Source of the DNA: Aristaeella hokkaidonensis
Lineage (GTDB): Bacteria; Bacillota; Clostridia; Christensenellales; Aristaeellaceae
Length of the DNA: 64,000 bases
Reading direction: 5' to 3'
Assembly: GCF_018128945.1 (NCBI RefSeq)
Contig: NZ_CP068393.1
Span: forward strand, 3,038,001-3,102,000
In this document: one piece after another, positions 1 through 64,000 of the stretch
Numbering within the stretch: the first letter of the stretch is position 1
Layout: each line of letters starts with the position of its first letter
Made by a program: the position numbers and the translations under genes
Notes under the pieces: generated by a model
What the model was told of the DNA's origin: nothing
Seen by the model: only the letters and a program-made list of their open reading frames with translations
Databases searched by the model: none

Positions 1-1050
1 GAGCAGGGCCTTCAGCAGCAGGTGGCCTTCCTCCCCGGAACCGTTCAGGGTGATTTCCTTCTTTCCGCTGACCAGGTCTTCCGACATCTGCAGCCGTTCC
101 TTCAGGTCCTGCTTCCGCCAGGAGACGGGGGTCAGGCTGAATTTCCATTTCCGGACGGTTTCCGGATTCCGGGTATACCAGGGAGCCACAAACTCGGCCA
201 GGTGCCGGTCTCCGGCTGCGGCGATCACGCCGTAGCGGCGGAACAGGTCAAACTTCACGCGCTGGGCGCAGTTGAAGTGGGAGTTCATCCAGTTGTCGTC
301 CCCGCCTTCATCATAGCCACTTTCCGCGTATTTCTCCACGAAGCGGGCATAGAGGGGGAACAGGTCGCGTCCCTGCCAGGTGGCAGAGGTCAGCCAGGTG
401 AAGTGGTTGATACCGGTGACGGTGGTATACAGATCCTGGCGCTTCACGCCGTCGATTCCCTCTTCGGTTTTCAGCATGGAGCAGAGCAGCTTCTGGGTGC
501 CGAAAACCTCATGGCAGCAGCCAAAGGCCCGGATCTCCGGAAAGACCTCGTAGAGGGTGCGCACGCAAAGGGACATGGGGTTAGTATAGTTGATAACCCA
601 GGCTTCCGGAGCGTAATCCCGGATGGCTTCGCCGATGGTGACAAACATGGGGATGGTACGCATGGCGCGCATGAATCCGCCGGCGCCGACCGTGTCGCCC
701 ACCGGCTGCCAGATGCCGAGGCGCTCCGGCAGGTGGACGTCTGATTCCATTTCGTCAAAGGTGCCGGGCAGGATGGAGATGACCACAAAATCCGCCCCGG
801 TCAGCGCTTCCTGCAGGGAATTGCTGACCTTGTAGGCCCAGCGGGACGCCGTGTCCGGGTGGGCGCTGATTTTTTCACCGATGATCCGGTTCCGCTCCGC
901 GGCTTCCCGGTCAATATCATACAGGCGTACGGTACCGCAGATTTCGCTGTCCAGGGCAAGGTCCTTCATAAAGCCCCAGGCCCAGCCCCGGGAACCGCCG
1001 CCGATATAGGCTACCGTGAGTTCGCGAACATTCTTGGTTGTCTGATTCAT
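1..1050 (-). CDS. Glycoside hydrolase family 4 (LplD-like uronidase), 3' end cut by window
   Basis: GH4 enzymes cleave glycosides by an NAD+- and metal-dependent redox mechanism. The 350 visible codons start at ATG 1048-1050 and run off the left edge without a stop. Seen: an N-terminal nucleotide-binding motif VAYIGGGSRG, an NYTNPM motif, a CCHEVFG metal-site Cys-His motif (about residue 175) and GINHF with its conserved His. The CHEV tetrapeptide and the neighbouring LplB/LplC/LplA-like genes recall Bacillus lplABCD, where LplD is an alpha-galacturonidase, so a uronide substrate is the best guess. An alpha-galactosidase or alpha-glucosidase cannot be excluded. It lies last in the visible minus-strand cluster, behind a terminator-like hairpin. 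Confidence 0.88.
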   Translation of the reverse strand, partial: MNQTTKNVRELTVAYIGGGSRGWAWGFMKDLALDSEICGTVRLYDIDREAAERNRIIGEKISAHPDTASRWAYKVSNSLQEALTGADFVVISILPGTFDEMESDVHLPERLGIWQPVGDTVGAGGFMRAMRTIPMFVTIGEAIRDYAPEAWVINYTNPMSLCVRTLYEVFPEIRAFGCCHEVFGTQKLLCSMLKTEEGIDGVKRQDLYTTVTGINHFTWLTSATWQGRDLFPLYARFVEKYAESGYDEGGDDNWMNSHFNCAQRVKFDLFRRYGVIAAAGDRHLAEFVAPWYTRNPETVRKWKFSLTPVSWRKQDLKERLQMSEDLVSGKKEITLNGSGEEGHLLLKALL

Positions 1051-1076
1051 ATGCTGCCTCCTGAGAGTGATTGATG

Positions 1077-1121
1077 AAAACCGGAGGAAAGGCACTGATT
1101 ATTGTTCGCCTTTCCCTCCGG
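1077..1121 (-). terminator. Hairpin terminator between GH43 and GH4 genes
   Basis: An inverted repeat (CCGGAGG plus AAAGGC arms, about 14 nt loop) is followed on the minus strand by TTTTC. It would end or reduce transcription after the GH43 gene, before the GH4 gene. Confidence 0.5.
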
Positions 1122-1146
1122 ATATCCTTTCAACGGAATAAGAATT

Positions 1147-1989
1147 TTACAGGCTGACCGGGATAAACCGGGGACGCTCCAGCAGGTGGGTGTTCGGACT
1201 GTGAAGGGTCAGGTACACGCCGCCTTCCAGGTCCCGGAAGAGCATGCCGTGGCCGCCGTCTTCCAGAAAGAGGGGATCGATCTGGGAAAAGTGCCCGTCT
1301 ATTTCGCCGTTGTCCGAAACGGCCAGGCCCTGGGCATAGCCTTTTTCCGAGAATCCTGACCACAGGCAGAGCAGGGTTCCGTCCTTCCGGCGCCACAGGA
1401 AAGGTCCGTCCGTCACATAGCCGGTGATGCCGGAGGAGTGATGGACCGGCCGGGCCCAGGGAGCGTCAGAGCCGCGGAAGAGCAGGAAGGGCTTTTCCGC
1501 GGCAGCCTTCAGGTCCCCGGTCAGGCGCATGGCCAGGATTTCACCGTCTCCTGCCTGCACCCATTCGTGGCAGAACACGATATAGGGTACGCCGTCGGAG
1601 GAGACGTGGAAGGTGCCGTCGAGGCATTCCCAGTCTGCCGGGGTGACAGGGCCGTCGGACCAGGGTTCAAAGGGACCGAGTGGAGAGGCGGAACGCAGGA
1701 TGGCGGTTCCGCGCCTGCGCGCGTCGCTTTTGAAGCTGGCGAACATATAGAACATGCCCTGCCAGGGATGCACCTCGGGCGCCCAGTAATTCCGGTCGGC
1801 CCAGAAGGTGCCGTCATTATGGAAACAGACGGCCGGACCTTCCCAGGTGTGCAGGTCCCGGCCGGTATAGACGTCAAAGCCGTCCGCAGGTCCCCAGCAG
1901 GTAGCCCCGCGGGTGCCGTACAGGTAATACTGTCCTTCGTGGATCAGCACAAACGGATCCCGGACGTTGATTTCCTCGGTGTGAATCAT
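1147..1989 (-). CDS. Glycoside hydrolase family 43-type five-bladed propeller enzyme
   Basis: A 280-aa single-domain protein without signal peptide, so probably cytoplasmic. Features typical of GH43/62 arabinosidase/xylosidase folds are the early RDPFVL motif with its catalytic-base Asp (about residue 11), repeated W-x-PE and F-x-W propeller strands (WAPEVHPW), and an acidic CHEW motif near residue 145 that could carry the general acid. Family members remove arabinose, xylose or galactose residues from side chains. The start ATG at 1989 follows the regulator gene by 24 bp, so the two are probably cotranscribed. The substrate is inferred only from context (pectin- or hemicellulose-derived oligosaccharides taken up by the adjacent transporter). 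Confidence 0.82.
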   Translation of the reverse strand: MIHTEEINVRDPFVLIHEGQYYLYGTRGATCWGPADGFDVYTGRDLHTWEGPAVCFHNDGTFWADRNYWAPEVHPWQGMFYMFASFKSDARRRGTAILRSASPLGPFEPWSDGPVTPADWECLDGTFHVSSDGVPYIVFCHEWVQAGDGEILAMRLTGDLKAAAEKPFLLFRGSDAPWARPVHHSSGITGYVTDGPFLWRRKDGTLLCLWSGFSEKGYAQGLAVSDNGEIDGHFSQIDPLFLEDGGHGMLFRDLEGGVYLTLHSPNTHLLERPRFIPVSL

Positions 1990-2013
1990 GGAAAACTCCT
2001 TGATGGATGATAA

Positions 2014-4260
2014 TCAGTTTTTTCCGCCTTCTGGCGTTTCCTTTTTCAGGTTCCGGCTGCGGCGGTACTGGGCGGGCGTTTCGCCGGTGACCTGCTTGAA
2101 GCGGCGGATGAAGGAGCCGGAATCATAATAGCCTGCCCGGGCACTGATATCCCGGATGGTCAGGTCGGTTATTTCCAGCAGCTCCTTCGCGTGCTCCACC
2201 CGCAGGAGCGTCAGGTATTCCAGGGGGGACATGCCGGTCTTTTCCTTAAAGGAAAGACTGAAGCGGGTGGTGGAAAGCTCCAGGGAGTCTGCCAGGGCGG
2301 TGATGGACATTTCCGGATCGCTGAAGTGTTCCTCCATATAGTGGACCACCTGGCTGATCTCGTCCTCCTCCTCAGGCGCGATTTCGCAGGAATCCGGCTC
2401 CTCCAGGAGCAGGCGGTCGCAAAGCCGGCGCAGCAGCTCGTCCAGGTCGTCGATGGACTGGCAGGAAGTCAGCGTGAAGATATTGTAGATTTCCTGCACA
2501 GAGCCTTCCCCGGAAAGGGCGGCGGTATGGGTGTGGACCAGGGAACGGATCACTTCACTGTAGATCATCCGGAAAGCGAAGGGCGACATGTTGGTGTTCT
2601 TCAGGAAATGCAGCAGGTCGCTGATCCGGACATCCAGCACATCCCGGCTTCCCAGGGTCAGCGCCTGGCTGATGGAGTTGGTGATCTTCCGGGCCTGGGG
2701 AAGGATCTCCTCCAGGTTGGAGGAAATATCGCCGTAGCAGAGCACTTTCTGGCTGCCCATGACAAACCGGTTTTCATAGGCGGCAGCTGCTTCCAGGTAG
2801 GCGGAAGGAGCTTCCGTGAAATCGGAATGCAGGGCGGAGATGGAGGTGATACACCGCTCCCCGCCGGCGGCGCCTTCGCTGCGGAGCGTTTCTGCCAGGT
2901 CCGGCAGGGTCTCCGGATCATCGGAGAAGACCAGGTAAAGATTGGCTTTCAGGGCGACCAGTTCCACCCCCGCGCCGGAACAGCCGGGGAAACAGTCAAA
3001 GGGCGGGGCGCCCAGGTCGAAGGGATGGTCGTTTCCCCCGGAACCGCTGCACAGGATCACCGCGTAGGCCGGGCGGTCGATCTCCAGGCCCACGGCCTTT
3101 CCGGCCACCACTGCTTCTTCCCGGGTGGGGAAGCGGTCCTTGACAAATTTGAAAACAAAATCGTGCCGCTGGACGGGCAGGGCCCGGTCCAGGCGGGAGG
3201 TCAGCTCCTGGTTGCGGGAGGTGAGCCGGCTGATGCCGGTTGAAATCTGCTGGAGTTCATCCCGGGGCGTTTCGTCCGTTTCCCGTGAGAGCATGCCGGT
3301 GATCGCCCGGATGGGCTGGGCATGACGCCGCGCCATCCACAGGGCAAGCAGCAGGCTCAGGAAAACAAAGACCGGCAGGATGGCCAGGATGCTGAAAAGC
3401 TGCTGCATGATGGAGGAATTGATATCGGCGTTGCGGAGAACCGCCGTATAGGACAGCCCCCAGTTCCGGCCGGAGAAAGTAACCTGGGTCCAGTCCTGGT
3501 TATTCCACCGGAAGAGGCTGGAGGCGGTTTCCTGGGCAACCTTCACCTGATCCCGGGGAAGGGACAGCTCCTCAGAGGAGGAGAGGAGTTCATCGCCCTG
3601 GTGGATATAGGTGTTGATATGGTCGTTGATGGCATCGGCAAAGAGCGACTGGTAAACGCTGTCTTTGATCAGGAACAGCAGGACGCCTTTTCCGGAGCCG
3701 GGGGCGGAACCCAGCGGCACCAGGAAGGTAACCACCCGGGAACTGTCCACCAGGGTGGAGGATACCTGCTGGGCCGGCAGAATGGTCAGCCGGTCGGTGT
3801 TTGCAATCCGGGAAACCAGGCTTTCCATCGGGATAAATTCATAGCGCATCATCCGCGCAAAAAGGGAAAGGCTCATGGAAGAAGAGGAAGAATAAACCCG
3901 GTCATCCCCGAAGAAGTAAAGGTATACCTGGTCGCAGAAGGTGCTGCTGGTGGTGGTATAGGGCACCATCTTCAGCTGCAGGTCATAGGCTTTCCAGGGC
4001 TCTTCCTCATAACGGAAAAACTCGATATCAGGACTGAGACCGATTTCCTCGGCAGTATTCAGCATGGCGGAGATATAGCTTTCGTGCTGGGCGGCAATCC
4101 GGGACAGCCGGTTGATCTGGTTGTCAATGATTTCCTCCCGGGTTTTGCTGCTGAGCCGGATATAGAGATAGCCGGTGATGCTCAGGAACAGCAGCAGCAC
4201 AACAGCGATATACGACAGCGCATACCGGATAAAGACGGAGGTGCGGCTCTTTCTGATCAC
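2014..4260 (-). CDS. Membrane-anchored AraC-family transcriptional regulator
   Basis: About 748 aa. An N-terminal transmembrane segment (near residues 12-38) is followed by an extracellular sensor region of about 250 residues. A second transmembrane segment lies near residues 290-315 (rich in L, F and V, ending LWMARR), then a cytoplasmic linker and a C-terminal pair of AraC helix-turn-helix motifs (last 100 residues, ending in GYYDSGSFIRRFK...). This is the one-component receptor type common in Firmicutes beside CUT1 sugar transporters. A GTG start at 4260 is preferred because AAGGAG lies about 11 nt upstream, just before the stop of the preceding gene. An ATG at 4287 overlapping that gene is the alternative. 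It presumably senses an extracellular sugar or the loaded binding protein. Confidence 0.88.
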   Translation of the reverse strand: MIRKSRTSVFIRYALSYIAVVLLLFLSITGYLYIRLSSKTREEIIDNQINRLSRIAAQHESYISAMLNTAEEIGLSPDIEFFRYEEEPWKAYDLQLKMVPYTTTSSTFCDQVYLYFFGDDRVYSSSSSMSLSLFARMMRYEFIPMESLVSRIANTDRLTILPAQQVSSTLVDSSRVVTFLVPLGSAPGSGKGVLLFLIKDSVYQSLFADAINDHINTYIHQGDELLSSSEELSLPRDQVKVAQETASSLFRWNNQDWTQVTFSGRNWGLSYTAVLRNADINSSIMQQLFSILAILPVFVFLSLLLALWMARRHAQPIRAITGMLSRETDETPRDELQQISTGISRLTSRNQELTSRLDRALPVQRHDFVFKFVKDRFPTREEAVVAGKAVGLEIDRPAYAVILCSGSGGNDHPFDLGAPPFDCFPGCSGAGVELVALKANLYLVFSDDPETLPDLAETLRSEGAAGGERCITSISALHSDFTEAPSAYLEAAAAYENRFVMGSQKVLCYGDISSNLEEILPQARKITNSISQALTLGSRDVLDVRISDLLHFLKNTNMSPFAFRMIYSEVIRSLVHTHTAALSGEGSVQEIYNIFTLTSCQSIDDLDELLRRLCDRLLLEEPDSCEIAPEEEDEISQVVHYMEEHFSDPEMSITALADSLELSTTRFSLSFKEKTGMSPLEYLTLLRVEHAKELLEITDLTIRDISARAGYYDSGSFIRRFKQVTGETPAQYRRSRNLKKETPEGGKN

Positions 4261-4264
4261 GGTT

Positions 4265-5812
4265 TTACTTCTCCTTCCAGCGGTCATAGATCTGCTGGTA
4301 TACCTGGCGGTAGTCAGCGCTTCCGCCTGCCTTCAGGCTCTCACGGAATGCCGCGCGGCCTTCTTCCGTGACTCCCTGCGTGACCATGGACACGATTTCC
4401 GCATCCACCAGGGATTTCAGCTTCGCCTTCAGGCGGGTGGTTTCGGCGGACTGGTCGGTGGTCTTGGGTGCCACGGTGGTCAGCAGCTTGGCGGAGATGG
4501 GCTCCAGCACGCCGGAGCGCTCATACAGGTCGCAGTAGGCTGTTTTTTCCAGCCGGTGGGCGGCAGGCACATAAACGGAAGCATAATAGTCCGCGGGCGC
4601 GAAAAACTGGCCGCAGATGACCGGAACAGCCTGGTACAGTTCATTGTCCGGGGGCACATAGCTGACCTCATAGCGGCCGTCTTCCCGCCGGATGAGCGTG
4701 TCCCCGACGGGGCCGTTCTGGGAAACCAGCATGTTTTCCGTTTCAAACTGGGCGTCCAGCCAGCGCAGGCTGGCTTCAATGTTCCGGTTGTCTTTGGTGA
4801 GGGCGGCACCGAATTCAATGATGTCCATGTTCCGGGGCAGGCAGGCGGCCTTTCCTTCGGCATGAACCGGGAGCATGATCTCATAGTTTCCGGCGACGCC
4901 GGGATTCAGAGCGGTGTTCTGCAGCCGCCAGTAGCTGAACATGCCGGTGTTGCCCTCGTTGACTTTGGCAGCCCAGATACTGCCTCCCTGGCTGATGAAA
5001 TCAATGTCCAGGAGCTTTTCCTGATACAGCTGGTGGAGCCAGGACAGCGTGTCAAAAAAGGCGTCCTCTTCCGGGGCAAAATGCACCCGGCCGGCCTTGT
5101 CCGCGTAAACGTAGTCCTCGTTCAGGGGCAGGCCGAAGAAGGAAAACAGGTTGTATATGCCGGTGGTGTTGTCATCCAGGGTAAACTCCAGGGGAATCTC
5201 GTCCTGGATGCCATTGCCGTTGGGATCATCCTCCCGGAAGTGCCGGAGCACCTCCGTCAGCTGCTCCACCGTTTCGGGAACGGGCAGCTTCAGCCGGTCC
5301 AGCCAGGTTTTGTTGATGAAGAAATGCCCGTTGGTGTTGACGTCCTGGGAGATCAGGAAGCCCAGCTGGTAGATGTGTCCGTCCGAAGCGGTGAGCTGTT
5401 CCCGGAGGCCGGCCTGGTCCATGCGGGCTGCATAGTTGGGCAGGAAGCCTTTTTCAATATATTCATCCAGCGGCACCAGGAGATGCCGTTTCACACCGTA
5501 TTCTTCCACGTCCAGGGAACCCCGGAGAATCATATCCGGCATTTTGCCCTGGGCAAAAGCCAGGCCTACGGAGCTGCTCCATTCGGAATCCTTGACCTCG
5601 TTGAAATCCACATGGACGCCGGTCTGCTGTTCAATTTGCCGGAAATACCACATGCTGCTGAAATCCACGGCGATGTTTTCAATTTCGTACTGAAGGGCAG
5701 ACAGGGATATGGCGGGGGCGGAGGAACCCTCGTCCCGCGGAGGCGCGGAGCAGCCTGTTATCAGGAGCAATGCCGCGGCCAGCAGGCAGATGATTTTAAC
5801 GGTACGCTTCAT
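4265..5812 (-). CDS. Extracellular solute-binding lipoprotein (LplA-like, CUT1 ABC transporter)
   Basis: A 515-aa family-1 sugar-binding protein. ATG at 5812 is chosen over upstream codons because AGGGAG lies just ahead and the protein then begins with a lipoprotein signal: KR, a hydrophobic core and the lipobox LITGC. It is a clear paralogue of the next protein upstream (shared VEEYGV, NIEASL/DAQ, and PADYYASVY/PGDYYTSIY blocks). The two probably arose by duplication and deliver related oligosaccharides to the LplB/LplC permeases. The acylated form stays on the membrane, while the paralogue lacks a lipobox. Confidence 0.88.
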   Translation of the reverse strand: MKRTVKIICLLAAALLLITGCSAPPRDEGSSAPAISLSALQYEIENIAVDFSSMWYFRQIEQQTGVHVDFNEVKDSEWSSSVGLAFAQGKMPDMILRGSLDVEEYGVKRHLLVPLDEYIEKGFLPNYAARMDQAGLREQLTASDGHIYQLGFLISQDVNTNGHFFINKTWLDRLKLPVPETVEQLTEVLRHFREDDPNGNGIQDEIPLEFTLDDNTTGIYNLFSFFGLPLNEDYVYADKAGRVHFAPEEDAFFDTLSWLHQLYQEKLLDIDFISQGGSIWAAKVNEGNTGMFSYWRLQNTALNPGVAGNYEIMLPVHAEGKAACLPRNMDIIEFGAALTKDNRNIEASLRWLDAQFETENMLVSQNGPVGDTLIRREDGRYEVSYVPPDNELYQAVPVICGQFFAPADYYASVYVPAAHRLEKTAYCDLYERSGVLEPISAKLLTTVAPKTTDQSAETTRLKAKLKSLVDAEIVSMVTQGVTEEGRAAFRESLKAGGSADYRQVYQQIYDRWKEK

Positions 5813-5832
5813 AGGTACTCCCTCTATACGGC

Positions 5833-5874
5833 AAAAGGGCATCGCCCCCGGAAACAAATCCTGCGGCGATGCCC
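5833..5874 (-). terminator. Intra-cluster hairpin between the two binding-protein genes
   Basis: Ten-base arms GGGCATCGCC and GGCGATGCCC enclose an 18-nt loop and are followed on the minus strand by TTTTGCC. It could partly terminate messages after the upstream binding-protein gene, giving that protein a higher level than the downstream lipoprotein and regulator. Confidence 0.55.
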
Positions 5875-5928
5875 GGCGGCTTTTCGGTGCTTCTATTCTA
5901 GCATCACCAGCCGCGGTGTTCAAGATTC

Positions 5929-7434
5929 TTACTTGGCCAGGTAGGCGTCATAGGCGTTCTGGTACAGTTCGATGTAGCGCTCGGAACCGATCGCCTTGGC
6001 CTGCTCCTGGAAATTGTTCCAGCTTTCATCCGTGACGCCGTTGCGCACGAAGTTGGCGAAGGATTCTTCCACCAGCTTCTGCAGCTCGGTGTAGATGTCA
6101 GCAGCCTCAGTAGCGTCTTCGTTGCTCAGCTTGCTCAGGTCGCGCAGGTACTGGAAGCTCCTGGGCTCGAGCACGCCGGATTCAGCGTACCACTTGCTGT
6201 CTTCATAGCGTTCCACGCGGTGAGGTGCCATCTGGTAAATGGAGGTGTAGTAGTCGCCGGGGGCGAAGAACTGGCCCATGGTAACCGGAACGAACTGATA
6301 CAGGCCGTTGTCCGCGGGGATATCGATGACTTCATACTTGCCTTCGTCGTTGAGCACGATCTGCTCGCCGACCTTGCCGTTCAGGGAAACCATCATGGTT
6401 TCGGTTTCCAGCTGGGCGTCGATCCACTTCAGGGCAGCTACGGGATCCTTGCAGTTCTTGGTCAGGTAGGCGCCGGCTTCCGGCACTTCCAGGATCTGGG
6501 ACACACAGGCCTTGAATCCGTCGGCGGCGGGAGGCAGGATGGACTTGAAATTCTCCACGTTCTCAGCCTTGATGGCGGTGTTGATCAGGCGCAGGTAGCA
6601 GAAGTAGCCGACTTCGCCGTCGTTGACCTTGTTGGCCCAGAGGTTGGAGTCCTGGGTCAGGGATTCCGGATCCATCAGTTCCTCTTCATACAGCTGATGC
6701 AGCCATTCCACGCAGGCACGCCAGCCGTCCTGGGCGCAGGTGAACTGGACCTTGTTGTCAGCGTCGATGAAGTAGTAGTAGGTGTTTTCCGGTACGCCGA
6801 AGGAGGCGAACTGGTTCCAGATGGTTTCCGGTCCGAACTGGGTGTAGGACGCGGAGAAGGGCCACTTGATTCCGTCAGCCTTCATGGCGCGGAGCAGCTC
6901 GGTGGTTTCGGCAATGGTGGTGGGAGCGGTCTTGCCCAGCTTCTCCAGTTCCTTCTGGTTCACATACCAGGTGCCGGTATGGTTCACGTTCTGGGCCATC
7001 AGGAAGCCGATGTAGTAGGTTTTGCCGTCGCTGGCGGGGATGGAGTCGCCGGCGTTGTTGATGTTCAGGCGGCTGACGTAGTTGGGCATGATCTCCTCGG
7101 TCAGGTATTCATCGAGGGGAAGCAGCAGGCCCTGGGAGACGCCGTATTCTTCCACATCCACCGCGTGGCGGATGATCATGTCGGGCATCTGATCCGGCAC
7201 GGCGAACATCAGGTTGACGTTGGTTGCCCAGTCAGCGTCCTTCACCATCTGGAAGGTGACGTGGGTGTTGGTTTTCTTTTCCAGTTCGTCGAAGAACCAG
7301 AGGCCGTTGAAATCGGTGTTCTGGTTTTCCAGCGCGTACTGGAAGGCGGTGAGCTCTACCTTCTCTTCAGCGAAGGCGGCGCTCAGGCTGAGCAGCATAC
7401 AGCATGCCAACAGCAGGGAAACGAGTTTCTTCAT
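5929..7434 (-). CDS. Extracellular solute-binding protein (CUT1 ABC transporter)
   Basis: 501 aa with a signal peptide (MKKLVSLLLACCMLLSLSAAFA) that ends in a signal-peptidase-I-like AxA site. Cysteines lie in the core but no typical lipobox is seen. The rest is a family-1 extracellular binding protein fold similar to LplA/YtcQ proteins. The start is fixed by AGGAGGAAA eight bases ahead of ATG 7434. It sits between the cupin-AraC regulator and its lipoprotein paralogue. Expected role: capture of an oligosaccharide for the permease pair at 8408-10316. Confidence 0.87.
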   Translation of the reverse strand: MKKLVSLLLACCMLLSLSAAFAEEKVELTAFQYALENQNTDFNGLWFFDELEKKTNTHVTFQMVKDADWATNVNLMFAVPDQMPDMIIRHAVDVEEYGVSQGLLLPLDEYLTEEIMPNYVSRLNINNAGDSIPASDGKTYYIGFLMAQNVNHTGTWYVNQKELEKLGKTAPTTIAETTELLRAMKADGIKWPFSASYTQFGPETIWNQFASFGVPENTYYYFIDADNKVQFTCAQDGWRACVEWLHQLYEEELMDPESLTQDSNLWANKVNDGEVGYFCYLRLINTAIKAENVENFKSILPPAADGFKACVSQILEVPEAGAYLTKNCKDPVAALKWIDAQLETETMMVSLNGKVGEQIVLNDEGKYEVIDIPADNGLYQFVPVTMGQFFAPGDYYTSIYQMAPHRVERYEDSKWYAESGVLEPRSFQYLRDLSKLSNEDATEAADIYTELQKLVEESFANFVRNGVTDESWNNFQEQAKAIGSERYIELYQNAYDAYLAK

Positions 7435-7485
7435 GGGTCTTTCCTCCTTTTTTATTTCAGGGCACTGTGCCCTTGATTACCAATC

Positions 7486-8391
7486 TCACGGGATTCCGTA
7501 AATCGTCCTGTACTGGGAGGGCGTGCAGCCTTTCTTTTCCCGGAATACCCGGTTGAAGGTGGCCACGCTGCCGAAGCCGCTCTCCAGCGCAACGTCCCGC
7601 ATGGAACGGTTGGTCCGGATGAGCAGGTCCATGGCTACCTGTACCCGCTTCTGGCACAGGTACTCTTTAAAGGAATATCCCGTTTGCTTTTTGAAGGAAC
7701 GGGAGAAATAGTAGCGGCTGAAGCCGGCAAACTGCGCTACTTCCTCCAGGGTAAGATCCTCCCGATAATGGTTGTTGACATAGGTCATGACTGCGTTGAC
7801 AACCTCGGCGTCCATGTTTCCCGTGCTGTCCCCGGTATGCGGTTTGACGCCGCCCAGGTACCGCTGGCCCAGCGTGGCGTAGATGCGGAGAATGCAGCTG
7901 TAGCACAGGGTGTTCCAAAGCATTTCCCGCTTCTCGTAGGCGTCGTTGGCCCGGAGCAGCAGTTCCCGGATGCGCACATGGGCATCCGATCCATCCCGGA
8001 GATGGAAAGGTTTGTTGAAATACGAAGCCATGTACTTGATATCCCGCATGGACATGATGGCGTCAGGCTCAAACAGGAAAAGATACCGGCTGCTGCCTTC
8101 ACCCATGGACAGGGAATGCAGGGTGTCCGGGGGGACGATCAGGATTTCCCCCTTGCGGACCTGGTAGAGTTTGTCCTCAACGGTATAGGTCACCGTGCCC
8201 TCCAGCGTCAGGAGGATTTCCACCGCGGAGTGGTTATGGGCTTCGTAGCGCCAGGGAATATCCGAATACCAGATCCGGATGGATGAGTCCGCCTGGTAGG
8301 TCACGTATTCCCGCCGGCCCTGCAGAACCCGGAAGCCGTCCTCATAGCGCGCGGCCCGGGCGGAATCGTTCGTGCTCCTGATCTGTGACAC
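7486..8391 (-). CDS. AraC-family regulator with N-terminal cupin domain
   Basis: 301 aa. The N-terminal half has a cupin-type ligand pocket (HNHSAVEILLTLEG, then a KGEILIVPPDTLHSL strand pattern). The C-terminal 100 residues hold two helix-turn-helix motifs of the AraC/XylS type (GFSRYYFSRSFKK and GFGSVATFNRVFREKKG). The start is GTG at 8391, preceded by a G-rich Shine-Dalgarno (AAGGGGG). Only 16 bp separate it from the permease gene upstream, so it is in the transporter operon and probably controls it in response to a sugar. Confidence 0.9.
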   Translation of the reverse strand: MSQIRSTNDSARAARYEDGFRVLQGRREYVTYQADSSIRIWYSDIPWRYEAHNHSAVEILLTLEGTVTYTVEDKLYQVRKGEILIVPPDTLHSLSMGEGSSRYLFLFEPDAIMSMRDIKYMASYFNKPFHLRDGSDAHVRIRELLLRANDAYEKREMLWNTLCYSCILRIYATLGQRYLGGVKPHTGDSTGNMDAEVVNAVMTYVNNHYREDLTLEEVAQFAGFSRYYFSRSFKKQTGYSFKEYLCQKRVQVAMDLLIRTNRSMRDVALESGFGSVATFNRVFREKKGCTPSQYRTIYGIP

Positions 8392-8407
8392 CGGTTTACC
8401 CCCCCCT

Positions 8408-9346
8408 TTATCCCTTCAAAGACCCGATCATGACGCCTTTGACAAAGTATTTCTGCATGAAGACATACAGCACAACCGCGGGCACAGTGGCCACCACGAT
8501 GCAGCAGTATTTGGCCACCTCGGCCTTGCGCAGCGCCGCCTGCAGGCCGCCCAGGTTATCCGCGTAAGCCGCGAAGAAGGTATCGGAGGAGCCTGTGGAG
8601 GTGAGGGAGGCCAGGATTTCCCGCAGCACCAGCTGCAGGGGATACAGGCTGCGGTCCCGCAGCATGACCAGGCCGGTGAAATAATCGTTCCAGCGGGCAA
8701 CGCCGTAGTAGACCGAAAGCACCGCGATGATGGTGCCGGACAGCGGCAGCACGCACTTGAAGAAATAGGTAAAGTGATCCGCCCCGTCGATGACGGCGGC
8801 TTCATACAGGTCGTTTGGAATGCTGGTCTGGATATAGGTCCTTGCAACCATCAGGTTCCAGACGGAAACCAGGTTCATCAGGATCATGACCGTCCTGGTG
8901 TTGTACAGCCCGAGATCCCGGATGTTCAGGAAGATAGGGATCAGGCCGCCGGAAAAGAACATGGTAAACGTGATGGCCAGGTTGACAAACTTTTTGCCCG
9001 CAAACCCGCGGGAGAGCGCGTAGGCGGCAGCCAGGGAAACGATTACGCTCAGGGCGGAACCGACCACCGTGTAGAAGACGGAGTTCACATAGCTGTTCAG
9101 CAGTTCGCTGTTCTGGAACACCGCGTCATATCCCATCAGAGAAAAATCGACCGGCCAGATCAGGACCTTTGCCTGCAGGACCGCGTCCGGGTCTGAGACG
9201 GAAGCGATGAGGATCAGCCACAGTGGATACAGGACGAGGAACAGGACCAGGACCCAGAACAGGGTGTTGATTGCGTTAAAGATCCGGTCCTTCCGGGTTT
9301 CGCGGATCCGGTTTTGCTTTTTTGCTTTCACGGCCGTAACAGTCAT
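8408..9346 (-). CDS. Sugar ABC transporter permease (LplC/MalG-like)
   Basis: 312 aa with about six membrane helices. The cytoplasmic EAA loop YEAAVIDGADHF, which docks with the ATPase, lies near residue 190. The protein matches the CUT1 inner-membrane subunit class represented by LplC and YtcP. It lies 16 bp after its partner permease and shares the operon with two binding proteins. No ATPase gene is next to it, so it must use a shared MsmX/UgpC-type ATPase encoded elsewhere. Confidence 0.92.
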   Translation of the reverse strand: MTVTAVKAKKQNRIRETRKDRIFNAINTLFWVLVLFLVLYPLWLILIASVSDPDAVLQAKVLIWPVDFSLMGYDAVFQNSELLNSYVNSVFYTVVGSALSVIVSLAAAYALSRGFAGKKFVNLAITFTMFFSGGLIPIFLNIRDLGLYNTRTVMILMNLVSVWNLMVARTYIQTSIPNDLYEAAVIDGADHFTYFFKCVLPLSGTIIAVLSVYYGVARWNDYFTGLVMLRDRSLYPLQLVLREILASLTSTGSSDTFFAAYADNLGGLQAALRKAEVAKYCCIVVATVPAVVLYVFMQKYFVKGVMIGSLKG

Positions 9347-9362
9347 CCTTCTTCCTCCTTTC

Positions 9363-10316
9363 TCAGAACAGGCTGATATCGCTCATCCTGCGGGAAATGC
9401 TGTTGACTCCCATGATGATGGCGAAGTTGATCAGGTTCAGGCACAGGCCAATGGCGGAGGCGTAGGAATACTGGGCCTTCTGGGCGGCGATGCCGACGCT
9501 GTACACGTAGACGCCGAAGATGTCCGAGGTGGCCATGTTGCCGCTGGTCTGCAGCAGCAGGGCCTTGTCCGTGTTGGAGGAGAGGAGCGATCCGCAGTTG
9601 AGGATCAGCATCATCACCGCGATGGGGATCAGGTGGGGAATATCAATATGCCGGATCTTTTCCCAGCGGGTGGCGCCGTCAATGGTGGCTGCCTCGTAAA
9701 GCTGGGGATCGATACTGGTCAGTGTGGCGATATAGAGGATGGTGTTCCATCCGGCGTTCTGCCAGATGTCCGATCCGATGAACAGCGGCCTGAACCATTG
9801 GGGTTCCATAATGAAATAGATGCTTTTCCCTCCGGCAGCGGTGATCAGGTGATTGATGATGCCGTTGGTGGGCGAAAAGAAAAGGTAGATCATGCCAGCC
9901 AGCACAACGGTGGAAATAAAGTGCGGCACATAGATGGCGGTCTGGGCAAAGCCCTTGAACCGTTTGCTGTTCAGCTGGTTCAGCATGATCGCCAGCAGGA
10001 TCGGGATCGGGAAACCGAACAGCAGGCCGTAGAGGTTCAGCAGGAAGGTGTTCGCAAACATCCGTCCGCAGTAATAGCTGTTGAAGAATTTTTCGAAATA
10101 TTTCAGTCCGACCCACTGGCTGCCGGTAATGCCGAAGGCGGCTTTATAGTCCCGGAAGGCAATCTGTACGCCGTACATCGGGAAATAACAGAATACAATG
10201 AAGAATGCCAGGCAGGGCAGCAGCAGCACCCACAACTGCCAGTCACGGCGCAGGGCTAATCCAAATCTGTACCTGAGTCCGCCGCGATGCGCGGGGGTGG
10301 ATGCGGAAACACTCAT
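9363..10316 (-). CDS. Sugar ABC transporter permease (LplB/MalF-like)
   Basis: 317 aa counted from ATG 10316, which has AAGGAGG at the right distance. A TTG 51 bases further upstream has no such site. About six membrane helices, and the EAA loop YEAATIDGATRWEKI. It forms the heterodimeric channel with the LplC-like permease that follows. It is the first gene of the minus-strand cluster and diverges from the glycosidase gene at 10559, so the 242-bp gap between them must hold both promoters. I see no clear consensus promoter there. Confidence 0.92.
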   Translation of the reverse strand: MSVSASTPAHRGGLRYRFGLALRRDWQLWVLLLPCLAFFIVFCYFPMYGVQIAFRDYKAAFGITGSQWVGLKYFEKFFNSYYCGRMFANTFLLNLYGLLFGFPIPILLAIMLNQLNSKRFKGFAQTAIYVPHFISTVVLAGMIYLFFSPTNGIINHLITAAGGKSIYFIMEPQWFRPLFIGSDIWQNAGWNTILYIATLTSIDPQLYEAATIDGATRWEKIRHIDIPHLIPIAVMMLILNCGSLLSSNTDKALLLQTSGNMATSDIFGVYVYSVGIAAQKAQYSYASAIGLCLNLINFAIIMGVNSISRRMSDISLF

Positions 10317-10558
10317 CAGGAATCCTCCTTCGGGGTATTCGGGGCGATATGATTTTTCGTTGCTCAATTTTCGCTCTCATTATGACGGCAAATCTTCTGA
10401 AAGGGAAGAAGCTAAAATTTTGCACATTGTTGAAAAATAAAGGTTTTTGCGGATTTCGGGGGATGCGCATTTTTTTCGCATCTGTCCAAAAATCGCAATA
10501 AATGATAGAATTCAACCAGTGGAAATTCCGAATTAAAACCGGAAGGGAAGGCTGAAAA

Positions 10559-12010
10559 ATGCTGCCTGAAACAAGCGTTTTTTTCCGCACGGAGGATGAA
10601 AAGCTTCAGCGTGTTTATGACGCGGCGGAAGAGAAATGCCGCTTTAACCTGAAGGATTTCGGCGGCGATACGGTGCTGGTGGAAGGCGGCGGATATGAAA
10701 AAATCTGGCTGGAAACCCAGCCCATGGGCGGCGAGATGTATGCCCTGCGCAGCCTGGAGGCGGCCCGGAACAACATCACCCTGTTCATGCGCCACCAGCG
10801 GGCAGATGGGCGCCTGCCGGGCTCCATCCAGTGCACCGGCGGCAAAGTGGAACCCCAGTTCAACAAACACCAGGGGTTCTGTTTTCCCTTCCCGGCCCTG
10901 AACCTGTATTACTTAATCGGAAAAGACAGGGATTACCTGGCAGAGCTGAAGGAGAGCCTGATCCGCTTTGACCGGTGCCTGTGGAATACGCGCCATGTTT
11001 CCGGCGACGGACTGCTTTCCTCCTTCTGCGTCTATGACACGGGGGAGGACCTGGCCCTGCGGTACGGGGACGCGCCCTGCTGGTGGGAAGGGGATGAACC
11101 GCCGGAAGGATATCAGGTGGTTCCCATGGCCAGCATGGACGTGACAAGCTGGAGCTTTGCGGCCCGCCGGACGGTGGCTGAAATCTGCCGCCTGCAGGGG
11201 GATCGGTCCGCTGACGCCTGGGAGCGGAAAGCCCGTATGGTGGCGGATGCGCTCCGCCGCCGGCTGTGGGACAGGAAGCGCGGCGCCCTGTATGACCGGG
11301 ACCGGACGGGGAAAACGGTGGACATCCTGTGCCACAATACGCTGCGGTGCATGTACTGGGGCAGCATTTCCCGGGGAATGGCGGCCCGCTTTGTAAAGGA
11401 GCACCTGCTGAATCCCGCGGAATTCCGGACGCCTTTCCCGCTTCCCAGCGTGGCGGTCAATGATCCGGCTTTCCGCAACGCGCCGGAGAACAACTGGAGC
11501 GGCCAGCCGGAGGGCCTCACCTACCAGCGGGCGATCCTTGCCCTGGAACGCTACGGGTATAACCGGCTGGTGACGGGGCTGGGCCGGAAACTGATTGACG
11601 CGGTTTACGCGAACGGCTGCCGGTTTACCCAGCAGTATGATCCCTTCACCGGCAAAGCCTCCCTGGTGCGCATGTCGGATCATCAGCCGGCGGAGGAAGG
11701 CGGCGGGGAAGCGGTGCAGGACGCCTACGGGCCCACCATGCTGGCCTGCCTTGAATATATTGCGCACCATTACGGCATTCATCCGCACCTGGGACAGGTG
11801 TGGTTCAGCCTGGGCAGCGGCGCACCCTATGCGTATGAGGCTGCCTTCTGTGACCATCATTACGCCATCCGGTCCGACGGGCAAAGGGCGGAAATCCGCG
11901 TGGACGGGAAAATGCTGGGCAGCTGGAAATGCGGCAGGCGCGTCATCACGGATGAAAACGGACGGTTCCTGCGGACGGAGCTGATTGAAGGCACGGGAGC
12001 GGAAATCTGA
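10559..12010 (+). CDS. Glycosidase with (alpha/alpha)6-barrel (MGH1/GH63-GH37-like)
   Basis: 483 aa without signal peptide, so intracellular. The fold signature is helical-repeat glycosidase: an acidic LVEGGGYEKIWLETQ region, R-x-x-DGRLPGS, then WDRKRGALYDRD, and late NNWSGQPEGLTYQRAI and AEEGGGEAVQDAYGPTMLA motifs, as in mannosylglycerate-hydrolase-like and GH63/GH37 proteins. The exact family and substrate cannot be fixed by eye. The GGAAGG site just ahead supports the ATG at 10559. It stands alone between the divergent transporter cluster and its own terminator at 12042, and probably trims imported oligosaccharides. Confidence 0.75.
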   Translation: MLPETSVFFRTEDEKLQRVYDAAEEKCRFNLKDFGGDTVLVEGGGYEKIWLETQPMGGEMYALRSLEAARNNITLFMRHQRADGRLPGSIQCTGGKVEPQFNKHQGFCFPFPALNLYYLIGKDRDYLAELKESLIRFDRCLWNTRHVSGDGLLSSFCVYDTGEDLALRYGDAPCWWEGDEPPEGYQVVPMASMDVTSWSFAARRTVAEICRLQGDRSADAWERKARMVADALRRRLWDRKRGALYDRDRTGKTVDILCHNTLRCMYWGSISRGMAARFVKEHLLNPAEFRTPFPLPSVAVNDPAFRNAPENNWSGQPEGLTYQRAILALERYGYNRLVTGLGRKLIDAVYANGCRFTQQYDPFTGKASLVRMSDHQPAEEGGGEAVQDAYGPTMLACLEYIAHHYGIHPHLGQVWFSLGSGAPYAYEAAFCDHHYAIRSDGQRAEIRVDGKMLGSWKCGRRVITDENGRFLRTELIEGTGAEI

Positions 12011-12041
12011 ACCGGAAAAAAGTGAATATCAGCAGTTGTAT

Positions 12042-12076
12042 GCCGGCGGCCGGGAAAAACCGCCGGCGTTTTTTTA
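12042..12076 (+). terminator. Rho-independent terminator after the glycosidase gene
   Basis: GCCGGCGG and CCGCCGGC arms with a 10-nt loop are followed by a G and seven T residues. Confidence 0.85.
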
Positions 12077-12153
12077 CATGCGGAAAAGCGGTGGGCGTTC
12101 CGTCGAACAGACTGCGTAACCGGGGAAGGTACAGAAGAAAAGCAGGGAACTAT

Positions 12154-12178
12154 TTGTTAACTAAATTGTTAATCTAAA
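12154..12178 (+). promoter_or_regulatory. Upstream TTGTTAA direct repeats (candidate operator)
   Basis: TTGTTAACTAAA and TTGTTAATCTAAA are two direct repeats whose TTGTTAA words start 12 bp apart, about 115 bp upstream of the -35 box of the GH26 operon. The core is the palindrome GTTAAC, also found in inverted orientation just after the -10 box. A regulator binding site is inferred, possibly with looping between the two places. Confidence 0.45.
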
Positions 12179-12268
12179 TAAGTTCAAAAACAAGGAGCCA
12201 TGCGTTTTTCACGGGAACAAAAACGCAATAAACGACAAGCAAAGCGTTATTTGTGTGCAAAAATTGTC

Positions 12269-12297
12269 TTGACAGGCGTTTTTTGTTTCGATAAAAT
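12269..12297 (+). promoter_or_regulatory. Consensus sigma-A promoter of the GH26-transporter operon
   Basis: TTGACA (12269-12274), a 17-bp spacer and TAAAAT (12292-12297) give a near-perfect vegetative promoter. Transcription would start about 12304. The rest of the 283-bp gap (12077-12359) holds only the GTTAAC-type repeats and the GH26 Shine-Dalgarno. Confidence 0.8.
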
Positions 12298-12311
12298 TTA
12301 GTTTACAATAG

Positions 12312-12334
12312 GTTAACAAAATAGTTAACAAAAT
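12312..12334 (+). promoter_or_regulatory. Downstream GTTAACAAAAT repeats overlapping the initial transcribed region
   Basis: Two perfect copies of the 11-mer GTTAACAAAAT start 12 bp apart, directly after the expected start point. They are inverted relative to the TTGTTAAC words at 12154-12178. A protein bound here would block the promoter. Confidence 0.5.
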
Positions 12335-12359
12335 TAATTAAACAGGGAGAGTAACCGGC

Positions 12360-13832
12360 ATGAAAAGCGTGAAAAGCAGCTTTTGCGGAATGGCCGCAAT
12401 GGGTATGATGCTGCTTTGCGTACTGCTCCCTGTATCCGTGAAAGGAACAGGGGAGACGATGATCGTGGAGGCAGAAACAGGAAAGCCGGAAGGCCATACC
12501 GTGATCGCCGGGGATGGCGAAAACCAATGGGTGGAAGGTTTCCACACAGCCGGTGAAGACGGGATCACAACGGAAGTCACGGTGAGCCGGGAAGGCTTTT
12601 ATGATATCGCGGTGATCCAGGCAAGCCAGGGCGGGCACAAGGAAAACCCGGTGCTCCTGGACGGCCGGAATATCGGAAACACGGTAACGGATGATACCGC
12701 CTTCGGGAAGAGCGTGCTGGAGCATATTTACCTGTCCGCCGGTACCCATACGCTGGGAATCGGCACAAGCTGGGGATATATCCGGGTGAACCGGTTTGAG
12801 CTGACGCCCTCCGCGGCCCTCCCGGCAGATCTTTATACCATTCCCGAAAAGATGAGCGTCGGGGAGGCAACCCCGGAGGCCCGGAGGCTGTATGACTGGC
12901 TGCGGGAAAACTATGGCAAAAAGATTCTCTCTGGCCAGCAGTGCGACGGCGGCATGTTCGGGATGGAAAACCAGGCAATCTGGCGGGCAACCGGCGGCGA
13001 TTATCCCGCTGTGCTCGGCCTGGACATGATGGAGTATTCCCACAGCCGTGTGGAGCACGGCGGCGAAAGCGACCGGGCGGTGCCCTATGCCATTGAATAC
13101 TGGAACAAGGGCGGCATCGTCACTTTCTGCTGGCACTGGAACGCTCCGTCCCCTTACCTGAAGGAACCCTGGTATTCCGGTTTTTATACCAAATACACAA
13201 GCTTCAACCTGGCCAGGGTGATGAACGGCGAGGACGAAGAAGGATACCGGCTGTTGAATCAGGACATCGACGCGATCGCGGCGCAGCTGCTCCGGCTGAA
13301 GGCGGCCGGCGTGCCGGTGCTGTGGCGGCCGCTGCATGAGGCCAGCGGCGGCTGGTTCTGGTGGGGCGCATCCGGGAAGGAAGCGTACCTGAAGCTGTAC
13401 CACCTGCTGTTTGACCGGCTGACCAATGAATACGGACTGAACAACCTGATCTGGATCTGGAACGCCCAGGATCCGGACTGGTATCCGGGGGACGATGAGG
13501 TGGATCTCATCGGAACGGATATATATCCCGGGGAACGGGTCTATGACTCCCAGAGCGCATCCTTCCTGCCGCTGACGCGGATCGCGGGAGAGCGGAAGAT
13601 GATTGTGCTTTCGGAGAATGGGTGCATTCCGGATCCGGAACAGGTGTTCCGGGACGGAACCGTCTGGGGATACTGGTGCACCTGGGGCGGCGAGTTTGTG
13701 CTGCGGAACACGAAATTCAACAAGCCGTCGGAGCAGTATACGGAAACGGTCATGATCCGGAAAGCCTATTCGGATGAACGGGTCGTCACCCGGAAGGACC
13801 TGCCCGATTTCCGTACCAGGGATGAAAAGTGA
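12360..13832 (+). CDS. Secreted GH26 endo-beta-1,4-mannanase with N-terminal carbohydrate-binding domain
   Basis: 490 aa. A signal peptide (about residues 1-29) is followed by a beta-sandwich CBM35/CBM6-like domain (about 35-150: MIVEAETG at the start, ending GYIRVNRFELTP). The GH26 (beta/alpha)8 catalytic domain then runs to the end. Diagnostic blocks are VTFCWHWNAPSPYL, VLWRPLHEASGGWFWW (the acid/base Glu in HEASGGWFWWG) and a late VLSENG that should carry the nucleophile Glu. GH26 members cut beta-mannan backbones outside the cell. It is the first gene of an eleven-gene operon with two transporters, which points to mannan or glucomannan as the substrate. AGGGAGAG precedes the ATG. Confidence 0.9.
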   Translation: MKSVKSSFCGMAAMGMMLLCVLLPVSVKGTGETMIVEAETGKPEGHTVIAGDGENQWVEGFHTAGEDGITTEVTVSREGFYDIAVIQASQGGHKENPVLLDGRNIGNTVTDDTAFGKSVLEHIYLSAGTHTLGIGTSWGYIRVNRFELTPSAALPADLYTIPEKMSVGEATPEARRLYDWLRENYGKKILSGQQCDGGMFGMENQAIWRATGGDYPAVLGLDMMEYSHSRVEHGGESDRAVPYAIEYWNKGGIVTFCWHWNAPSPYLKEPWYSGFYTKYTSFNLARVMNGEDEEGYRLLNQDIDAIAAQLLRLKAAGVPVLWRPLHEASGGWFWWGASGKEAYLKLYHLLFDRLTNEYGLNNLIWIWNAQDPDWYPGDDEVDLIGTDIYPGERVYDSQSASFLPLTRIAGERKMIVLSENGCIPDPEQVFRDGTVWGYWCTWGGEFVLRNTKFNKPSEQYTETVMIRKAYSDERVVTRKDLPDFRTRDEK

Positions 13833-13868
13833 CGCCGCTGTACGCGGATGGACCGGAGGAATAAACAA

Positions 13869-16856
13869 GTGAGAAAGTGGACTGGATTGGTGCTGGCCCT
13901 GCTGCTGGCGCTGGCGGCGGGCGCCGCGCAGGCTGCCGCCGGCTTTGGCATAAGTGAATATGAAGAACAGGTGAGCACTTATTCCATCAATCCGGCTGTT
14001 CCTTCCTATGCGGATTACTGCGCGGAACATGAAATGACGGCCGGGCCGGAAAAGGAGATCGTGCTGGAGGCGTCTGACGCCGTCCGCTACGAGGAGGAAG
14101 ACGGCAAGAACGCGCCTGTTTTCATGGAGCAGGCGGAAGGCCGGGAGGGCGTTTCGGTCCTCACGGGCGAGGAAGCAGTCATCGAGTGGGCTTTTGAAGC
14201 GGAGGAATCCGGCTGGTACGACCTGGAGGTGGAATACTATCCGTGGCCGGGCCGGAATGCGGAAATCCAGCGGGCCTTTTTTGTGGACGGTGCGCTCCCT
14301 TACCGGGAGCTGGCGCTGGTGAACTTTTCACGGGTCTGGCGGAATGACCTTCACCCGGACGTCAGCCGCTTTACGGCGGAGGACGGGGCGGAGGAAATCC
14401 GGTGGCTCCGGGACAATCAGGGCAATGAGCTGAAGCCCTCTCCCGCCGAAGCGCCGGAGTGGATGACCTCCCTCCTGCATGATTCAAACGGCTACATCAG
14501 CGAAAGCCTGAAGGTTTTCCTGCCCCGCGGTCCGCATACGCTCTCGGTCTTGTCCCTGCGGGAGCCGATGCTGATCCGGCGCCTCCGCTTCCGGGCGGGA
14601 GCGGACGCGCAGCCCTACCGGAAACCGGAAGGGGAATCCGGCGCCGCCGGACAGATCATCCGGATCGAGGCGGAAGCGGCCTCCAGGACCTCCTCCCAGA
14701 TGCTGTATCCGGTGCAGGATCAGTCCTCCCGTTCCGTTTCCCCTTCCAGTCCACGCTACCTGCTGAACAACAGCATCGGCGGCAACGCGTGGAAGAGCGC
14801 CGGCCAGTGGATTGAGTGGCGCTTCACGGTGGCGGAGGAAGGGAACTACGCCATTTCCCTGTACGATAAGCAGAATTTTATCCGCGGCACGGACGTGTAC
14901 CGCAAAATCTATATTGACGGCGAGGTTCCGTTTGCCGAGTTCCAGGCGGCGACCTTCCCCTATACCCAGGACTGGCGCCTGGAGACCCTCTCCGGGGAAC
15001 AGGATGAGCCTTACCTGATCCACCTTTCCGCGGGGGAGCATACCCTGCGGATGGAGGTGGTGCTGGGCGGCATGGCGGCCGTCATCCGCCAGGTGCAGGA
15101 CTGCGTGCTGCAGCTCAACGGCATTTACCGGCAGGTGCTGTATATCACTGGCGTTTCGCCGGACCCATACCGGGATTACCAGATTGAAAGAAGCCTGCCC
15201 GGTCTGGAGGCGCAGCTGCGGAAGGTCAGGGCGGACCTGCAGACCGCGATCGGCGCGCTGGAAGAGACGGCGGGCCACCGCAGCGATAAGCTGACCGTCC
15301 TGAAAACCATGGACGACCAGCTCACGGAGCTGATCCGGGACCAGGAGCGCTTTACGGAGGTGCTCTCCTCCTACAAGACGAACGTGCGCGCCTGCGGCAA
15401 CTGGATCACCCAGGTGCTGGGCCAGCCGCTGCAGATTGACCGGATTTTTGTCCACACCGCGGACGTCCGGCCGGAAATCGGCGGCAGGGATTTCCTTGCC
15501 GGCGCCGGCTTTGAGGCTTCCCGGCTCTACAGCTCCTTCACCATCAACTATAACCAGATCGGCAACGTGGCCGAGAAGTCCGATGATTCCCGGGTCATCA
15601 CCCTCTGGGTCGGCACGGGACGGGACCAGGCCAACGTGATCAAGGCCCTGATCGACGAACATTTCACCCCGCAGACCGGGATCAACGTGAACGTCCAGCT
15701 GGTGGATATGAACACGCTGCTCCGCGCCACCCTCTCCGGCCAGGGGCCGGACGTGGCCATCCAGGTGGCGAACACCACGGGTATCGCCGGCGCGGTGATG
15801 AACACCGGCAACGATACCCCGGTGAACTACGGCCTGCGGAACGCTGTGATGGACCTGACGCAGTTTGAGGACTTTGAGGAGGTAGCGAAGCGGTTCGCCA
15901 CCAGCGCCCTGGTGCCCTTCTCCTTCAACGGCGCCTCCTACGCGCTGCCGGATACGCAGACCTTCCCCATGATGTTCTACCGCAAGGATATCCTGGCTGA
16001 AATCGGCCTGGCCGTCCCGGAAACCTGGGACGACGTGAAGGTGGCCATGAGCGTGCTGAGCAAGAACCAGATGGAGTTCGGCATGCTGCCCGGGGAGCAG
16101 ACCTTCGCCATGCTGCTGTTCCAGGCCGGCGGGGAATACTACACGGAGAACGGCGATGCCTCCGCGCTGGACAGCGATATCGCGGTCAACGTTTTCCGCC
16201 GCTACTGCGATTTCTATACGGATTACAAGCTGGATATGGCCACCTCGGCGGAGGAGCGCTTCCGCACGGGCGAGTGCCCGATCATCATCACGGATTACAC
16301 AACCTACAACAACCTGCAGGTATCCGCCCCGGATATCAAGGGCCTGTGGGATTTTACCCATGTGCCCGGCACCCTGCGGGAGGACGGAACGCTGGATACG
16401 ACAACCGGCTGCTCCGGCCTGGCGGATATCATCATGAGCGCCACCAAAGAGCCGGAAGCCTGCTGGAGCTTCCTCAAGTGGTGGACCAGCGCGGAGATCC
16501 AGACTCTGTACGGCCGGGAGATGGAATCGCTGATGGGCGCCTCCGCGCGGGTGGCAACCGCGAACCTGGAAGCCCTGGCGGGGCTGAGCTGGCCCATCCG
16601 GGATTACCGGGAGCTGGCCAGGCAGTTCAGCCACGTGAAGGGCATTCCCCAGGTACCCGGCGGCTATTACACCTGGCGCAATGTGAACAACGCGTTCTAC
16701 GCGGTCACCACGGGCAGCGCCAGCAGCGGCCGCAGCGAGAACGGCAACACGCCCCGTGAGGAACTGATGGACAAGATTTTTTACATCAACGCGGAGATTA
16801 CCTATAAACGGACAGAATTCGGACTGCCTGTCGCGAACGCAGGGGAGGGAAAGTGA
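13869..16856 (+). CDS. Giant solute-binding protein with N-terminal carbohydrate-binding-like domains
   Basis: 995 aa, about twice the usual length for an ABC sugar-binding protein. GTG 13869 is chosen because CGGAGGA precedes it at 8 nt and a signal peptide then begins at once (MRKWTGLVLALLLALAAG). Two beta-sandwich domains resembling CBM6/35 occupy about residues 50-240 and 250-420 (EIVLEASDA..., IIRIEAEAAS...). A helical stretch follows at about 430-515, and a complete family-1 binding-protein fold from about 575 to the end (VITLWVGTGRDQANV... through TGCSGLADIIM and a tail with FFYINAE-like helices). It probably holds polymer or surface glycan while passing oligosaccharides to the adjacent permeases. 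I see no lipobox, so how it is retained at the surface is unclear. Confidence 0.85.
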   Translation: MRKWTGLVLALLLALAAGAAQAAAGFGISEYEEQVSTYSINPAVPSYADYCAEHEMTAGPEKEIVLEASDAVRYEEEDGKNAPVFMEQAEGREGVSVLTGEEAVIEWAFEAEESGWYDLEVEYYPWPGRNAEIQRAFFVDGALPYRELALVNFSRVWRNDLHPDVSRFTAEDGAEEIRWLRDNQGNELKPSPAEAPEWMTSLLHDSNGYISESLKVFLPRGPHTLSVLSLREPMLIRRLRFRAGADAQPYRKPEGESGAAGQIIRIEAEAASRTSSQMLYPVQDQSSRSVSPSSPRYLLNNSIGGNAWKSAGQWIEWRFTVAEEGNYAISLYDKQNFIRGTDVYRKIYIDGEVPFAEFQAATFPYTQDWRLETLSGEQDEPYLIHLSAGEHTLRMEVVLGGMAAVIRQVQDCVLQLNGIYRQVLYITGVSPDPYRDYQIERSLPGLEAQLRKVRADLQTAIGALEETAGHRSDKLTVLKTMDDQLTELIRDQERFTEVLSSYKTNVRACGNWITQVLGQPLQIDRIFVHTADVRPEIGGRDFLAGAGFEASRLYSSFTINYNQIGNVAEKSDDSRVITLWVGTGRDQANVIKALIDEHFTPQTGINVNVQLVDMNTLLRATLSGQGPDVAIQVANTTGIAGAVMNTGNDTPVNYGLRNAVMDLTQFEDFEEVAKRFATSALVPFSFNGASYALPDTQTFPMMFYRKDILAEIGLAVPETWDDVKVAMSVLSKNQMEFGMLPGEQTFAMLLFQAGGEYYTENGDASALDSDIAVNVFRRYCDFYTDYKLDMATSAEERFRTGECPIIITDYTTYNNLQVSAPDIKGLWDFTHVPGTLREDGTLDTTTGCSGLADIIMSATKEPEACWSFLKWWTSAEIQTLYGREMESLMGASARVATANLEALAGLSWPIRDYRELARQFSHVKGIPQVPGGYYTWRNVNNAFYAVTTGSASSGRSENGNTPREELMDKIFYINAEITYKRTEFGLPVANAGEGK

Positions 16857-16857
16857 G

Positions 16858-17790
16858 ATGAGCATGGCAATCCGGAAAGAACGGATCGTGCCGCGGAAGG
16901 ATACCCTGTGGCACCAGGTCCGGATCAACAAGGCATCCTACCTGCTGATGGCGCCGTATTTCATCCTGTTTTTCCTTTTCACGGTGCTGCCCGTGCTGAT
17001 GTCTGTTTACCTTTCGTTCAATTATTTCAACATGCTGGAGCCGCCCCGCTGGGTCGGCTGGGCCAACTATATCAAGCTGCTGCTGGAGGATGATATTTTC
17101 ATCATCTCCCTGCGCAACACCCTGCTCTTTGCGGTGATCACCGGGCCGGTCAGCTACATCCTGTGCCTGCTCTTTGCCTGGATCATCAATGAGTTCAGGC
17201 CCCGGGTGCGGGCGTTCCTGACGCTGGTTTTCTACGCCCCGTCCATCTGCGGCAACGCGTATATGATCTGGAACCTGATCCTCACCGGCGACCGTTACGG
17301 ATACCTGAACGGCGTCCTGCTGCGGATGGGCTTCCTGAATGAGCCGGTCCTCTGGATGCAGACCGAAAAGTTTGTCATGCCGGTGCTGATCGTCGTCCAG
17401 CTGTGGCTGTCCCTGGGCACTGGCTTCCTGTCCTTTATCGCGGGCCTGCAGACGGTGGACAAGGGTCTCTATGAGGCGGCGGCAATCGACGGCGTCAAAA
17501 ACCGGTGGCAGGAGCTGTGGTTTGTGACCCTGCCGGCCATGAAACCCCAGCTGATGTTCGGCGCGGTGATGCAGATCACCCAGTCCTTCGCGGTGGCGGA
17601 TATTTCCATCGCCCTGGCCGGCAATCCCTCGGTCAATTATTCCGGCGCGACCATCGTCACGCACCTGCTGGATTACGGTTCCACCCGCCTGGACATGGGC
17701 TATGCCTCGGCCATCGCGACCATCCTGTTCCTGCTCATGGTCGGAACCAACAAACTGGTGCAGCGGATTCTCAGAAGGGTAGGTGAATAA
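16858..17790 (+). CDS. Sugar ABC transporter permease (UgpA/MalF-like), first pair
   Basis: 310 aa with about six membrane helices (first YLLMAPYFILFFLFTVLPVLM). The EAA loop YEAAAIDGVKNRWQEL near residue 205 marks the ATPase contact. The ATG lies two bases after the stop of the giant binding protein, with AGGGGAGGG in the overlap zone, indicating translational coupling. Pairs with the next gene. CUT1 family. Confidence 0.92.
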   Translation: MSMAIRKERIVPRKDTLWHQVRINKASYLLMAPYFILFFLFTVLPVLMSVYLSFNYFNMLEPPRWVGWANYIKLLLEDDIFIISLRNTLLFAVITGPVSYILCLLFAWIINEFRPRVRAFLTLVFYAPSICGNAYMIWNLILTGDRYGYLNGVLLRMGFLNEPVLWMQTEKFVMPVLIVVQLWLSLGTGFLSFIAGLQTVDKGLYEAAAIDGVKNRWQELWFVTLPAMKPQLMFGAVMQITQSFAVADISIALAGNPSVNYSGATIVTHLLDYGSTRLDMGYASAIATILFLLMVGTNKLVQRILRRVGE

Positions 17791-17795
17791 CCGGT

Positions 17796-18776
17796 ATGGA
17801 AAAGGCGAAAAACAGCCGGTTGCTGCCTTCCTGGCTGCACAGGAATCCTGTGGAACTGACCGCGGAGCAGGAGGAGATCCTGCGGCAGAAGCGGCTGGCA
17901 AAAATCCACCGGAAAATGAAGCGGAAATCCGGAAAGAAAAAGCTGAACCGGTCCACCGCCGGCAACGCGGCGCTGTTTATTCTCATGGGCATCTGCGGCG
18001 TGTTTATGGTGCTGCCGCTGGTTATGATCCTCAACAACGCGGTGAAACCCCTGGACGAACTGTACCAGTATCCGCCGCGGATCTTTGTGCGGAACCCCAC
18101 GCTGAACAATTTCACAGATCTTTACGTCCTGCTGAATGAAAGCTGGGTGCCCTTCTCCCGGTATGTGCTGAATACCATCATCATCACCCTGGGCGGCATG
18201 ACCGGCCATGTGATCATCGCCTCCATGGCGGCCTATCCCCTGGCCAAGAATCATTTCCCCGGCAAAAAGATCCTGTTTTCCGTGGTTGTGCTGTCCATGA
18301 TGTTTTCCTGGACCGTGACGCAGATCCCGCAGTACCTGATCATTTCCTGGCTCGGCATCAACAACACCTATGCCGCGCTGGTGCTGCCCGCCTGGTCCTT
18401 CGGCATGGGCCTGTACCTGATGAAGCAGTTTATGGAGCAGCTGCCGGATTCCCTGATGGAAAGCGCTCGTCTGCAGGGCGCCAATGAATGGCAGATTTTC
18501 TGGCGCATCGTCATGCCGAATGTGAAACCGGCCTGGCTGACGCTGGCCATTTTCCAGTTCCAGCAGATGTGGGCGAACACGGGCAGCATGTTCCTCCGCT
18601 CCGAGGAGCTGAAGCCCCTGCAGTATGCCCTGCAGCAGATTACCTCCGGCGGGGTGAGCCGTGCGGGCGCCGGGGCGGCGGTCACTTTCCTGATCGCGGC
18701 GGTCCCGATCATCTTTTTCCTGATCTGCCAGAGCTCGATCATGGAGACCATGACGACCTCCGGCATGAAGGACTGA
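17796..18776 (+). CDS. Sugar ABC transporter permease (MalG-like), first pair
   Basis: 326 aa with a long basic N-terminus (about 60 residues with many Lys and Arg) before the first of six membrane helices. The EAA loop is MESARLQGANEWQIFW, in which the usual AAxxDG is replaced by ARLQG. Partner of the permease five bases upstream. Together with the giant binding protein they form one complete importer lacking only the ATPase. Confidence 0.9.
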   Translation: MEKAKNSRLLPSWLHRNPVELTAEQEEILRQKRLAKIHRKMKRKSGKKKLNRSTAGNAALFILMGICGVFMVLPLVMILNNAVKPLDELYQYPPRIFVRNPTLNNFTDLYVLLNESWVPFSRYVLNTIIITLGGMTGHVIIASMAAYPLAKNHFPGKKILFSVVVLSMMFSWTVTQIPQYLIISWLGINNTYAALVLPAWSFGMGLYLMKQFMEQLPDSLMESARLQGANEWQIFWRIVMPNVKPAWLTLAIFQFQQMWANTGSMFLRSEELKPLQYALQQITSGGVSRAGAGAAVTFLIAAVPIIFFLICQSSIMETMTTSGMKD

Positions 18777-18787
18777 GGAGGCGGAGC

Positions 18788-20269
18788 ATGAAGCAACTGA
18801 AATCCATCCTGTGCCTGGTGCTTCTGGCCTGCTTGGCCTTCGGGAACGCTTTGGCGGCGGATTCCCTGCCCTATGACTGCTACAACTATGACCACTGGAA
18901 CAACATCCTTTACACCCCGGCCCCCTATGTGCCGGACGGGCTGGTCAGCGGCGCCACGCTGCGGTTTGAAGGCGCGCCGATCGGCGTCTTCCGCAATCCC
19001 CAGGACCTGTGCGTTTCGCCGGACGGGGATGTGTATATCGCGGATACCGGCAACAACCGGATTGTGGTCCTGGCGGACGACCTGAAGACGGTCAGGCGGA
19101 TCATCACCGGCTTTGAGGCGGAGGGCGCCGCCCAGGCGTTCAACGCCCCCAGCGGCGTGGCAATCTCCGAAAAGTATCAGCTGTACATTGCGGACAGCCT
19201 GAACCGCCGCATCGTGGTGCTGGATCCGGACGGAACCTTTGTCAAATATGTGCAGAACCCCCGGAGCGAGGTGCTGGACGAGGGGTATGTGTTCACGCCC
19301 CTGCGGGTGTCCGTGGACTATGCGGATCGCGTCTATGTGATCGCCCAGAACATGTTCCAGGGCATCATGGTTTTCAGCGAGGCAGGCGATTTCACCGGCT
19401 TTTTCGGCACCATCAGCGTGAAGATCTCCCTCTGGGAAAAGTTCTGGCGGAAGCTGGCCACCAAGGAAGAGCGGGGCAAACAGCAGCTGTTTATCCCCAC
19501 GGAGTTCACCGGCATCGATGTGGATGACGAGGGCTTTGTCTACGCCTCCAGCAAGGATACGGACGGCCTGCAGGCAGTCCGCCGGCTGAACCCGAAGGGG
19601 GAGGACGTGATCCGCAAAGGACCCCACGGCAACCTGGGCGGGGACCGGGTCTTCGGTTCCGTCGGCAATTATGCCGGCCCGAGCCAGATTGTGGACGTGG
19701 TGTACCGCGGCCACGGCACCTACTCCCTGCTGGACAGCCGCCGGGGCCGGATCTTTACCTATGACCATGAAGGCAACCTGCTGTATATTTTCGGCGGCAT
19801 CGGCTCCCAGGCGGGCACCTTCCTCACGCCCACGGCCATTGAGCAGCTGGGCAGCCGCCTGCTTGTGCTGGATTCCCAGCAGGGGAACCTGACCGTTTTC
19901 GCGCAGACGGAATACGGCTCGCTGATCAACCGGGCGGTGGCCCTGCGGTTTGACGGGGATGAAACCCAGGCGGTTCCGCTGTGGCAGGAGGTGCTGCGGC
20001 TGGATGAAATCAACGAGCTGGCCAACACCGGCATCGGCAAGGCTTACCTGTCCGCGGAGGATAACGCAAACGCCATGACCTACCTGCGGCGGGGCATGAA
20101 CCGGGAGTATTATTCCGTCGCTTTCAAGCGGTGGAGGAATGAGCGGCTGCGGAACAATATCAGCTTCATTCTTTCCGGCGTGGTCGCGGCGGCCGCGCTG
20201 GCGGTGCTCTGGGTGAAAGCAGTGCGGCCGGCAATACGCAAAAAGGCAAAGAGGAGGAACCTGTCATGA
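18788..20269 (+). CDS. Secreted NHL-repeat beta-propeller protein with C-terminal membrane helix
   Basis: 493 aa from ATG 18788, which gives a signal peptide (MKQLKSILCLVLLACLAFGNALA). NHL-type blades follow: PQDLCVSPDGDVYIADTGNN, then SGVAISEKYQLYIADSLNRR, VSVDYADRVYVIAQ, IDVDDEGFVYASS and more to about residue 390. A TPR-like helical pair (EVLRLDEINELANTGIGKAYLS) and one membrane helix with a basic tail close the protein. It would expose a propeller outside the cell, anchored at its C-terminus. Such proteins accompany Yip1 and DUF5696 genes in sugar-transporter operons of Paenibacillus and Clostridia. The function is unknown; a sensor or assembly scaffold is a guess. Confidence 0.83.
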   Translation: MKQLKSILCLVLLACLAFGNALAADSLPYDCYNYDHWNNILYTPAPYVPDGLVSGATLRFEGAPIGVFRNPQDLCVSPDGDVYIADTGNNRIVVLADDLKTVRRIITGFEAEGAAQAFNAPSGVAISEKYQLYIADSLNRRIVVLDPDGTFVKYVQNPRSEVLDEGYVFTPLRVSVDYADRVYVIAQNMFQGIMVFSEAGDFTGFFGTISVKISLWEKFWRKLATKEERGKQQLFIPTEFTGIDVDDEGFVYASSKDTDGLQAVRRLNPKGEDVIRKGPHGNLGGDRVFGSVGNYAGPSQIVDVVYRGHGTYSLLDSRRGRIFTYDHEGNLLYIFGGIGSQAGTFLTPTAIEQLGSRLLVLDSQQGNLTVFAQTEYGSLINRAVALRFDGDETQAVPLWQEVLRLDEINELANTGIGKAYLSAEDNANAMTYLRRGMNREYYSVAFKRWRNERLRNNISFILSGVVAAAALAVLWVKAVRPAIRKKAKRRNLS

Positions 20270-20898
20270 ACCGGGGGACAATGAAGGCCAAATGGCAGCA
20301 TTTCTTCCATACAGTCAGCCATCCGGCGGACGGATATTACTGGATCCGGCACCAGGAAAAGGGCAGCCTGTGGATCGCCTTCCTCATGGTGATCCTGTAC
20401 GGCGTTGCCTTTTCCATGAACCGGATTTCCTCCAGCTTTATTGTCAACGATATTGAACCCCGCACGGTGAACCTCCCGGCGGAACTGGCCGGGGTCATCC
20501 TGCTGTATTTCATTCTCTGCGTGGGCAACTGGTCCGTCACCTGCCTGATGGAGGGCGAGGGAAGGTTCAGGGATATCCTCATCGCGGTGGGCTACGCGCT
20601 GTTTCCCATGCTGGTCACCACCGCGGCGGCAACCGTGGTTTCCCACCTGGTGGCGGAGAACGAGGAGGCGTTCTATACCCTCCTCCTGGGACTGGGCACC
20701 GCCTACACGGTGGTCATGCTGCTCATCGGGATCATGCAGGTGCATAACTACACCTTCGGCAAAACGCTGGTCACGCTGTTCCTCACCGTGATCTCCATGC
20801 TGATCATCATTTTCCTCGGGCTCCTGGTAATCAACTTTATCACCCAGGTGTATTCGTTCTTCCGGGGCATCTATATGGAACTGGTTTTCCGTGTGTAA
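20266..20898 (+). CDS. Yip1-domain multi-pass membrane protein
   Basis: 210 aa. A cytosolic N-terminus with HPADGYYWIRHQEKGS, typical of the Yip1 family, is followed by five hydrophobic segments. The ATG overlaps the stop of the NHL gene by four bases (ATGA), so translation is coupled. Yip1 proteins are membrane proteins of uncertain bacterial role. The fixed order NHL, Yip1, DUF5696 between two permease pairs suggests a shared complex in the membrane, which is inference. Confidence 0.82.
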   Translation: MNRGTMKAKWQHFFHTVSHPADGYYWIRHQEKGSLWIAFLMVILYGVAFSMNRISSSFIVNDIEPRTVNLPAELAGVILLYFILCVGNWSVTCLMEGEGRFRDILIAVGYALFPMLVTTAAATVVSHLVAENEEAFYTLLLGLGTAYTVVMLLIGIMQVHNYTFGKTLVTLFLTVISMLIIIFLGLLVINFITQVYSFFRGIYMELVFRV

Positions 20899-20912
20899 GG
20901 AGGGAAAGCAGA

Positions 20913-23504
20913 ATGAGTGAGAAAAACAGGCTGCCCCTCCCGACCGCGGTCCGGCGCGCGCTGTGGATCCTCGCGGCGCTGGTGGTCATTGGCGCGGGGG
21001 TGTTCCTGGGCTGGTACCTGATTCATTACCGGGGGTATGACGAATACCGGCTCTATGTGCAGCAGCCCGCGGAGAAAATGGAAGCCGCGGCCCTGAAGAC
21101 CCAGAAGGATCCGGAAAACAGCGTGCCCGGCTTCGCCCTGGCATCGCAGAATGACAACCTGGCCTTGTACCTGAATGAAAAGACCGCGGAGGTCGCCCTG
21201 CGGGACCGGAAAAGCGGACGCGTGGTCTATTCCAACCCGCAGGACGCGGCGGAGGATCCGGTGGCCCGCTCCGGGCTGAACCAGGGCAACCTGCGGAGCC
21301 AGTTTATCCTCAATTACCTGGATACAAACTCCCGCGAGGGTACGCCCTGGAGCTCCTACGCCAAGTGCGTGGAGAACGGGCAGATTGAATACCTCCGGCT
21401 GGAGAACGGCTTCCGGGCGGTCTATACCCTGTCCAATGAGAAGCTGATGCTGGTGCCGCGCCAGATGACCGCGGAATGGTTTGAGGTCCTGTCGAACGCC
21501 GGCAGGAAGCAGGCGGCCAAATCCTATGTCCTGGATGAGGAGAGCGGCCTGTATGTGCTCAAGTCCCAGGGCGTCACGGCGCGCAACCGCCAGCAGATTG
21601 ACGCGGACGCGCGGAAGGCCGGCTTCACCATGGAGGATTATGCGGAGATGGAGGCGCTGGCGGAGGAAGAGGCCGCGGAAGCCGCGGAGAGCACTTCCTT
21701 TGTCATCGCCCTGGATTACACGCTCACGCCGGAGGGACTCACCGTCACGATCCCCCACGCGGAGATCATGGAAGCCGGCGGCGGAAAGATCCGCTCCATC
21801 CAGCTGCTGCCCTTCTTCGGCGCGGCCGGAACGGCGGAGACCGGCGGCATCGTGGTGCCGGACGGAAGCGGCGCCCTGATCAATTTCAACAACGGCAAGA
21901 ACACCGCGCCCCAGTATAACCAGGCAATCTATGACCTGGACCTGATCGACAGTGATTTCACCGCAACCCAGAATATGCAGTCGGCCCGGCTGGCACTCTT
22001 CGGCATCTGCCGGGAGGATTACAGCCTCCTGGCCTCCTGCGGCAGGGGCGCGACCCTGGCCTCCGTCACGGCGGACGTGGCGGGCCGGAACAACAGTTAC
22101 AATTATGCCTATTTCACCTTCAGCCTGAGAAGGACGGACACCCTCATCGTGGCCGGCGAGGAGGCCATCGTCGCGGAACAGGACGCCTATCCGGTGGACT
22201 GCGCCGTGACCTACAGGATCCTGGACGGGGATTATACCGGCTACAACGGCCTGGCAAAGGCCGTGCGGGAATCCCTGCTCTCGTCCGGAAACCTGAAGCT
22301 GAAAGCCGAAACCTCCGGCGATATTCCCTTCTACTGCGATATCCTCGGCGGCGTGCGGGAAACCGCGCACTGGATGGGCGTGCAGTACCTCCGGGTGATG
22401 CCCATGACCACCTTCGCCCAGGCGGAGGAAATGATGTCCAGCCTGCGCGGGGAACAGGTCGGCAACCTGCGGGTCAACCTGCAGGGCTGGATGAACGGCG
22501 GCTATTATCACGATCCGGTCAGCCATGTGTCCGTGCTGAACGAGCTGGGCGGGGAAAAGGGTCTCAAGCGGCTGCGCCTTTCGGCGGCGGAGAACGGGGA
22601 CCGGATCTATCCGGATGCGGCGCTGCAGCTGGTCACGGAGATTGCGAAGGGCTTCATGCGCAGCGAGGAGGCCAGCCGGTATTACGCCAAGGGCTACGCG
22701 GCCGAGCTGGGCGTGGTCAATCCCGTGTCCATGCGGCGCATGGCCACCCTGGGCTTTGCGGAGCGGGGCTATATGCTGCTGTCTCCCCGGTTCCTGCCCC
22801 GGTACGCGGCACAGCTGGCGGCCTCGGCGGACCGGCTGGGCCTGGACGCGCTCTCCCTGCGGGACCTGGGCAATGAGGTCCACGCGGACAAGCGCCGCAC
22901 AAACGTCATCAGCCGGGAGGCTGACCTGGACCTGGTGAAGCACGCCTTCAGCGTCATCGGCGCCGGGGAGCGGGAGCTCATGGTGTCCGGCGGCAATGAT
23001 TACAGTTTCCCCTACGTCCGGCATGTGATCAACGCGCCGGTGGAAGCGACGATGTTTGCCATTGTGGATGAGCAGATCCCGTTGTGGGAGCTGATCCTCC
23101 ACGGATCGGCGGATTACTGCGGATCCCCCCTGAACCTGATGCAGAGCGAGAACCGGCGGGCAACCCTGCTTCACCTCATTGAATACGGCGCGTCCACGCA
23201 TTACACGTTCACCTGGAAGGACGCGGCGGATATGAAGTACACCGGGCTCAACAACAATTACGCGACCACCTTCTCCTCCTGGAAGGAGGAAGCGGCGGAA
23301 AGCTACCGCTTTGTGAACGGCGCCCTGTCCCGGGTGAGCGGCGCGGAGATGCTCCGCCATGACCGGCTCAGCGATACGCTGGCCCGCGTGACCTATTCCA
23401 ACGGCACCGTGCTGTATGTGAACAGCGGGGAGCGGGAGGCCGCGGCGGACGGATACCGGATCCCGGCAATGGATTACCTGGCGGTCGGAGGAGATAAAGA
23501 ATGA
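20913..23504 (+). CDS. DUF5696-domain membrane-anchored extracellular protein
   Basis: 863 aa. One N-terminal membrane helix (about residues 16-38) anchors a large exported part. Early LALYLNEKTAEVALRDRKSG and later IVVPDGSGALINFNNGK motifs are typical of DUF5696 proteins. The second half (MRRMATLGFAERGYMLLSPRFLPRYA, LGNEVHADKR) looks like a (beta/alpha)8-barrel of the glycoside-hydrolase kind, but I cannot name catalytic residues. GGAGGG lies upstream of the ATG. The stop overlaps the next permease start (ATGA). Whether it cleaves or only binds glycan is open. Confidence 0.8.
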   Translation: MSEKNRLPLPTAVRRALWILAALVVIGAGVFLGWYLIHYRGYDEYRLYVQQPAEKMEAAALKTQKDPENSVPGFALASQNDNLALYLNEKTAEVALRDRKSGRVVYSNPQDAAEDPVARSGLNQGNLRSQFILNYLDTNSREGTPWSSYAKCVENGQIEYLRLENGFRAVYTLSNEKLMLVPRQMTAEWFEVLSNAGRKQAAKSYVLDEESGLYVLKSQGVTARNRQQIDADARKAGFTMEDYAEMEALAEEEAAEAAESTSFVIALDYTLTPEGLTVTIPHAEIMEAGGGKIRSIQLLPFFGAAGTAETGGIVVPDGSGALINFNNGKNTAPQYNQAIYDLDLIDSDFTATQNMQSARLALFGICREDYSLLASCGRGATLASVTADVAGRNNSYNYAYFTFSLRRTDTLIVAGEEAIVAEQDAYPVDCAVTYRILDGDYTGYNGLAKAVRESLLSSGNLKLKAETSGDIPFYCDILGGVRETAHWMGVQYLRVMPMTTFAQAEEMMSSLRGEQVGNLRVNLQGWMNGGYYHDPVSHVSVLNELGGEKGLKRLRLSAAENGDRIYPDAALQLVTEIAKGFMRSEEASRYYAKGYAAELGVVNPVSMRRMATLGFAERGYMLLSPRFLPRYAAQLAASADRLGLDALSLRDLGNEVHADKRRTNVISREADLDLVKHAFSVIGAGERELMVSGGNDYSFPYVRHVINAPVEATMFAIVDEQIPLWELILHGSADYCGSPLNLMQSENRRATLLHLIEYGASTHYTFTWKDAADMKYTGLNNNYATTFSSWKEEAAESYRFVNGALSRVSGAEMLRHDRLSDTLARVTYSNGTVLYVNSGEREAAADGYRIPAMDYLAVGGDKE

Positions 23505-24427
23505 CTGGCATCCGCAGAAAGAATCGTATTTTTCATCTTTCCTATGAGCAGAAGAACGCCGTGCGCGGGCTCTGGTTCATTCTCCCCTGGCTGATCGGCT
23601 TCCTGGTGTTCTACGCCGGATGCCTGGTGCAGCTGGGAGAGTTCAGCCTGTCCCGCATCGGCCTGGACGCCGCTGCGGGAATGACGAAGGAATACATCGG
23701 TTTCGGCAATTATATTGAGGCCTTCACCAGCCACGCCACCTTCAAGCAGACGCTGGCCTCCTCCGTGATCGATATGCTGATCGACCTGCCGATGATCATT
23801 TTCTTCAGCCTGTTTGTGGCCATGCTCCTGAACCGGCGGTTCAAAGGCCGGGCGCTGGTGCGCGCCATCTTCTTCCTGCCCATCATCCTCAGCGCGGACG
23901 CGGTGGGTTCCGCCATCACCCGGGCAACGGAGCTGGTGAACGCCGGCGTTTCCTCCGCAAGTCTGGAAACCGCCCAGGCGGGTACCGTCTCCGTGGCTTA
24001 TTACATGGATCTTTTCGGCGACCTGGCCATTCCGCAGTCCGTCCTCGGCTACATTGTGGACGCGGTCAACCGGATTTCGTCCATCATCAAGGGTTCGGGC
24101 GTGCAGATCATCCTGTTCATCGCGGCGCTCCAGTCCATTCCCGGCTCCCTCTACGAGGTAGCCCGGATCGAAGGGGCCACGGGCTATGAGTCCTTCTGGA
24201 AGGTCACCTTCCCCATGGTCATGCCGCACATTATCACCAACACGATCTATACCGTGGTGGACCGGTTTTCCTCCGGGGAAGTGATCAAGCTGGCAACACG
24301 CACCTACAAGGAGCTGTATAACTACGGCCTGTCCTCCGCGTTCTCCGTGGTCTCCACGCTGATAACCATCCTCATCCTGGGGCTTATCGTCTACCTGCTC
24401 AACCGGCGCACCTTCTATTACAACTGA
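23501..24427 (+). CDS. Sugar ABC transporter permease (UgpA-like), second pair
   Basis: 308 aa with about six membrane helices and the EAA loop YEVARIEGATGYESFWKV near residue 223. A long insertion between membrane helices (about residues 145-200) separates the LVNAGVSSASLE segment from VDAVNRISSIIKGSG, unlike the first pair. It overlaps the DUF5696 stop by four bases. Partner of the next gene. Confidence 0.9.
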   Translation: MTGIRRKNRIFHLSYEQKNAVRGLWFILPWLIGFLVFYAGCLVQLGEFSLSRIGLDAAAGMTKEYIGFGNYIEAFTSHATFKQTLASSVIDMLIDLPMIIFFSLFVAMLLNRRFKGRALVRAIFFLPIILSADAVGSAITRATELVNAGVSSASLETAQAGTVSVAYYMDLFGDLAIPQSVLGYIVDAVNRISSIIKGSGVQIILFIAALQSIPGSLYEVARIEGATGYESFWKVTFPMVMPHIITNTIYTVVDRFSSGEVIKLATRTYKELYNYGLSSAFSVVSTLITILILGLIVYLLNRRTFYYN

Positions 24428-24445
24428 CGGGGAGGGAGAAAGAAC

Positions 24446-25450
24446 ATGCACACCGGCAACGCCGCGCAAAGCGGAAAAATCACCTGGCAGGGCTTCCGGA
24501 ATTCTCCCGCCTATGCCAACCGGCGGGATAAAACCCTCACCGGCATGAAGAACCTGGTGCTGGGCATCTTCCGGCTGATCGTCATTGTGGGCATCAGCTA
24601 TGTCATCCTGGCGCCGGTGATCAATATCATCGCCAACTCCTTCTTTTCCCGTCAGGATTCCATCAATCCCATGGTCTTCACCATTCCCATCAGCCCAACG
24701 CTGGAGCGCTACACCATGGCGATCAAATACCTGGATTACCTGCCGATCCTCGGCAATACCATCCTGTATGTGTTCGGCATCACCCTGATCCAGCTGCTCA
24801 TCTGCTCCATGGTCGGTTACGGCTTTGCCCGTTACCGGTTCCCGCTGAAGGGGCTGCTGTTCGGCTTTGTGCTGGTCATGATCGTGATCCCGCTGAACAC
24901 GATCCAGTTCCCGCTTTATACAACCTTCCGGTTCTTCAATCCCCTGGGCCTTGTGGGGCTCTTCAACGGCGGCAAGCCGATCAACCTGCTCCAGACCGCC
25001 TGGCCAACGATGGTCATGTCCGTCTTCGGCTGCGGTCTCCGCTCCGGCCTGTATATCTATATTTTCAATCAGTTTTTCCGCGGCCTGCCCAAGGAGATTG
25101 AGGAGGCCGCCCTGGTGGACGGCGCGGGCACCGCGCGCACCTATTTCACCATCATGATGCCGAATGCGGCGCCGGCGGTCATCACGGTCGCGGTGTTCTC
25201 CATCGTCTGGCAGTATAACGATTCCTTTTTTGCCAACACCTTCAACATTTCCGATTCCATCCTCGTCACCCGGAAGCTGGAGTCCCTCATCAACGTCATC
25301 GCCAACGCGGAGAAGGTGCTCACCATCCGGGAGCAGCAGCTCTATTTTGACGCCGGCGTGGTGCTGGTGCTGGTTCCCGTTGTGGTCATCTACCTGGTGC
25401 TCCAGCGGCGGTTTATCGAGGGCGTGGAACGCTCCGGCATTGTGGGCTGA
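24446..25450 (+). CDS. Sugar ABC transporter permease (MalG-like), second pair
   Basis: 334 aa with about six membrane helices and the EAA loop EEAALVDGAGTARTYF. A GGAGGGAG site precedes the ATG. With the upstream permease and the binding protein at 27252 it would make the second importer of the operon, again without an ATPase. The 59-bp gap that follows contains two small hairpins (GGGC/GCCC at the stop codon and TTACCCG/CGGGTAA at 25470-25487), which may slow RNA decay or set expression levels of the secreted proteins downstream. Confidence 0.9.
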   Translation: MHTGNAAQSGKITWQGFRNSPAYANRRDKTLTGMKNLVLGIFRLIVIVGISYVILAPVINIIANSFFSRQDSINPMVFTIPISPTLERYTMAIKYLDYLPILGNTILYVFGITLIQLLICSMVGYGFARYRFPLKGLLFGFVLVMIVIPLNTIQFPLYTTFRFFNPLGLVGLFNGGKPINLLQTAWPTMVMSVFGCGLRSGLYIYIFNQFFRGLPKEIEEAALVDGAGTARTYFTIMMPNAAPAVITVAVFSIVWQYNDSFFANTFNISDSILVTRKLESLINVIANAEKVLTIREQQLYFDAGVVLVLVPVVVIYLVLQRRFIEGVERSGIVG

Positions 25451-25509
25451 GCCCGCGCTGATTTGTTAATTACCCGGGATCGGGTAAAAAATAAAAGGAG
25501 GAAAGTCCC

Positions 25510-27219
25510 GTGAAGAAAATCATTTCCTGGTTGCTGGTTGCCGTGATGGCAATCGGTATGTGCTCCTGGGCGTCCGCCGATCCGGTGAACGTGCTTGACT
25601 TTGAGGACGGCGTGTTTGCCTTCCTCGGCGTCTCCGCCGTCAAACCGAACGCGGATGCCGCCGCGTCCCTGGAAGTTGTGGATTACAACGGTTCCAAGGC
25701 GCTGCGCGTCGCCGCTCAGGGGATCCCCTATGTGGCCCTGAATCTGGAGGGCCTGGCCGGCGAAAAGCTGGCGGATGTTGCCGGTGTCTCCTTTGATATC
25801 GGTGTTGACAAGGCCGCGGACGGCAAGTTCTACGCGGTTTCCGGCGTGGTGTACAGCTACACCGGCGAAAACGCGGATGAGAACAAGGCCGACTGGTCTG
25901 TCTATATGGAGAAGAAGAATCCGCGCAATGTAAAGATTGCTTTCAAGGCGCCGTTTGTTGCCGGTGCGGGCAATTATGTCATGATCTCCCGTGAGGACCA
26001 GGCCGGCGGCGAACCCGCCACCTTCTACCTGGACAACATCCGGTTCCTGGACGCGGAAGGAAACGCCATCGCGCTGGATCCCGCCGCGGTCTATGTGGCG
26101 GAAGCTTCCGAGCGGGATCTGAGCAACCTCGTAGCCCTGACGAACGCTGTTGAGTTCCCGGATTTCCACAAGTCCGCCGGCGCCTGGGCGCAGGACGGTC
26201 TGGAAATGCCGCAGGAAATCATTGACGCCCTGGTGCCCGGTTCCGTGGTGGAAGTGGAATATGCCAGCGCGGACGGTTCCATGTGGATTGTCATGCCCTG
26301 GGCAACCGCCGGCTGGATGCGCGTGGGCCAGGGAACGGCTGCCATCAACAACAGCAAGACCATCGCCCAGATTCCCTATGAGATGATCGAAGCGCTCTGC
26401 GGCGAGGACAAATCTACCTGGGGTGCCATGATGCAGTGCGAAAGTGCTTCCGACTGGGAAGTCTTCGCTGTGCGCGTGGGCCAGCGGGCGAACCGCATCG
26501 TGCTGAAGAACGCGGTGGAATTCCCCGGCTTCACCAAGTCCGCCGACGCCTGGGCGCAGGACGGCCTGGAAATGCCGCAGGAAATCATCGACGCGCTGGT
26601 GCCCGGTTCTGTGGTGGAGATCACCTACAGCTCCGAGGACGGAGATATCTGGCTGGTGATGCCTTGGGCAACTGCCGGCTGGATGCGCGTATCCCAGGGA
26701 ACCGCAGCGAAGATGGGCGGCAAGGCTTATATCACCTATGAAGAGATTGCTGCGCTCTGCGGCGAGGACAAGTCCACCTGGGGTGCCATGATGCAGTGCG
26801 AAGGCTCCTCTCCCTGGGAGGTTTACGGCGTCCGTGTGGGCCAGAAAGCGGAATTCTTCGGCCTGACCAACCTGGTGGAATTCCCCGGCTTCACCAAGTC
26901 CGCCGACGCCTGGGCGCAGGACGGCCTGGAAATGCCGCAGGAAATCATCGACGCCCTGGTGCCCGGCAGCGTTGTGACCATCTCCTATGATTCTGAAGAC
27001 GGCAACATGTGGCTGGTCATGCCCTGGGCGGCGGCCGGCTGGATGCGCGTGGGCAACGACGGCGCGGATGTGGCGGACGGCAAAATCGCACAGGTGACCT
27101 ATGAACAGATCGAGGCGCTGTGCGGCGAGGACAAGTCCACCTGGGGCGCCATGATGCAGTGCGAAAGTTCCTCTGCCTGGAATGTTTATTCTGTGGCCGT
27201 TGGCCAGGCGATCAAATAA
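25510..27219 (+). CDS. Secreted protein with carbohydrate-binding-like domain and three tandem repeat domains
   Basis: 569 aa. A signal peptide ending WASA is followed by a jelly-roll domain (about 25-200: VLDFEDGVFAF... FYLDNIRFLD) like those in carbohydrate-binding modules. Three near-identical domains of about 121 residues follow (start codons near 26128, 26493 and 26856). Each contains the order NxVEFPxF, SAxAWAQDGLEMP, QEIIDALVPGSVV, WxVMPWAxAGWMRV, GEDKSTWGAMMQCE and a closing VxVGQ. Repeats 2 and 3 share a long stretch of identical DNA, a sign of recent duplication or gene conversion. I do not recognise the repeat family. Many aromatic residues and the operon context suggest multivalent glycan binding. 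Confidence 0.78.
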   Translation: MKKIISWLLVAVMAIGMCSWASADPVNVLDFEDGVFAFLGVSAVKPNADAAASLEVVDYNGSKALRVAAQGIPYVALNLEGLAGEKLADVAGVSFDIGVDKAADGKFYAVSGVVYSYTGENADENKADWSVYMEKKNPRNVKIAFKAPFVAGAGNYVMISREDQAGGEPATFYLDNIRFLDAEGNAIALDPAAVYVAEASERDLSNLVALTNAVEFPDFHKSAGAWAQDGLEMPQEIIDALVPGSVVEVEYASADGSMWIVMPWATAGWMRVGQGTAAINNSKTIAQIPYEMIEALCGEDKSTWGAMMQCESASDWEVFAVRVGQRANRIVLKNAVEFPGFTKSADAWAQDGLEMPQEIIDALVPGSVVEITYSSEDGDIWLVMPWATAGWMRVSQGTAAKMGGKAYITYEEIAALCGEDKSTWGAMMQCEGSSPWEVYGVRVGQKAEFFGLTNLVEFPGFTKSADAWAQDGLEMPQEIIDALVPGSVVTISYDSEDGNMWLVMPWAAAGWMRVGNDGADVADGKIAQVTYEQIEALCGEDKSTWGAMMQCESSSAWNVYSVAVGQAIK

Positions 27220-27251
27220 TGACCTGATTTCTGGAAAGGAGAAACTGACTT

Positions 27252-28619
27252 ATGAAAAAAATAACAGCGATGCTGCTGGCACTGGCTATGGTGCTTTCCC
27301 TGGCCGTGACGGCGCTGGCGGAAGATCCCCGGAATATCACCATCGGTCTGTGGTGGGATATCTACTATGACTCCAACGATGAATCCTGGGAAGACAATGA
27401 GGCCGCCACCGGCAAGGAAACCGACCTCATGCGCTTCGACAACGTGAAGAATATCGAGGACGCCTACGGTGTGACCTACGAATTCCAGAACCTGACCTAC
27501 GCCGGCGTGCAGGATTCCGTGAACAACTCAATCCTGGCCGGCGAGCCGGACTGCGACGTGTACATGGTGGAACTGGGCTGGGGCGTTCCCGCCGTCATGA
27601 ACGGCTACGCCATGGACCTGCGTGACGTGCTGGATCCCGATGATCCGCTGCTCACCCATAACGACACCGTCATGAACTATGTGGCCCTGGAAAGCGGCGC
27701 GGTTTCCCTGCTTACCGTCAACGGCGCTGAGGACCAGGTGGCTGCCACCTATCCGCTGGCTTTCAACCTGCAGATGATCGAAGAAGCCAACCTGGAGGAT
27801 CCCCGGGAGCTGGCCGCCCGCGGCGAGTGGACCTGGGACAAGTTCCGGGAGTACTGCATCGCCCTGACCAAGGACAACGACGGCGACGGCGTCACGGATG
27901 TTTACGGCTACGGCGCCTGGATCACGGACTGCCTGCCCTACTGGTACATGTCCAACGGAACGACCCTGGCTTCCACCCCCAAGGAGAACCTGTCCTCCGT
28001 TGAAATGGGCGAAACCCTGAAGTTCCTCCAGGACCTGTGGCTTACGGACAAGGCGGCTTATCCGCTGCCCGCAGAAAACGGCTGGGACGTCTGCCGCTGG
28101 CTGTACCGTGACAAGAAGGTGGCCTTCACCACAACCGCCGCCTGGATCATGGCCAACTATGACGACTATAACTGGGACGGCAAGGCCGAAACCACCCTGG
28201 ACTTCGACATGGTCTTTGTGGATTACCCCATCGGACCCCACGGCAACGCGGAAACGAACGCCACCAAGATCGCTGCCGGCAGCTTCTACTTCATCCCCGT
28301 CGGCATCGAGAATCCGAAACTGGTCTATGATGTTTTCCGTGCCTATCAGAACTGGTACCATGACGATACCGCTCTGCGGGATGATCCGGAAGAACTGGAA
28401 TGGTGGTACACCACCACTTCCGACAAGCTGGACCTGCAGGAGTGGAACTTTGAAATCATGAAGAAGATGGGCGAAAAGACGGTGGTTGACTTTGCCGGCA
28501 CCGTGCTGGAGCAGATGCCGCTGGTTGAATTCATCAACGGCGACCTGACCCCCGCTCAGCTGCAGGAGGAATACAAGCAGGTGGTTCAGGATACACTGGA
28601 CCAGATCTTCGGAGCCTGA
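27252..28619 (+). CDS. Extracellular solute-binding protein (family 1), second importer
   Basis: 455 aa with a signal peptide (MKKITAMLLALAMVLSLAVTALA) ending in an AxA cleavage site. The mature part has the family-1 binding-protein pattern: NITIGLWWD start, a DVYMVELGWGVPAVMNGYAMDL strand-turn and PREL-WTWDKFREYCIALTKDNDGDG, a calcium-like loop common in this family. Last gene of the operon, ending at a strong terminator. The GGAAAGGAG site is 11 bases before the ATG. It probably serves the permeases at 23501-25450. Confidence 0.9.
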   Translation: MKKITAMLLALAMVLSLAVTALAEDPRNITIGLWWDIYYDSNDESWEDNEAATGKETDLMRFDNVKNIEDAYGVTYEFQNLTYAGVQDSVNNSILAGEPDCDVYMVELGWGVPAVMNGYAMDLRDVLDPDDPLLTHNDTVMNYVALESGAVSLLTVNGAEDQVAATYPLAFNLQMIEEANLEDPRELAARGEWTWDKFREYCIALTKDNDGDGVTDVYGYGAWITDCLPYWYMSNGTTLASTPKENLSSVEMGETLKFLQDLWLTDKAAYPLPAENGWDVCRWLYRDKKVAFTTTAAWIMANYDDYNWDGKAETTLDFDMVFVDYPIGPHGNAETNATKIAAGSFYFIPVGIENPKLVYDVFRAYQNWYHDDTALRDDPEELEWWYTTTSDKLDLQEWNFEIMKKMGEKTVVDFAGTVLEQMPLVEFINGDLTPAQLQEEYKQVVQDTLDQIFGA

Positions 28620-28647
28620 TTCCGGAGCCCTGTTTTCCCAAAGGAAA

Positions 28648-28681
28648 GGGAGAGTCACAGGATTGTGACTCTCCCTCTTTT
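28648..28681. terminator. Bidirectional terminator between the glycan operon and thrH
   Basis: Perfect 12-bp arms (GGGAGAGTCACA and TGTGACTCTCCC), a GGAT loop, a T-rich tail on the plus strand and A-rich sequence before it. It serves the operon and probably the convergent thrH gene. Confidence 0.88.
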
Positions 28682-28692
28682 CATCCGTTGGT

Positions 28693-29298
28693 TTACAGTG
28701 CTTTGCGGATCAGCGCCAGCAGCTCGTCATAGGTTTCGCAGGCGGGCAGATCAGGATAATCCTTCTTGATCTGCTCGGTGGAGCGGAACAGGATGCCGGC
28801 CTTGCTGGCCTGGATCATGCCCAGGTCATTGTAGCTGTCACCGGTGGCGATGGTTTCAAAGCCGATGCTCTGCAGCGCCCTGACGGTGGTCAGCTTGCTC
28901 TTTTCCACCCGGATGCGGTAACCTGTGATCATGCCGTCTTCCCCCACCTCCAGCTCATTGCAGAAGATGGTGGGCCAGCCCAGTTTCTTCATCAGGGGAG
29001 AAGCGAACTGGGTAAAGGTATCGGACAGGATGATCGCCTGGGTTTCACTCCGGAGGGTATCCAGGAATTCTTTCGCACCGGGCATGGGATCGATGGTGGC
29101 AATGGTGTCCTGAATATCCTTCAGGCCCAGGCCGTGCTCCCGCAGGATGCCCAGCCGCCACTTCATCAGCTTGTCATAGTCCGGCTCGTCCCGGGTGGTG
29201 CGTTTCAGTTCCGGGATGCCGCTGGCCTGGGAGAAGGCAATCCAGATCTCAGGCACCAGCACCCCTTCAAGGTCAAGACATACAATATTCATAGACAA
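28693..29298 (-). CDS. thrH: Bifunctional phosphoserine phosphatase/homoserine phosphotransferase ThrH
   Basis: 201 aa HAD-superfamily enzyme. Motif I is CLDLEGVLVPEIW with the nucleophile Asp, motif II ILSDTF, and motif III/IV GDSYNDLGM. The sequence follows the ThrH family closely along its length (RTTRDEPDYD, AGILFRS). ThrH removes phosphate from phosphoserine and can transfer it to homoserine, linking serine and threonine synthesis. The start is either TTG 29298, with GAGG seven bases ahead, or ATG 29292. Lies ten bases downstream of the rubredoxin gene, so cotranscribed. Confidence 0.92.
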   Translation of the reverse strand: MSMNIVCLDLEGVLVPEIWIAFSQASGIPELKRTTRDEPDYDKLMKWRLGILREHGLGLKDIQDTIATIDPMPGAKEFLDTLRSETQAIILSDTFTQFASPLMKKLGWPTIFCNELEVGEDGMITGYRIRVEKSKLTTVRALQSIGFETIATGDSYNDLGMIQASKAGILFRSTEQIKKDYPDLPACETYDELLALIRKAL

Positions 29299-29307
29299 TA
29301 ATCAGCC

Positions 29308-29460
29308 TCAGACGGGAGTGAAGGCATCCTTTCCGAGACCGCAGACGGGGCAGACCCAATCCTCCGGGACGTCTTCCCAGGCAGTGCCGGGAGCGATACC
29401 GCCTTCGGGATCGCCAACTTCAGGATCATAGATGTAGCCGCAGGGACATTCGTACTTCAT
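29308..29460 (-). CDS. Rubredoxin with a shortened first cysteine knuckle (C-P-C)
   Basis: A 50-aa mononuclear iron protein that carries single electrons, usually to oxygen- or peroxide-detoxifying enzymes in anaerobes. It starts at ATG 29460. The canonical blocks are [27 protein letters not shown] and [11 protein letters not shown]. The second knuckle is the usual C-x2-C, but the first reads E-C-P-C-G-Y, a C-x-C where the family normally has C-x2-C. The reading frame is intact on both sides, so this is not a frameshift in the visible sequence. It probably partners the rubrerythrin at 36591. Confidence 0.9.
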
Positions 29461-29577
29461 CGATTTTCATCCTTTCTTTTTATCTCAGTTGGAAGCGGCG
29501 AAACGCCGTTTCTTTTCTGGCTCCATCATAAGTGAACGGAAGGGTTTCGTCAAGCGTGAAAACAGCGGGAGTTCAAA

Positions 29578-29606
29578 TGGACAAAGCCCCGGAATACTGA
29601 TATACT
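29578..29606 (+). promoter_or_regulatory. Promoter of the GTPase-nuclease gene
   Basis: TGGACA, 17-bp spacer, TATACT with an upstream TGA giving an extended -10. Start expected about 29613, 57 bases before the ATG. Confidence 0.6.
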
Positions 29607-29669
29607 TCATGCCATCAAAACCTGAATCCAAAGTCCATCCGGAAGACTATAAAAAGGAGGGAAACAGCC

Positions 29670-32306
29670 ATGGCGGGAAAGCTGACGGTGGGTCTGGCGG
29701 CCCATGTGGACGCGGGCAAAACCACCCTGTCCGAAGCTATGCTGTTTCTCAGCGGCGCAGTGCGCCGCCAGGGCCGGGTGGATCACGGGGATGCCTTCCT
29801 GGATACGGAACAGATGGAGAAGGAACGGGGCATCACGATTTTCTCCAAGGAAGCACGGCTGACCTGGGGAAAAACAGACCTGACGCTGGTGGACACTCCC
29901 GGCCATACGGACTTCGCCGGGGAAACGGAGCGGGCCATCAGCGTGATGGATGCCGCGGTGCTGGTGATCAGCGCCACGGAGGGCGTCCAGTCCCATACCC
30001 GGACCCTGTGGAAACTGCTGGAGCGCAGCGGGGTGCCGGTAATCCTGTTTGCGAATAAAATGGACCGGTACGAGGGAAGCCGGAAGGAACTGATTACAGC
30101 GCTGGGCGCACTGTCTGACCGGATCGCGGATTTTACCGGAGATCCCTCAGAGGCGGCTGCCCTGTGCGATGAGACCTGCCTGGATCTGTACCTGCGGGAC
30201 GGCGCTGTGCCTGAAAAACGGATCCGCTCCCTGATCCGGGAACGGAAGCTGTTCCCCTGCTTTTTCGGGGCGGCCCTGAAGAACGAGGGTGTGGAACCGC
30301 TGCTGGATTTCCTGGCCGGGTTCGCGGAGGAAAAAGAGTACCCGAAGGAATTCGGCGCGCGGGTGTACAAGATTGCCCGGGATCCCCAGGGAAACCGGCT
30401 GACCTTCCTGAAGGTGACGGGCGGGGAACTGAAAACCCGGGACCAGGTGACCGGCGGCACCGGAGAAAACAGCTGGACGGAAAAGATTGCCGAAATCCGG
30501 CAGTATTCCGGGGCAAGATATAGCGCGGCGCAGCGGGCGGCGGCCGGAGAACTGTGCTGCGTGACAGGACTGAGCAAAGCCATGCCCGGGGATGGCCTGG
30601 GCGCTGAATATATCAAAGGGGAGCAGACCCTGCGCCCCTGCTATGCCTGCCGGGTGATTCCCGGCCCCGGGGAAGACCTGCACAAGGTGCTGGACTGCCT
30701 GAAGACGCTGACGGAAGAGGAACCGCTGCTGCAGACAGAGTTTGTGGAAGCCCGGCGGGAGATCCGGGTGCACTCCATGGGAGACGTGTACCTGGAGGTT
30801 CTCCGCCGGCAGATGAAGGACCGCTTCGGGATTGAGATTTCCTTCGGCGAGACAAGCGTGTTGTACCGGGAAACCATTATGGCTCCGGCTGAAGGCGTGG
30901 GCCACTATGAGCCGCTGCGCCACTACGCGGAGGTGCACCTGTGGATGGAGCCCCTGCCCGCCGGCAGCGGCCTGGTGTTTGACACGGACGTGTCCACGGA
31001 CGACCTGGCGCTGAACTGGCAGCGGCTGATCCTGACCCACCTGCAGGAAAAGATTCACCGGGGCATCCTGACCGGCGCCCCGATCACGGATATGAAAATC
31101 ACCCTGATCGCCGGAAAGGCTCACCTGAAGCATACGGAGGGCGGGGATTTCCGGCAGGCCACCTACCGGGCGGTCCGCCAGGGCCTGATGAAGGCCGGAT
31201 GCGTACTGCTGGAGCCCTATCTGTCGCTGGAAATCACCGTGCCCCAGGAAGCCCTGGGCCGGGTAATGAACGACCTGACCCTGATGGGCGGCAGGCCGGA
31301 AGGACCGGAGGACGCGGAGGAAGGACTCCGGAAGATTCGGGCTGTGGTGCCTGCTTCCGCCTGCCGGAACTATGCCCGGGACCTGAGCGCGCGGACCGGA
31401 GGGGCGGGACGGATGATTGCTTCCTTTTCCGCATACCTGCCCTGCGCGGAGGCGGAAAAGGTGATTGCGGAAAAAGCCTATGATCCGCTCCGGGACGTGA
31501 TGAATCCGGCGGATTCCGTATTTTGCTCCCACGGTGCCGGGGTTTCGGTTCCCTGGGACCAGGTGGAGCAGTATATGCACCTGCCTTTAAAAGAGGAAAG
31601 GAAAAAAGCGGAAGCCGCTCCGGCTGTCCGGACGGTCGGCGCCGCGCCGTATCGGGGGACCGCGGAGGAAGAGGAAACCCTGCGGCACATCTTTGAAAAA
31701 ACCTACGGACCGGTAAAGGCCCAGCGGCTGATGAACCCTGTGCCGAAGGAAACCCCGGCGGAAAAACTGCCGGAGGAGAAACGGACGCCGGCTCCGGAGG
31801 GCGAGATCCTGCTGGTGGACGGCTATAATGTGCTGTTTGCCTGGGATGAGTGGAAGGACCGGGTACAGGAAAACTTCGACGCGGCCCGGATGCAGCTGAC
31901 GGAGCTGATGTGCGACTACGCGGGCATGACGGGACGGGAGGTTATCCTGGTTTTTGACGCCTACAAGGTGAAAGGGAATCCCGGATCCGCGGAAAAATAC
32001 AAGAATATCTACGTGGTCTATACCCGGGAGGCACAGACCGCGGACGCCTATATTGAAAAAACCACCCTGCTGGCCCGGAACCGGGCGAGGGTGCGGGTGG
32101 TGACCTCCGACCGGCCGGAGCAGCTGATTGCGCTGGGCAATGAAGCGCTGCGCACTTCCGCCCGGGAATTCCGGCGGGAGGTGATCGGCGTGCAGGGAAG
32201 CGTTGCCGAATACCTGCAAAAAAACTACCGCCCTGGAACGGAACGTTCACTGGAGCGGCTGTATAAGGAAGCCTGGAAGAAATCCAGGGAGAATAATGAC
32301 GCGTAG
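29670..32306 (+). CDS. TetM/EF-G-like ribosomal GTPase fused to a Rae1/YacP-type NYN nuclease domain
   Basis: 878 aa. Residues 1 to about 640 match tetracycline ribosomal-protection factors: the P-loop AHVDAGKTT, ERGITI switch 1, DTPGHTDF switch 2, NKMD, then EF-G-like domains II-V (GAPITDMKITLIAGKAHLKH and LTLMGGRPEG in the ribosome-contacting part). A charged Pro/Glu linker (about 645-710) joins a NYN/PIN domain (about 712-865). Its acidic residues are all present: Asp717 in LLVDGYNV, Asp763 in VFDAYK, Asp792 in TADAYIE and Asp814 in VVTSD. Stand-alone YacP (Rae1) cuts mRNA inside the ribosomal A site, so this protein could bring a nuclease to stalled ribosomes by its own GTPase. Tetracycline resistance itself is not shown. 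AAGGAGGG fixes the start. Confidence 0.9.
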   Translation: MAGKLTVGLAAHVDAGKTTLSEAMLFLSGAVRRQGRVDHGDAFLDTEQMEKERGITIFSKEARLTWGKTDLTLVDTPGHTDFAGETERAISVMDAAVLVISATEGVQSHTRTLWKLLERSGVPVILFANKMDRYEGSRKELITALGALSDRIADFTGDPSEAAALCDETCLDLYLRDGAVPEKRIRSLIRERKLFPCFFGAALKNEGVEPLLDFLAGFAEEKEYPKEFGARVYKIARDPQGNRLTFLKVTGGELKTRDQVTGGTGENSWTEKIAEIRQYSGARYSAAQRAAAGELCCVTGLSKAMPGDGLGAEYIKGEQTLRPCYACRVIPGPGEDLHKVLDCLKTLTEEEPLLQTEFVEARREIRVHSMGDVYLEVLRRQMKDRFGIEISFGETSVLYRETIMAPAEGVGHYEPLRHYAEVHLWMEPLPAGSGLVFDTDVSTDDLALNWQRLILTHLQEKIHRGILTGAPITDMKITLIAGKAHLKHTEGGDFRQATYRAVRQGLMKAGCVLLEPYLSLEITVPQEALGRVMNDLTLMGGRPEGPEDAEEGLRKIRAVVPASACRNYARDLSARTGGAGRMIASFSAYLPCAEAEKVIAEKAYDPLRDVMNPADSVFCSHGAGVSVPWDQVEQYMHLPLKEERKKAEAAPAVRTVGAAPYRGTAEEEETLRHIFEKTYGPVKAQRLMNPVPKETPAEKLPEEKRTPAPEGEILLVDGYNVLFAWDEWKDRVQENFDAARMQLTELMCDYAGMTGREVILVFDAYKVKGNPGSAEKYKNIYVVYTREAQTADAYIEKTTLLARNRARVRVVTSDRPEQLIALGNEALRTSAREFRREVIGVQGSVAEYLQKNYRPGTERSLERLYKEAWKKSRENNDA

Positions 32307-32312
32307 GGCCGG

Positions 32313-33332
32313 TTAAGCCGCAGGAGCCTCTCCTGCGGTTTTTGTTTCCTTCCGGCACAGGCACAGGTACAGGATCACCGTTACAATCGTGGTCGCCAGC
32401 AGTACGCAGGTGCCGAAGGAACTCAGGTTATAGGCAAGCCAGTTGTAGACGCCCTCCGGCAGCAGGGATTGAAAATGCCAGGGCTTGTCCATCGCGTACT
32501 GCATGATCCCGTTCAGCACATAGCTTATCAGGTAAATCACCAGGGCCCATCCCGGGAAGCGCCCGCTCCGCTGTTTCACCCTGTATCCGGCGCGGATGAA
32601 CAGGATGAGCATCACCACCGCGGCCAGCACCTGGTCCACATGCACAAAGAAGAAAATCAGGCAGTCCAGCCGGGTCAGCTCCAGGAAGAGCCGCACGGCG
32701 CATACCAGGAAGACGAAGCGCTCAAAGCGCAGCCCCTCCGGCAGGGGGCGGCCCTTCCGTGCCCGCAGCGCCATGCAGCCGACGATCACGAGGATCATAA
32801 GTGCCGCGATGGTGCACACGGCCAGGTACCATACGCCCCAGCTGTCCTTCACCGCGAAGGGGAACCGCGCAAACAGGTCACCGTCCGTCATGTCCTGTAG
32901 GCCGATGTCGCGGAGATCCGCCAGTCCCAGTTCTCCCAGGAAAATTTCATCAAACCGCATCAGGGCTGCCAGTAATCCGGCGGGAAAGGCCAGCTGGTCC
33001 AGATACGCGGGGATTTCCCTGCGCTTTTTTGCGCGGAACAGCACCGGCGCCAGGCAGAAACCGATTGCGCCGCCGACGAAGGAAAACTGTTCCGGCACCA
33101 GCAGGAACCATTTGCCGGCACCGTTGGCCTTCAGTGCGGAATAGTTCAGCGCCACATAGACGCCCTTGGCAAAAAAGTAAGCCAGCACAAGGCCGGCAAT
33201 AAAAATGCCCGCCGCCAGGGGCACGGAAAGCCCGTGCTTCCGGACGCTCAGCAGGAAAAGGGAACCTGACACCAGGATACTCAGTGCCAGGATCGCAAAA
33301 TACAACGTTGTTGCAGAAAGCATATGGTTCAC
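32313..33332 (-). CDS. Divergent prolipoprotein diacylglyceryl transferase (Lgt)-like membrane protein
   Basis: About 339 aa from a GTG start at 33332 (ATG 33323 is the alternative), with seven or more hydrophobic segments. The region QFSFVGGAIGFCLAPVLF followed by YLDQLAFPAGLLAALMRFDEIFLGELG aligns by eye with the Lgt pattern (gly-rich loop, then D-x-x-AP and R-x-GNF-x-N-x-E), but the GNFxN signature is replaced by FDEIFLGE. It may therefore be a non-canonical Lgt relative with changed or lost activity. Starts 12 bases after the LRR-glycosidase stop, so in one operon with it. Confidence 0.6.
   Translation of the reverse strand: MNHMLSATTLYFAILALSILVSGSLFLLSVRKHGLSVPLAAGIFIAGLVLAYFFAKGVYVALNYSALKANGAGKWFLLVPEQFSFVGGAIGFCLAPVLFRAKKRREIPAYLDQLAFPAGLLAALMRFDEIFLGELGLADLRDIGLQDMTDGDLFARFPFAVKDSWGVWYLAVCTIAALMILVIVGCMALRARKGRPLPEGLRFERFVFLVCAVRLFLELTRLDCLIFFFVHVDQVLAAVVMLILFIRAGYRVKQRSGRFPGWALVIYLISYVLNGIMQYAMDKPWHFQSLLPEGVYNWLAYNLSSFGTCVLLATTIVTVILYLCLCRKETKTAGEAPAA
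32318..32343 (+). terminator. Terminator of the GTPase-nuclease gene
   Basis: CCGCAGGAG and CTCCTGCGG arms, CCT loop, then TTTTT. It overlaps the 3' end of the convergent Lgt-like gene. Confidence 0.85.
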
Positions 33333-33344
33333 CAGCTCACAGGA

Positions 33345-35186
33345 TTATTCAGCCGAGGCAAAATAGATGATATCGGTCAGTTTCCGCTGGGACTGATAAC
33401 CCAGCTCGTTGACCTTGTTTCCTCTGAAGAAGAGCAGGGTGGAATCGCCGCCATCCAGGTTATAGGCGATCTTTACGTCCAGTGTTGCGACAAAATCGGC
33501 AAACTGATGGAGGGTCATGCCGCCGTTCTTCTGGGAAGGTCCGGCACAGCATACGACTTTGTAATGCAGGTGATCTACCTGGCAGATGCAGATCCGCTGA
33601 CGGGGATCCATCCAGGCCATATTGATCCAGCGATCAGTGCCGCGGAAGTCGTCCACAGGACGGCCGTTTTCCACCAGGATCGGACCGAAAGAGAAGGAAT
33701 TCAGCACCCGCTTGCCGTTGATATGCGCGGGAACTGATCCTTCCTGGGGTTGATGAATGCCTGTGAAATCGCCGTCTTCATCAACCAGGAGTACGTCCAT
33801 CAGCAATGCATTCCACTTGCCGACAGGATCCAGGTTGTTCTCATACAGGGTTCCCTGGCGGACGATGTATCCCAATCCACGCTTTTCGGTGCTGCTGAAA
33901 TAGTCCCCGTTGATGGCGAGTACGGCATTGGCACGCTCTGCCAGCCGGATGGCGTCCATCTGGCCTGTCGTTTCAAAAGAACCGTTCAGGCTGGCTGCAA
34001 GGGTGCGGAGCTGGGAAGCGTCTTTCAGGAGAATATCAGCAGTCCAATACTGACAATCTTCATAGACACCACTTCCGATGGAGACCGTGATGGTGGAATC
34101 GGAATAAGTATCATTGCCGGTATATCCGGAGGCCTTCGGCGCGCTGCCGATGGAATAATCAATGGGAAGCATATATCCCTTGTCTGAAAAATCCTGTGGA
34201 GCCAGCAGTTCCAGCGGCTCTTCCGATTCCGGAATGACGACATCCTCCGAAGGCCAGCTGTCTTCGAAGGGGACATACTCAGTCCGGGGGTGAAGATGGT
34301 TTTCACCAAAGTTTTTCAGGATCACTTCGTAATGGGGATCCCGTTTGGTCTGTGTGATCATCCGCCAGCCGCCGAGGGTGGAATAATGGGTGGTGTTGAT
34401 ATTGGTGTTCGGGAAGGCAGCGCGGATTGCGTCCACATCCTCACCGACGGGAACAGCGTTAATCTTCCGGCAGGAATACATCCAGAGCCGCTTCAGATTG
34501 GGAAGCTTCAGCACAGGGCTCAGATCCTCGATCCGGTTGAAGCACAGATTCAGATCCATCAGGTGATCGAGTCCTTCCAGCGGGGAGATATCCAGGATTC
34601 TGTTCTTGAACAGTTCCAGATATTCCAGATGCTTCAGAGAAGCAATGGGAGTGATATCTTCAATCGTGTTGCAGGCTACGATCAGGATCCGGAGGTTGGG
34701 CAGATCATACAGAAAGTCCAGATTGGTGACGTTGTTATGGCCTACATCCAGTGCCATGAGGTTCCAGCAGTATTTCAGTACGGAAAAATCCTCACTGTTG
34801 TGCTTTGCACTGGTGTCGTTATGCAGCGTGGACCAGGAAGTATAGTCCGTACGCACCAGGTGCTCATGATCCCGGTTGCGGATCACCATGGTCCAGCCCC
34901 AGCGCATATCAGGATAGCGGGCAGCCAGCATATCACACTGGTCAGCGGTCATCCGGTTTTGCCACATATCTACCTGCCGAAGGGACGGCATCTGGTCAAG
35001 AAATGCGGTAAAGGCATCAAAGTCTGTAACGACAAAATTACCGAGGTCAATATACTCGGCATCCTGGGGGTAATCAGTTCCTTCATAAGAAATGGTCGTT
35101 CCGTCTGCGCTGGCGAAAAGCGGAAGAACCAGCAAAAGCAGCAGAAGGAGTAACAGAACGTGAAAATTGCAATGTTTATTGTCCAT
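33345..35186 (-). CDS. Secreted leucine-rich-repeat protein with C-terminal phosphodiester glycosidase (NAGPA) domain
   Basis: 613 aa from ATG 35186 (AGGA six bases ahead). A very hydrophobic signal peptide (run of Leu) is followed by LRRs in about residues 60-260 (LMALDVGHNNVTNLDFLYDLPNL, LEYLELFKNRILDISPL, LMDLNLCFNRIEDLSPV). After a linker comes a C-terminal domain from about residue 370 with AVLAINGDYFS, NSFSFGPILVENGRP, DPRQRICI and YNLDGGDSTLLFF. These are the hallmarks of the phosphodiester glycosidase family named for the enzyme that uncovers mannose-6-phosphate in animals. It probably acts on a phosphodiester-linked sugar at the cell surface, with the LRR as a binding platform. The combination is unusual. 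Confidence 0.85.
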   Translation of the reverse strand: MDNKHCNFHVLLLLLLLLLVLPLFASADGTTISYEGTDYPQDAEYIDLGNFVVTDFDAFTAFLDQMPSLRQVDMWQNRMTADQCDMLAARYPDMRWGWTMVIRNRDHEHLVRTDYTSWSTLHNDTSAKHNSEDFSVLKYCWNLMALDVGHNNVTNLDFLYDLPNLRILIVACNTIEDITPIASLKHLEYLELFKNRILDISPLEGLDHLMDLNLCFNRIEDLSPVLKLPNLKRLWMYSCRKINAVPVGEDVDAIRAAFPNTNINTTHYSTLGGWRMITQTKRDPHYEVILKNFGENHLHPRTEYVPFEDSWPSEDVVIPESEEPLELLAPQDFSDKGYMLPIDYSIGSAPKASGYTGNDTYSDSTITVSIGSGVYEDCQYWTADILLKDASQLRTLAASLNGSFETTGQMDAIRLAERANAVLAINGDYFSSTEKRGLGYIVRQGTLYENNLDPVGKWNALLMDVLLVDEDGDFTGIHQPQEGSVPAHINGKRVLNSFSFGPILVENGRPVDDFRGTDRWINMAWMDPRQRICICQVDHLHYKVVCCAGPSQKNGGMTLHQFADFVATLDVKIAYNLDGGDSTLLFFRGNKVNELGYQSQRKLTDIIYFASAE

Positions 35187-35361
35187 CTTGTTCCTGGTAC
35201 CGTGCGCGGTTGAAATTGTCTGCCAGGTCGGCGACATTTTCAAGCACTTTGTCCGGCTCTTTGATGTTGTTTGACTGGGGAGTGTTCTTTTTTATCCAGA
35301 GACCGATAACTGCAAGTACAACGAGAACAGCAAAGAAAACGATCATAAAAGTTCCGAACAT
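35176..35361 (-). CDS. Small single-pass membrane protein
   Basis: 61 aa from ATG 35361 (AGGAGG eleven bases ahead): one N-terminal membrane helix (MIVFFAVLVVLAVIGLWI) and a polar C-terminal tail ending in EQDGQ. It overlaps the start of the LRR-glycosidase gene by 11 bases, implying coupled translation and perhaps an accessory role for that secreted protein. No family recognised. Confidence 0.65.
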   Translation of the reverse strand: MFGTFMIVFFAVLVVLAVIGLWIKKNTPQSNNIKEPDKVLENVADLADNFNRARYQEQDGQ

Positions 35362-35457
35362 CGTACGGTACACCTCCTGAATACATAATTTAGTGAGATT
35401 TTACGCGGATATTATAATAAATCACCGGGGTGATTTCAAGCTGACGCAGGCCGGGCG

Positions 35458-36384
35458 TCAGACTACAGGGATCCCTTCTTCCGGCAGCTCCAGTTCTTCT
35501 TTCGGATAGTCGAGGACGTGTTTGTCGATCTGGTTTACATACGCGGACACGGGATCCGTCGGATCATAAAAAACAGGGATTTTCCGGCCGAGGAAGTTTT
35601 CCTTTCCGTATTTCCGCAGGATAAAGCGGGTGGCGTCTGCATGCGTCTCATAGGGAATGTCATTCACCGTATACTGAATGGTACAGTGGAACAGGGTGAC
35701 TGGATCGTCGTCCAGGTCCAGGTGGGTTTCCCCGATGATCCGGGTGAGGGTACCCGTGGCCAGACCCGTGGCCCTGCGGTGCAGCGTATGGATGCGGTAG
35801 GCAGAATGCAGCCGGGGAGCGGCGGCAGACAGCAGCATAAGGATCAGGATACCGAGCGTGAGCCAGGTGTCCCGGGTGGCATGGCGTGTTTCTATATCCC
35901 GGAGGATCTGCCAAAGAACGAAGAAGAGCACCACGCCGAAGATGATCCGCAGGCCGACGGCGAGTGCGAGCGACGCTTTGGAGCCGCGGAAGGAGGCAAA
36001 CCAGCGACTGAGCACGAGCATGTACAACAGTGCAAGGGTACCGCAGACCATGGCCAGGGTCGCGAACAGGGTGGTGGCTGTCGGAAGCGCTTCGTACTGA
36101 ATGTATGCGGTGATCAGCAGGCACAGGATGCCATGGGAAAAAACCAGAAGTGACGGCCGCTTTTTTTGAACGGCTTTATATACCAGCCAGTTCAGGATGA
36201 CTGCGGCTAAAGCGGCCAGAAGGATCAGGAAGGCAGCCGTACCGGAAAGACAGGCAGCCTCGCCGATGGGACGCCTGAGGAAGATGATACACAGTGCCGG
36301 GGCAAGTGCATAAAAAAGCAGAAACCTTGGGAAAACTGTCAGGAAGAACTTTTTCAGAGCTCGCAGCAGGTCGGATTTGTTCAT
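35458..36384 (-). CDS. Multi-pass membrane protein with DUF3592-like C-terminal domain
   Basis: 308 aa. Six or so hydrophobic segments in the first 210 residues are followed by a soluble domain: a strand-rich segment (VTLFHCTIQYTVNDIPYET) and GRKIPVFYDPTDPVSAYV. The G-x-x-V-x-V-x-YDPxDP pattern is typical of DUF3592 domains. Function unknown. Its stop lies about 97 bases upstream of the small membrane protein gene on the same strand, a gap of AT-rich sequence that may hold a promoter for the latter. Confidence 0.68.
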   Translation of the reverse strand: MNKSDLLRALKKFFLTVFPRFLLFYALAPALCIIFLRRPIGEAACLSGTAAFLILLAALAAVILNWLVYKAVQKKRPSLLVFSHGILCLLITAYIQYEALPTATTLFATLAMVCGTLALLYMLVLSRWFASFRGSKASLALAVGLRIIFGVVLFFVLWQILRDIETRHATRDTWLTLGILILMLLSAAAPRLHSAYRIHTLHRRATGLATGTLTRIIGETHLDLDDDPVTLFHCTIQYTVNDIPYETHADATRFILRKYGKENFLGRKIPVFYDPTDPVSAYVNQIDKHVLDYPKEELELPEEGIPVV

Positions 36385-36544
36385 AAAAACAGCCTCCGTA
36401 TTTTTATCAAACTATAACAAACACCTCATTCCGGATACAGAATAGCAGGGTTAACCAGTATATAAAAGGTTTGAATTCGCAAAATAATTCCCGCTATTTT
36501 GCATTTGTCCTGTTTTTTTGCACATATTTTCATTGTACAGACCT

Positions 36545-36575
36545 AAAAACAGGGCAGGACAAAAGTCCTACCCTG
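36545..36575 (-). terminator. Terminator of the rubrerythrin gene
   Basis: On the minus strand an 11-bp stem (CAGGGTAGGAC with GTCCTGCCCTG, one G-U pair) with a TTTT loop is followed by TTTTTAGG. Confidence 0.82.
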
Positions 36576-36590
36576 CCGGAAATGCTGTTA

Positions 36591-37133
36591 TTATTTACCG
36601 AAGTACCGCTCCAGCAGACCCTTGAAGGCCTTGCCGTGGCGGGCTTCGTCGCGGGCCATTTCATGCACGGTGTCATGGATGGCATCCAGGCCCAGCTCCT
36701 TGGCTTTCTTGGCCAGGTCGGTCTTGCCCTGGGTGGCGCCGTTTTCGGCTTCCACGCGGACGCGGAGGTTTTCCTTGGTGCTGGGGGAGAGCACTTCGCC
36801 CAGCAGCTCGGCGAACTTGGCGGCATGCTCAGCTTCTTCAAAAGCGGCAGTCTTCCAATATTCAGCGATCTCCGGATAGCCTTCACGGGCAGCGGCGCGG
36901 CCCATGGCCAGGTACATGCCGACTTCGCAGCATTCGCCTTCGAAGTTGGAACGCAGACCGGCTTTGATTTCTTCCGGAACGTCCTTGGCAACGCCGACCA
37001 CATGCTCGGCAGCCCAGGTCATTTCGCCTTCCTGTTTGATGAACTTGGAACCGGGAACTTTACAGACGGGGCACTTCTCGGGCGGTTCGGGCCCTTCATG
37101 TACGTACCCGCATACGGGACATACCCACTTCAT
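36591..37133 (-). CDS. Rubrerythrin with N-terminal rubredoxin domain (reverse rubrerythrin)
   Basis: 180 aa from ATG 37133 (GGAGG ten bases ahead). The N-terminus is a rubredoxin-like iron site ([10 protein letters not shown] and [12 protein letters not shown]). The ferritin-like diiron domain follows, with [27 protein letters not shown] and [11 protein letters not shown] supplying the E-x-x-H-type ligands. Domains are in the reverse of the classical order, as in Clostridium reverse rubrerythrins. It reduces hydrogen peroxide and helps anaerobes survive oxygen. Single-gene unit with its own terminator. Confidence 0.92.
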
Positions 37134-37246
37134 AATGACTACCTCCATATTCTTAATAGTAAAAATGTCTTTTCCGGCCACTTGCCTGGTCAGATTATAC
37201 CATTGAAAACATTGTAAAGTAAAGAAAGAAATCAGGTCAGAAAAAC

Positions 37247-37275
37247 TTGCTTTTGGTTGAAATGTATGGTAAAAT
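37247..37275 (+). promoter_or_regulatory. Promoter of rpsB-tsf
   Basis: TTGCTT, 17-bp spacer, TAAAAT. Start expected near 37282, leaving a leader of about 95 bases. Confidence 0.7.
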
Positions 37276-37288
37276 CCATCCGATTACG

Positions 37289-37353
37289 CACCTTTTCCCT
37301 GCGACTGCTTGTGCCGCACACCGCGGTGGCCGGCCGCACAAGGGAAAGGGGTG
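37289..37353 (+). promoter_or_regulatory. Structured 5' leader of rpsB, candidate S2 autoregulation site
   Basis: A long stem pairs CACCTTTTCCCT (37289-37300) with AGGGAAAGGGGTG (37341-37353) with a single bulged G. Inside it TGTGC and GCACA pair around a GC-rich part with a CACCGCGGTG hairpin. The structure ends 25 bases before the rpsB ATG. Autoregulatory leaders are known for rpsB in other bacteria; that this is one is inference. Confidence 0.5.
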
Positions 37354-37377
37354 GAAAATAACAAGGAGGGAACCCCT

Positions 37378-38136
37378 ATGGCAGTCATTTCCATGAAACA
37401 GCTTCTGGAAGCCGGCGTACACTTTGGTCATCAGACCCGCCGGTGGAACCCGAAGATGGCGCAGTACATCTTCACCGAACGTAACGGCATCTACATCATC
37501 GACCTGCAGAAGACAGTCCGCAAGGTTGATGAAGCTTATGCTTTCGTCCGCGACATCGCGATGGAAGGCAAGAGCATCCTGTTCGTCGGCACCAAAAAGC
37601 AGGCCCAGGAATCCATTGAATCCGAAGCCAAGCGCTGCAACATGTTTTATGTCAACAACCGCTGGCTGGGCGGTATGCTGACTAACTTCAAGACCATCCG
37701 CACCCGTATTGAGCGCCTGAACCAGATCGACAAGATGGAACAGAGCGGTCAGTTCGACGTGCTGCCCAAGAAGGAAGTTATCAAGCTGATCCACGAGCGG
37801 GAAAAGCTGGAAACCAACCTGGGCGGTATCCGCGAGATGAAGAAGCTGCCCGGCGCTCTGTTCGTTGTGGACCCCCGCAAGGAGCACATCGCCGTGACCG
37901 AAGCCCGCATCCTGGGCATCCCGATCGTGGGCATTGTTGATACCAACTGCGATCCTGACGAAATCGACTACGTGATCCCCGGCAACGACGACGCTATCCG
38001 CGCTGTGAAGCTGATCGCCGGCAAGCTGGCCGATGCTGTGCTGGAAGGCAAGCAGGGCGAGCAGGTTGAAGCTGAAGCTGAAGAAGCTCCCGCTGAAGCC
38101 GAAGAGAAGCCCGCCGAGGAAGCTACCGAAGCTTAA
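37378..38136 (+). CDS. rpsB: 30S ribosomal protein S2
   Basis: 252 aa from ATG 37378 with AAGGAGGG seven bases ahead. Typical S2 sequence: [62 protein letters not shown] and [22 protein letters not shown]. The C-terminal tail is an acidic EA-rich run (about 25 residues), a common species-specific extension. Followed by tsf after 59 bases, the usual order. Confidence 0.98.
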
Positions 38137-38195
38137 TCATTAACGGCTTGAACCTCTGACAAATAGAATAAGTATATTAGAGAGGATTGATTAAT

Positions 38196-39122
38196 ATGGC
38201 AGCAATTACTTCCGCTATGGTTAAAGAGCTGCGCGAGCGCACCAGCGCCGGCATGATGGATTGCAAAAAGGCTCTGGTTGAGAGCGACGGAGATATGGAC
38301 AAGGCCATTGAATGGCTGCGTGAAAAGGGACTGAGCCAGGCTGCCAAGAAGGCCAGCCGTATCGCCGCTGAAGGCGTTGTGGCTCAGTACACCAACGATG
38401 AAGGCACCATCGGTGCGATCGTCGAAGTGAACTGCGAAACCGACTTCGTTGCCAAGACCGATAACTTCATCGGCTTCGCCAACAAGGTTGCCAAGCAGGT
38501 TGCTCTGGCTAACCCCGCTGATGTGGACGCCCTGATGGCCCAGGCTTTCGTGGACGACAACAGCAAGACCATTTCCGACCTGGTCAGCGATGCGACCGTT
38601 GCGATCGGTGAGAAGATCTCCGTCCGCCGCTTCAGCCGCTACGAGACCACCGGTGTGGTTTCCACCTACATTCACCTGGGTGGCAAAGTCGGCGTTATGG
38701 TCGAAGTTGCCGCTGATGCTGCCGGCCGTGCCAGCGAAGACGTGAAGACCTTCGCTCATGACCTGGCTCTGCAGATCGCCGCTGCCAAGCCCGAGGCTGT
38801 CCGCCGCGAAGAAGTGGACGTTGAGAAGCTGGAGAAGGAAAAGGAAATCCTTCGCGCCCAGGCTCTGAACGAAGGCAAGCCCGAGAAGATCGTCGATCGT
38901 ATGGTCGAAGGCCGTATCGAAAAGTACTACAAGGAAGTGTGCCTGCTCGAGCAGCCCTTCGTCAAGGATCCCGATAAGAACATCAAGGGTCTGATGGGCG
39001 AGATCGCCAAGGCTGCCGGCGCTGAACTGGATGTTGTGAAGTTCAGCCGCTTCGAGCGCGGTGAAGGCATCGAAAAGCGGAAGGATGACCTGGCCGCTGA
39101 GATCGCCGCGATGCAGAAGTAA
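38196..39122 (+). CDS. tsf: Elongation factor Ts
   Basis: 308 aa. Starts [27 protein letters not shown] with the UBA-like N-terminal domain. The TDFVAKT motif that inserts into EF-Tu is present. Two core subdomains and the [11 protein letters not shown] region follow. Exchanges GDP on EF-Tu. A TTG nine bases upstream is in frame, but ATG 38196 is the family start. Terminator follows within 12 bases. Confidence 0.98.
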
Positions 39123-39133
39123 TAAAACAGAAG

Positions 39134-39165
39134 AAAAGGGCTGTCTGATGACAGCCCTTTTTTCT
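39134..39165 (+). terminator. Terminator of rpsB-tsf
   Basis: AAAAGGGCTGTC and GACAGCCCTTTT arms with a TGAT loop, then T residues. Confidence 0.9.
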
Positions 39166-39216
39166 TAAATGAATACTTAAAACTTAAAAATTCTATATGC
39201 TTAAGGTGGTGAGAAG

Positions 39217-39894
39217 ATGAAGATTGGACTTTTGATCGCAATTACCCGGGAACTGGAGGCTTTCCTGCAGAGCGGGGAAGAGCGGACCGAGGAGATTGTG
39301 GCGGGCAGAACTATCTACAAGACCCGGATGGAAGGCCATGAAATCTATGCCGTATGTTCCGGCTGCGGAGAGATTGATGCGTCCTCTGCAACCATGCTGC
39401 TGATCGTGAAATACGGCTGCGAACTGATCCTGAATTTCGGCGTGACCGGCGCCTTGCTGGAAGACCTGAAGGTGGAAGACCTGTTCGTGGCAGAGAAGGC
39501 ATGGCATTATGATTTCGATATCACTGCCTTCGGCGGCACTGAGAAACTGGGCCAGTACTCGGAGTATCCTGATGAATTCATTCCCCTGGATGCAGGCCTG
39601 GTGAACCTTGTGACGGAGAAGATCCCCGGAATCCGGAAAATCGCGGTAGCCAGCGCGGATAAGTTCGTGGAAGACAGGAATGAGAAACTGCGCCTGCGTG
39701 AATCCGGCTGCGGCCTGTGCGAGATGGAACTGGCGGGTATTGCCCGGGTATGCGAGCGCAGCGGCGTAAAGTGCCTGTCCATCAAGTGCATCAGCGACGC
39801 GTTTGACGGAACCGGAGCGGATTTTGAGAAGAACGTAAGAAACAGCGCGGCGAAAGCGTTCAGCGCAATCCGGGAAGTACTTAAAGCGCTCTGA
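39217..39894 (+). CDS. mtnN: 5'-methylthioadenosine/S-adenosylhomocysteine nucleosidase
   Basis: 225 aa phosphorylase/nucleosidase fold: IGLLIAITRELEAF start, SGCGEIDASSATMLLI, FGVTGALLEDLKVEDLFVAE, CEMELAGIARVC (the ribose-binding ME pair) and CISDAF with the catalytic Asp. It cleaves adenine from MTA and SAH, recycling methyl-cycle by-products. AAGGTGGTGAG precedes the ATG. Confidence 0.9.
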   Translation: MKIGLLIAITRELEAFLQSGEERTEEIVAGRTIYKTRMEGHEIYAVCSGCGEIDASSATMLLIVKYGCELILNFGVTGALLEDLKVEDLFVAEKAWHYDFDITAFGGTEKLGQYSEYPDEFIPLDAGLVNLVTEKIPGIRKIAVASADKFVEDRNEKLRLRESGCGLCEMELAGIARVCERSGVKCLSIKCISDAFDGTGADFEKNVRNSAAKAFSAIREVLKAL

Positions 39895-39920
39895 TCCTTG
39901 TATGATTTATGAATTAATGG

Positions 39921-39950
39921 TTGTACAAGATTTGAGGAATATGGTATACT
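39921..39950 (+). promoter_or_regulatory. Promoter of the IscU-like/GGGtGRT pair
   Basis: TTGTAC, 18-bp spacer, TATACT. Start expected about 39957, 48 bases before the ATG. Confidence 0.6.
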
Positions 39951-40004
39951 TAATCGGTTACCAATAACAATACTATCAACCTGAGACAGGAGGAACCGAT
40001 TCAC

Positions 40005-40706
40005 ATGCAATACACCAAAGAAGTGGAAGAAATGGTCTGTGTTGCGAAGGGTCCGAATCATGGCCCCGCGCCTATTCCCGAAGAGGGAAAATGGATTCAG
40101 GCCAAGGAGATTAAAGATATCTCCGGTTATACTCACGGCATTGGCTGGTGCGCTCCCCAGCAGGGCACCTGCAAACTGAGCCTGAACGTGAAGAACGGCG
40201 TCATCGAGGAAGCACTGGTGGAGACCATCGGTTGCTCCGGTATGACCCACTCCGCCGCTATGGCCAGTGAGATTCTGCCCGGCAAGACCATCCTGGAAGC
40301 CCTGAACACCGACCTGGTGTGCGACGCTATCAATACCGCTATGCGCGAACTGTTCCTGCAGATCGTGTACGGCCGCACCCAGAGCGCCTTCTCCGATGAC
40401 GGTCTGCGCATCGGCGCCGGTCTGGAAGACCTGGGCAAGGGCCTGCGTTCCATGGTCGGTACCATGTACGGCACCCGCGAAAAGGGCACCCGTTACCTGG
40501 AAATGACCGAAGGTTATGTTGTCAAGATGGCACTGGACAAGGACGATCAGGTCTGCGGCTACCAGTTCCTGAGCCTGGGCAAGATGATGGACGCCATCAA
40601 GAAGGGCATGTCCCCGAACGAAGCGTACGAAAAGAACCTGGGCACCTACGGCCGGTTCAAGGCTGAAGACGGCGCGGTCAAGTGGATTGACCCGCGTAAG
40701 GAATAA
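40005..40706 (+). CDS. IscU-like iron-sulfur cluster scaffold protein
   Basis: 233 aa. The IscU/NifU-N-like core carries cysteines in GWCAPQQGTC, ETIGCSGMTHSAAMASE and TDLVCDAI, fitting a cluster-binding scaffold. A C-terminal extension (about residues 130-233) is not part of ordinary IscU. It directly precedes a GGGtGRT-family gene, an arrangement recurring in anaerobic Firmicutes. It probably assembles or delivers Fe-S clusters to that partner. AGGAGG lies eleven bases ahead of the ATG. Confidence 0.78.
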   Translation: MQYTKEVEEMVCVAKGPNHGPAPIPEEGKWIQAKEIKDISGYTHGIGWCAPQQGTCKLSLNVKNGVIEEALVETIGCSGMTHSAAMASEILPGKTILEALNTDLVCDAINTAMRELFLQIVYGRTQSAFSDDGLRIGAGLEDLGKGLRSMVGTMYGTREKGTRYLEMTEGYVVKMALDKDDQVCGYQFLSLGKMMDAIKKGMSPNEAYEKNLGTYGRFKAEDGAVKWIDPRKE

Positions 40707-40723
40707 GGGGAGGTGTGAGACAA

Positions 40724-41743
40724 ATGGCTTTGTTTGAAAACTATGAAGGCCGCATGCCTCAGCTGCAGCCTGTTCTGGACAAGTACGGATTCAAAAACTT
40801 CGAGGAAGTTAAAGCTTTTACCAACGGCAAGGGCGTTGACGCTTACTCCATCGTGGAGAGCACCCAGCCCATCTGCTTTGAGAACGTGAAGTGGGCCTAT
40901 GAACTGGGCGCCGCTATCGCCATCAAGGAAGGCGCCAAGAACGCTGCTGAAGCCGCCAAGTGGATCGGCACCGCTCTGCAGGCCTTCTGTATCCCCGGTT
41001 CTGTTGCGGACCAGCGCCAGGTCGGTATCGGCCACGGCAACCTGGGCGCCATGCTGCTGGACGAGGAAACCGAATGCTTCGCTTTCCTGGCCGGCCACGA
41101 ATCCTTCGCTGCTGCTGAGGGCGCCATCAAAATCGCCCTGAACGCCAACAAGGTTCGTAAAAAGCCCCTGCGGGTTATCCTGAACGGCCTGGGCAAGGAC
41201 GCCGCCATGATCATTTCCCGGATCAACGGCTTCACCTATGTGCAGACCAAGTATGACTATCTGTCCGCTGACGTGAAGGAAGATCACGCGCTGACCGTTG
41301 TCAAGAAGACCGCTTACTCCAACGGTGACCGTGCCAAGGTTAACTGCTACGGCGCGGACGATGTGCGTGAAGGCGTTGCCATCATGTGGCACGAGGGCGC
41401 GGACATCTCCATCACCGGTAACTCCACCAACCCCACCCGTTTCCAGCATCCCGTTGCGGGCACCTACAAGAAGGAACGCTGGGAAGCCGGCAAGAAGTAC
41501 TTCTCCGTGGCTTCCGGCGGCGGCACCGGCCGTACCCTGCATCCCGACAACATGGCTGCCGGTCCTGCCTCCTACGGTATGACGGACACCATGGGCCGTA
41601 TGCACTCTGACGCGCAGTTCGCCGGTTCCTCCTCCGTCCCCGCTCACGTGGAGATGATGGGTTTCCTGGGCGCCGGTAACAACCCCATGGTCGGTATGAC
41701 CGTTGCTGTGGCTGTGGCTGTGCAGGAAGCAATGAACAAGTAA
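40724..41743 (+). CDS. GGGtGRT-family protein
   Basis: 339 aa from ATG 40724, 17 bases after the scaffold gene (GGGGAGG ahead). The namesake motif reads SGGGTGRTLHPDNMAAGPASYG near residue 265. VADQRQVGIGHGNLGAMLLDEETECFAFLAGHE is another conserved block. The family's activity is not established. The constant pairing with an IscU-like scaffold suggests an Fe-S related enzyme. Confidence 0.85.
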   Translation: MALFENYEGRMPQLQPVLDKYGFKNFEEVKAFTNGKGVDAYSIVESTQPICFENVKWAYELGAAIAIKEGAKNAAEAAKWIGTALQAFCIPGSVADQRQVGIGHGNLGAMLLDEETECFAFLAGHESFAAAEGAIKIALNANKVRKKPLRVILNGLGKDAAMIISRINGFTYVQTKYDYLSADVKEDHALTVVKKTAYSNGDRAKVNCYGADDVREGVAIMWHEGADISITGNSTNPTRFQHPVAGTYKKERWEAGKKYFSVASGGGTGRTLHPDNMAAGPASYGMTDTMGRMHSDAQFAGSSSVPAHVEMMGFLGAGNNPMVGMTVAVAVAVQEAMNK

Positions 41744-41755
41744 ATCCAAATGATC

Positions 41756-41788
41756 AACACTCCCGAAGATTCTTCGGGAGTGTTTTCA
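41756..41788 (+). terminator. Terminator of the IscU-like/GGGtGRT operon
   Basis: AACACTCCCGAAG and CTTCGGGAGTGTT arms with an ATT loop, then TTTC. Confidence 0.88.
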
Positions 41789-41873
41789 TTTGGAAATGAA
41801 TACTGAAAACTTAAGACTTAAAACTTAAAAATATGGAGGTTACTGCCATACACTCCGGTGATCGTTGTCAGGC

Positions 41874-41902
41874 TTGCGAAAAGGGAAAGGGTATATTAAA
41901 AT
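41874..41902 (+). promoter_or_regulatory. Promoter of the SDR-phosphodiester glycosidase pair
   Basis: TTGCGA, 17-bp spacer, TAAAAT. Start expected about 41909. Confidence 0.55.
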
Positions 41903-41944
41903 ACATGCGTATGTGCACCTCGTGGAGAAACGGAGGTCGGAATC

Positions 41945-42766
41945 ATGAGCGGACAGAAAACGGTCTGGGTAACCGGTGCTTCCAGCGGACTGGGACTGCA
42001 CACCGCGATGCAGCTGCAGAAAGACGGCTGGCGCGTGATTGCCGGCGCCCGTAGCTTTGAAGAAGGCGAAACCGACGGCATGTACCGGCTGAAGCTGGAC
42101 GTGACGGACGAAGAAAGCGTCCGGCGCTTCTGCGAGAAGGCGGCTGAGATAGCTCCGCCGGATGCCCTGGTGCAGTGCGCGGGCATGCTGGTGCTGGGTT
42201 CCTGCGAGGAGACCGGAACCGAAGAGTTCCGCCGGGTAATCGACACCAACTACCTGGGCATGGTCCGGGTAAACCGGGCTGTGCTTCCGATCATGCGGGC
42301 ACAGGGCGGCGGCAAGATTGTGATGTTTTCCTCCATCAACGGCCTGCTGGGCATTCCTTTCCAGAGCGCCTATACGGCGAGCAAGCATGCCATTGAAGGA
42401 TACGCGGAGTGCCTGGCCCTGGAGGTTAAGCCTTTCGGCATCCAGGTGATGCTGGTGGAGCCCGGGGATCACCGGAGCGGAAGTGACAAGTACCGTCCCC
42501 ACGCGGCAGCCATGAACGACAATTCTCCCTATGCCGCGGAATACGAAAGCTCGGTATCCGTCATTGCCCATGACGAACATAACGGATCCGATCCGGACGT
42601 GCTGGGCCGGAAGATAGCCCGGACGCTGGATAAAAAGAAGATTCCCTTCCGGAAACGGATTGCCAGTCCGGATCAGCACCTGGCGGTGTATGTGCACAAG
42701 CTGCTGCCGGCGAAACTGAATGCGGCGATCCTGAGACAATATTACATTCGAAAGAAGAAACCGTAA
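41945..42766 (+). CDS. Short-chain dehydrogenase/reductase
   Basis: 273 aa Rossmann enzyme: TGASSGLG cofactor motif at residue 10, CAGM (the NAG-type motif), MFSSINGL with the active Ser and YTASK with catalytic Tyr and Lys. A C-terminal 80-residue extension lies beyond the core. NAD(P)-dependent alcohol/ketone chemistry is expected; the substrate is unknown. Its stop shares one base with the start of the next gene. Confidence 0.9.
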   Translation: MSGQKTVWVTGASSGLGLHTAMQLQKDGWRVIAGARSFEEGETDGMYRLKLDVTDEESVRRFCEKAAEIAPPDALVQCAGMLVLGSCEETGTEEFRRVIDTNYLGMVRVNRAVLPIMRAQGGGKIVMFSSINGLLGIPFQSAYTASKHAIEGYAECLALEVKPFGIQVMLVEPGDHRSGSDKYRPHAAAMNDNSPYAAEYESSVSVIAHDEHNGSDPDVLGRKIARTLDKKKIPFRKRIASPDQHLAVYVHKLLPAKLNAAILRQYYIRKKKP

Positions 42767-43755
42767 TGAAGATGATGAAACGACTGCTGGCCCTGACCCT
42801 GACGATACTGCTTTTGCTGCCTGGATTATCCGGCGCCGAAGGAACGGAAAAGGACGGCTGGCATTTTGACGAAAAAGGATTCCTGACCGGAGACGACAAT
42901 CCCGGAGAGGAATACATCCTGGAGGATGAAAAACAGGGCATCTGGCAGTATGCTTCCAAGGACCTGTCCATCAAAGTGACCCGGTTCGAGGAGAAGACCA
43001 AGAAGAAAAAGAAGCAGATATACTGTGTGGCGGATATCTGGTGCTCCGAGGCATCTCCGCTGGGAGCGATCCAGTCCGCCCCCAAGGAAAGCCTGAAGCT
43101 GAAGGGCGTGGCCTATGCGGGCATCGAACAGCGCCATGTGGAGGACCTGATTGCAAAGAATCCGTCCATCCTGGCTGTATCCGATGACATGTACGGCCTG
43201 CGGATTACTCCTGTCAGTAAAGGAAAGACGAAGTATGATTATCATGGCGTAGTCATCCGCAACGGTGAAGTGATTGCGACCAAGACGCGGAACAGCCAGA
43301 AGAAACGGAGCTGGCCGAACCTGGATACCATGGCGGTGTACCAGGACGGCAGCATGAAGGCCTTTGACTGCGACGCGCTGACTGCGGAAGAGTACCTGGA
43401 GCAGGGCGCGGTGCATGTGTTTGCTTTCGGACCCTGGCTGTTGTCCGGGGGTGAGGTGCATCCGAAACTGGAAAAGATCAACAACTATTCGGAACCCCGG
43501 GTGGCACTGGGCATGATCGAGCCCTATCACTATATCCTGATCGTGACCACGGGACGGCCCACCAATAAGTACCAGGGATACAAGCTGACCTGGCTGGCTG
43601 ACAAGATGAAGGAATACGGCTGCACGGAAGCCCTGAACCTGGACGGCGGAGCCACCGTGGCCCTGGCATTCAACAACAAGATCATTCTCCACGGCGACAT
43701 GGAAGCCAAAACGCTTCGGAACCTGGGAAGCATGATCGCATGGGGAATAAAATAA
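42766..43755 (+). CDS. Secreted phosphodiester glycosidase (NAGPA) domain protein
   Basis: 329 aa with a signal peptide (MKMMKRLLALTLTILLLLPGLSG). The catalytic domain carries HVFAFGPWLLSGGEVHP, EPRVALGMIEPYHYILIVTTGRP and EALNLDGGATVALAF, the same blocks as the C-terminal half of the LRR protein at 33345. Predicted to release a sugar from a phosphodiester at the cell envelope. Overlaps the SDR stop by one base. A weak hairpin (ATCGGCCT/AGGCCGAT) follows at 43774-43800. Confidence 0.85.
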   Translation: MKMMKRLLALTLTILLLLPGLSGAEGTEKDGWHFDEKGFLTGDDNPGEEYILEDEKQGIWQYASKDLSIKVTRFEEKTKKKKKQIYCVADIWCSEASPLGAIQSAPKESLKLKGVAYAGIEQRHVEDLIAKNPSILAVSDDMYGLRITPVSKGKTKYDYHGVVIRNGEVIATKTRNSQKKRSWPNLDTMAVYQDGSMKAFDCDALTAEEYLEQGAVHVFAFGPWLLSGGEVHPKLEKINNYSEPRVALGMIEPYHYILIVTTGRPTNKYQGYKLTWLADKMKEYGCTEALNLDGGATVALAFNNKIILHGDMEAKTLRNLGSMIAWGIK

Positions 43756-43829
43756 TGCAAATGAAAAGTTATCGGCCTGAGGAGATTTCCACAGGCCGAT
43801 TGCTATGTAACAAAGGGGACAAGGCGCTG

Positions 43830-43861
43830 ATGTGACAGTTGGTCTGTCCCTGCTGTCACAT
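43830..43861 (+). repeat. Palindromic interspersed repeat, single copy
   Basis: A 32-bp unit whose ends are ATGTGACAG and CTGTCACAT around GTCTGTCCC. The same unit occurs twice more as a tail-to-tail pair at 45913-45990. Confidence 0.6.
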
Positions 43862-43978
43862 CCATGCTCCTCTCACAGACTTGGTTTTATGATATAAACA
43901 AGCTAACACAGTTTATCACTGTGGACAATAACGTTCTTCTTTATTTATTCGACGAATGGTTGAGTCGGGCTTGTTCCT

Positions 43979-44563
43979 TTATTTCTTCCCGAATATCTTC
44001 AGGGCTGCCCCGGCTTTTTTGCAGACCTCGACCAGGAACAGGCAGATGGCGCCGTAAAGTATATAGGGAAGGAACGTTGACAGGAATACGGAGAAAGAGA
44101 AATTGATTTGCTGGACGTCGTTAATGTAATAGTTGGTCGGAAGACGACCCGCCATGATCGCAAGGATCAGGCCGCCGAGGGTGATGATGCCCGCTGCAAC
44201 GGTGAGGAGTATGACCACCCAGTCCTTTTCTTTTTTCTCAATCAGTTTTGCTGTGGGGATGGGAGAACTCTGTTTCAACTTGGTGAGAACGGATTCGGGA
44301 ATCTGCTTTTCTACGGCGGCAAATTCCTCTTCACTCATTTCCACCGGAAGCTTTTTCAGGACATAGTATTTCCAGTCAGAATACTTGGTAAGGTTGCTGT
44401 CGGTTGCCTTGTAATATTCGTATTCTTCCCGGGTGACTTCAATATAATCCTTTTTGCTCTCTAGGAGACCTGCATACTCAAGCACCCTGTAGCGGTACCT
44501 GGCCTCAGCCAGTTCCTTTTGATGTTCGCAATCGTTCAGGTATTCCCGTACCTTATCCTGCAT
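43979..44563 (-). CDS. Membrane protein with two C-terminal helices, unknown function
   Basis: 194 aa from ATG 44563 (AAGGAG about ten bases ahead). A charged, helical N-terminal half (about 105 residues, rich in Glu, Lys and Tyr) is followed by two membrane helices (VILLTVAAGIITLGGLILAIM and FLPYILYGAICLFLVEVC). No family recognised. The gene stands alone between two repeat-bearing gaps. Confidence 0.65.
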   Translation of the reverse strand: MQDKVREYLNDCEHQKELAEARYRYRVLEYAGLLESKKDYIEVTREEYEYYKATDSNLTKYSDWKYYVLKKLPVEMSEEEFAAVEKQIPESVLTKLKQSSPIPTAKLIEKKEKDWVVILLTVAAGIITLGGLILAIMAGRLPTNYYINDVQQINFSFSVFLSTFLPYILYGAICLFLVEVCKKAGAALKIFGKK

Positions 44564-44673
44564 AGAGCTCACTCCTTATTTTTGTGTCGATGGGAAGATG
44601 GTTATGGGGCAGTATGGAAAAACGCAACTCTTATGTAATCATTATATAAAAATACATACAATTTGCAAGAAGT

Positions 44674-44921
44674 GAGTCCGGACTCGCTCCTACCTCCTAT
44701 CCGCAACCTCAATCGTCGCACTGCTCCCTTGGAGCGGTCGCATTGCTCGTTTCGGCAAGGATTCGCGCGCGCACCGCGGGCGGAATTCCTCGTGCCCGGG
44801 GCTGCCGCCCGTTCTCCACTGAAAACTGTCCACTGGACAGTTTTCCGGGCGTTCCGAACCCCGCGCACCGCGCACAACAGGACTCCGGGTCACTTCCTGC
44901 TTCGCAGGATAGCCCACTGGG
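44674..44921. repeat. Interspersed hairpin repeat with CC-ACT-GG tips, copy A
   Basis: The 499-bp gap before queT carries this repeat. It has a GCTCC/GGAGC hairpin (44723-44735), an 11-bp stem GAAAACTGTCC/GGACAGTTTTC with loop ACT (44821-44845), a second CCC-ACT-GGG tip (44913-44921) and a GAGTCC/GGACTC palindrome. Flanking words CGCAACCTCAATCGTCGC, CCGTTCTCCACTGA and CCGGGCGTTCCGAACCCC recur in copy B at 45717-45881. No credible ORF. Confidence 0.7.
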
Positions 44922-44962
44922 TCACCGCTTCCTTCACTCCCCTCCTACCTGATCGGTATCCC

Positions 44963-44991
44963 TTGATTTATAAGCGATCATGAGGTATAAT
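44963..44991 (+). promoter_or_regulatory. Promoter of the preQ1 riboswitch and queT
   Basis: TTGATT, 17-bp spacer, TATAAT. Start about 44998, just ahead of the riboswitch. Confidence 0.75.
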
Positions 44992-45010
44992 GCGCAGGCG
45001 CCTTACGCGC

Positions 45011-45052
45011 GGTGAGTTCGAGACCTTCCTCACCTAAAACAAAACTAAAGGA
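45011..45052 (+). promoter_or_regulatory. preQ1-I riboswitch overlapping the queT ribosome binding site
   Basis: A short stem GGTGAG/CTCACC encloses the loop TTCGAGACCTTC and is followed by the A-rich tail AAAACAAAACTAAAGGA that forms the pseudoknot in class-I preQ1 aptamers. The tail contains the AAAGGA ribosome binding site, so bound preQ1 should hide it. The downstream gene is a queuosine-precursor transporter, as expected. Confidence 0.78.
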
Positions 45053-45062
45053 TGGGATTATT

Positions 45063-45593
45063 ATGAGAAAACTGTCAACTAAGGAACTAACCATTAGCAG
45101 CATGATTGCCGCGCTGTATGTGGTACTGACCTGGGTCGCAAACCTGGCCGGCTTGGCCAGCGGCGCCATTCAGGTTCGTCTGTCTGAAGCGCTGACGATT
45201 ATGCCGGTCTTTACGGCTGCTGCTGTACCCGGCCTGACAATCGGCTGCGTGTTGGCAAATATCCTTTTTGGCCTGGGTCCGGTGGATATTCTCCTGGGCA
45301 GCGTGGCCACGTTGCTGGGAGCGATCGGAACCCGCCTGCTGAAGGATAAGCCCCTGCTGGCCTGGATTCCGCCGGTGATCAGCAATATGCTGATTGTACC
45401 TATCGTATTGTTGATTTATCATTTCCCGGATGTTTCGGTCACCATTCCGTTTACCCAGACAACGATCAATGCCTCCGGTTATCTTCCCCTTATGATCACT
45501 GTGGGAATTGGTGAGATTATAAGCTGCGGTGTGCTGGGCCTGCTCCTGTGGAGATCCCTGAAGAACATTCCGGCGATCAAAGAAATGAAATAA
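45063..45593 (+). CDS. queT: QueT-family queuosine precursor transporter
   Basis: 176 aa from ATG 45063 with six hydrophobic segments. Conserved ECF S-component-like blocks of QueT are present: MIAALYVVLTW, GAIQVRLSEALTIMPVFT, PGLTIGCVLANILFG and GPVDILLGSVATLLGA. It imports preQ0/preQ1-type precursors for tRNA queuosine, probably with the shared ECF energy module. Controlled by the preQ1 riboswitch ahead of it. Confidence 0.92.
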   Translation: MRKLSTKELTISSMIAALYVVLTWVANLAGLASGAIQVRLSEALTIMPVFTAAAVPGLTIGCVLANILFGLGPVDILLGSVATLLGAIGTRLLKDKPLLAWIPPVISNMLIVPIVLLIYHFPDVSVTIPFTQTTINASGYLPLMITVGIGEIISCGVLGLLLWRSLKNIPAIKEMK

Positions 45594-45607
45594 GTTTGCT
45601 GAAACAA

Positions 45608-45653
45608 AAACCCCCGCTTTTCCCTAAGGTCTCGGGAAAGACGGGGGTTTTTT
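45608..45653 (+). terminator. Terminator of queT
   Basis: AAACCCCCG/CGGGGGTTT arms continue into a CTTTTCCC/GGGAAAG inner stem, then TTTTTT. Confidence 0.9.
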
Positions 45654-45716
45654 CAATTAACAATTAACAATGAATAATTATCCGCTGCGACGGGGGAGAT
45701 TTCTCGACTCCCCGGG

Positions 45717-45881
45717 GCTGATACCCGCAACTTCAATCGTCGCGACTGTCCCCCGGACAGATCGCTCGTTTCAGTTGACCTCACCGCCTGCAAAGCATCC
45801 GCCACTGGCGGTTGCAGGTGGTTTGCCCCGTTCTCCACTGAGAAAGAGCCACTGGCTCTTTCTCCGGGCGTTCCGAACCCC
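45717..45881. repeat. Interspersed hairpin repeat with CC-ACT-GG tips, copy B
   Basis: Matches copy A at 44674-44921 in its flanking words but with different stems that still pair. CTGTCC/GGACAG with loop CCC lies at 45746-45760. CCGCC/GGCGG with loop ACT (45799-45811) sits inside a CCTGCAA/TTGCAGG outer stem. An 11-bp GAGAAAGAGCC/GGCTCTTTCTC stem with loop ACT lies at 45840-45864. The remainder of the 586-bp gap holds the palindromic repeat pair and an AT-rich tail with a degenerate TGACAG...CTGTCAC copy near 46062-46082. Confidence 0.7.
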
Positions 45882-45912
45882 AGAATGACAATGTGGAGGC
45901 AGCGGAGAAGAG

Positions 45913-45990
45913 AAATGTGACAACAGGGACAGACTAACTGTCACGTTCCTTTGGAATGATGACAGTTAGTCTGTCCCTGTTGTCACATTT
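45913..45990. repeat. Tail-to-tail pair of palindromic repeats forming a perfect 31-bp inverted repeat
   Basis: Arms 45913-45943 and 45960-45990 are exact reverse complements with a 16-nt loop. Each arm is one copy of the unit seen at 43830. No T-tract follows, so it is not a simple terminator. Confidence 0.7.
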
Positions 45991-46179
45991 CGCATAACGG
46001 GCGGGATGTTTTGCTTTTGGTGTTGTGGAGGCAATGGAGAGCGGAAACGAAAAGATGACAGAGCAACAGATCAACTGTCACATAACGAAAAGGAGCAGTT
46101 CGATTGAACCGCTCCTTTTGATTGGCTGTAACACTATATCATTCTGCATTCTTAATTCTGCATTGCTGTATCACAAATA

Positions 46180-47664
46180 TCATTTGTGATACAGCTTATG
46201 GCTCTGGTAGCCGGGATCACAGGTCAGGGTGACGCCCAGACGGCGGAAGGTGTTGTCGTCCACCGCGGGGAGAATGACCGTGGAGTGGGCTTCGCAGTTC
46301 TTCAGCTTCGGCAGTTTGCTCAGGGCCCGGGCGGCGTTGTAGTTGGTAGCCGCGGAAACGGACAGGGCAACAAGCACTTCGTCAGAATGCAGACGCGGGT
46401 TGTGGTTGCCCAGGTACTTGCACTTCAGATCCTGTACGGGCTCGATAACTTCCGGAGAGATCAGGTGGGCCTTCTTCGGGATCCGGGCCAGCTTCTTCAG
46501 CGCATTCAGGATGACCGCGGCGGACGGTCCAAGCAGATCCGTGGTCTTGCCGGTGACGATCTCGCCGTTGGGCAGTTCAATGGCCAGGGCGGGATGACCG
46601 GTGGTTTCCGCCTTGGCACGGGCGGCGGCCATCACGGGACGGAGTTCCGCTTCGTTCAGGTTCAGCTGCTTCATGAGCAGCAGGATCTTTTCGGCTTCCT
46701 CTTTGGCGGCATGGCCCTGCAGGAAGGAGCAGCGGGCGGTGTAGTACCGGCGGATGATTTCCTTCTCGGCAGCCTCACGGCAGGCATCGTCATCGGTGAT
46801 GCAGTAGCCTACCATGTTCACGCCCATGTCAGTCGGGCTCTTGTAGGGGGACTTGCCCCACACATGCTCGAACAGCGCATTCAGCACCGGGAAGATTTCG
46901 ATGTCCCGGTTATAGTTGACGGTCGTCTGGCCGTAGGCTTCCAGATGGAAGGGGTCGATCATGTTCACGTCGCTCAGGTCCGCGGTGGCAGCTTCGTAAG
47001 CCACGTTGACCGGATGCTTCAGCGGCAGGTTCCAGATGGGGAAGGTTTCAAACTTGGCGTAGCCGGCCTTAATGCCGCGGCGGTTTTCCTGGTACAGCTG
47101 GCTGAGGCAGGTGGCCATCTTGCCGCTGCCGGGTCCGGGAGCGGTTACCAGCACCAGGGGGCGGGTGGTTTCCACATAATCGTTCCGGCCGAAACCGTCA
47201 TCGCTGACGATGTGTTCAATATTGGTGGGATATCCTTCAATGGGGTAGTGACGGTAGGTTTTGATGCCCTGGGCGTTCAGCCGCTGCTCAAAGGCGACGG
47301 CGGCGGGCTGGCCGGCCCAGCGGGTGAGCACCACGGAGCCCACGTACAGGCCGATGCTCCGGAAGGCGTCGATCAGCCGCAGGGTGTCCAGGTCGTAGGT
47401 GATGCCCAGGTCCCCGCGGATTTTGCTGGTTTCGATGTCGTTGGCGTTGACCGCGATCAGGATTTCTTCCTTGTCCTTCATCTTCAGCAGCATCTGGACC
47501 TTGCTGTCCGGCTGGAAGCCGGGAAGAACGCGGCTGGCGTGGAAGTCGTCAAACAGCTTGCCGCCCAGCTCCAGGTAGAGCTTGCCGCCGAATTCGTCGA
47601 TGCGCTGCATAATGCGCTCAGACTGCATCCTGGTATATTTGTCATGGTCAAAACCGAGCTTCAT
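46180..47664 (-). CDS. DUF1846-family protein
   Basis: 494 aa from ATG 47664 (GGGGGAGAG about eight bases ahead). Follows the DUF1846 family along its length: KLGFDHDKYTRMQSERIMQRI, GGKLFDDFHASRVLPGF, VTAPGPGSGKMATCLSQLY with a P-loop-like GPGSGK, PIWNLPLKHPVNVAYEAATADL and MGVNMVGYCI. Widespread in Firmicutes and Actinobacteria; biochemical role not established. A CCTGCCGG/CCGGCAGG inverted repeat lies upstream at 47767-47799. Confidence 0.9.
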   Translation of the reverse strand: MKLGFDHDKYTRMQSERIMQRIDEFGGKLYLELGGKLFDDFHASRVLPGFQPDSKVQMLLKMKDKEEILIAVNANDIETSKIRGDLGITYDLDTLRLIDAFRSIGLYVGSVVLTRWAGQPAAVAFEQRLNAQGIKTYRHYPIEGYPTNIEHIVSDDGFGRNDYVETTRPLVLVTAPGPGSGKMATCLSQLYQENRRGIKAGYAKFETFPIWNLPLKHPVNVAYEAATADLSDVNMIDPFHLEAYGQTTVNYNRDIEIFPVLNALFEHVWGKSPYKSPTDMGVNMVGYCITDDDACREAAEKEIIRRYYTARCSFLQGHAAKEEAEKILLLMKQLNLNEAELRPVMAAARAKAETTGHPALAIELPNGEIVTGKTTDLLGPSAAVILNALKKLARIPKKAHLISPEVIEPVQDLKCKYLGNHNPRLHSDEVLVALSVSAATNYNAARALSKLPKLKNCEAHSTVILPAVDDNTFRRLGVTLTCDPGYQSHKLYHK

Positions 47665-47829
47665 CTTCCGTCTCTCCCCCTTGTCAAGAACGATCAAAAC
47701 AACAAAAGATATTTTACGCTTTCAGGGCGTTTCAGGTCAAGGTGTATACGAATCATAAGGCAAAAAAATACAATGTAACCTGCCGGACAAAGAAAAACAA
47801 AAACCGGCAGGGAAAGAAACCTGCGGCTC

Positions 47830-47858
47830 TTGCTTTTCATGGCGGAAAACGGTATACT
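47830..47858 (+). promoter_or_regulatory. Promoter of the SRP RNA gene
   Basis: TTGCTT, 17-bp spacer, TATACT, placing the start at 47865-47866, the predicted RNA 5' end. Confidence 0.8.
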
Positions 47859-47865
47859 ATGCATT

Positions 47866-47992
47866 GCCGTTTGCGCGATGAGGATTGGGTCCTGTGCGAT
47901 CCTCCGGTGTGAACCCTGTCAGGTCCTGACGGAAGCAGCAGTAAGCGCTTGCGAGGATGTGCTGCAGGGGTGCCCGGTCTGAGCGCAGGCGG
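47866..47992 (+). ncRNA. ffs: Signal recognition particle RNA (small bacterial type)
   Basis: About 127 nt folding as one long hairpin: 5' GCCGTTTGCGC pairs with 3' GCGCAGGCGG. The apical domain has the SRP signature GTCAGGTCCTGACGGAAGCA and GCAGTAAG, where Ffh binds. A run of eight T residues follows. It lacks the Alu-domain extension found in Bacillus scRNA. Confidence 0.92.
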
Positions 47993-48079
47993 TTTTTTTT
48001 CTGTTCCGGGCATTGTATGCATATGGAAATATTGCTATACTTGCTTGGTGCAATTTTCTAGAGAGAAGGGTGATTTGCA

Positions 48080-49315
48080 ATGGAACTGGAACTGATCCGT
48101 CAGGCTGATCCTGAAGTAGCCGAGGCCATCGGGCTGGAGCTGAACCGTCAGCGGACCCATGTGGAACTGATTGCCAGTGAGAACTTTGTTTCTCCGGCGG
48201 TGATGGCTGCCATGGGTACCTGCCTCACAAACAAATACGCGGAAGGCTATCCGGGAAAACGCTATTACGGCGGATGCGAGTGCGTGGATATTATCGAAGA
48301 CCTGGCCCGCACGAGGGCCTGCAAGCTCTTCGGCGCTGAACACGCCAACGTCCAGCCCCACAGCGGCGCCCAGGCAAATATGGCTGTCTACTTCGCCATG
48401 CTGAAGCCCGGCGATACGGTCATGGGTATGGGCCTGTCCAACGGCGGCCACCTGACCCACGGCAGCCCCGTGAATATGTCCGGTTCCTATTTCAATTTCG
48501 TTCCCTACGGCGTTTCTTCCGAAACCGAAATGATCGATTATGAAGATGTCCGCCGCATTGCCCTGGAATGCAAGCCGAAGATGATCGTCGCCGGTGCCTC
48601 CGCTTATCCCCGTGTGATTGATTTCCCGAAACTGCGGGCAATCGCGGATGAAGTCGGCGCCCTGCTGATGGTGGATATGGCTCACATCGCCGGCCTGGTG
48701 GCTGCCGGTGAGCATCCCAGCCCCGTCCCCTTTGCTGATTTTGTGACAACCACCACCCACAAGACCCTGCGCGGTCCCCGCGGCGGTATGATCCTGTGCC
48801 GGGAAGAGTATGCCAAGGCTATTGACAAGGCCATCTTCCCCGGAACCCAGGGCGGCCCGCTGGAGCATGTGATCGCCGGTAAGGCTGTCTGCTTCGGCGA
48901 AGCGCTGAAGGAAGACTTCCGGACCTATCAGCATCAGATCATCCTGAACGCGAAGGCCATGGAAAAGACCTTCCGTGAAGAAGGCGTCCGCATGGTGTCC
49001 GGCGGAACGGACAACCACCTGCTGCTGCTGGACTTCACCGGTACGGAAATGACCGGCAAGCAGATGGAAAACCTGCTGGAAGAAGCCAACATCACGGTGA
49101 ACAAGAACACCGTGCCCAATGAGACCCGCAGCCCCTTCGTGACCAGCGGTATCCGCGTGGGTACTCCCGCCGCCACCTCCAGGGGTCTGAAGGAAGCGGA
49201 ATTTGCCAAGGTTGCCAGCTGGATCGCTAAGGTCCTGCGCGAGGGCGAAGCCGCCGTTCCGGAAATCAAGAAGCAGGTCGAAGCCATGATGGCCAACTAC
49301 CCGCTGTACGCGTAA
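48080..49315 (+). CDS. glyA: Serine hydroxymethyltransferase
   Basis: 411 aa PLP enzyme converting serine and tetrahydrofolate to glycine and methylene-THF. Blocks: [56 protein letters not shown] and [17 protein letters not shown] with the PLP-binding Lys at about residue 228. [14 protein letters not shown] lies near the end. AGAAGGGTGAT precedes the ATG. Monocistronic, with its own terminator. Confidence 0.97.
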
Positions 49316-49329
49316 GAAAGACATCCTCA

Positions 49330-49357
49330 CGGACTGCCGAAAGGCAGTCCGTTTTTT
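49330..49357 (+). terminator. Terminator of glyA
   Basis: CGGACTGCC and GGCAGTCCG arms, GAAA loop, six T residues. Confidence 0.92.
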
Positions 49358-49524
49358 GTTTGTACTTTATGAATAAGTTCGTACTTTTGTTGCACAAATG
49401 CAGCTTGTACGAAAACAGGCTACGGCCCTGAGATGTAGATATTGTCTCATTTTTTGCCGTAAAAGACAGGGGAAAAATCCCTGAAACCTTTTTATTGTAA
49501 GGGGTAGCGCTTTTCCAAAATCTG

Positions 49525-49533
49525 TGATATAAT
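49525..49533 (+). promoter_or_regulatory. Extended -10 element ahead of RNase J
   Basis: TGATATAAT in the 331-bp gap before the RNase J gene; the -35 is weak. The leader would be about 107 bases. The gap also has TTCGTAC/GTACGAA inverted words at 49378-49413 and again next to the Shine-Dalgarno (49622-49636). Confidence 0.5.
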
Positions 49534-49646
49534 GTGTCAAAGTGTGAGCTTCATAATAGCGAACCAATGAAGACACTAGGCTATCTTTATGCCTGTCGTG
49601 TTTTCTGAAATTGTTGAATATTTGTACGTACGAAAGGAGGTTCACT

Positions 49647-51323
49647 GTGGGCACGAAGAGTCAGGAAAAGGAAGCTTCACGGCTGCGGATTGTCTCTCTT
49701 GGTGGTGTGGACGAAATAGGCAAAAACATGTATGTTTTTGAATACGAAGATGACATCATCGTCGTGGACTGCGGCAGCGTGTTCCCGAAGGAAGACATGC
49801 TGGGAGTGGACCTGGTGATTCCGGACATCACCTATCTGATGGGGAAACGGGATCATATCCGCGGTTATCTCTTTACCCATGGCCATGAAGACCATATCGG
49901 CGCAACTCCCTATATTTTAAAACAAGCGCCTTCGCATATATACGGCACCAAGCTGACGATGGCGCTGGTGGATCTGAAACTGAAGGAATACCGGGTGGAA
50001 GGCATCCCGATGCACGTGGTACAGCCCCGGGATACCGTCCAGCTGGGACAGTTCAGCTGCCAGTTCATTCACGTCAGCCACTCCATTGCCGGCGCCTGCG
50101 CCATTGCAATCACCTGCCCGGCGGGCACGGTCATCTGCAGCGGCGACTTTAAGGTGGACTATACGCCCATTGACGGACAGATCACAGACCTGCAGACCTT
50201 CGCCAAATACGGTGAGCAGGGCGTGCTGGCCTTCCTGTGTGAATCCACCAACGTGGAACGCTCCGGCTACACCATGAGCGAACTGAAGGTCGGCGAGACC
50301 TTTGAAAACCTGTTTGCACAGGCGGGCGGCCGTGTAATCGTGGCTATGTTCGCCAGCAACATTCACCGTATGCAGATGATTATCGACAACGCGATCCGTT
50401 ACGGGCGCCGCGTCTGCTTCATCGGCCGCAGTATGGTGAACGTCAGCCGCGTGGCAATGAGCATCGGGGAACTGCGGATTCCCGAGGGCTGGCTGATTGA
50501 CATGGACGTGCTGGATGACTATCCGGACAACGAAGTGCTGGTGATGACCACCGGCAGCCAGGGCGAGCCGATGGCGGGCCTGACCCGCATGGCCTACGCC
50601 GAGCACCGGAAACTGCAGATCCGCCAGAGCGACATGGTGATCATCTCCTCCACGCCGATTCCCGGCAACGAGAAGTTTATCTCCCGCGTGATCAACCAGC
50701 TATACCGGCTGGGCGCGCAGGTCATTTACAGCCGCATGGCTGAGGTACACGTTTCCGGCCACGCCTGCCAGGAGGAAATCAAGCTCCTGCATGCGCTGGT
50801 CCGGCCGAAGTACTTCATCCCGGTCCACGGCGAATACCGCATGATGTGGCAGCACGCCATCCTGGCGGAAGCCATGGGCGTTCCCAGCCAGAATATCGTC
50901 ATTCCGGAGCTGGGCCAGGTGATTGAGATGAACCAGGATGTCCTGGCCCTGGGCGAACAGGTGCCCGTGGGCGGCGTGCTGGTGGACGGCCTGGGCGTCG
51001 GCGACGTCGGAAACGTGGTGCTCCGCGACCGGAAGCACCTGTCCCAGGACGGCCTGCTGATCGTTGTGCTGGCTATCGACCGGGACGAGCAGAAACTTGT
51101 ATCCGGTCCGGATATCGTTTCCCGCGGTTTCATCTATGTGAAGGAAAACGAAGACATCATCGACAGCACCCAGGAGCTGGTCCGTCAGATCCTGGCCAAG
51201 AGCAGCCTGGAAGGCGACAACTGGCCGGAACTGAAGAACAACATCAAGGACGAAGTGCACCGCTTCATCTTCGACAAGATCAAGCGGAACCCGATGATCC
51301 TGCCGATCATCCTGGACGTGTAA
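49647..51323 (+). CDS. rnj: Ribonuclease J
   Basis: 558 aa from GTG 49647, chosen because AAAGGAGG lies six bases ahead. Metallo-beta-lactamase/beta-CASP nuclease: the metal motif THGHEDHIGA at about residue 77, VVDCGSVFP, HVSHSIAGACAI and CSGDFKVDYTP. The beta-CASP part has FASNIHRMQMIIDNA, MTTGSQGEPMAGLTRMA, HVSGHACQEE and PVHGEYRMMWQH. Processes and degrades RNA with endo- and 5'-exonuclease activity. A YlbF-family gene, another mRNA-decay factor, follows. Confidence 0.95.
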   Translation: MGTKSQEKEASRLRIVSLGGVDEIGKNMYVFEYEDDIIVVDCGSVFPKEDMLGVDLVIPDITYLMGKRDHIRGYLFTHGHEDHIGATPYILKQAPSHIYGTKLTMALVDLKLKEYRVEGIPMHVVQPRDTVQLGQFSCQFIHVSHSIAGACAIAITCPAGTVICSGDFKVDYTPIDGQITDLQTFAKYGEQGVLAFLCESTNVERSGYTMSELKVGETFENLFAQAGGRVIVAMFASNIHRMQMIIDNAIRYGRRVCFIGRSMVNVSRVAMSIGELRIPEGWLIDMDVLDDYPDNEVLVMTTGSQGEPMAGLTRMAYAEHRKLQIRQSDMVIISSTPIPGNEKFISRVINQLYRLGAQVIYSRMAEVHVSGHACQEEIKLLHALVRPKYFIPVHGEYRMMWQHAILAEAMGVPSQNIVIPELGQVIEMNQDVLALGEQVPVGGVLVDGLGVGDVGNVVLRDRKHLSQDGLLIVVLAIDRDEQKLVSGPDIVSRGFIYVKENEDIIDSTQELVRQILAKSSLEGDNWPELKNNIKDEVHRFIFDKIKRNPMILPIILDV

Positions 51324-51346
51324 GCACCGTCCGGAGCGCCGGTTCG

Positions 51347-51375
51347 TTGCGCTTTAAAGGAAAAATGGATATAAT
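51347..51375 (+). promoter_or_regulatory. Promoter of the ylbF-mltG-U32-vanW operon
   Basis: TTGCGC, 17-bp spacer, TATAAT. The expected start (about 51382) falls inside the hairpin at 51376-51412. Confidence 0.68.
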
Positions 51376-51412
51376 AACGGTCAGGAGGAAGCGAAACGCT
51401 CCCCTGACCGTT
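51376..51412 (+). terminator. Hairpin after RNase J, embedded in the next promoter
   Basis: AACGGTCAGG and CCTGACCGTT arms continue into GGAAGCG/CGCTCC with an AAA loop, then TGTTTATT. It can terminate RNase J transcripts or form the 5' end of the next message. Confidence 0.6.
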
Positions 51413-51437
51413 GTTTATTACGAGGAGGATGAGGGGC

Positions 51438-51788
51438 ATGGATTATTCATCGACGTACCGCCTGGCGCAGGACATCCGCGACAGTGAAGAATATAAAACC
51501 TATCATGAGCTGAAGGAACAGGTCATGGCGGAAGAAACCACCGCGGCCCTGGTGAAGGAATACCGGAAGCTGCAGATGACCATCCAGATGTCCGCCATGA
51601 GCGGAAAGGCAGCGGATGAGGAGGATATGCAGCGGTTTTCCGGCATATCCAGCCTGCTGTTCTCCAAACCGGAGGTCAGCCGCTTCCTGCTGTCTGAAAT
51701 GCAGCTGCAGCAGGCGCTGGCGGATATCTTCAAAATCGTGACCGAAGCGGCGGATCTGGACATCGCCGTTCCCGGAGTCGAGGGCTGA
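51438..51788 (+). CDS. YlbF/YmcA-family regulator
   Basis: 116 aa all-helical protein from ATG 51438 (GAGGAGG ahead). The family pattern includes YRLAQDIRDSEEYKTYHELKEQV, ALVKEYRKLQMTIQ and LLLSEMQLQQALADIF-like helices. In Bacillus YlbF and YmcA, with YaaT, steer RNase Y and development. Its place just after RNase J fits an RNA-decay role. Ends five bases before mltG. Confidence 0.82.
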   Translation: MDYSSTYRLAQDIRDSEEYKTYHELKEQVMAEETTAALVKEYRKLQMTIQMSAMSGKAADEEDMQRFSGISSLLFSKPEVSRFLLSEMQLQQALADIFKIVTEAADLDIAVPGVEG

Positions 51789-51791
51789 GCA

Positions 51792-52967
51792 TTGAGTAAA
51801 AGGGACACATACCGCAGCGTGCGGGATGAACGGGAATACGGACTCTACTGGTACAGCGGGCTGTGGCACATTCTCCGCCCGATCCTGGTGGGGCTGACGG
51901 TTCTCATTCTGGTAGTGGGCATCGGAATGACCGTATGGAATAAGCTGTACGGCAGTTTTCTTGCGCCTGTGGATCCGGACGATCCCACGGAATACAGCTT
52001 TGAGATCAGCAGCGGCGACAGCCTGAACAAGGTAGCCACCAACCTGGAAAAAGCCGGACTGATCCGGAGCAAGAGCCTGTTCAAATACTACTGTGACTTT
52101 GCCGGTATGGGCCAGAAGATCCAGGTGGGCAGCTATACCATGACCAAGGGGATGCAGATGACGGAGATTGCCGATCTGCTGACCACCGGCGACGGCAACC
52201 CGCTGGTTCGCAACATTACATTGATCCCCGGCGAGACGATCGAGGACTTCGCGGCACGGCTGGTGAAGAACGGCGTGCTGGAGAACGCGGACAAGCTGCT
52301 GGCCATCTGTAAGGACGGCAAAGCGTTCCAGGATTATTACTACGTCAAGGACGTGCTGGTTACCGGCCAGCCGGAAAAGCGTAAATACGTGCTGGAGGGC
52401 TATCTGGCTCCCAACACTTACGAAGTATACGTTTCCGCCACGGAAGAGGAGATCGTCAAAAAGCTGCTGAGCCAGACCGAGACAGTCTTCACGGAAGAAA
52501 ACCAAGCGCGGGCGGAAGAACTGGGCCTGAACATGGACCAGGTGCTGACCCTGGCCAGCCTGATCGAAAAAGAAGCAAAGGCCAGCGACTTTACCAAGGT
52601 CAGCGCGGTGTTCCACAACCGCCTGAAGGAAAACATGAAGCTGGAAAGCGACGTTACGGTTCATTACATTACCGGCGTCCGGAAGATGTCCCTGTCTGAC
52701 AGCGACCTGAACACAGACAGCCCCTACAACACCTACCGGGTGACGGGACTGCCGCTGGGACCGATCTGCAACCCTTCTGCCGACGCAATCCGCGCGGCAC
52801 TCTATCCGGATGAGAGTATGGTGAACGAAAAATACCTGTTCTTCTGCGCCAAGGAGCCGGAGAGCGGGGAGCTGTATTTCTCCAAGACGCTGGACCAGCA
52901 CCGCCGCGCGGTGGAAATCTACGCGCCTTACTGGAAGAAGTATGACGAGGAGAGGGGGATCCAGTAA
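51792..52967 (+). CDS. mltG: Endolytic murein transglycosylase MltG
   Basis: 391 aa with a TTG start at 51792 (GAGGG eight bases ahead). One N-terminal membrane helix (LRPILVGLTVLILVVGIGM) and a LysM-like region (YSFEISSGDSLNKVA) precede the YceG domain. The catalytic Glu is in LASLIEKEAKASDF (about residue 260), followed by SAVFHNRLKENMKLESD and the NTYRVTGLPLGPICNP block. Trims nascent glycan strands at the membrane. Next gene starts at the last base of its stop. Confidence 0.93.
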   Translation: MSKRDTYRSVRDEREYGLYWYSGLWHILRPILVGLTVLILVVGIGMTVWNKLYGSFLAPVDPDDPTEYSFEISSGDSLNKVATNLEKAGLIRSKSLFKYYCDFAGMGQKIQVGSYTMTKGMQMTEIADLLTTGDGNPLVRNITLIPGETIEDFAARLVKNGVLENADKLLAICKDGKAFQDYYYVKDVLVTGQPEKRKYVLEGYLAPNTYEVYVSATEEEIVKKLLSQTETVFTEENQARAEELGLNMDQVLTLASLIEKEAKASDFTKVSAVFHNRLKENMKLESDVTVHYITGVRKMSLSDSDLNTDSPYNTYRVTGLPLGPICNPSADAIRAALYPDESMVNEKYLFFCAKEPESGELYFSKTLDQHRRAVEIYAPYWKKYDEERGIQ

Positions 52968-54199
52968 TGGGGATCCCGGAACTGCTCGCCCCTGCGGGGA
53001 ATATGGACTCACTGCGTGCGGCTCTGCACTTCGGTGCGGACGCCGTATACGGCGGGATGAAAAAATACGGCTTGCGGGCTTTTGCGGGGAACTTTGATCC
53101 TGACGCCCTGAAGGAAGCGGTGACGCTGACTCACCAGGCAGGGAAAAAGTTCTACGTGACCATGAACAGCTATCCCTTTGACGATGAGCTGGAGGGATTC
53201 GCACAGGCGGCTGCCCAGGCCGCGGAGATCGGCGTGGACGCCGCTATTGTGGCGGATCCCGGCGCGATTGTGACCCTGCGCAAAAAGGTGCCTCAGCTGC
53301 CGGTGCACGTCAGCACCCAGGCAAATACCGTGAACGCTCCGGCGGCGGAACTGTACCGGGAACTGGGCTGTGAACGGGTGATCCTGGCCCGGGAAATGAG
53401 CCTGGAGAGAATCCGTGCCCTGCGTAAGATCCTTGGGGACAGCATCCAGATCGAGACCTTTGTGCACGGCGCCAGCTGCATGGCCTACTCCGGCCGGTGT
53501 ATGCTGTCCGCCTACCTGACAGGCCGGAGCGGCAACCGGGGAGAATGCGCTCAGCCCTGCCGCTGGCAGTACGCGGTGGTGGAGGAAAAACGCCCCGGGG
53601 AATATCTGCCGGTGGCGGAGGATGAAAAGGGAACTTACCTCTTTTCTGCCCGGGATCTGTGCCTGATGCCGCTGCTCCCCGATCTTTGCGAAGCAGGCGT
53701 ATCCAGCCTGAAGATCGAGGGCCGGATGAAAACGGAATATTACGTAGCCGTGGTGACCGGTGCGTACCGGCGGGCCCTGGACCTGCTGAAGCAGGGACGG
53801 GAAACCTTCATGGAAAAGCTTCCGGAACTGACAGAGGAGCTGCAGTGTGCCAGCCACCGGAAGAGCGATACGGGCTTCCTGGAAGGGAATCCGGAGATCC
53901 CCGGAGAGGCGGAAGGCTTCTGGCAGGCCCGGGAATACGTGGGCCGCATTACAGAAGACGCGGGGGAAGACGGCACAGCAAAAATCCTGCTGAAGAACCG
54001 GTTCTTTGCCGGAGATGAGCTTGAGCTGATGACACCTTCCGGAGTCCGGAAGATTACGGCAAAATCTTTTATCCGCGAAAAAACCGGAGAGACCCTGGAC
54101 ACGCTGGGCGTGGCCGGGGAAATTATCCGGATGGAACTGCCGGGGAGCCGCTGCGGGGATATGCTGCGGGGACCGGTCCGCAACCACCGGAAAGAATAA
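52967..54199 (+). CDS. Peptidase U32-family protein
   Basis: 410 aa. U32 signature ETFVHGASCMAYSGRCMLSAYL with its cysteines, then NRGECAQPCRWQY. N-terminal barrel: ELLAPAGNMDSLRAAL and GADAVYGGMKKYGLRAFAGNF. Despite the family name, characterised members such as RlhA and TrhP act in hydroxylation of rRNA or tRNA bases and use prephenate and iron-sulfur chemistry. A TrhP-like tRNA role is the likelier one here. One-base overlap with mltG. Confidence 0.88.
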   Translation: MGIPELLAPAGNMDSLRAALHFGADAVYGGMKKYGLRAFAGNFDPDALKEAVTLTHQAGKKFYVTMNSYPFDDELEGFAQAAAQAAEIGVDAAIVADPGAIVTLRKKVPQLPVHVSTQANTVNAPAAELYRELGCERVILAREMSLERIRALRKILGDSIQIETFVHGASCMAYSGRCMLSAYLTGRSGNRGECAQPCRWQYAVVEEKRPGEYLPVAEDEKGTYLFSARDLCLMPLLPDLCEAGVSSLKIEGRMKTEYYVAVVTGAYRRALDLLKQGRETFMEKLPELTEELQCASHRKSDTGFLEGNPEIPGEAEGFWQAREYVGRITEDAGEDGTAKILLKNRFFAGDELELMTPSGVRKITAKSFIREKTGETLDTLGVAGEIIRMELPGSRCGDMLRGPVRNHRKE

Positions 54200-54226
54200 C
54201 AAGGGATACTGGAGAAGAGTACTGAA

Positions 54227-55987
54227 ATGGCGAAACTGAAACGGTATGACCTGTATGAGGGCGACGATGATATCATCTCTGACCCTCTTCCGGGGAAAAA
54301 ACCGCTGGGCCGGGATGAGGGACTGAAGGCCCGGGACGAGTACGACCGCCGGGTGGAAGAGGAAGCCCGCAAGCGGCGTTATTTTGCGTCCAATGAAGAG
54401 GACGACGGTCTTGGAGCCCCTTCCACGCTCTTCGATGATTTTGACCGTTTTGAAGCCCATACGCCGGTAAGGAATTCCCGGCCGAAATATAAGAGAAAAG
54501 AAAAACATCGTGGAGCCTGGGCGGCAGTGATCTTCTTTTGCCTGCTCCTGCTGGCAGGTATGGCCATTGCTGTGGTACCCCAGCTGACCGGCGTCCGTTA
54601 CAAATTCCTGCCGAACCTGGCTTTTGTGAATGGTAACCTGATTATCCAGGACGGCGGACGGGAGGACTTCTTTGATGAATGCCGGAAAGAGGTTTACTCC
54701 GGCAAGATCTATCCCGGAATCTATATCGATGACGAACATGTAGGCGGCCTGACCAAAGAGGAAGCCATACGCAAAATCTCCAGCCTTCACAATGACGCTG
54801 CCGGTGCTTTTGACATCACCGTATCGGTAGGCAATGAGAGCTGGCATGTAAACAGTGAACGTGTTCCGGTTTCCCGGAACACGGAAGAGGTTGTGGAAAA
54901 AGCCTGGGCAACCGGCCGCGGCAATACTTCCGGTCTGAAGGACGGGGCAGTAACTCCCTTCCAGGAACACGTTAATCAGGTTTCCGGTCTCCGGACATAC
55001 CCTGCGACCTTTGCCACGAAGCAGGATTATGACCATGAGGCACTGCGGAACCTGACAGATGGTATTGTGAACTATGTGAACCGGGAACCTGTCAACAGCA
55101 TGGTTTACTCCTTTGACTTCAACAGTAAAACCTTTACGTTTACGGATGACCAGCCCGGCGCTAAGATTGATCCGGACCAGCTCTACGCACAGCTGACGGA
55201 AGTGCTGGATTCCGGTACTACGAAGCAGGAACTGCGGGTCGTGCCGGAAAAGGTGATTGCGGATCTGACCAAGGCTGAACTGATGAACTCCTTCGGCCTG
55301 ATTTCCGCCTATACCACCAATACCACGAAGGATAAAAACCGTAACGCCAACATCGAACTGAGCGCCCAGGCAATCAGCGGCATCACCGTTCAGCCGGGAG
55401 AAACCTTTTCTTTCAACGGCGCCACAGGCGAGCGGACGGCAGCCAAGGGATATAAGGAAGCCCCTGCCATTTCCGGCGGCCAGAGCAAGGACGAGGTCGG
55501 CGGCGGCGTCTGCCAGACCAGCTCCACCCTGTTCAACGCTGTTGTGCGGGCAGACCTGGAAATCGTTGAGCGCAATGCTCACGCCTGGCCCTCCAGCTAT
55601 ATTGAGAAAGGCTTTGACGCTACGGTCAACTGGCCGGGCCTGGACTTTAAATTCAAAAACAACACGGATCAGCCGATCTTTATCGTAGCCGGATACAGCA
55701 ACCGCCAGGTAACAGTGAACATTTACGGCATGAGTCTCGGACCGGGTGTGAAGATCGACCTGGAAAGCGAACTGGTTCGGACGATTCCCCAGCCGGAAGG
55801 CATCAACTATGTGCTCAATACCAGTCTGGCTCCCGGTGAAACCAAGAAAACCGTCACCGGCCGGAAGGGCTATGAGGTAAACACCTGGAAAGTCTGGTAC
55901 CAGGGCAACCGGGAAATCAAACGGGAAGTCCTGTTCAAGACCACCTACAAGGCCTACCAGGAAACCATGGAATATAACCCGCAGTAA
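54227..55987 (+). CDS. VanW-family protein with peptidoglycan-binding-like domain
   Basis: 586 aa. A charged cytosolic N-terminus (about 100 residues with many DE and KR) and one membrane helix (AWAAVIFFCLLLLAGMAIAVV) precede an extracellular PG-binding-4-like region (VGGLTKEEAIRKISSL; QPGAKIDPDQLYAQL). The VanW domain has ITVQPGETFSFNGATGERTAAKGYKEAP, GGGVCQTSSTLFNAVV and FDATVNWPGLDFKFKNNTDQPIF. A C-terminal G5-like strand segment follows. Role at the cell wall not established; grouped with mltG. Confidence 0.88.
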   Translation: MAKLKRYDLYEGDDDIISDPLPGKKPLGRDEGLKARDEYDRRVEEEARKRRYFASNEEDDGLGAPSTLFDDFDRFEAHTPVRNSRPKYKRKEKHRGAWAAVIFFCLLLLAGMAIAVVPQLTGVRYKFLPNLAFVNGNLIIQDGGREDFFDECRKEVYSGKIYPGIYIDDEHVGGLTKEEAIRKISSLHNDAAGAFDITVSVGNESWHVNSERVPVSRNTEEVVEKAWATGRGNTSGLKDGAVTPFQEHVNQVSGLRTYPATFATKQDYDHEALRNLTDGIVNYVNREPVNSMVYSFDFNSKTFTFTDDQPGAKIDPDQLYAQLTEVLDSGTTKQELRVVPEKVIADLTKAELMNSFGLISAYTTNTTKDKNRNANIELSAQAISGITVQPGETFSFNGATGERTAAKGYKEAPAISGGQSKDEVGGGVCQTSSTLFNAVVRADLEIVERNAHAWPSSYIEKGFDATVNWPGLDFKFKNNTDQPIFIVAGYSNRQVTVNIYGMSLGPGVKIDLESELVRTIPQPEGINYVLNTSLAPGETKKTVTGRKGYEVNTWKVWYQGNREIKREVLFKTTYKAYQETMEYNPQ

Positions 55988-56000
55988 GTATAAACACTCA

Positions 56001-56029
56001 TTGCATCGAAAAAGGGATTATGCTATAAT
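56001..56029 (+). promoter_or_regulatory. Promoter of tRNA-Leu
   Basis: TTGCAT, 17-bp spacer, TGC-TATAAT (extended -10). Start about three bases before the tRNA. Confidence 0.85.
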
Positions 56030-56038
56030 CCCCTCGAT

Positions 56039-56121
56039 GCCGAAGTGGCGGAATGGCAGACGCCGCGGATTCAAAATCCGTTGCCCTCAAAAGCGTGCGG
56101 GTTCAAGTCCCGCCTTCGGCA
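56039..56121 (+). tRNA. tRNA-Leu (anticodon CAA)
   Basis: Acceptor GCCGAAG pairs with CTTCGGC, discriminator A. The anticodon stem-loop GGATTCAAAATCC gives CAA. A long variable arm of class II and GGGTTCAAGTCCC as T arm are present. CCA is not encoded. It is the insertion site of the element that follows. Confidence 0.95.
56098..56121 (+). other. Candidate attL within the tRNA-Leu 3' end
   Basis: The T arm and acceptor of the tRNA are the usual crossover for tyrosine integrases, and integrated genes begin right after. I find no second copy of this segment downstream, so attR should lie beyond 64000. Confidence 0.45.
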
Positions 56122-56129
56122 CGCGAAAG

Positions 56130-56160
56130 AACCCTGTAATCTCAACGGTTACAGGGTTTT
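56130..56160 (+). terminator. Terminator behind tRNA-Leu
   Basis: AACCCTGTAA and TTACAGGGTT arms with a 9-nt loop, then TTCT. Confidence 0.82.
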
Positions 56161-56179
56161 CTGATGCCCAAAATGGCGA

Positions 56180-56200
56180 TTTGACCCTAATTTTGACCCT
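56180..56200 (+). repeat. TTTGACCCT direct repeat, candidate integrase arm sites
   Basis: TTTGACCCT occurs at 56180 and 56192, 12 bp apart, about 60 bp inside the element. Short direct repeats here commonly bind the integrase N-terminal domain. The rest of the 222-bp gap to the first gene is AT-rich without other signals. Confidence 0.4.
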
Positions 56201-56383
56201 TTTTGGGATGAAGAGAGTGCTTGAGAAGCATTGACTGAAAAGTGCAGGCAAGTGGATTAATGCCTTTTTGATTTTTCTTATTTTTGATATTATAGAAAAG
56301 AAGATTATATTCCTTAATGTGAAAACTATCATATGATTATCTTAAACTATGGTGGATGATAAAGTTGATCAGGAGGAGCTAGA

Positions 56384-57619
56384 ATGATACTCATTGCGAA
56401 CAAATCATGGGAGAGTTTAGAAGCACAGGATGTTAAAAGATTTCTTACTGAATTAGAAGATATAGATGAGAACTTCTTTTTTGAATTTAAGGATGATAGA
56501 GAGTCTCCTGACAAGCTTATAAAGGAAATATCTGCATTATCAAACACATATGGTGGTTACGTTTTTTTAGGTGTAGGAGATGATCGAACAATTAGAGGAT
56601 GTACGAATTGGACAGAAGAAAGAATTCACAATGTAATATATAATGGTATTACACCGACTCCAATTTTTGATGTTAAAAGCTTTTGTATTGATGATAACAA
56701 CACGATAATAATAATAAAAATTGAAGAAGGTAATATGCCGCCATATATAACAAATAAAGGAACTATTTTTACTCGCATTTCGTCTGGTTCTATGCCCATT
56801 AAAGAATCAAGTACTCTTCTTCAATTATACAATAAAAGAGAAGACATGCTAAAGCGACTTAGCAGAAAAATAGAGCTAGAACCTATTTGTGATCGACAGT
56901 TTATTCCCCCCAATTTATGTGCTTATCTTGATGTTGGTTTTTCATTAACATGTTCTGAAGAAACACAGTTTCAAAAGAACTTTTATTTATGGGATTTTTC
57001 AAAAACTTGTGAACTGTTAGAGAAATTTCATACTCCATATAGTATTTCACAATTAGGAGATGCTTATCTTATTTCTTTTAGTGGAATTCGTGGAGAAGAA
57101 AACGGAATCAGCCAATTAATACCTGGTGGAATACATAATTTTATGGAAATTATGTATGATGGGAGCGTAAAATTCCGAGCCATTATGCTATCAAAAGATG
57201 ATTGTTCATGTGTAGGAAAAGTAAATCTTTTTTCTTCTACTTCATTAGCAATAGTATATCAGATGATCTATGAAACAATTATGTCTGAGCCGCTTGATCA
57301 AATTTTCTTATATGCTCATAAATATGAGAGTCTACACGTAATAAGACAATTTATTCCATACTACGAAACAGATGGTTTTCTTACAGATAAAAATGAGATT
57401 GAAAAGTATCAGAATTATAATAGGAAGCATAAAGCGCGGTATGGTAATAATTTGATGATTGTTAGTAACCGAATCCCTAAAACTGATTTCTTCGTTTATG
57501 ATAAAAGATGGTTCCAAATGAATGGTATTCCATTTAATAAGAGTACAATAATTCAGAAAATGTTTTCCACTAACTTTCTCAATTTGGGATATATGGATTC
57601 TATTTTGTCTGAGGAATAA
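56384..57619 (+). CDS. AlbA_2/Schlafen-type putative DNA- or nucleotide-binding protein
   Basis: 411 aa, strongly AT-rich compared with everything around it. The N-terminal 140 residues match the AlbA_2 (Schlafen AlbA-like) domain: EFKDDRESPDKLIKEISALSNTYGGYVFLGVGDDRTIRG, then IIIIKIEEGNMPPYITNKGTIFTRISSGSMPI. The remaining 270 residues have no family I recognise. AGGAGGAG precedes the ATG. Genes with this domain between an attachment site and the integrase are often defence or regulatory cargo; that is inference. It converges on the integrase across a shared terminator. Confidence 0.8.
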   Translation: MILIANKSWESLEAQDVKRFLTELEDIDENFFFEFKDDRESPDKLIKEISALSNTYGGYVFLGVGDDRTIRGCTNWTEERIHNVIYNGITPTPIFDVKSFCIDDNNTIIIIKIEEGNMPPYITNKGTIFTRISSGSMPIKESSTLLQLYNKREDMLKRLSRKIELEPICDRQFIPPNLCAYLDVGFSLTCSEETQFQKNFYLWDFSKTCELLEKFHTPYSISQLGDAYLISFSGIRGEENGISQLIPGGIHNFMEIMYDGSVKFRAIMLSKDDCSCVGKVNLFSSTSLAIVYQMIYETIMSEPLDQIFLYAHKYESLHVIRQFIPYYETDGFLTDKNEIEKYQNYNRKHKARYGNNLMIVSNRIPKTDFFVYDKRWFQMNGIPFNKSTIIQKMFSTNFLNLGYMDSILSEE

Positions 57620-57623
57620 AAAA

Positions 57624-57666
57624 AGCAGCTGCTGGCATTTATCATTCCGGCAGCTGCTCTGTTTTT
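57624..57666. terminator. Shared terminator between AlbA_2 gene and integrase
   Basis: AGCAGCTGCTGG and CCGGCAGCTGCT arms (one G-U pair), A-rich before and TTTTT after, so usable from both sides. Confidence 0.82.
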
Positions 57667-57669
57667 GGA

Positions 57670-58887
57670 TCATTGCAATGCTTCCAGGAAGGCCTGCATC
57701 CGGTTGGCGCTGTCCTTCTGCATCTGTTCATCCACGTGTCCATATACATCCAGCGTAAAGGCTACTGTTGCATGACCGAGGTTAGAGGATACCGTCTTGA
57801 TGTTTGTTCCCTGCTCCAGGGCAAGGGTGGCATACGTGTGCCTCAGATCATGGAAGCGGGTGGCGGGGATACCGGCTTCTGCTGCACAGCGCTTGAAATT
57901 CTCATAGGCTGTGTACTTGGAGATATGATTTCCGAGCTCGTCTGTGAACACAAAGCCTTCTTCATTTTTCCAGCACTTGCCGGCTTTCAGCTTCATTTCA
58001 CTCTGCTTGGTCTTCTGCCGCTTCAGCATTTTTATGACGTTGTCCGCTACCATGAAGGTTCTGCTCTTACTGTTTTTCAGCGGCAGGAACTTGTATTCGG
58101 ATCCGGTTTCACGCTGCTTCTGCAGCTGGCGGTAGATGGTCATCATGCCGGTATCAAGATTGATGCAGTCCCAGGTCAGGCCGATGATCTCGCCCTGCCG
58201 CAGTCCGGTAAACATGGTGACATAGATCAGTTCCTCATAGGGATTTCCCTTGATGGCTTTCAGCAGAGCGTTGAGGTTTTCACCGGTCACCGGATGCATT
58301 TCAGTCTTGCGGACCTTGGGCAGGGTCAGCGCGCTACAGATATTTGTTGAGATATAACCCAGCTTGACTGCCTGGCTGAGGGCACTGTGCAGTACGCTGT
58401 TCATGTTCTTGATGGACTTGGCGGACAGGCCCTTCCGTTGCTTGACGATATCCTTGCCCTTCCAGTTCTTCTGCTTCAGCTTATACGGCTCCATCAGCTT
58501 GTTATACACATGCTGGACCATCGGGGCAGTCAGCTCGGGAAGGCGTACAGCGCCGAGATTGGGCTTTAGGTGTACCCGGATCTGATACTTGTACTGGTCC
58601 AATGTGGCGGGCTTTACATCCTTGTTATAGTCCTCAATCCAGATATCCAGCCAGGTTCCGAGGGTCATCTTCGTAGGCTCCGTATACACACCCAGGTCAA
58701 TCTCGCTGGTGATCTGCTTCAGCCTTATCCGCACTTCCTTCTGCGTTTTGCCGTAGACAGATTTCTGGTTCGGTTTCCCGGTACGCGGATTAAAGCCGTA
58801 TGAATACCGGCCTTCCCAGCGGCCGTCCGGCCGTTTCCGGATGGTGCCGTCTCCGTTGGCGCCCCTGGTGTTACTTCTCTTCGGCAT
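57670..58887 (-). CDS. int: Tyrosine site-specific integrase
   Basis: 405 aa. The N-terminal arm-binding domain (about 1-65, GDGTIRKRPDGRWEGRYSYG) and the SAM-like core-binding domain (about 75-190) precede the catalytic domain. Catalytic set: Arg in FTGLRQGEIIGL (about 230), HDLRHTYA (about 345), LGHAT and the Tyr nucleophile in LDVYGHV (about 380). All residues are present, so the enzyme should be active. Its start overlaps the end of the repressor gene by 17 bases, so the two are cotranscribed. It should insert the element into tRNA-Leu. Confidence 0.95.
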   Translation of the reverse strand: MPKRSNTRGANGDGTIRKRPDGRWEGRYSYGFNPRTGKPNQKSVYGKTQKEVRIRLKQITSEIDLGVYTEPTKMTLGTWLDIWIEDYNKDVKPATLDQYKYQIRVHLKPNLGAVRLPELTAPMVQHVYNKLMEPYKLKQKNWKGKDIVKQRKGLSAKSIKNMNSVLHSALSQAVKLGYISTNICSALTLPKVRKTEMHPVTGENLNALLKAIKGNPYEELIYVTMFTGLRQGEIIGLTWDCINLDTGMMTIYRQLQKQRETGSEYKFLPLKNSKSRTFMVADNVIKMLKRQKTKQSEMKLKAGKCWKNEEGFVFTDELGNHISKYTAYENFKRCAAEAGIPATRFHDLRHTYATLALEQGTNIKTVSSNLGHATVAFTLDVYGHVDEQMQKDSANRMQAFLEALQ

Positions 58888-59527
58888 CCTTTACAGTCCC
58901 TTCATTCTCTGTCGGTTCTGCCAGTTTGGCTTCCCTTTCTCTTTCAACGACCTCCATGAAGTCCTCATATGCTTCATAATACCCTGTGGAGCTATAGTCT
59001 CCGGCTTTAGCGTTGTCCAGCATATGCAGCAGATTCTGCTTCAGTACATCGGAAAAAAACTCATGGCTCATCCGGCATTCAATAAACTTGTCATCCTTAT
59101 ATGACATCAGTTCTGAAAGATAATAACCTTTCTCTTCGGGAACATAGGACATATACCGGGACAGGGCAGTCAGAACATCCGGAGAGGAAAGGGCCATGTT
59201 GAGACCTTCCTGCCGGAAAGATTGGCGCTCATGAAAAGAACGCAGGCAGTTGAGCGCCTTGTCATCCAGGCCTAAGGCATTATGGAAGGAAACATTTATT
59301 GTTTCCACTCCATTCACCAGGTAGTCCAGTGTTAAATGGAAGAGATCACACAGGGCACAGGCTTCCTCCAGCGTGAAAGGCCGGTCTCCCATTTCCTTGC
59401 TTTTGACCGCGCTTCTGGAGATCATCAGGTAATCAGCGAGCTGTTCCTGTGACCATCCTTTCTGCTTTCTTGCGGCTTCAACCCGTGCGCCCATACCTTC
59501 TTTTTTCTTATCAGTCGTACGTGCCAT
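58871..59527 (-). CDS. HTH (Cro/CI-type) repressor of the element
   Basis: 218 aa from ATG 59527 (GGGAGG about ten bases ahead). Residues 8-65 are an XRE-type helix-turn-helix (GARVEAARKQKGWSQEQLADYLMISRSAVKSKEMG). The helical C-terminal part may sense an inducer or dimerise. Divergent from the excisionase-primase genes, with two matched operators in between. It should act as the lysogeny-type switch, like Stl in phage satellites. No self-cleavage (LexA-like) domain is seen, so induction probably uses another signal. Confidence 0.85.
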   Translation of the reverse strand: MARTTDKKKEGMGARVEAARKQKGWSQEQLADYLMISRSAVKSKEMGDRPFTLEEACALCDLFHLTLDYLVNGVETINVSFHNALGLDDKALNCLRSFHERQSFRQEGLNMALSSPDVLTALSRYMSYVPEEKGYYLSELMSYKDDKFIECRMSHEFFSDVLKQNLLHMLDNAKAGDYSSTGYYEAYEDFMEVVEREREAKLAEPTENEGTVKDAEEK

Positions 59528-59558
59528 AAAGCGGTGATCCTCCCTGATTGGTTCATTT

Positions 59559-59582
59559 GTACCAATGCATTGAAATTGGTAC
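59559..59582. promoter_or_regulatory. Operator O1 of the element switch
   Basis: GTACCAAT, 8-bp spacer, ATTGGTAC: a perfect inverted repeat. It overlaps a TTGAAA -35 box (59570-59575) that pairs with an extended -10 TGTTACCAT (59590-59598) directing transcription to the excisionase. Confidence 0.7.
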
Positions 59583-59604
59583 ATACGCATGTTACCATAA
59601 TTAC

Positions 59605-59628
59605 GTACCAAAAGCAAGCGATTGGTAC
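59605..59628. promoter_or_regulatory. Operator O2 of the element switch
   Basis: GTACCAAA, 8-bp spacer, ATTGGTAC: same 8-8-8 design as O1, centre 46 bp away, covering the expected start of excisionase transcription. Confidence 0.68.
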
Positions 59629-59674
59629 GAAAAATAGAAAAGGCCGTATTGACCGGCAGGAGGAAAGAATAGAT

Positions 59675-59878
59675 ATGACTGAAAAACTGACTCTCTCTGT
59701 TGAGGAAGCTGGCAAACTGCTGGGCGTTTCCCGGCAGGTGGCTTACCAGCTGATCCACCGTGCGGATTTCCCGACGCTGCGTATCGGCCGACGCGTGCTG
59801 GTTCCGAAGAAGCAGCTGGAAGCCTGGATGGACCGCATGACAAATACTATGGAGGGAATCGACCATGACGTCGGTTGA
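59675..59878 (+). CDS. Excisionase/AlpA-like small HTH DNA-binding protein
   Basis: 67 aa. A MerR-like excisionase fold: LTLSVEEAGKLLGVSRQVAYQLIHRADFPTLRIGRRVLVPKKQLEAWM. AGGAGG lies upstream of ATG 59675. First gene of the divergent early operon, and it overlaps the primase gene by 14 bases. Such proteins bend the attachment site for excision and can also activate early genes. Confidence 0.88.
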   Translation: MTEKLTLSVEEAGKLLGVSRQVAYQLIHRADFPTLRIGRRVLVPKKQLEAWMDRMTNTMEGIDHDVG

Positions 59879-61736
59879 CAGCGCCCTGGAACTTGCTGCT
59901 GCAGGGTATCGCGTCTTTCCGGCTCACGGAATCGACCGGTCCGGGGAATGCACTTGCGGGAAACGCGGATGTCCGTCTGCCGGAAAGCATCCGGCTTTCA
60001 GTGGCTGGCAGGGGAAAGCGACTTCGGACAGGAAGAAAGTCGAGCAGATGTGGCTCGGGCGGGATTACTTCAATCCTGCTATCGCCACAGGAAGCGGACT
60101 GGTTGTCCTGGACGTGGATGGACAGGAAGGTATGGACAGTCTCCGGGAGCTGGAGGCTGTCCATGGACCCCTTCCGGCGACCCGTACGGTCCGGACCGGC
60201 AGCGGCGGCTATCATTATTATTTCCATACCGCCGTCAATATCCGGAACAGTGTCCGGACCATCGGCAAAGGGCTGGATATCCGCGGTGACGGCGGCCTTG
60301 TCATTGCTCCCGGCGCAGTGCACCGGAGCGGCGGAAGATACCAGTGGGTGGAAGGAAAAGGGATCCGGGATATCCGGGAAGCGGAGATTCCGCCCTGGCT
60401 CCTGAACCTGATGGTATCCGAAGTAAAACAGCCGAAAGAGAAAAAGGGAAAGAAAGAGAAACCCGATGGGAAGAAAGAACAGCCTTCCATAAACCTGGAT
60501 GCGGATATTCCCGAAGGACAGCGGAATGAATCGCTGAACCGGATCGCCTTTATACTCCGGAAACAGCAGGGAAAAACGATGAAGGAAATCGATGTGTTTC
60601 TTCACCGGCTGAATCAGGAGAAGTGCAAGCCGCCCCTTTCGGATAAAGAAGTAGACCTGATTATCCGTTCTGTGGACGAACTGTCCCGGGAAGGCGGGGC
60701 GGAGGATGAATTCAGGAATAACCATCCGACCGGCCTGGTCTGTGCCGCCGATGTGGAAGATGCGGAAACACAGTTTCTGGTAAAACCTTACTTGCCTGTG
60801 GGCAAACTGACCCTGATCCAGGGCAATCCCGGGGAAGGCAAAACAGCATTTGCCTGTTACCTGGCCGCCAGGGTTTCCACCGGCACAGATATGCTGGGTG
60901 TTCCCTGCGGACAGGGCAATGTCCTGATTCTTTCCGTGGAGGATGACCAGCCGGAGCTGAAGAGGCGAATCGCGGCCAACGGCGGAGACCTGTCGAAATG
61001 CTTTTTTGTGGCGGAAGCCAGTATGCTTTCTTTTATATCCCCAGAAGTGGAAGCGTATATCAAACAAGCGGAAGCAAAGCTGGTGATCTTCGACCCCTTC
61101 CAGTCCTTCCTGGGCTCAAAAGTGGATATGCACCGGGCGAATGAGACCCGGCCGGTCCTGGCCCAGCTGGCGGATGTCGCTGACCGGACGAGGTGTGCTA
61201 TTGCCCTGATCTGCCACATGGCGAAGGGCCTGCAGGACACCCCTGCGGTGCTGCGCTCCCTGGGATCTACAGATATTCCTGGTGCCAGCCGTTCCATTAT
61301 GCAGATCGGCAGGGCGGACGATAACCCGAACCAGCGCCTCATGGTGCATGTCAAATGCTCCAATGCGGCAAATGGGAAAAGCCTGCTATTCTCCATCGGG
61401 GAGAAAGCGAAGATCAGCAATATCAGTTTTACGGATAAGGATGAATCCAATTTCTACACTTTCGGGAAGAAGACCCGTGATGCTGCCAATGATGAGTTTA
61501 TGTATGAAGAGATCCGGAATGCTTTACGAGAGATCGTGAAGGAAAGCCCCCAGGGCAGGTTTGTCCTGTATTCCGAACTGGGTTTTGCTGCGCCGAAGGG
61601 CGTACAGATGAAGCGCCTGTTGCTGACGCTGAAGGCTAGGCTGGAAGCGGATGGGATTGCTATTGGGGATTTTAAGCGGAAGAGCGAGTGCATGTCCGTC
61701 TGGGTTGCACCGTATATTGATGATTTTCTGCTTTGA
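59865..61736 (+). CDS. Primase-polymerase fused to RepA-type AAA+ helicase
   Basis: 623 aa. The N-terminal prim-pol domain (about 5-185) has GYRVFPAHG, GKHPAFSGWQGKAT, VVLDVDGQEGM with metal-binding acids, TGSGGYHYYF and KGLDIRGDGGLVIAPGAVH. A Lys-rich linker and a PriCT-like helical region (about 215-285) follow. The RecA/RepA-like ATPase has Walker A GNPGEGKTA (about 320), Walker B LVIFDPF (about 405) and LICHMAKG, as in plasmid and satellite helicases. It likely starts and unwinds the element's own origin, which fits the repeats at 62342-62535. Overlaps the excisionase gene. Confidence 0.92.
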   Translation: MTSVDSALELAAAGYRVFPAHGIDRSGECTCGKRGCPSAGKHPAFSGWQGKATSDRKKVEQMWLGRDYFNPAIATGSGLVVLDVDGQEGMDSLRELEAVHGPLPATRTVRTGSGGYHYYFHTAVNIRNSVRTIGKGLDIRGDGGLVIAPGAVHRSGGRYQWVEGKGIRDIREAEIPPWLLNLMVSEVKQPKEKKGKKEKPDGKKEQPSINLDADIPEGQRNESLNRIAFILRKQQGKTMKEIDVFLHRLNQEKCKPPLSDKEVDLIIRSVDELSREGGAEDEFRNNHPTGLVCAADVEDAETQFLVKPYLPVGKLTLIQGNPGEGKTAFACYLAARVSTGTDMLGVPCGQGNVLILSVEDDQPELKRRIAANGGDLSKCFFVAEASMLSFISPEVEAYIKQAEAKLVIFDPFQSFLGSKVDMHRANETRPVLAQLADVADRTRCAIALICHMAKGLQDTPAVLRSLGSTDIPGASRSIMQIGRADDNPNQRLMVHVKCSNAANGKSLLFSIGEKAKISNISFTDKDESNFYTFGKKTRDAANDEFMYEEIRNALREIVKESPQGRFVLYSELGFAAPKGVQMKRLLLTLKARLEADGIAIGDFKRKSECMSVWVAPYIDDFLL

Positions 61737-61751
61737 TAAAGAGTATTACAC

Positions 61752-61796
61752 CATTTACATTTCCTACATCCGCCGTCAATGTAGAAAATGTAAATG
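61752..61796. repeat. 18-bp inverted repeat after the primase-helicase gene
   Basis: CATTTACATTTCCTACAT (61752-61769) and ATGTAGAAAATGTAAATG (61779-61796) are reverse complements with one mismatch, 9-nt loop CCGCCGTCA. No T-tract follows directly. A protein-binding site or origin structure is possible. Confidence 0.6.
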
Positions 61797-61831
61797 ATGT
61801 ATATATAGTGCATCAGGAGAGGAGGTGATAA

Positions 61832-62068
61832 TTGAGAATGTCTTTCTACGATTACATGATGCGCTTCCTGAAAAAGGATTCCGCCTCAGGGGATCTGGCG
61901 AGAGATATGGAGCATGTGCATACCAGACTCAACGATGAGGATGTTTATCAGATTCGAACTCGGGATGAACTGCTCTTTTATCTCCGTTGGAAGCATGCAT
62001 GCCCGGAGTGCATAGAGACAGCAAAACACTGCTGGAGGAATTATGTCAAATACATGGCCAGCCACTGA
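61832..62068 (+). CDS. YozE SAM-like domain small protein
   Basis: 78 aa from TTG 61832 (GGAGG six bases ahead); ATG 61838 is the other option. SFYDYMMRFLKKDSASGDLARDMEH and the YLRWKHACPECIETAKHCWRNY end match the YozE/SAM-like small-protein pattern (SFY-D-YLM-R start, late W-x-x-Y). Function unknown; such proteins recur near replication genes of mobile elements. After it, 62069-62341 holds a GGCGGGG/CCCCGCC hairpin (62210-62228) and no credible gene. Confidence 0.62.
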   Translation: MRMSFYDYMMRFLKKDSASGDLARDMEHVHTRLNDEDVYQIRTRDELLFYLRWKHACPECIETAKHCWRNYVKYMASH

Positions 62069-62341
62069 TAACCAGGGGAGCCTGCTGGCCGGAAAGCCGA
62101 TCAACGGGCTCTCTATTTCTAAGGAAATATACATATTGTCGATATCTTCTATTTCTGATATTCTTTATTACATAAGTGGGCTGGTTGAAAGACCCGGGTC
62201 CACCCAGCGGCGGGGATGTTCCCCGCCATTTCTTGTATAATAGCGATTAAATGCCTGGTTGCAGGTGAAAGCAGGGATATATATACGTTGATTGTTTCAG
62301 CCCATTGAACCATAAAAAGCTCAGGGGGTTATTCGGTTGTG

Positions 62342-62396
62342 CAGGAGCAGGTGTGCAGCAGGAGAAAAGCAGGTAAATATCAGGTAAAAAACCGGG
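62342..62396 (+). repeat. Left array of 11-bp phased CAGG iterons
   Basis: CAGG words start at 62348, 62359, 62370 and 62381, each exactly 11 bp apart, with a degenerate CCGG at 62392 and an extra CAGG at 62342. Consensus about CAGG-T/A-then A/T-rich. One helical turn spacing suggests a protein binding one face of the DNA. Two more lie at 62411 and 62422. Confidence 0.68.
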
Positions 62397-62498
62397 ATTA
62401 CACGTGAGAACAGGTGTATATCAGGAAAAGATTATGACAGGATAGCTTCTGAACGTTGATTTATAAGCTCTGGAAGGCGATTTGAACGGCAGAAGTAT

Positions 62499-62535
62499 CA
62501 GGCGAATAACAGGCGCTTATCAGGTTAATCTCAGG
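62499..62535 (+). repeat. Right array of 11-bp phased CAGG iterons
   Basis: CAGG at 62499, 62510, 62521 and 62532, again exactly 11 bp apart. With the left array it flanks about 100 bp containing the 62411/62422 pair. This resembles origins of satellite elements, where iterons flank an unwinding region next to the primase-helicase gene. Confidence 0.68.
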
Positions 62536-62589
62536 AGCGTTTATCACGTTATGGACAGAAAAAACGATATAGGCTTTTGTAAAATGCAA

Positions 62590-62618
62590 TTGACAAATAG
62601 GATTCCGTTTGCAATAAT
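62590..62618 (+). promoter_or_regulatory. Strong promoter driving the DUF3800 upstream RNA
   Basis: TTGACA, 17-bp spacer, AATAAT. Start about 62625, the first base of a hairpin. Confidence 0.72.
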
Positions 62619-62624
62619 ATAGAT

Positions 62625-62726
62625 GCGGGGAGAGATCCCACGCGTACCTGCCCAACGGAGTCGAGTGCTTAAGCGACTTGTAAAGTCGCCCGCAGCAGGG
62701 GGAAGCCGCCGTTATGGCGGCTTTTG
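62625..62726 (+). ncRNA. Candidate structured RNA upstream of DUF3800
   Basis: About 100 nt. H1 is GCGGGGA/TCCC-A-CGC with a GAGA (GNRA) tetraloop. A CCTGC/GCAGG stem (62647 and 62695) encloses two competing stems that share CGACT (AGTCG/CGACT versus GCGACTT/AAGTCGC). H3 is AAGCCGCC/GGCGGCTT followed by TTTT, a terminator. It ends 20 bases before the DUF3800 start. RNA motifs linked to DUF3800 genes have been reported from comparative genomics; whether this is one of them is not checked. Confidence 0.6.
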
Positions 62727-62746
62727 ATGTATATGGGGGAAACGGG

Positions 62747-63460
62747 ATGGATATCTTTGTATACTCAGATGAGTCTGGGGTATTTGACTGCTATCATAGT
62801 CAATACTTTGTATTTGGTGGAGTGGTTTTTCTGGACAATAAGACCATGGAATCTTCTGCCAGAAGATATCTTTCCGTTGAGCAGGAAATTCGGCAGGAAA
62901 ATATGATTGCTTCGGAAGATGAGCTGAAAGCAGCCAGTCTGGAGAGAAAGAACCAACGCCGGTTATTCCGAGTAACTAACAGAGAATTCCGTTTTGGTGT
63001 CGTTGTGGAGATTCCCAAACTAAAGATACGTGCTCAAATTGCTGATGATAAAAAATCCAGACAACGCTATATGGATTTTGCTTATAAAATTGCCATAAAG
63101 CGGTTTTTTTCTTCTTTAATTCAGGATGGAGCAATTAATCCTGTAGAGGTTAAGACAATTCACTTTTTTGTTGATCAACACACAACTGCTACAAATGGGC
63201 GCTATGAATTGAATGAGAATCTGGAGCAGGAGTTAATTCGAGGATCTTTCAATTTTGAATGGCAGATTTTCCATCCCCCGCTGTTTCCCAATGCAAAATC
63301 AGTCACTCTCAAGTATTGTGATTCCAGGAAAGTTGTACTGATTCGGGCTGCTGATATTATTGCAAATCGAATATATCACCTTGCGATTGAAAATACCCTT
63401 CGTTATCGGGAAAGCCCACATTTTTATGTATATGCTTTACCGGATAATGATCTGAAATAA
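62747..63460 (+). CDS. DUF3800-domain protein
   Basis: 237 aa from ATG 62747 (GGGGG about eight bases ahead). DUF3800 pattern: IFVYSDESGVFD at the start, YFVFGGVVF, a middle VKTIHFFVDQHTT and LIRAADIIANRIYH near the end, giving spaced acidic residues reminiscent of RNase H-like folds. GC content is lower than its surroundings. DUF3800 genes are common in phages and mobile elements, and their biochemical role is unproven. Expression probably needs read-through of the hairpin before it. Confidence 0.85.
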   Translation: MDIFVYSDESGVFDCYHSQYFVFGGVVFLDNKTMESSARRYLSVEQEIRQENMIASEDELKAASLERKNQRRLFRVTNREFRFGVVVEIPKLKIRAQIADDKKSRQRYMDFAYKIAIKRFFSSLIQDGAINPVEVKTIHFFVDQHTTATNGRYELNENLEQELIRGSFNFEWQIFHPPLFPNAKSVTLKYCDSRKVVLIRAADIIANRIYHLAIENTLRYRESPHFYVYALPDNDLK

Positions 63461-63548
63461 AGATGATGGCTGAGGGCGGAACAGGCAGCCGCTACCCGCA
63501 ATGACTTGCGTAGGAGATGCAGGAATCGTCACCCTGCCTCTATCATCT
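63461..63548 (+). ncRNA. Candidate structured RNA downstream of DUF3800
   Basis: The outer stem AGATGAT/ATCATCT (63461 and 63542) begins at the base after the DUF3800 stop codon. Inside is AGGCAG/CTGCCT (63483 and 63534), and within that a CTAC-CC-GCAA/TTGC-GTAG hairpin with TGAC loop (63492-63513). The nested pairing over 88 nt is unlikely to be coding. A separate terminator hairpin follows at 63568. Confidence 0.5.
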
Positions 63549-63567
63549 GTAACGTTGCATAGACAGT

Positions 63568-63596
63568 CGAGCTTCGATTAGAAGCTCGGCTTTTTC
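63568..63596 (+). terminator. Terminator downstream of the DUF3800 locus
   Basis: CGAGCTTC and GAAGCTCG arms, GATTA loop, then GCTTTTT. Confidence 0.82.
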
Positions 63597-64000
63597 TATA
63601 CCTTTCTTCCAGGCTCGCTCCGGCTGCGCCTTCGCTCGCCAGCTCCCGCCCATGCAATATGATCTTCTCCTGCTTGCTTCCGGGTGCAGCGCCCCGTACC
63701 CCCGCTCGCCGCGGGATCGTAGGGCCGCCCGCCTGTTGCGCTTGATGGGTATTCCATCGGCGGCCCTGCTCCCCGTGGCTCGCTGCTCCGTCGGTCTTTT
63801 CCTGCGCTCTGGTTGTTGTAGGGGTAGGTCGCTCGGCCGTCGCACCGGTGATCGCACGCTGCGGGCTCCTGCGGCCGGGCGTCTGCGGGCAAAAAAGAAT
63901 CATTTTTTGCCGCTTGCCGCTTTCCGGCCCCAGGCCCCTCGGGCGGTCGCATTCCGGCAATGCACTTGCGCGCTTGCCTGCATGCTCCCTTCCTCACGGT
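63597..64000. other. GC-rich tract without recognisable genes at the window end
   Basis: 404 bp of GC-rich sequence. Frames open on the minus strand give low-complexity Arg/Gly/Pro-rich peptides that I do not believe. A perfect hairpin GGCAAAAAA/TTTTTTGCC with GAATCA loop lies at 63888-63911. I see no promoter or family match. Confidence 0.5.

Follow-up and report, generated by a model that had tools for sequence, protein, structure and literature searches.

Two kinds of protein bear on the gene described here: EF-G-type factors, which place domain IV in the ribosomal A site, and Rae1 (YacP), whose route of entry into paused ribosomes is, to our knowledge, not settled. In eukaryotic no-go decay, stalled ribosomes are acted upon by the Hbs1 GTPase with Dom34 and by the endonuclease Cue2. 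Rae1 of Bacillus subtilis (PF05991; PDB 5mq8 and 5mq9) is a stand-alone protein of ~170 aa; published work describes it as an endoribonuclease of the A site that may reach mRNA more readily on stalled ribosomes (PMC6613710, PMC12320835), and its gene, yacP/rae1, is co-transcribed with the rlmB homologue yacO (PMC6613710). Atkinson 2015 reported that the Tet proteins of ten Clostridiales species have acquired a YacP-like NYN domain, and suggested RNase-based resistance (PMC4342817).

Those clostridial proteins are almost surely the same as the GTPase-NYN fusions analysed here. We agree with Atkinson 2015 on their architecture and dispute the resistance reading; the accessible text of that paper gives them one sentence together with this reading, and the replacement of yacP and the non-Tet tip of domain IV are new here (PMC4342817). 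What is already in print, then, is the fusion itself, and what we add is its wide spread, the loss of yacP (including from its chromosomal slot), a clade of NYN domains with invariant acids and a distinct GTPase subfamily. No report of yacP loss from the rlmB-sigH slot was found in the literature; Condon 2018, reportedly on the distribution of Rae1, may already treat the fusions.

An intact gene for a translational GTPase with a C-terminal NYN nuclease

The window, i.e., the whole stretch of 64,000 nucleotides that was analysed, has at 29670-32306 (+) one intact ORF of 878 codons that runs from EF-G-type GTPase domains I-V through a short conserved tail and a flexible linker into a complete NYN nuclease. 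The order of GTPase, linker and NYN domain had been proposed in an initial annotation made from the sequence alone, and both the Pfam matches and the uninterrupted frame confirmed it. The gene and its parts are as follows:

29670..32306 (+): GTPase-NYN fusion gene, complete; 878 aa plus stop
29578..29606 (+): promoter-like site, TGGACA-17-TATACT with TG before the -10 (consensus match only)
29654..29661 (+): ribosome-binding site AAGGAGGG, 8 nt before the ATG (sequence reading)
29685..30320 (+): G domain (GTPase), residues 6-217, every G motif present (Pfam, conservation)
30351..30587 (+): domain II (EF-G_D2), residues 228-306; 25.6 bits, just below the cut-off of 27
30636..30848 (+): domain III, residues 323-393 (Pfam)
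30858..31196 (+): domain IV, residues 397-509 (Pfam)
30900..30932 (+): domain IV loop I, GHYEPLRHYAE, residues 411-421; 9/11 positions invariant in 77 aligned fusions
31113..31154 (+): domain IV tip loop GKAHLKHTEGGDFR, residues 482-495; 10/14 positions invariant in 77 aligned fusions
31203..31454 (+): domain V (EFG_C), residues 512-595 (Pfam)
31512..31583 (+): short C-terminal tail, SVFC..G.G..V.W...MH, residues 615-638 (alignment)
31656..31718 (+): conserved linker helix, D.EL..IFERTYG type, residues 663-683 (alignment, within the low-confidence linker)
31803..32303 (+): YacP/Rae1-type NYN nuclease domain, residues 712-878, with acids D717, D763, D792, E796 and D814
32315..32341 (+): terminator-like hairpin of 12 pairs, directly 3' of the stop codon (consensus match only)

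Domain II excepted, every domain scored above its curated Pfam cut-off, and the G motifs and domains I-V are those of the EF-G/EF-2 superfamily. The linker between the GTPase and the NYN domain was predicted with low confidence apart from the conserved helix, which, among the sequences compared, was seen in fusions only. With a ribosome-binding site of its own, a promoter-like site in front and a terminator-like hairpin directly behind the stop, the gene probably forms a transcription unit by itself. No operon partner was found: among the gene neighbours of 80 fusions (ORFs picked crudely and clustered, many of the loci being short-flanked), two families recurred in at least four loci, neither of them within 1.5 kb of the fusion. 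The genome of the window consists of one contig (3.39 Mb), and the gene is thus chromosomal there.

The fused NYN domain is of the Rae1 type and probably arose once

The C-terminal domain matched PF05991 (Rae1/YacP) with 147.2 bits against a curated cut-off of 24.6. Searches with the full chain (Foldseek, VIA-align) listed EF-G-type GTPases throughout; we therefore folded the NYN domain and searched it by itself, and recovered the Rae1 fold. The initial annotation had described this domain as an NYN nuclease with intact acidic residues, and this held across homologues: all five active-site acids are kept in 104/104 fusions and in 38/38 stand-alone proteins.

A phylogeny against stand-alone YacP, likewise proposed in the initial annotation, was built from a subsample of the fusions (roughly every third, L032 omitted) and all 38 stand-alone proteins. 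The 39 fusions fell on one side and the 38 stand-alones on the other (SH-aLRT 100; root for drawing only), and the fused NYN domain thus probably has a single origin. The idea that stand-alone YacPs are broken-off fusions was rejected, as the linker motif is present in 0/38 of them.

Compared with Rae1 of B. subtilis, the nuclease sits here as the C-terminal domain of an 878-aa GTPase and at another locus. Moreover, the Rae1 C-terminal end, kept by 38/38 stand-alones, is missing from 35/100 fusions; the window's own fusion retains it. In B. subtilis, the change R166P falls in this end; it came up among suppressor alleles of rae1, which the authors interpret as inactivating (PMC6613710). Loss of the end from 35/100 fusions would follow if the GTPase had taken over the contact with the ribosome.

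The fusion is common in the sampled class and appears to have replaced yacP

In a class sample of 138 genomes, 90 had a PF05991 match and 48 had none, which indicates that Rae1 function is dispensable. The matching frames were 734-937 aa long in 50 genomes, 168-217 aa in 39 and 351 aa in one (G443), and in 50/50 of the genomes with long frames a GTPase-profile match lay beside the NYN match. G443, whose 351-aa NYN frame and 588-aa GTPase frame share a contig and have the look of a split fusion, was omitted from the counts, as was G517, whose GTPase is cut at a contig end; in G460, a further GTPase fragment, cut by the end of a contig, accompanies the fusion. A phylum sample of 398 genomes yielded 23 fusions, 7 of them shared between the two overlapping samples, for a total of 66 carriers. 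A search for related loci confirmed at least 598 stretches, of which 80, chosen as nearest relatives and not as a census, were retained, all of them fusions. The fusion is thus common in the sampled class, in many gut Clostridia.

Nearly all carriers have one copy of the gene. Two fusion genes on different contigs were seen in G519 (61% complete), the only such case among the 50 class carriers. Two PLSDB plasmid-labelled records of 252 and 518 kb bear the fusion, indicating that it is not always on the main chromosome. Fusions with 50% and 44% identity also occur in MT835563 and MT835514, both labelled Bacteriophage sp. and from human faeces; the one opened is an unverified, unannotated scaffold, perhaps of host DNA, and we claim no phage gene or origin.

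The initial annotation had proposed checking whether a separate yacP is missing where the fusion is present. It is missing from the window's genome, and stand-alone YacP above the Pfam cut-off was found in 0/66 carriers (G522 has a second PF05991 match of 21.3 bits, below the cut-off). On the class-sample table (0/50/39/48, with G443 left out and kinship ignored), Fisher's p was 4e-10. In the non-carriers G451 and G497, the stand-alone gene stands in an arrangement that we take, from reading the sequences, to be cysS-mrnC-rlmB-yacP-sigH. RlmB served as the query in 16 carriers; eight of these, the window's genome included, have rlmB and sigH close enough to be read together. An intact yacP was found between them in 0/8, and 6/8 gave no significant yacP match; the window's own genome, whose Rae1-type domain is fused, has an empty slot where the small stand-alone protein would be encoded. 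G421 holds a decayed yacP between rlmB and sigH (L201, about 2383-2836; 46% identity, E 7e-20, many stops); in G500, 31 codons of yacP remain in the same slot (E 8e-7). The other 8/16 carriers, which showed no sigH within the 1.5-kb flank, did not enter the slot test, and their flanks gave no yacP match either.

Carriers and non-carriers can be close relatives: carriers G421 and G522 share a genus with non-carrier G451, and the families f161 and f162 are also mixed. Five non-carriers in carrier-holding groups (G451, G497, G498, G447 and G472) keep yacP and have no subfamily GTPase at all, and the Rae1 nuclease can therefore work without the GTPase. One form stands for the other, which is the pattern that functional equivalence predicts. 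Judged by these gene inventories and slots, replacement of stand-alone YacP by the fusion in carriers is well supported, the joint form having displaced the free enzyme across a large part of the sampled class.

The GTPase half groups in a subfamily of its own

H79 of the G domain is kept in 81/81 fusions readable there. By BLAST, residues 1-600 were 28-31% identical to four Tet rows (TetM, TetW, TetB(P) and one Tet-like gene) and 25-29% to EF-G, as against 39-42% to six un-fused relatives and 46-48% to two other fusions. In a quick GTPase tree of 45 rows rooted on EF-G (roughly every third fusion used, L032 and L109 omitted; one EF-G branch was flagged as long), fusions and un-fused relatives formed a clade (SH-aLRT 99) beside the four Tet rows (100), placing the fusion outside the latter. 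The fusions were not quite one clade in this tree: an un-fused protein of Ligilactobacillus salivarius was intermixed with them, the branches concerned being poorly resolved.

At the tip of domain IV, the fusion has HLKHTEGGDFR, TetM YSPVSTPADFR and EF-G HPVDSSEMAFK. The tip of the fusion is different from that of TetM and nearly invariant; together with loop I, it has 19/25 positions invariant, versus 122/878 in the whole protein. The tail that follows domain V is also found in the aligned un-fused relatives, whereas the rows of TetM, TetW, TetB(P) and EF-G do not have it. Curated models gave a concordant picture: the fusion reached 391.3 bits with NCBIfam tet_protect (cut-off 775; TetM control 879.8), 264.3 with TetM/W/O/S (cut-off 1100; TetM control 1339.8) and 290.7 with EF-G proper, TIGR00484 (cut-off 659.4). 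Among the best 25 of 40 NCBIfam families, no Tet or EF-G cut-off was reached by the fusion, nor was one by three un-fused relatives, whereas the TetM control passed its own.

The fusion thus has in common with Tet(M), Tet(W) and TetB(P) the order of domains I-V, a neighbouring clade and the DFR of the tip loop, but differs from them in overall identity, tip loop and model scores, and has a nuclease domain added. A leader-peptide gene is a feature of tet(M). As for EF-G, besides the low identity, the window's genome has two further EF-G-type genes, separate from the fusion; its other GTPase matches are presumably, from their frame lengths, LepA, TypA, RF3, EF-Tu (two) and IF2. By profile, tree and tip loop, the GTPase of the fusion is a distinct subfamily of the EF-G/Tet superfamily, with un-fused members, and not a TetM. 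The initial annotation had likened it to TetM and considered a role on drug-blocked ribosomes. With the Tet model failed, the TetM tip absent and a position outside the Tet clade, neither the functional likeness nor that role finds support. A defence system was likewise rejected: the sole PADLOC hit was to LeoA, a weak one (E 2e-4) that fell on the G domain.

A putative Rae1 brought to the ribosome by its own GTPase

We consider it fairly probable that the fusion is the clostridial Rae1, a ribosome-dependent endoribonuclease that the attached GTPase would bring to the ribosome. What can be read from the sequences is that both halves are intact, that the NYN domains form one clade and that the fusion stands in for the lost stand-alone yacP; from these we infer a GTP-dependent recruitment that would deliver the NYN domain to the A site. 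In this mechanism, the GTPase would dock in the factor site of paused ribosomes, bind, and then probe or clear the A site, while a tether of ~70 residues would hold the nuclease next to it. Domain IV and the NYN domain cannot share the A site, and we therefore propose that they use it sequentially, one-step delivery being unlikely: NYN would cut mRNA, its presumed target, in the A site as domain IV leaves, and tmRNA, which is present in the window's own genome, would then clear the ribosome. The constraint on the two domain-IV loops speaks for the relevance of the A site, and the initial annotation's idea of a self-delivered A-site nuclease would fit what was seen. We found no experiment on the fusion in the literature. 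A ribosome-entering GTPase attached to Rae1 makes the question of how Rae1 is recruited directly testable.

Alternatively, the chain may hold two independent ribosome enzymes, with NYN acting as an ordinary Rae1 and the GTPase doing another job (e.g., translocase-like or A-site-clearing), a reading that we regard as unlikely and that draws on the un-fused relatives. An un-fused subfamily GTPase was found in 12 genomes (G367, borderline at 608 bits, was omitted, and the phylum sample scored only three candidates per genome). In 6/12 it occurs with a stand-alone YacP and in 6/12 without any PF05991 match, and it thus seems that the subfamily GTPase can serve a purpose where no NYN domain is present. 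Given this even split, we claim no functional link through co-occurrence. Of the 39 class genomes in which YacP stands alone, 37 lack the subfamily GTPase. One un-fused member, LSL_RS10690 on the L. salivarius UCC118 megaplasmid, is 41% identical to the fusion and has a similar tip (HT.GGDFR) and the same SVFC...MH tail, but is without the linker helix and the NYN domain. Its gene (L169, 5520-7911) is divergent from, and adjoins, a plasmid-borne rpsN (ribosomal protein S14). No functional work on this GTPase subfamily, to which the fusion now points, was found in the literature. Against two independent enzymes, the single clade of fused NYN domains and the conserved linker helix indicate that the joint form has long been maintained, and the C-terminal end that every stand-alone keeps has been lost from many fusions.

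A bolder version of Rae1 delivery, which we offer tentatively, would make the fusion a bacterial equivalent of no-go decay in one polypeptide: driven by GTP and equipped with a new type of domain-IV tip, it would first probe or clear the A site of a stalled ribosome, and on its leaving the tethered Rae1 would cut the exposed codon, the un-fused relatives being a family of A-site-clearing GTPases. The likeness lies in a translational GTPase and an A-site mRNA endonuclease on stalled ribosomes; in eukaryotes, however, these are separate, unrelated proteins, and the comparison is an analogy only.

Some EF-G-like GTPases act on ribosomal subunits, and the fusion could by the same token be a ribosome-assembly or turnover factor, its GTPase working on subunits or idle ribosomes and its NYN domain trimming rRNA or tRNA. 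Such a role, in line with what PMC4342817 quotes as an earlier proposal for NYN domains of the YacP type, seems quite improbable to us: the stand-alone Rae1 for which the fusion stands in is described as cutting mRNA in the A site (PMC6613710, PMC12320835), and few parts of the protein are as constrained as the A-site tip of domain IV.

Lastly, membership of the wider Tet/EF-G group, the two large plasmid records, public annotation as a tetracycline resistance protein and the suggestion in print (PMC4342817) could be taken to mean that a ribosomal protection protein with an RNase domain confers a new resistance to tetracycline or another drug, which is highly improbable for a gene that fails the curated Tet cut-offs, has the TetM tip replaced, is chromosomal in the window's genome, is present in one copy in nearly all carriers and replaces a housekeeping gene. 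The tetracycline idea thus has no support here. One fusion is publicly labelled 'TetM/TetW/TetO/TetS family tetracycline resistance ribosomal protection protein', as the initial annotation had foreseen, and another 'translation factor GTPase family protein'. Our results question the former label; as the gene is common among commensals, this bears on resistome counts.

Other features of the window

Three Rfam sRNA families lie within 1.4 kb on the + strand, namely DUF3800-XI (62177-62224), DUF3800-I (62618-62734) and skipping-rope RNA (63465-63544), and the DUF3800-I RNA overlaps the start of a DUF3800 gene at 62714-63460. A large bacterial SRP RNA is found at 47803-48010 (+). Closer to the fusion, 25510-27219 (+) encodes a putatively secreted protein with three CBM65 stretches, after ORFs that resemble sugar ABC transporter permeases, and 33345-35243 (-) joins leucine-rich repeats to a phosphodiester glycosidase (NAGPA) domain.
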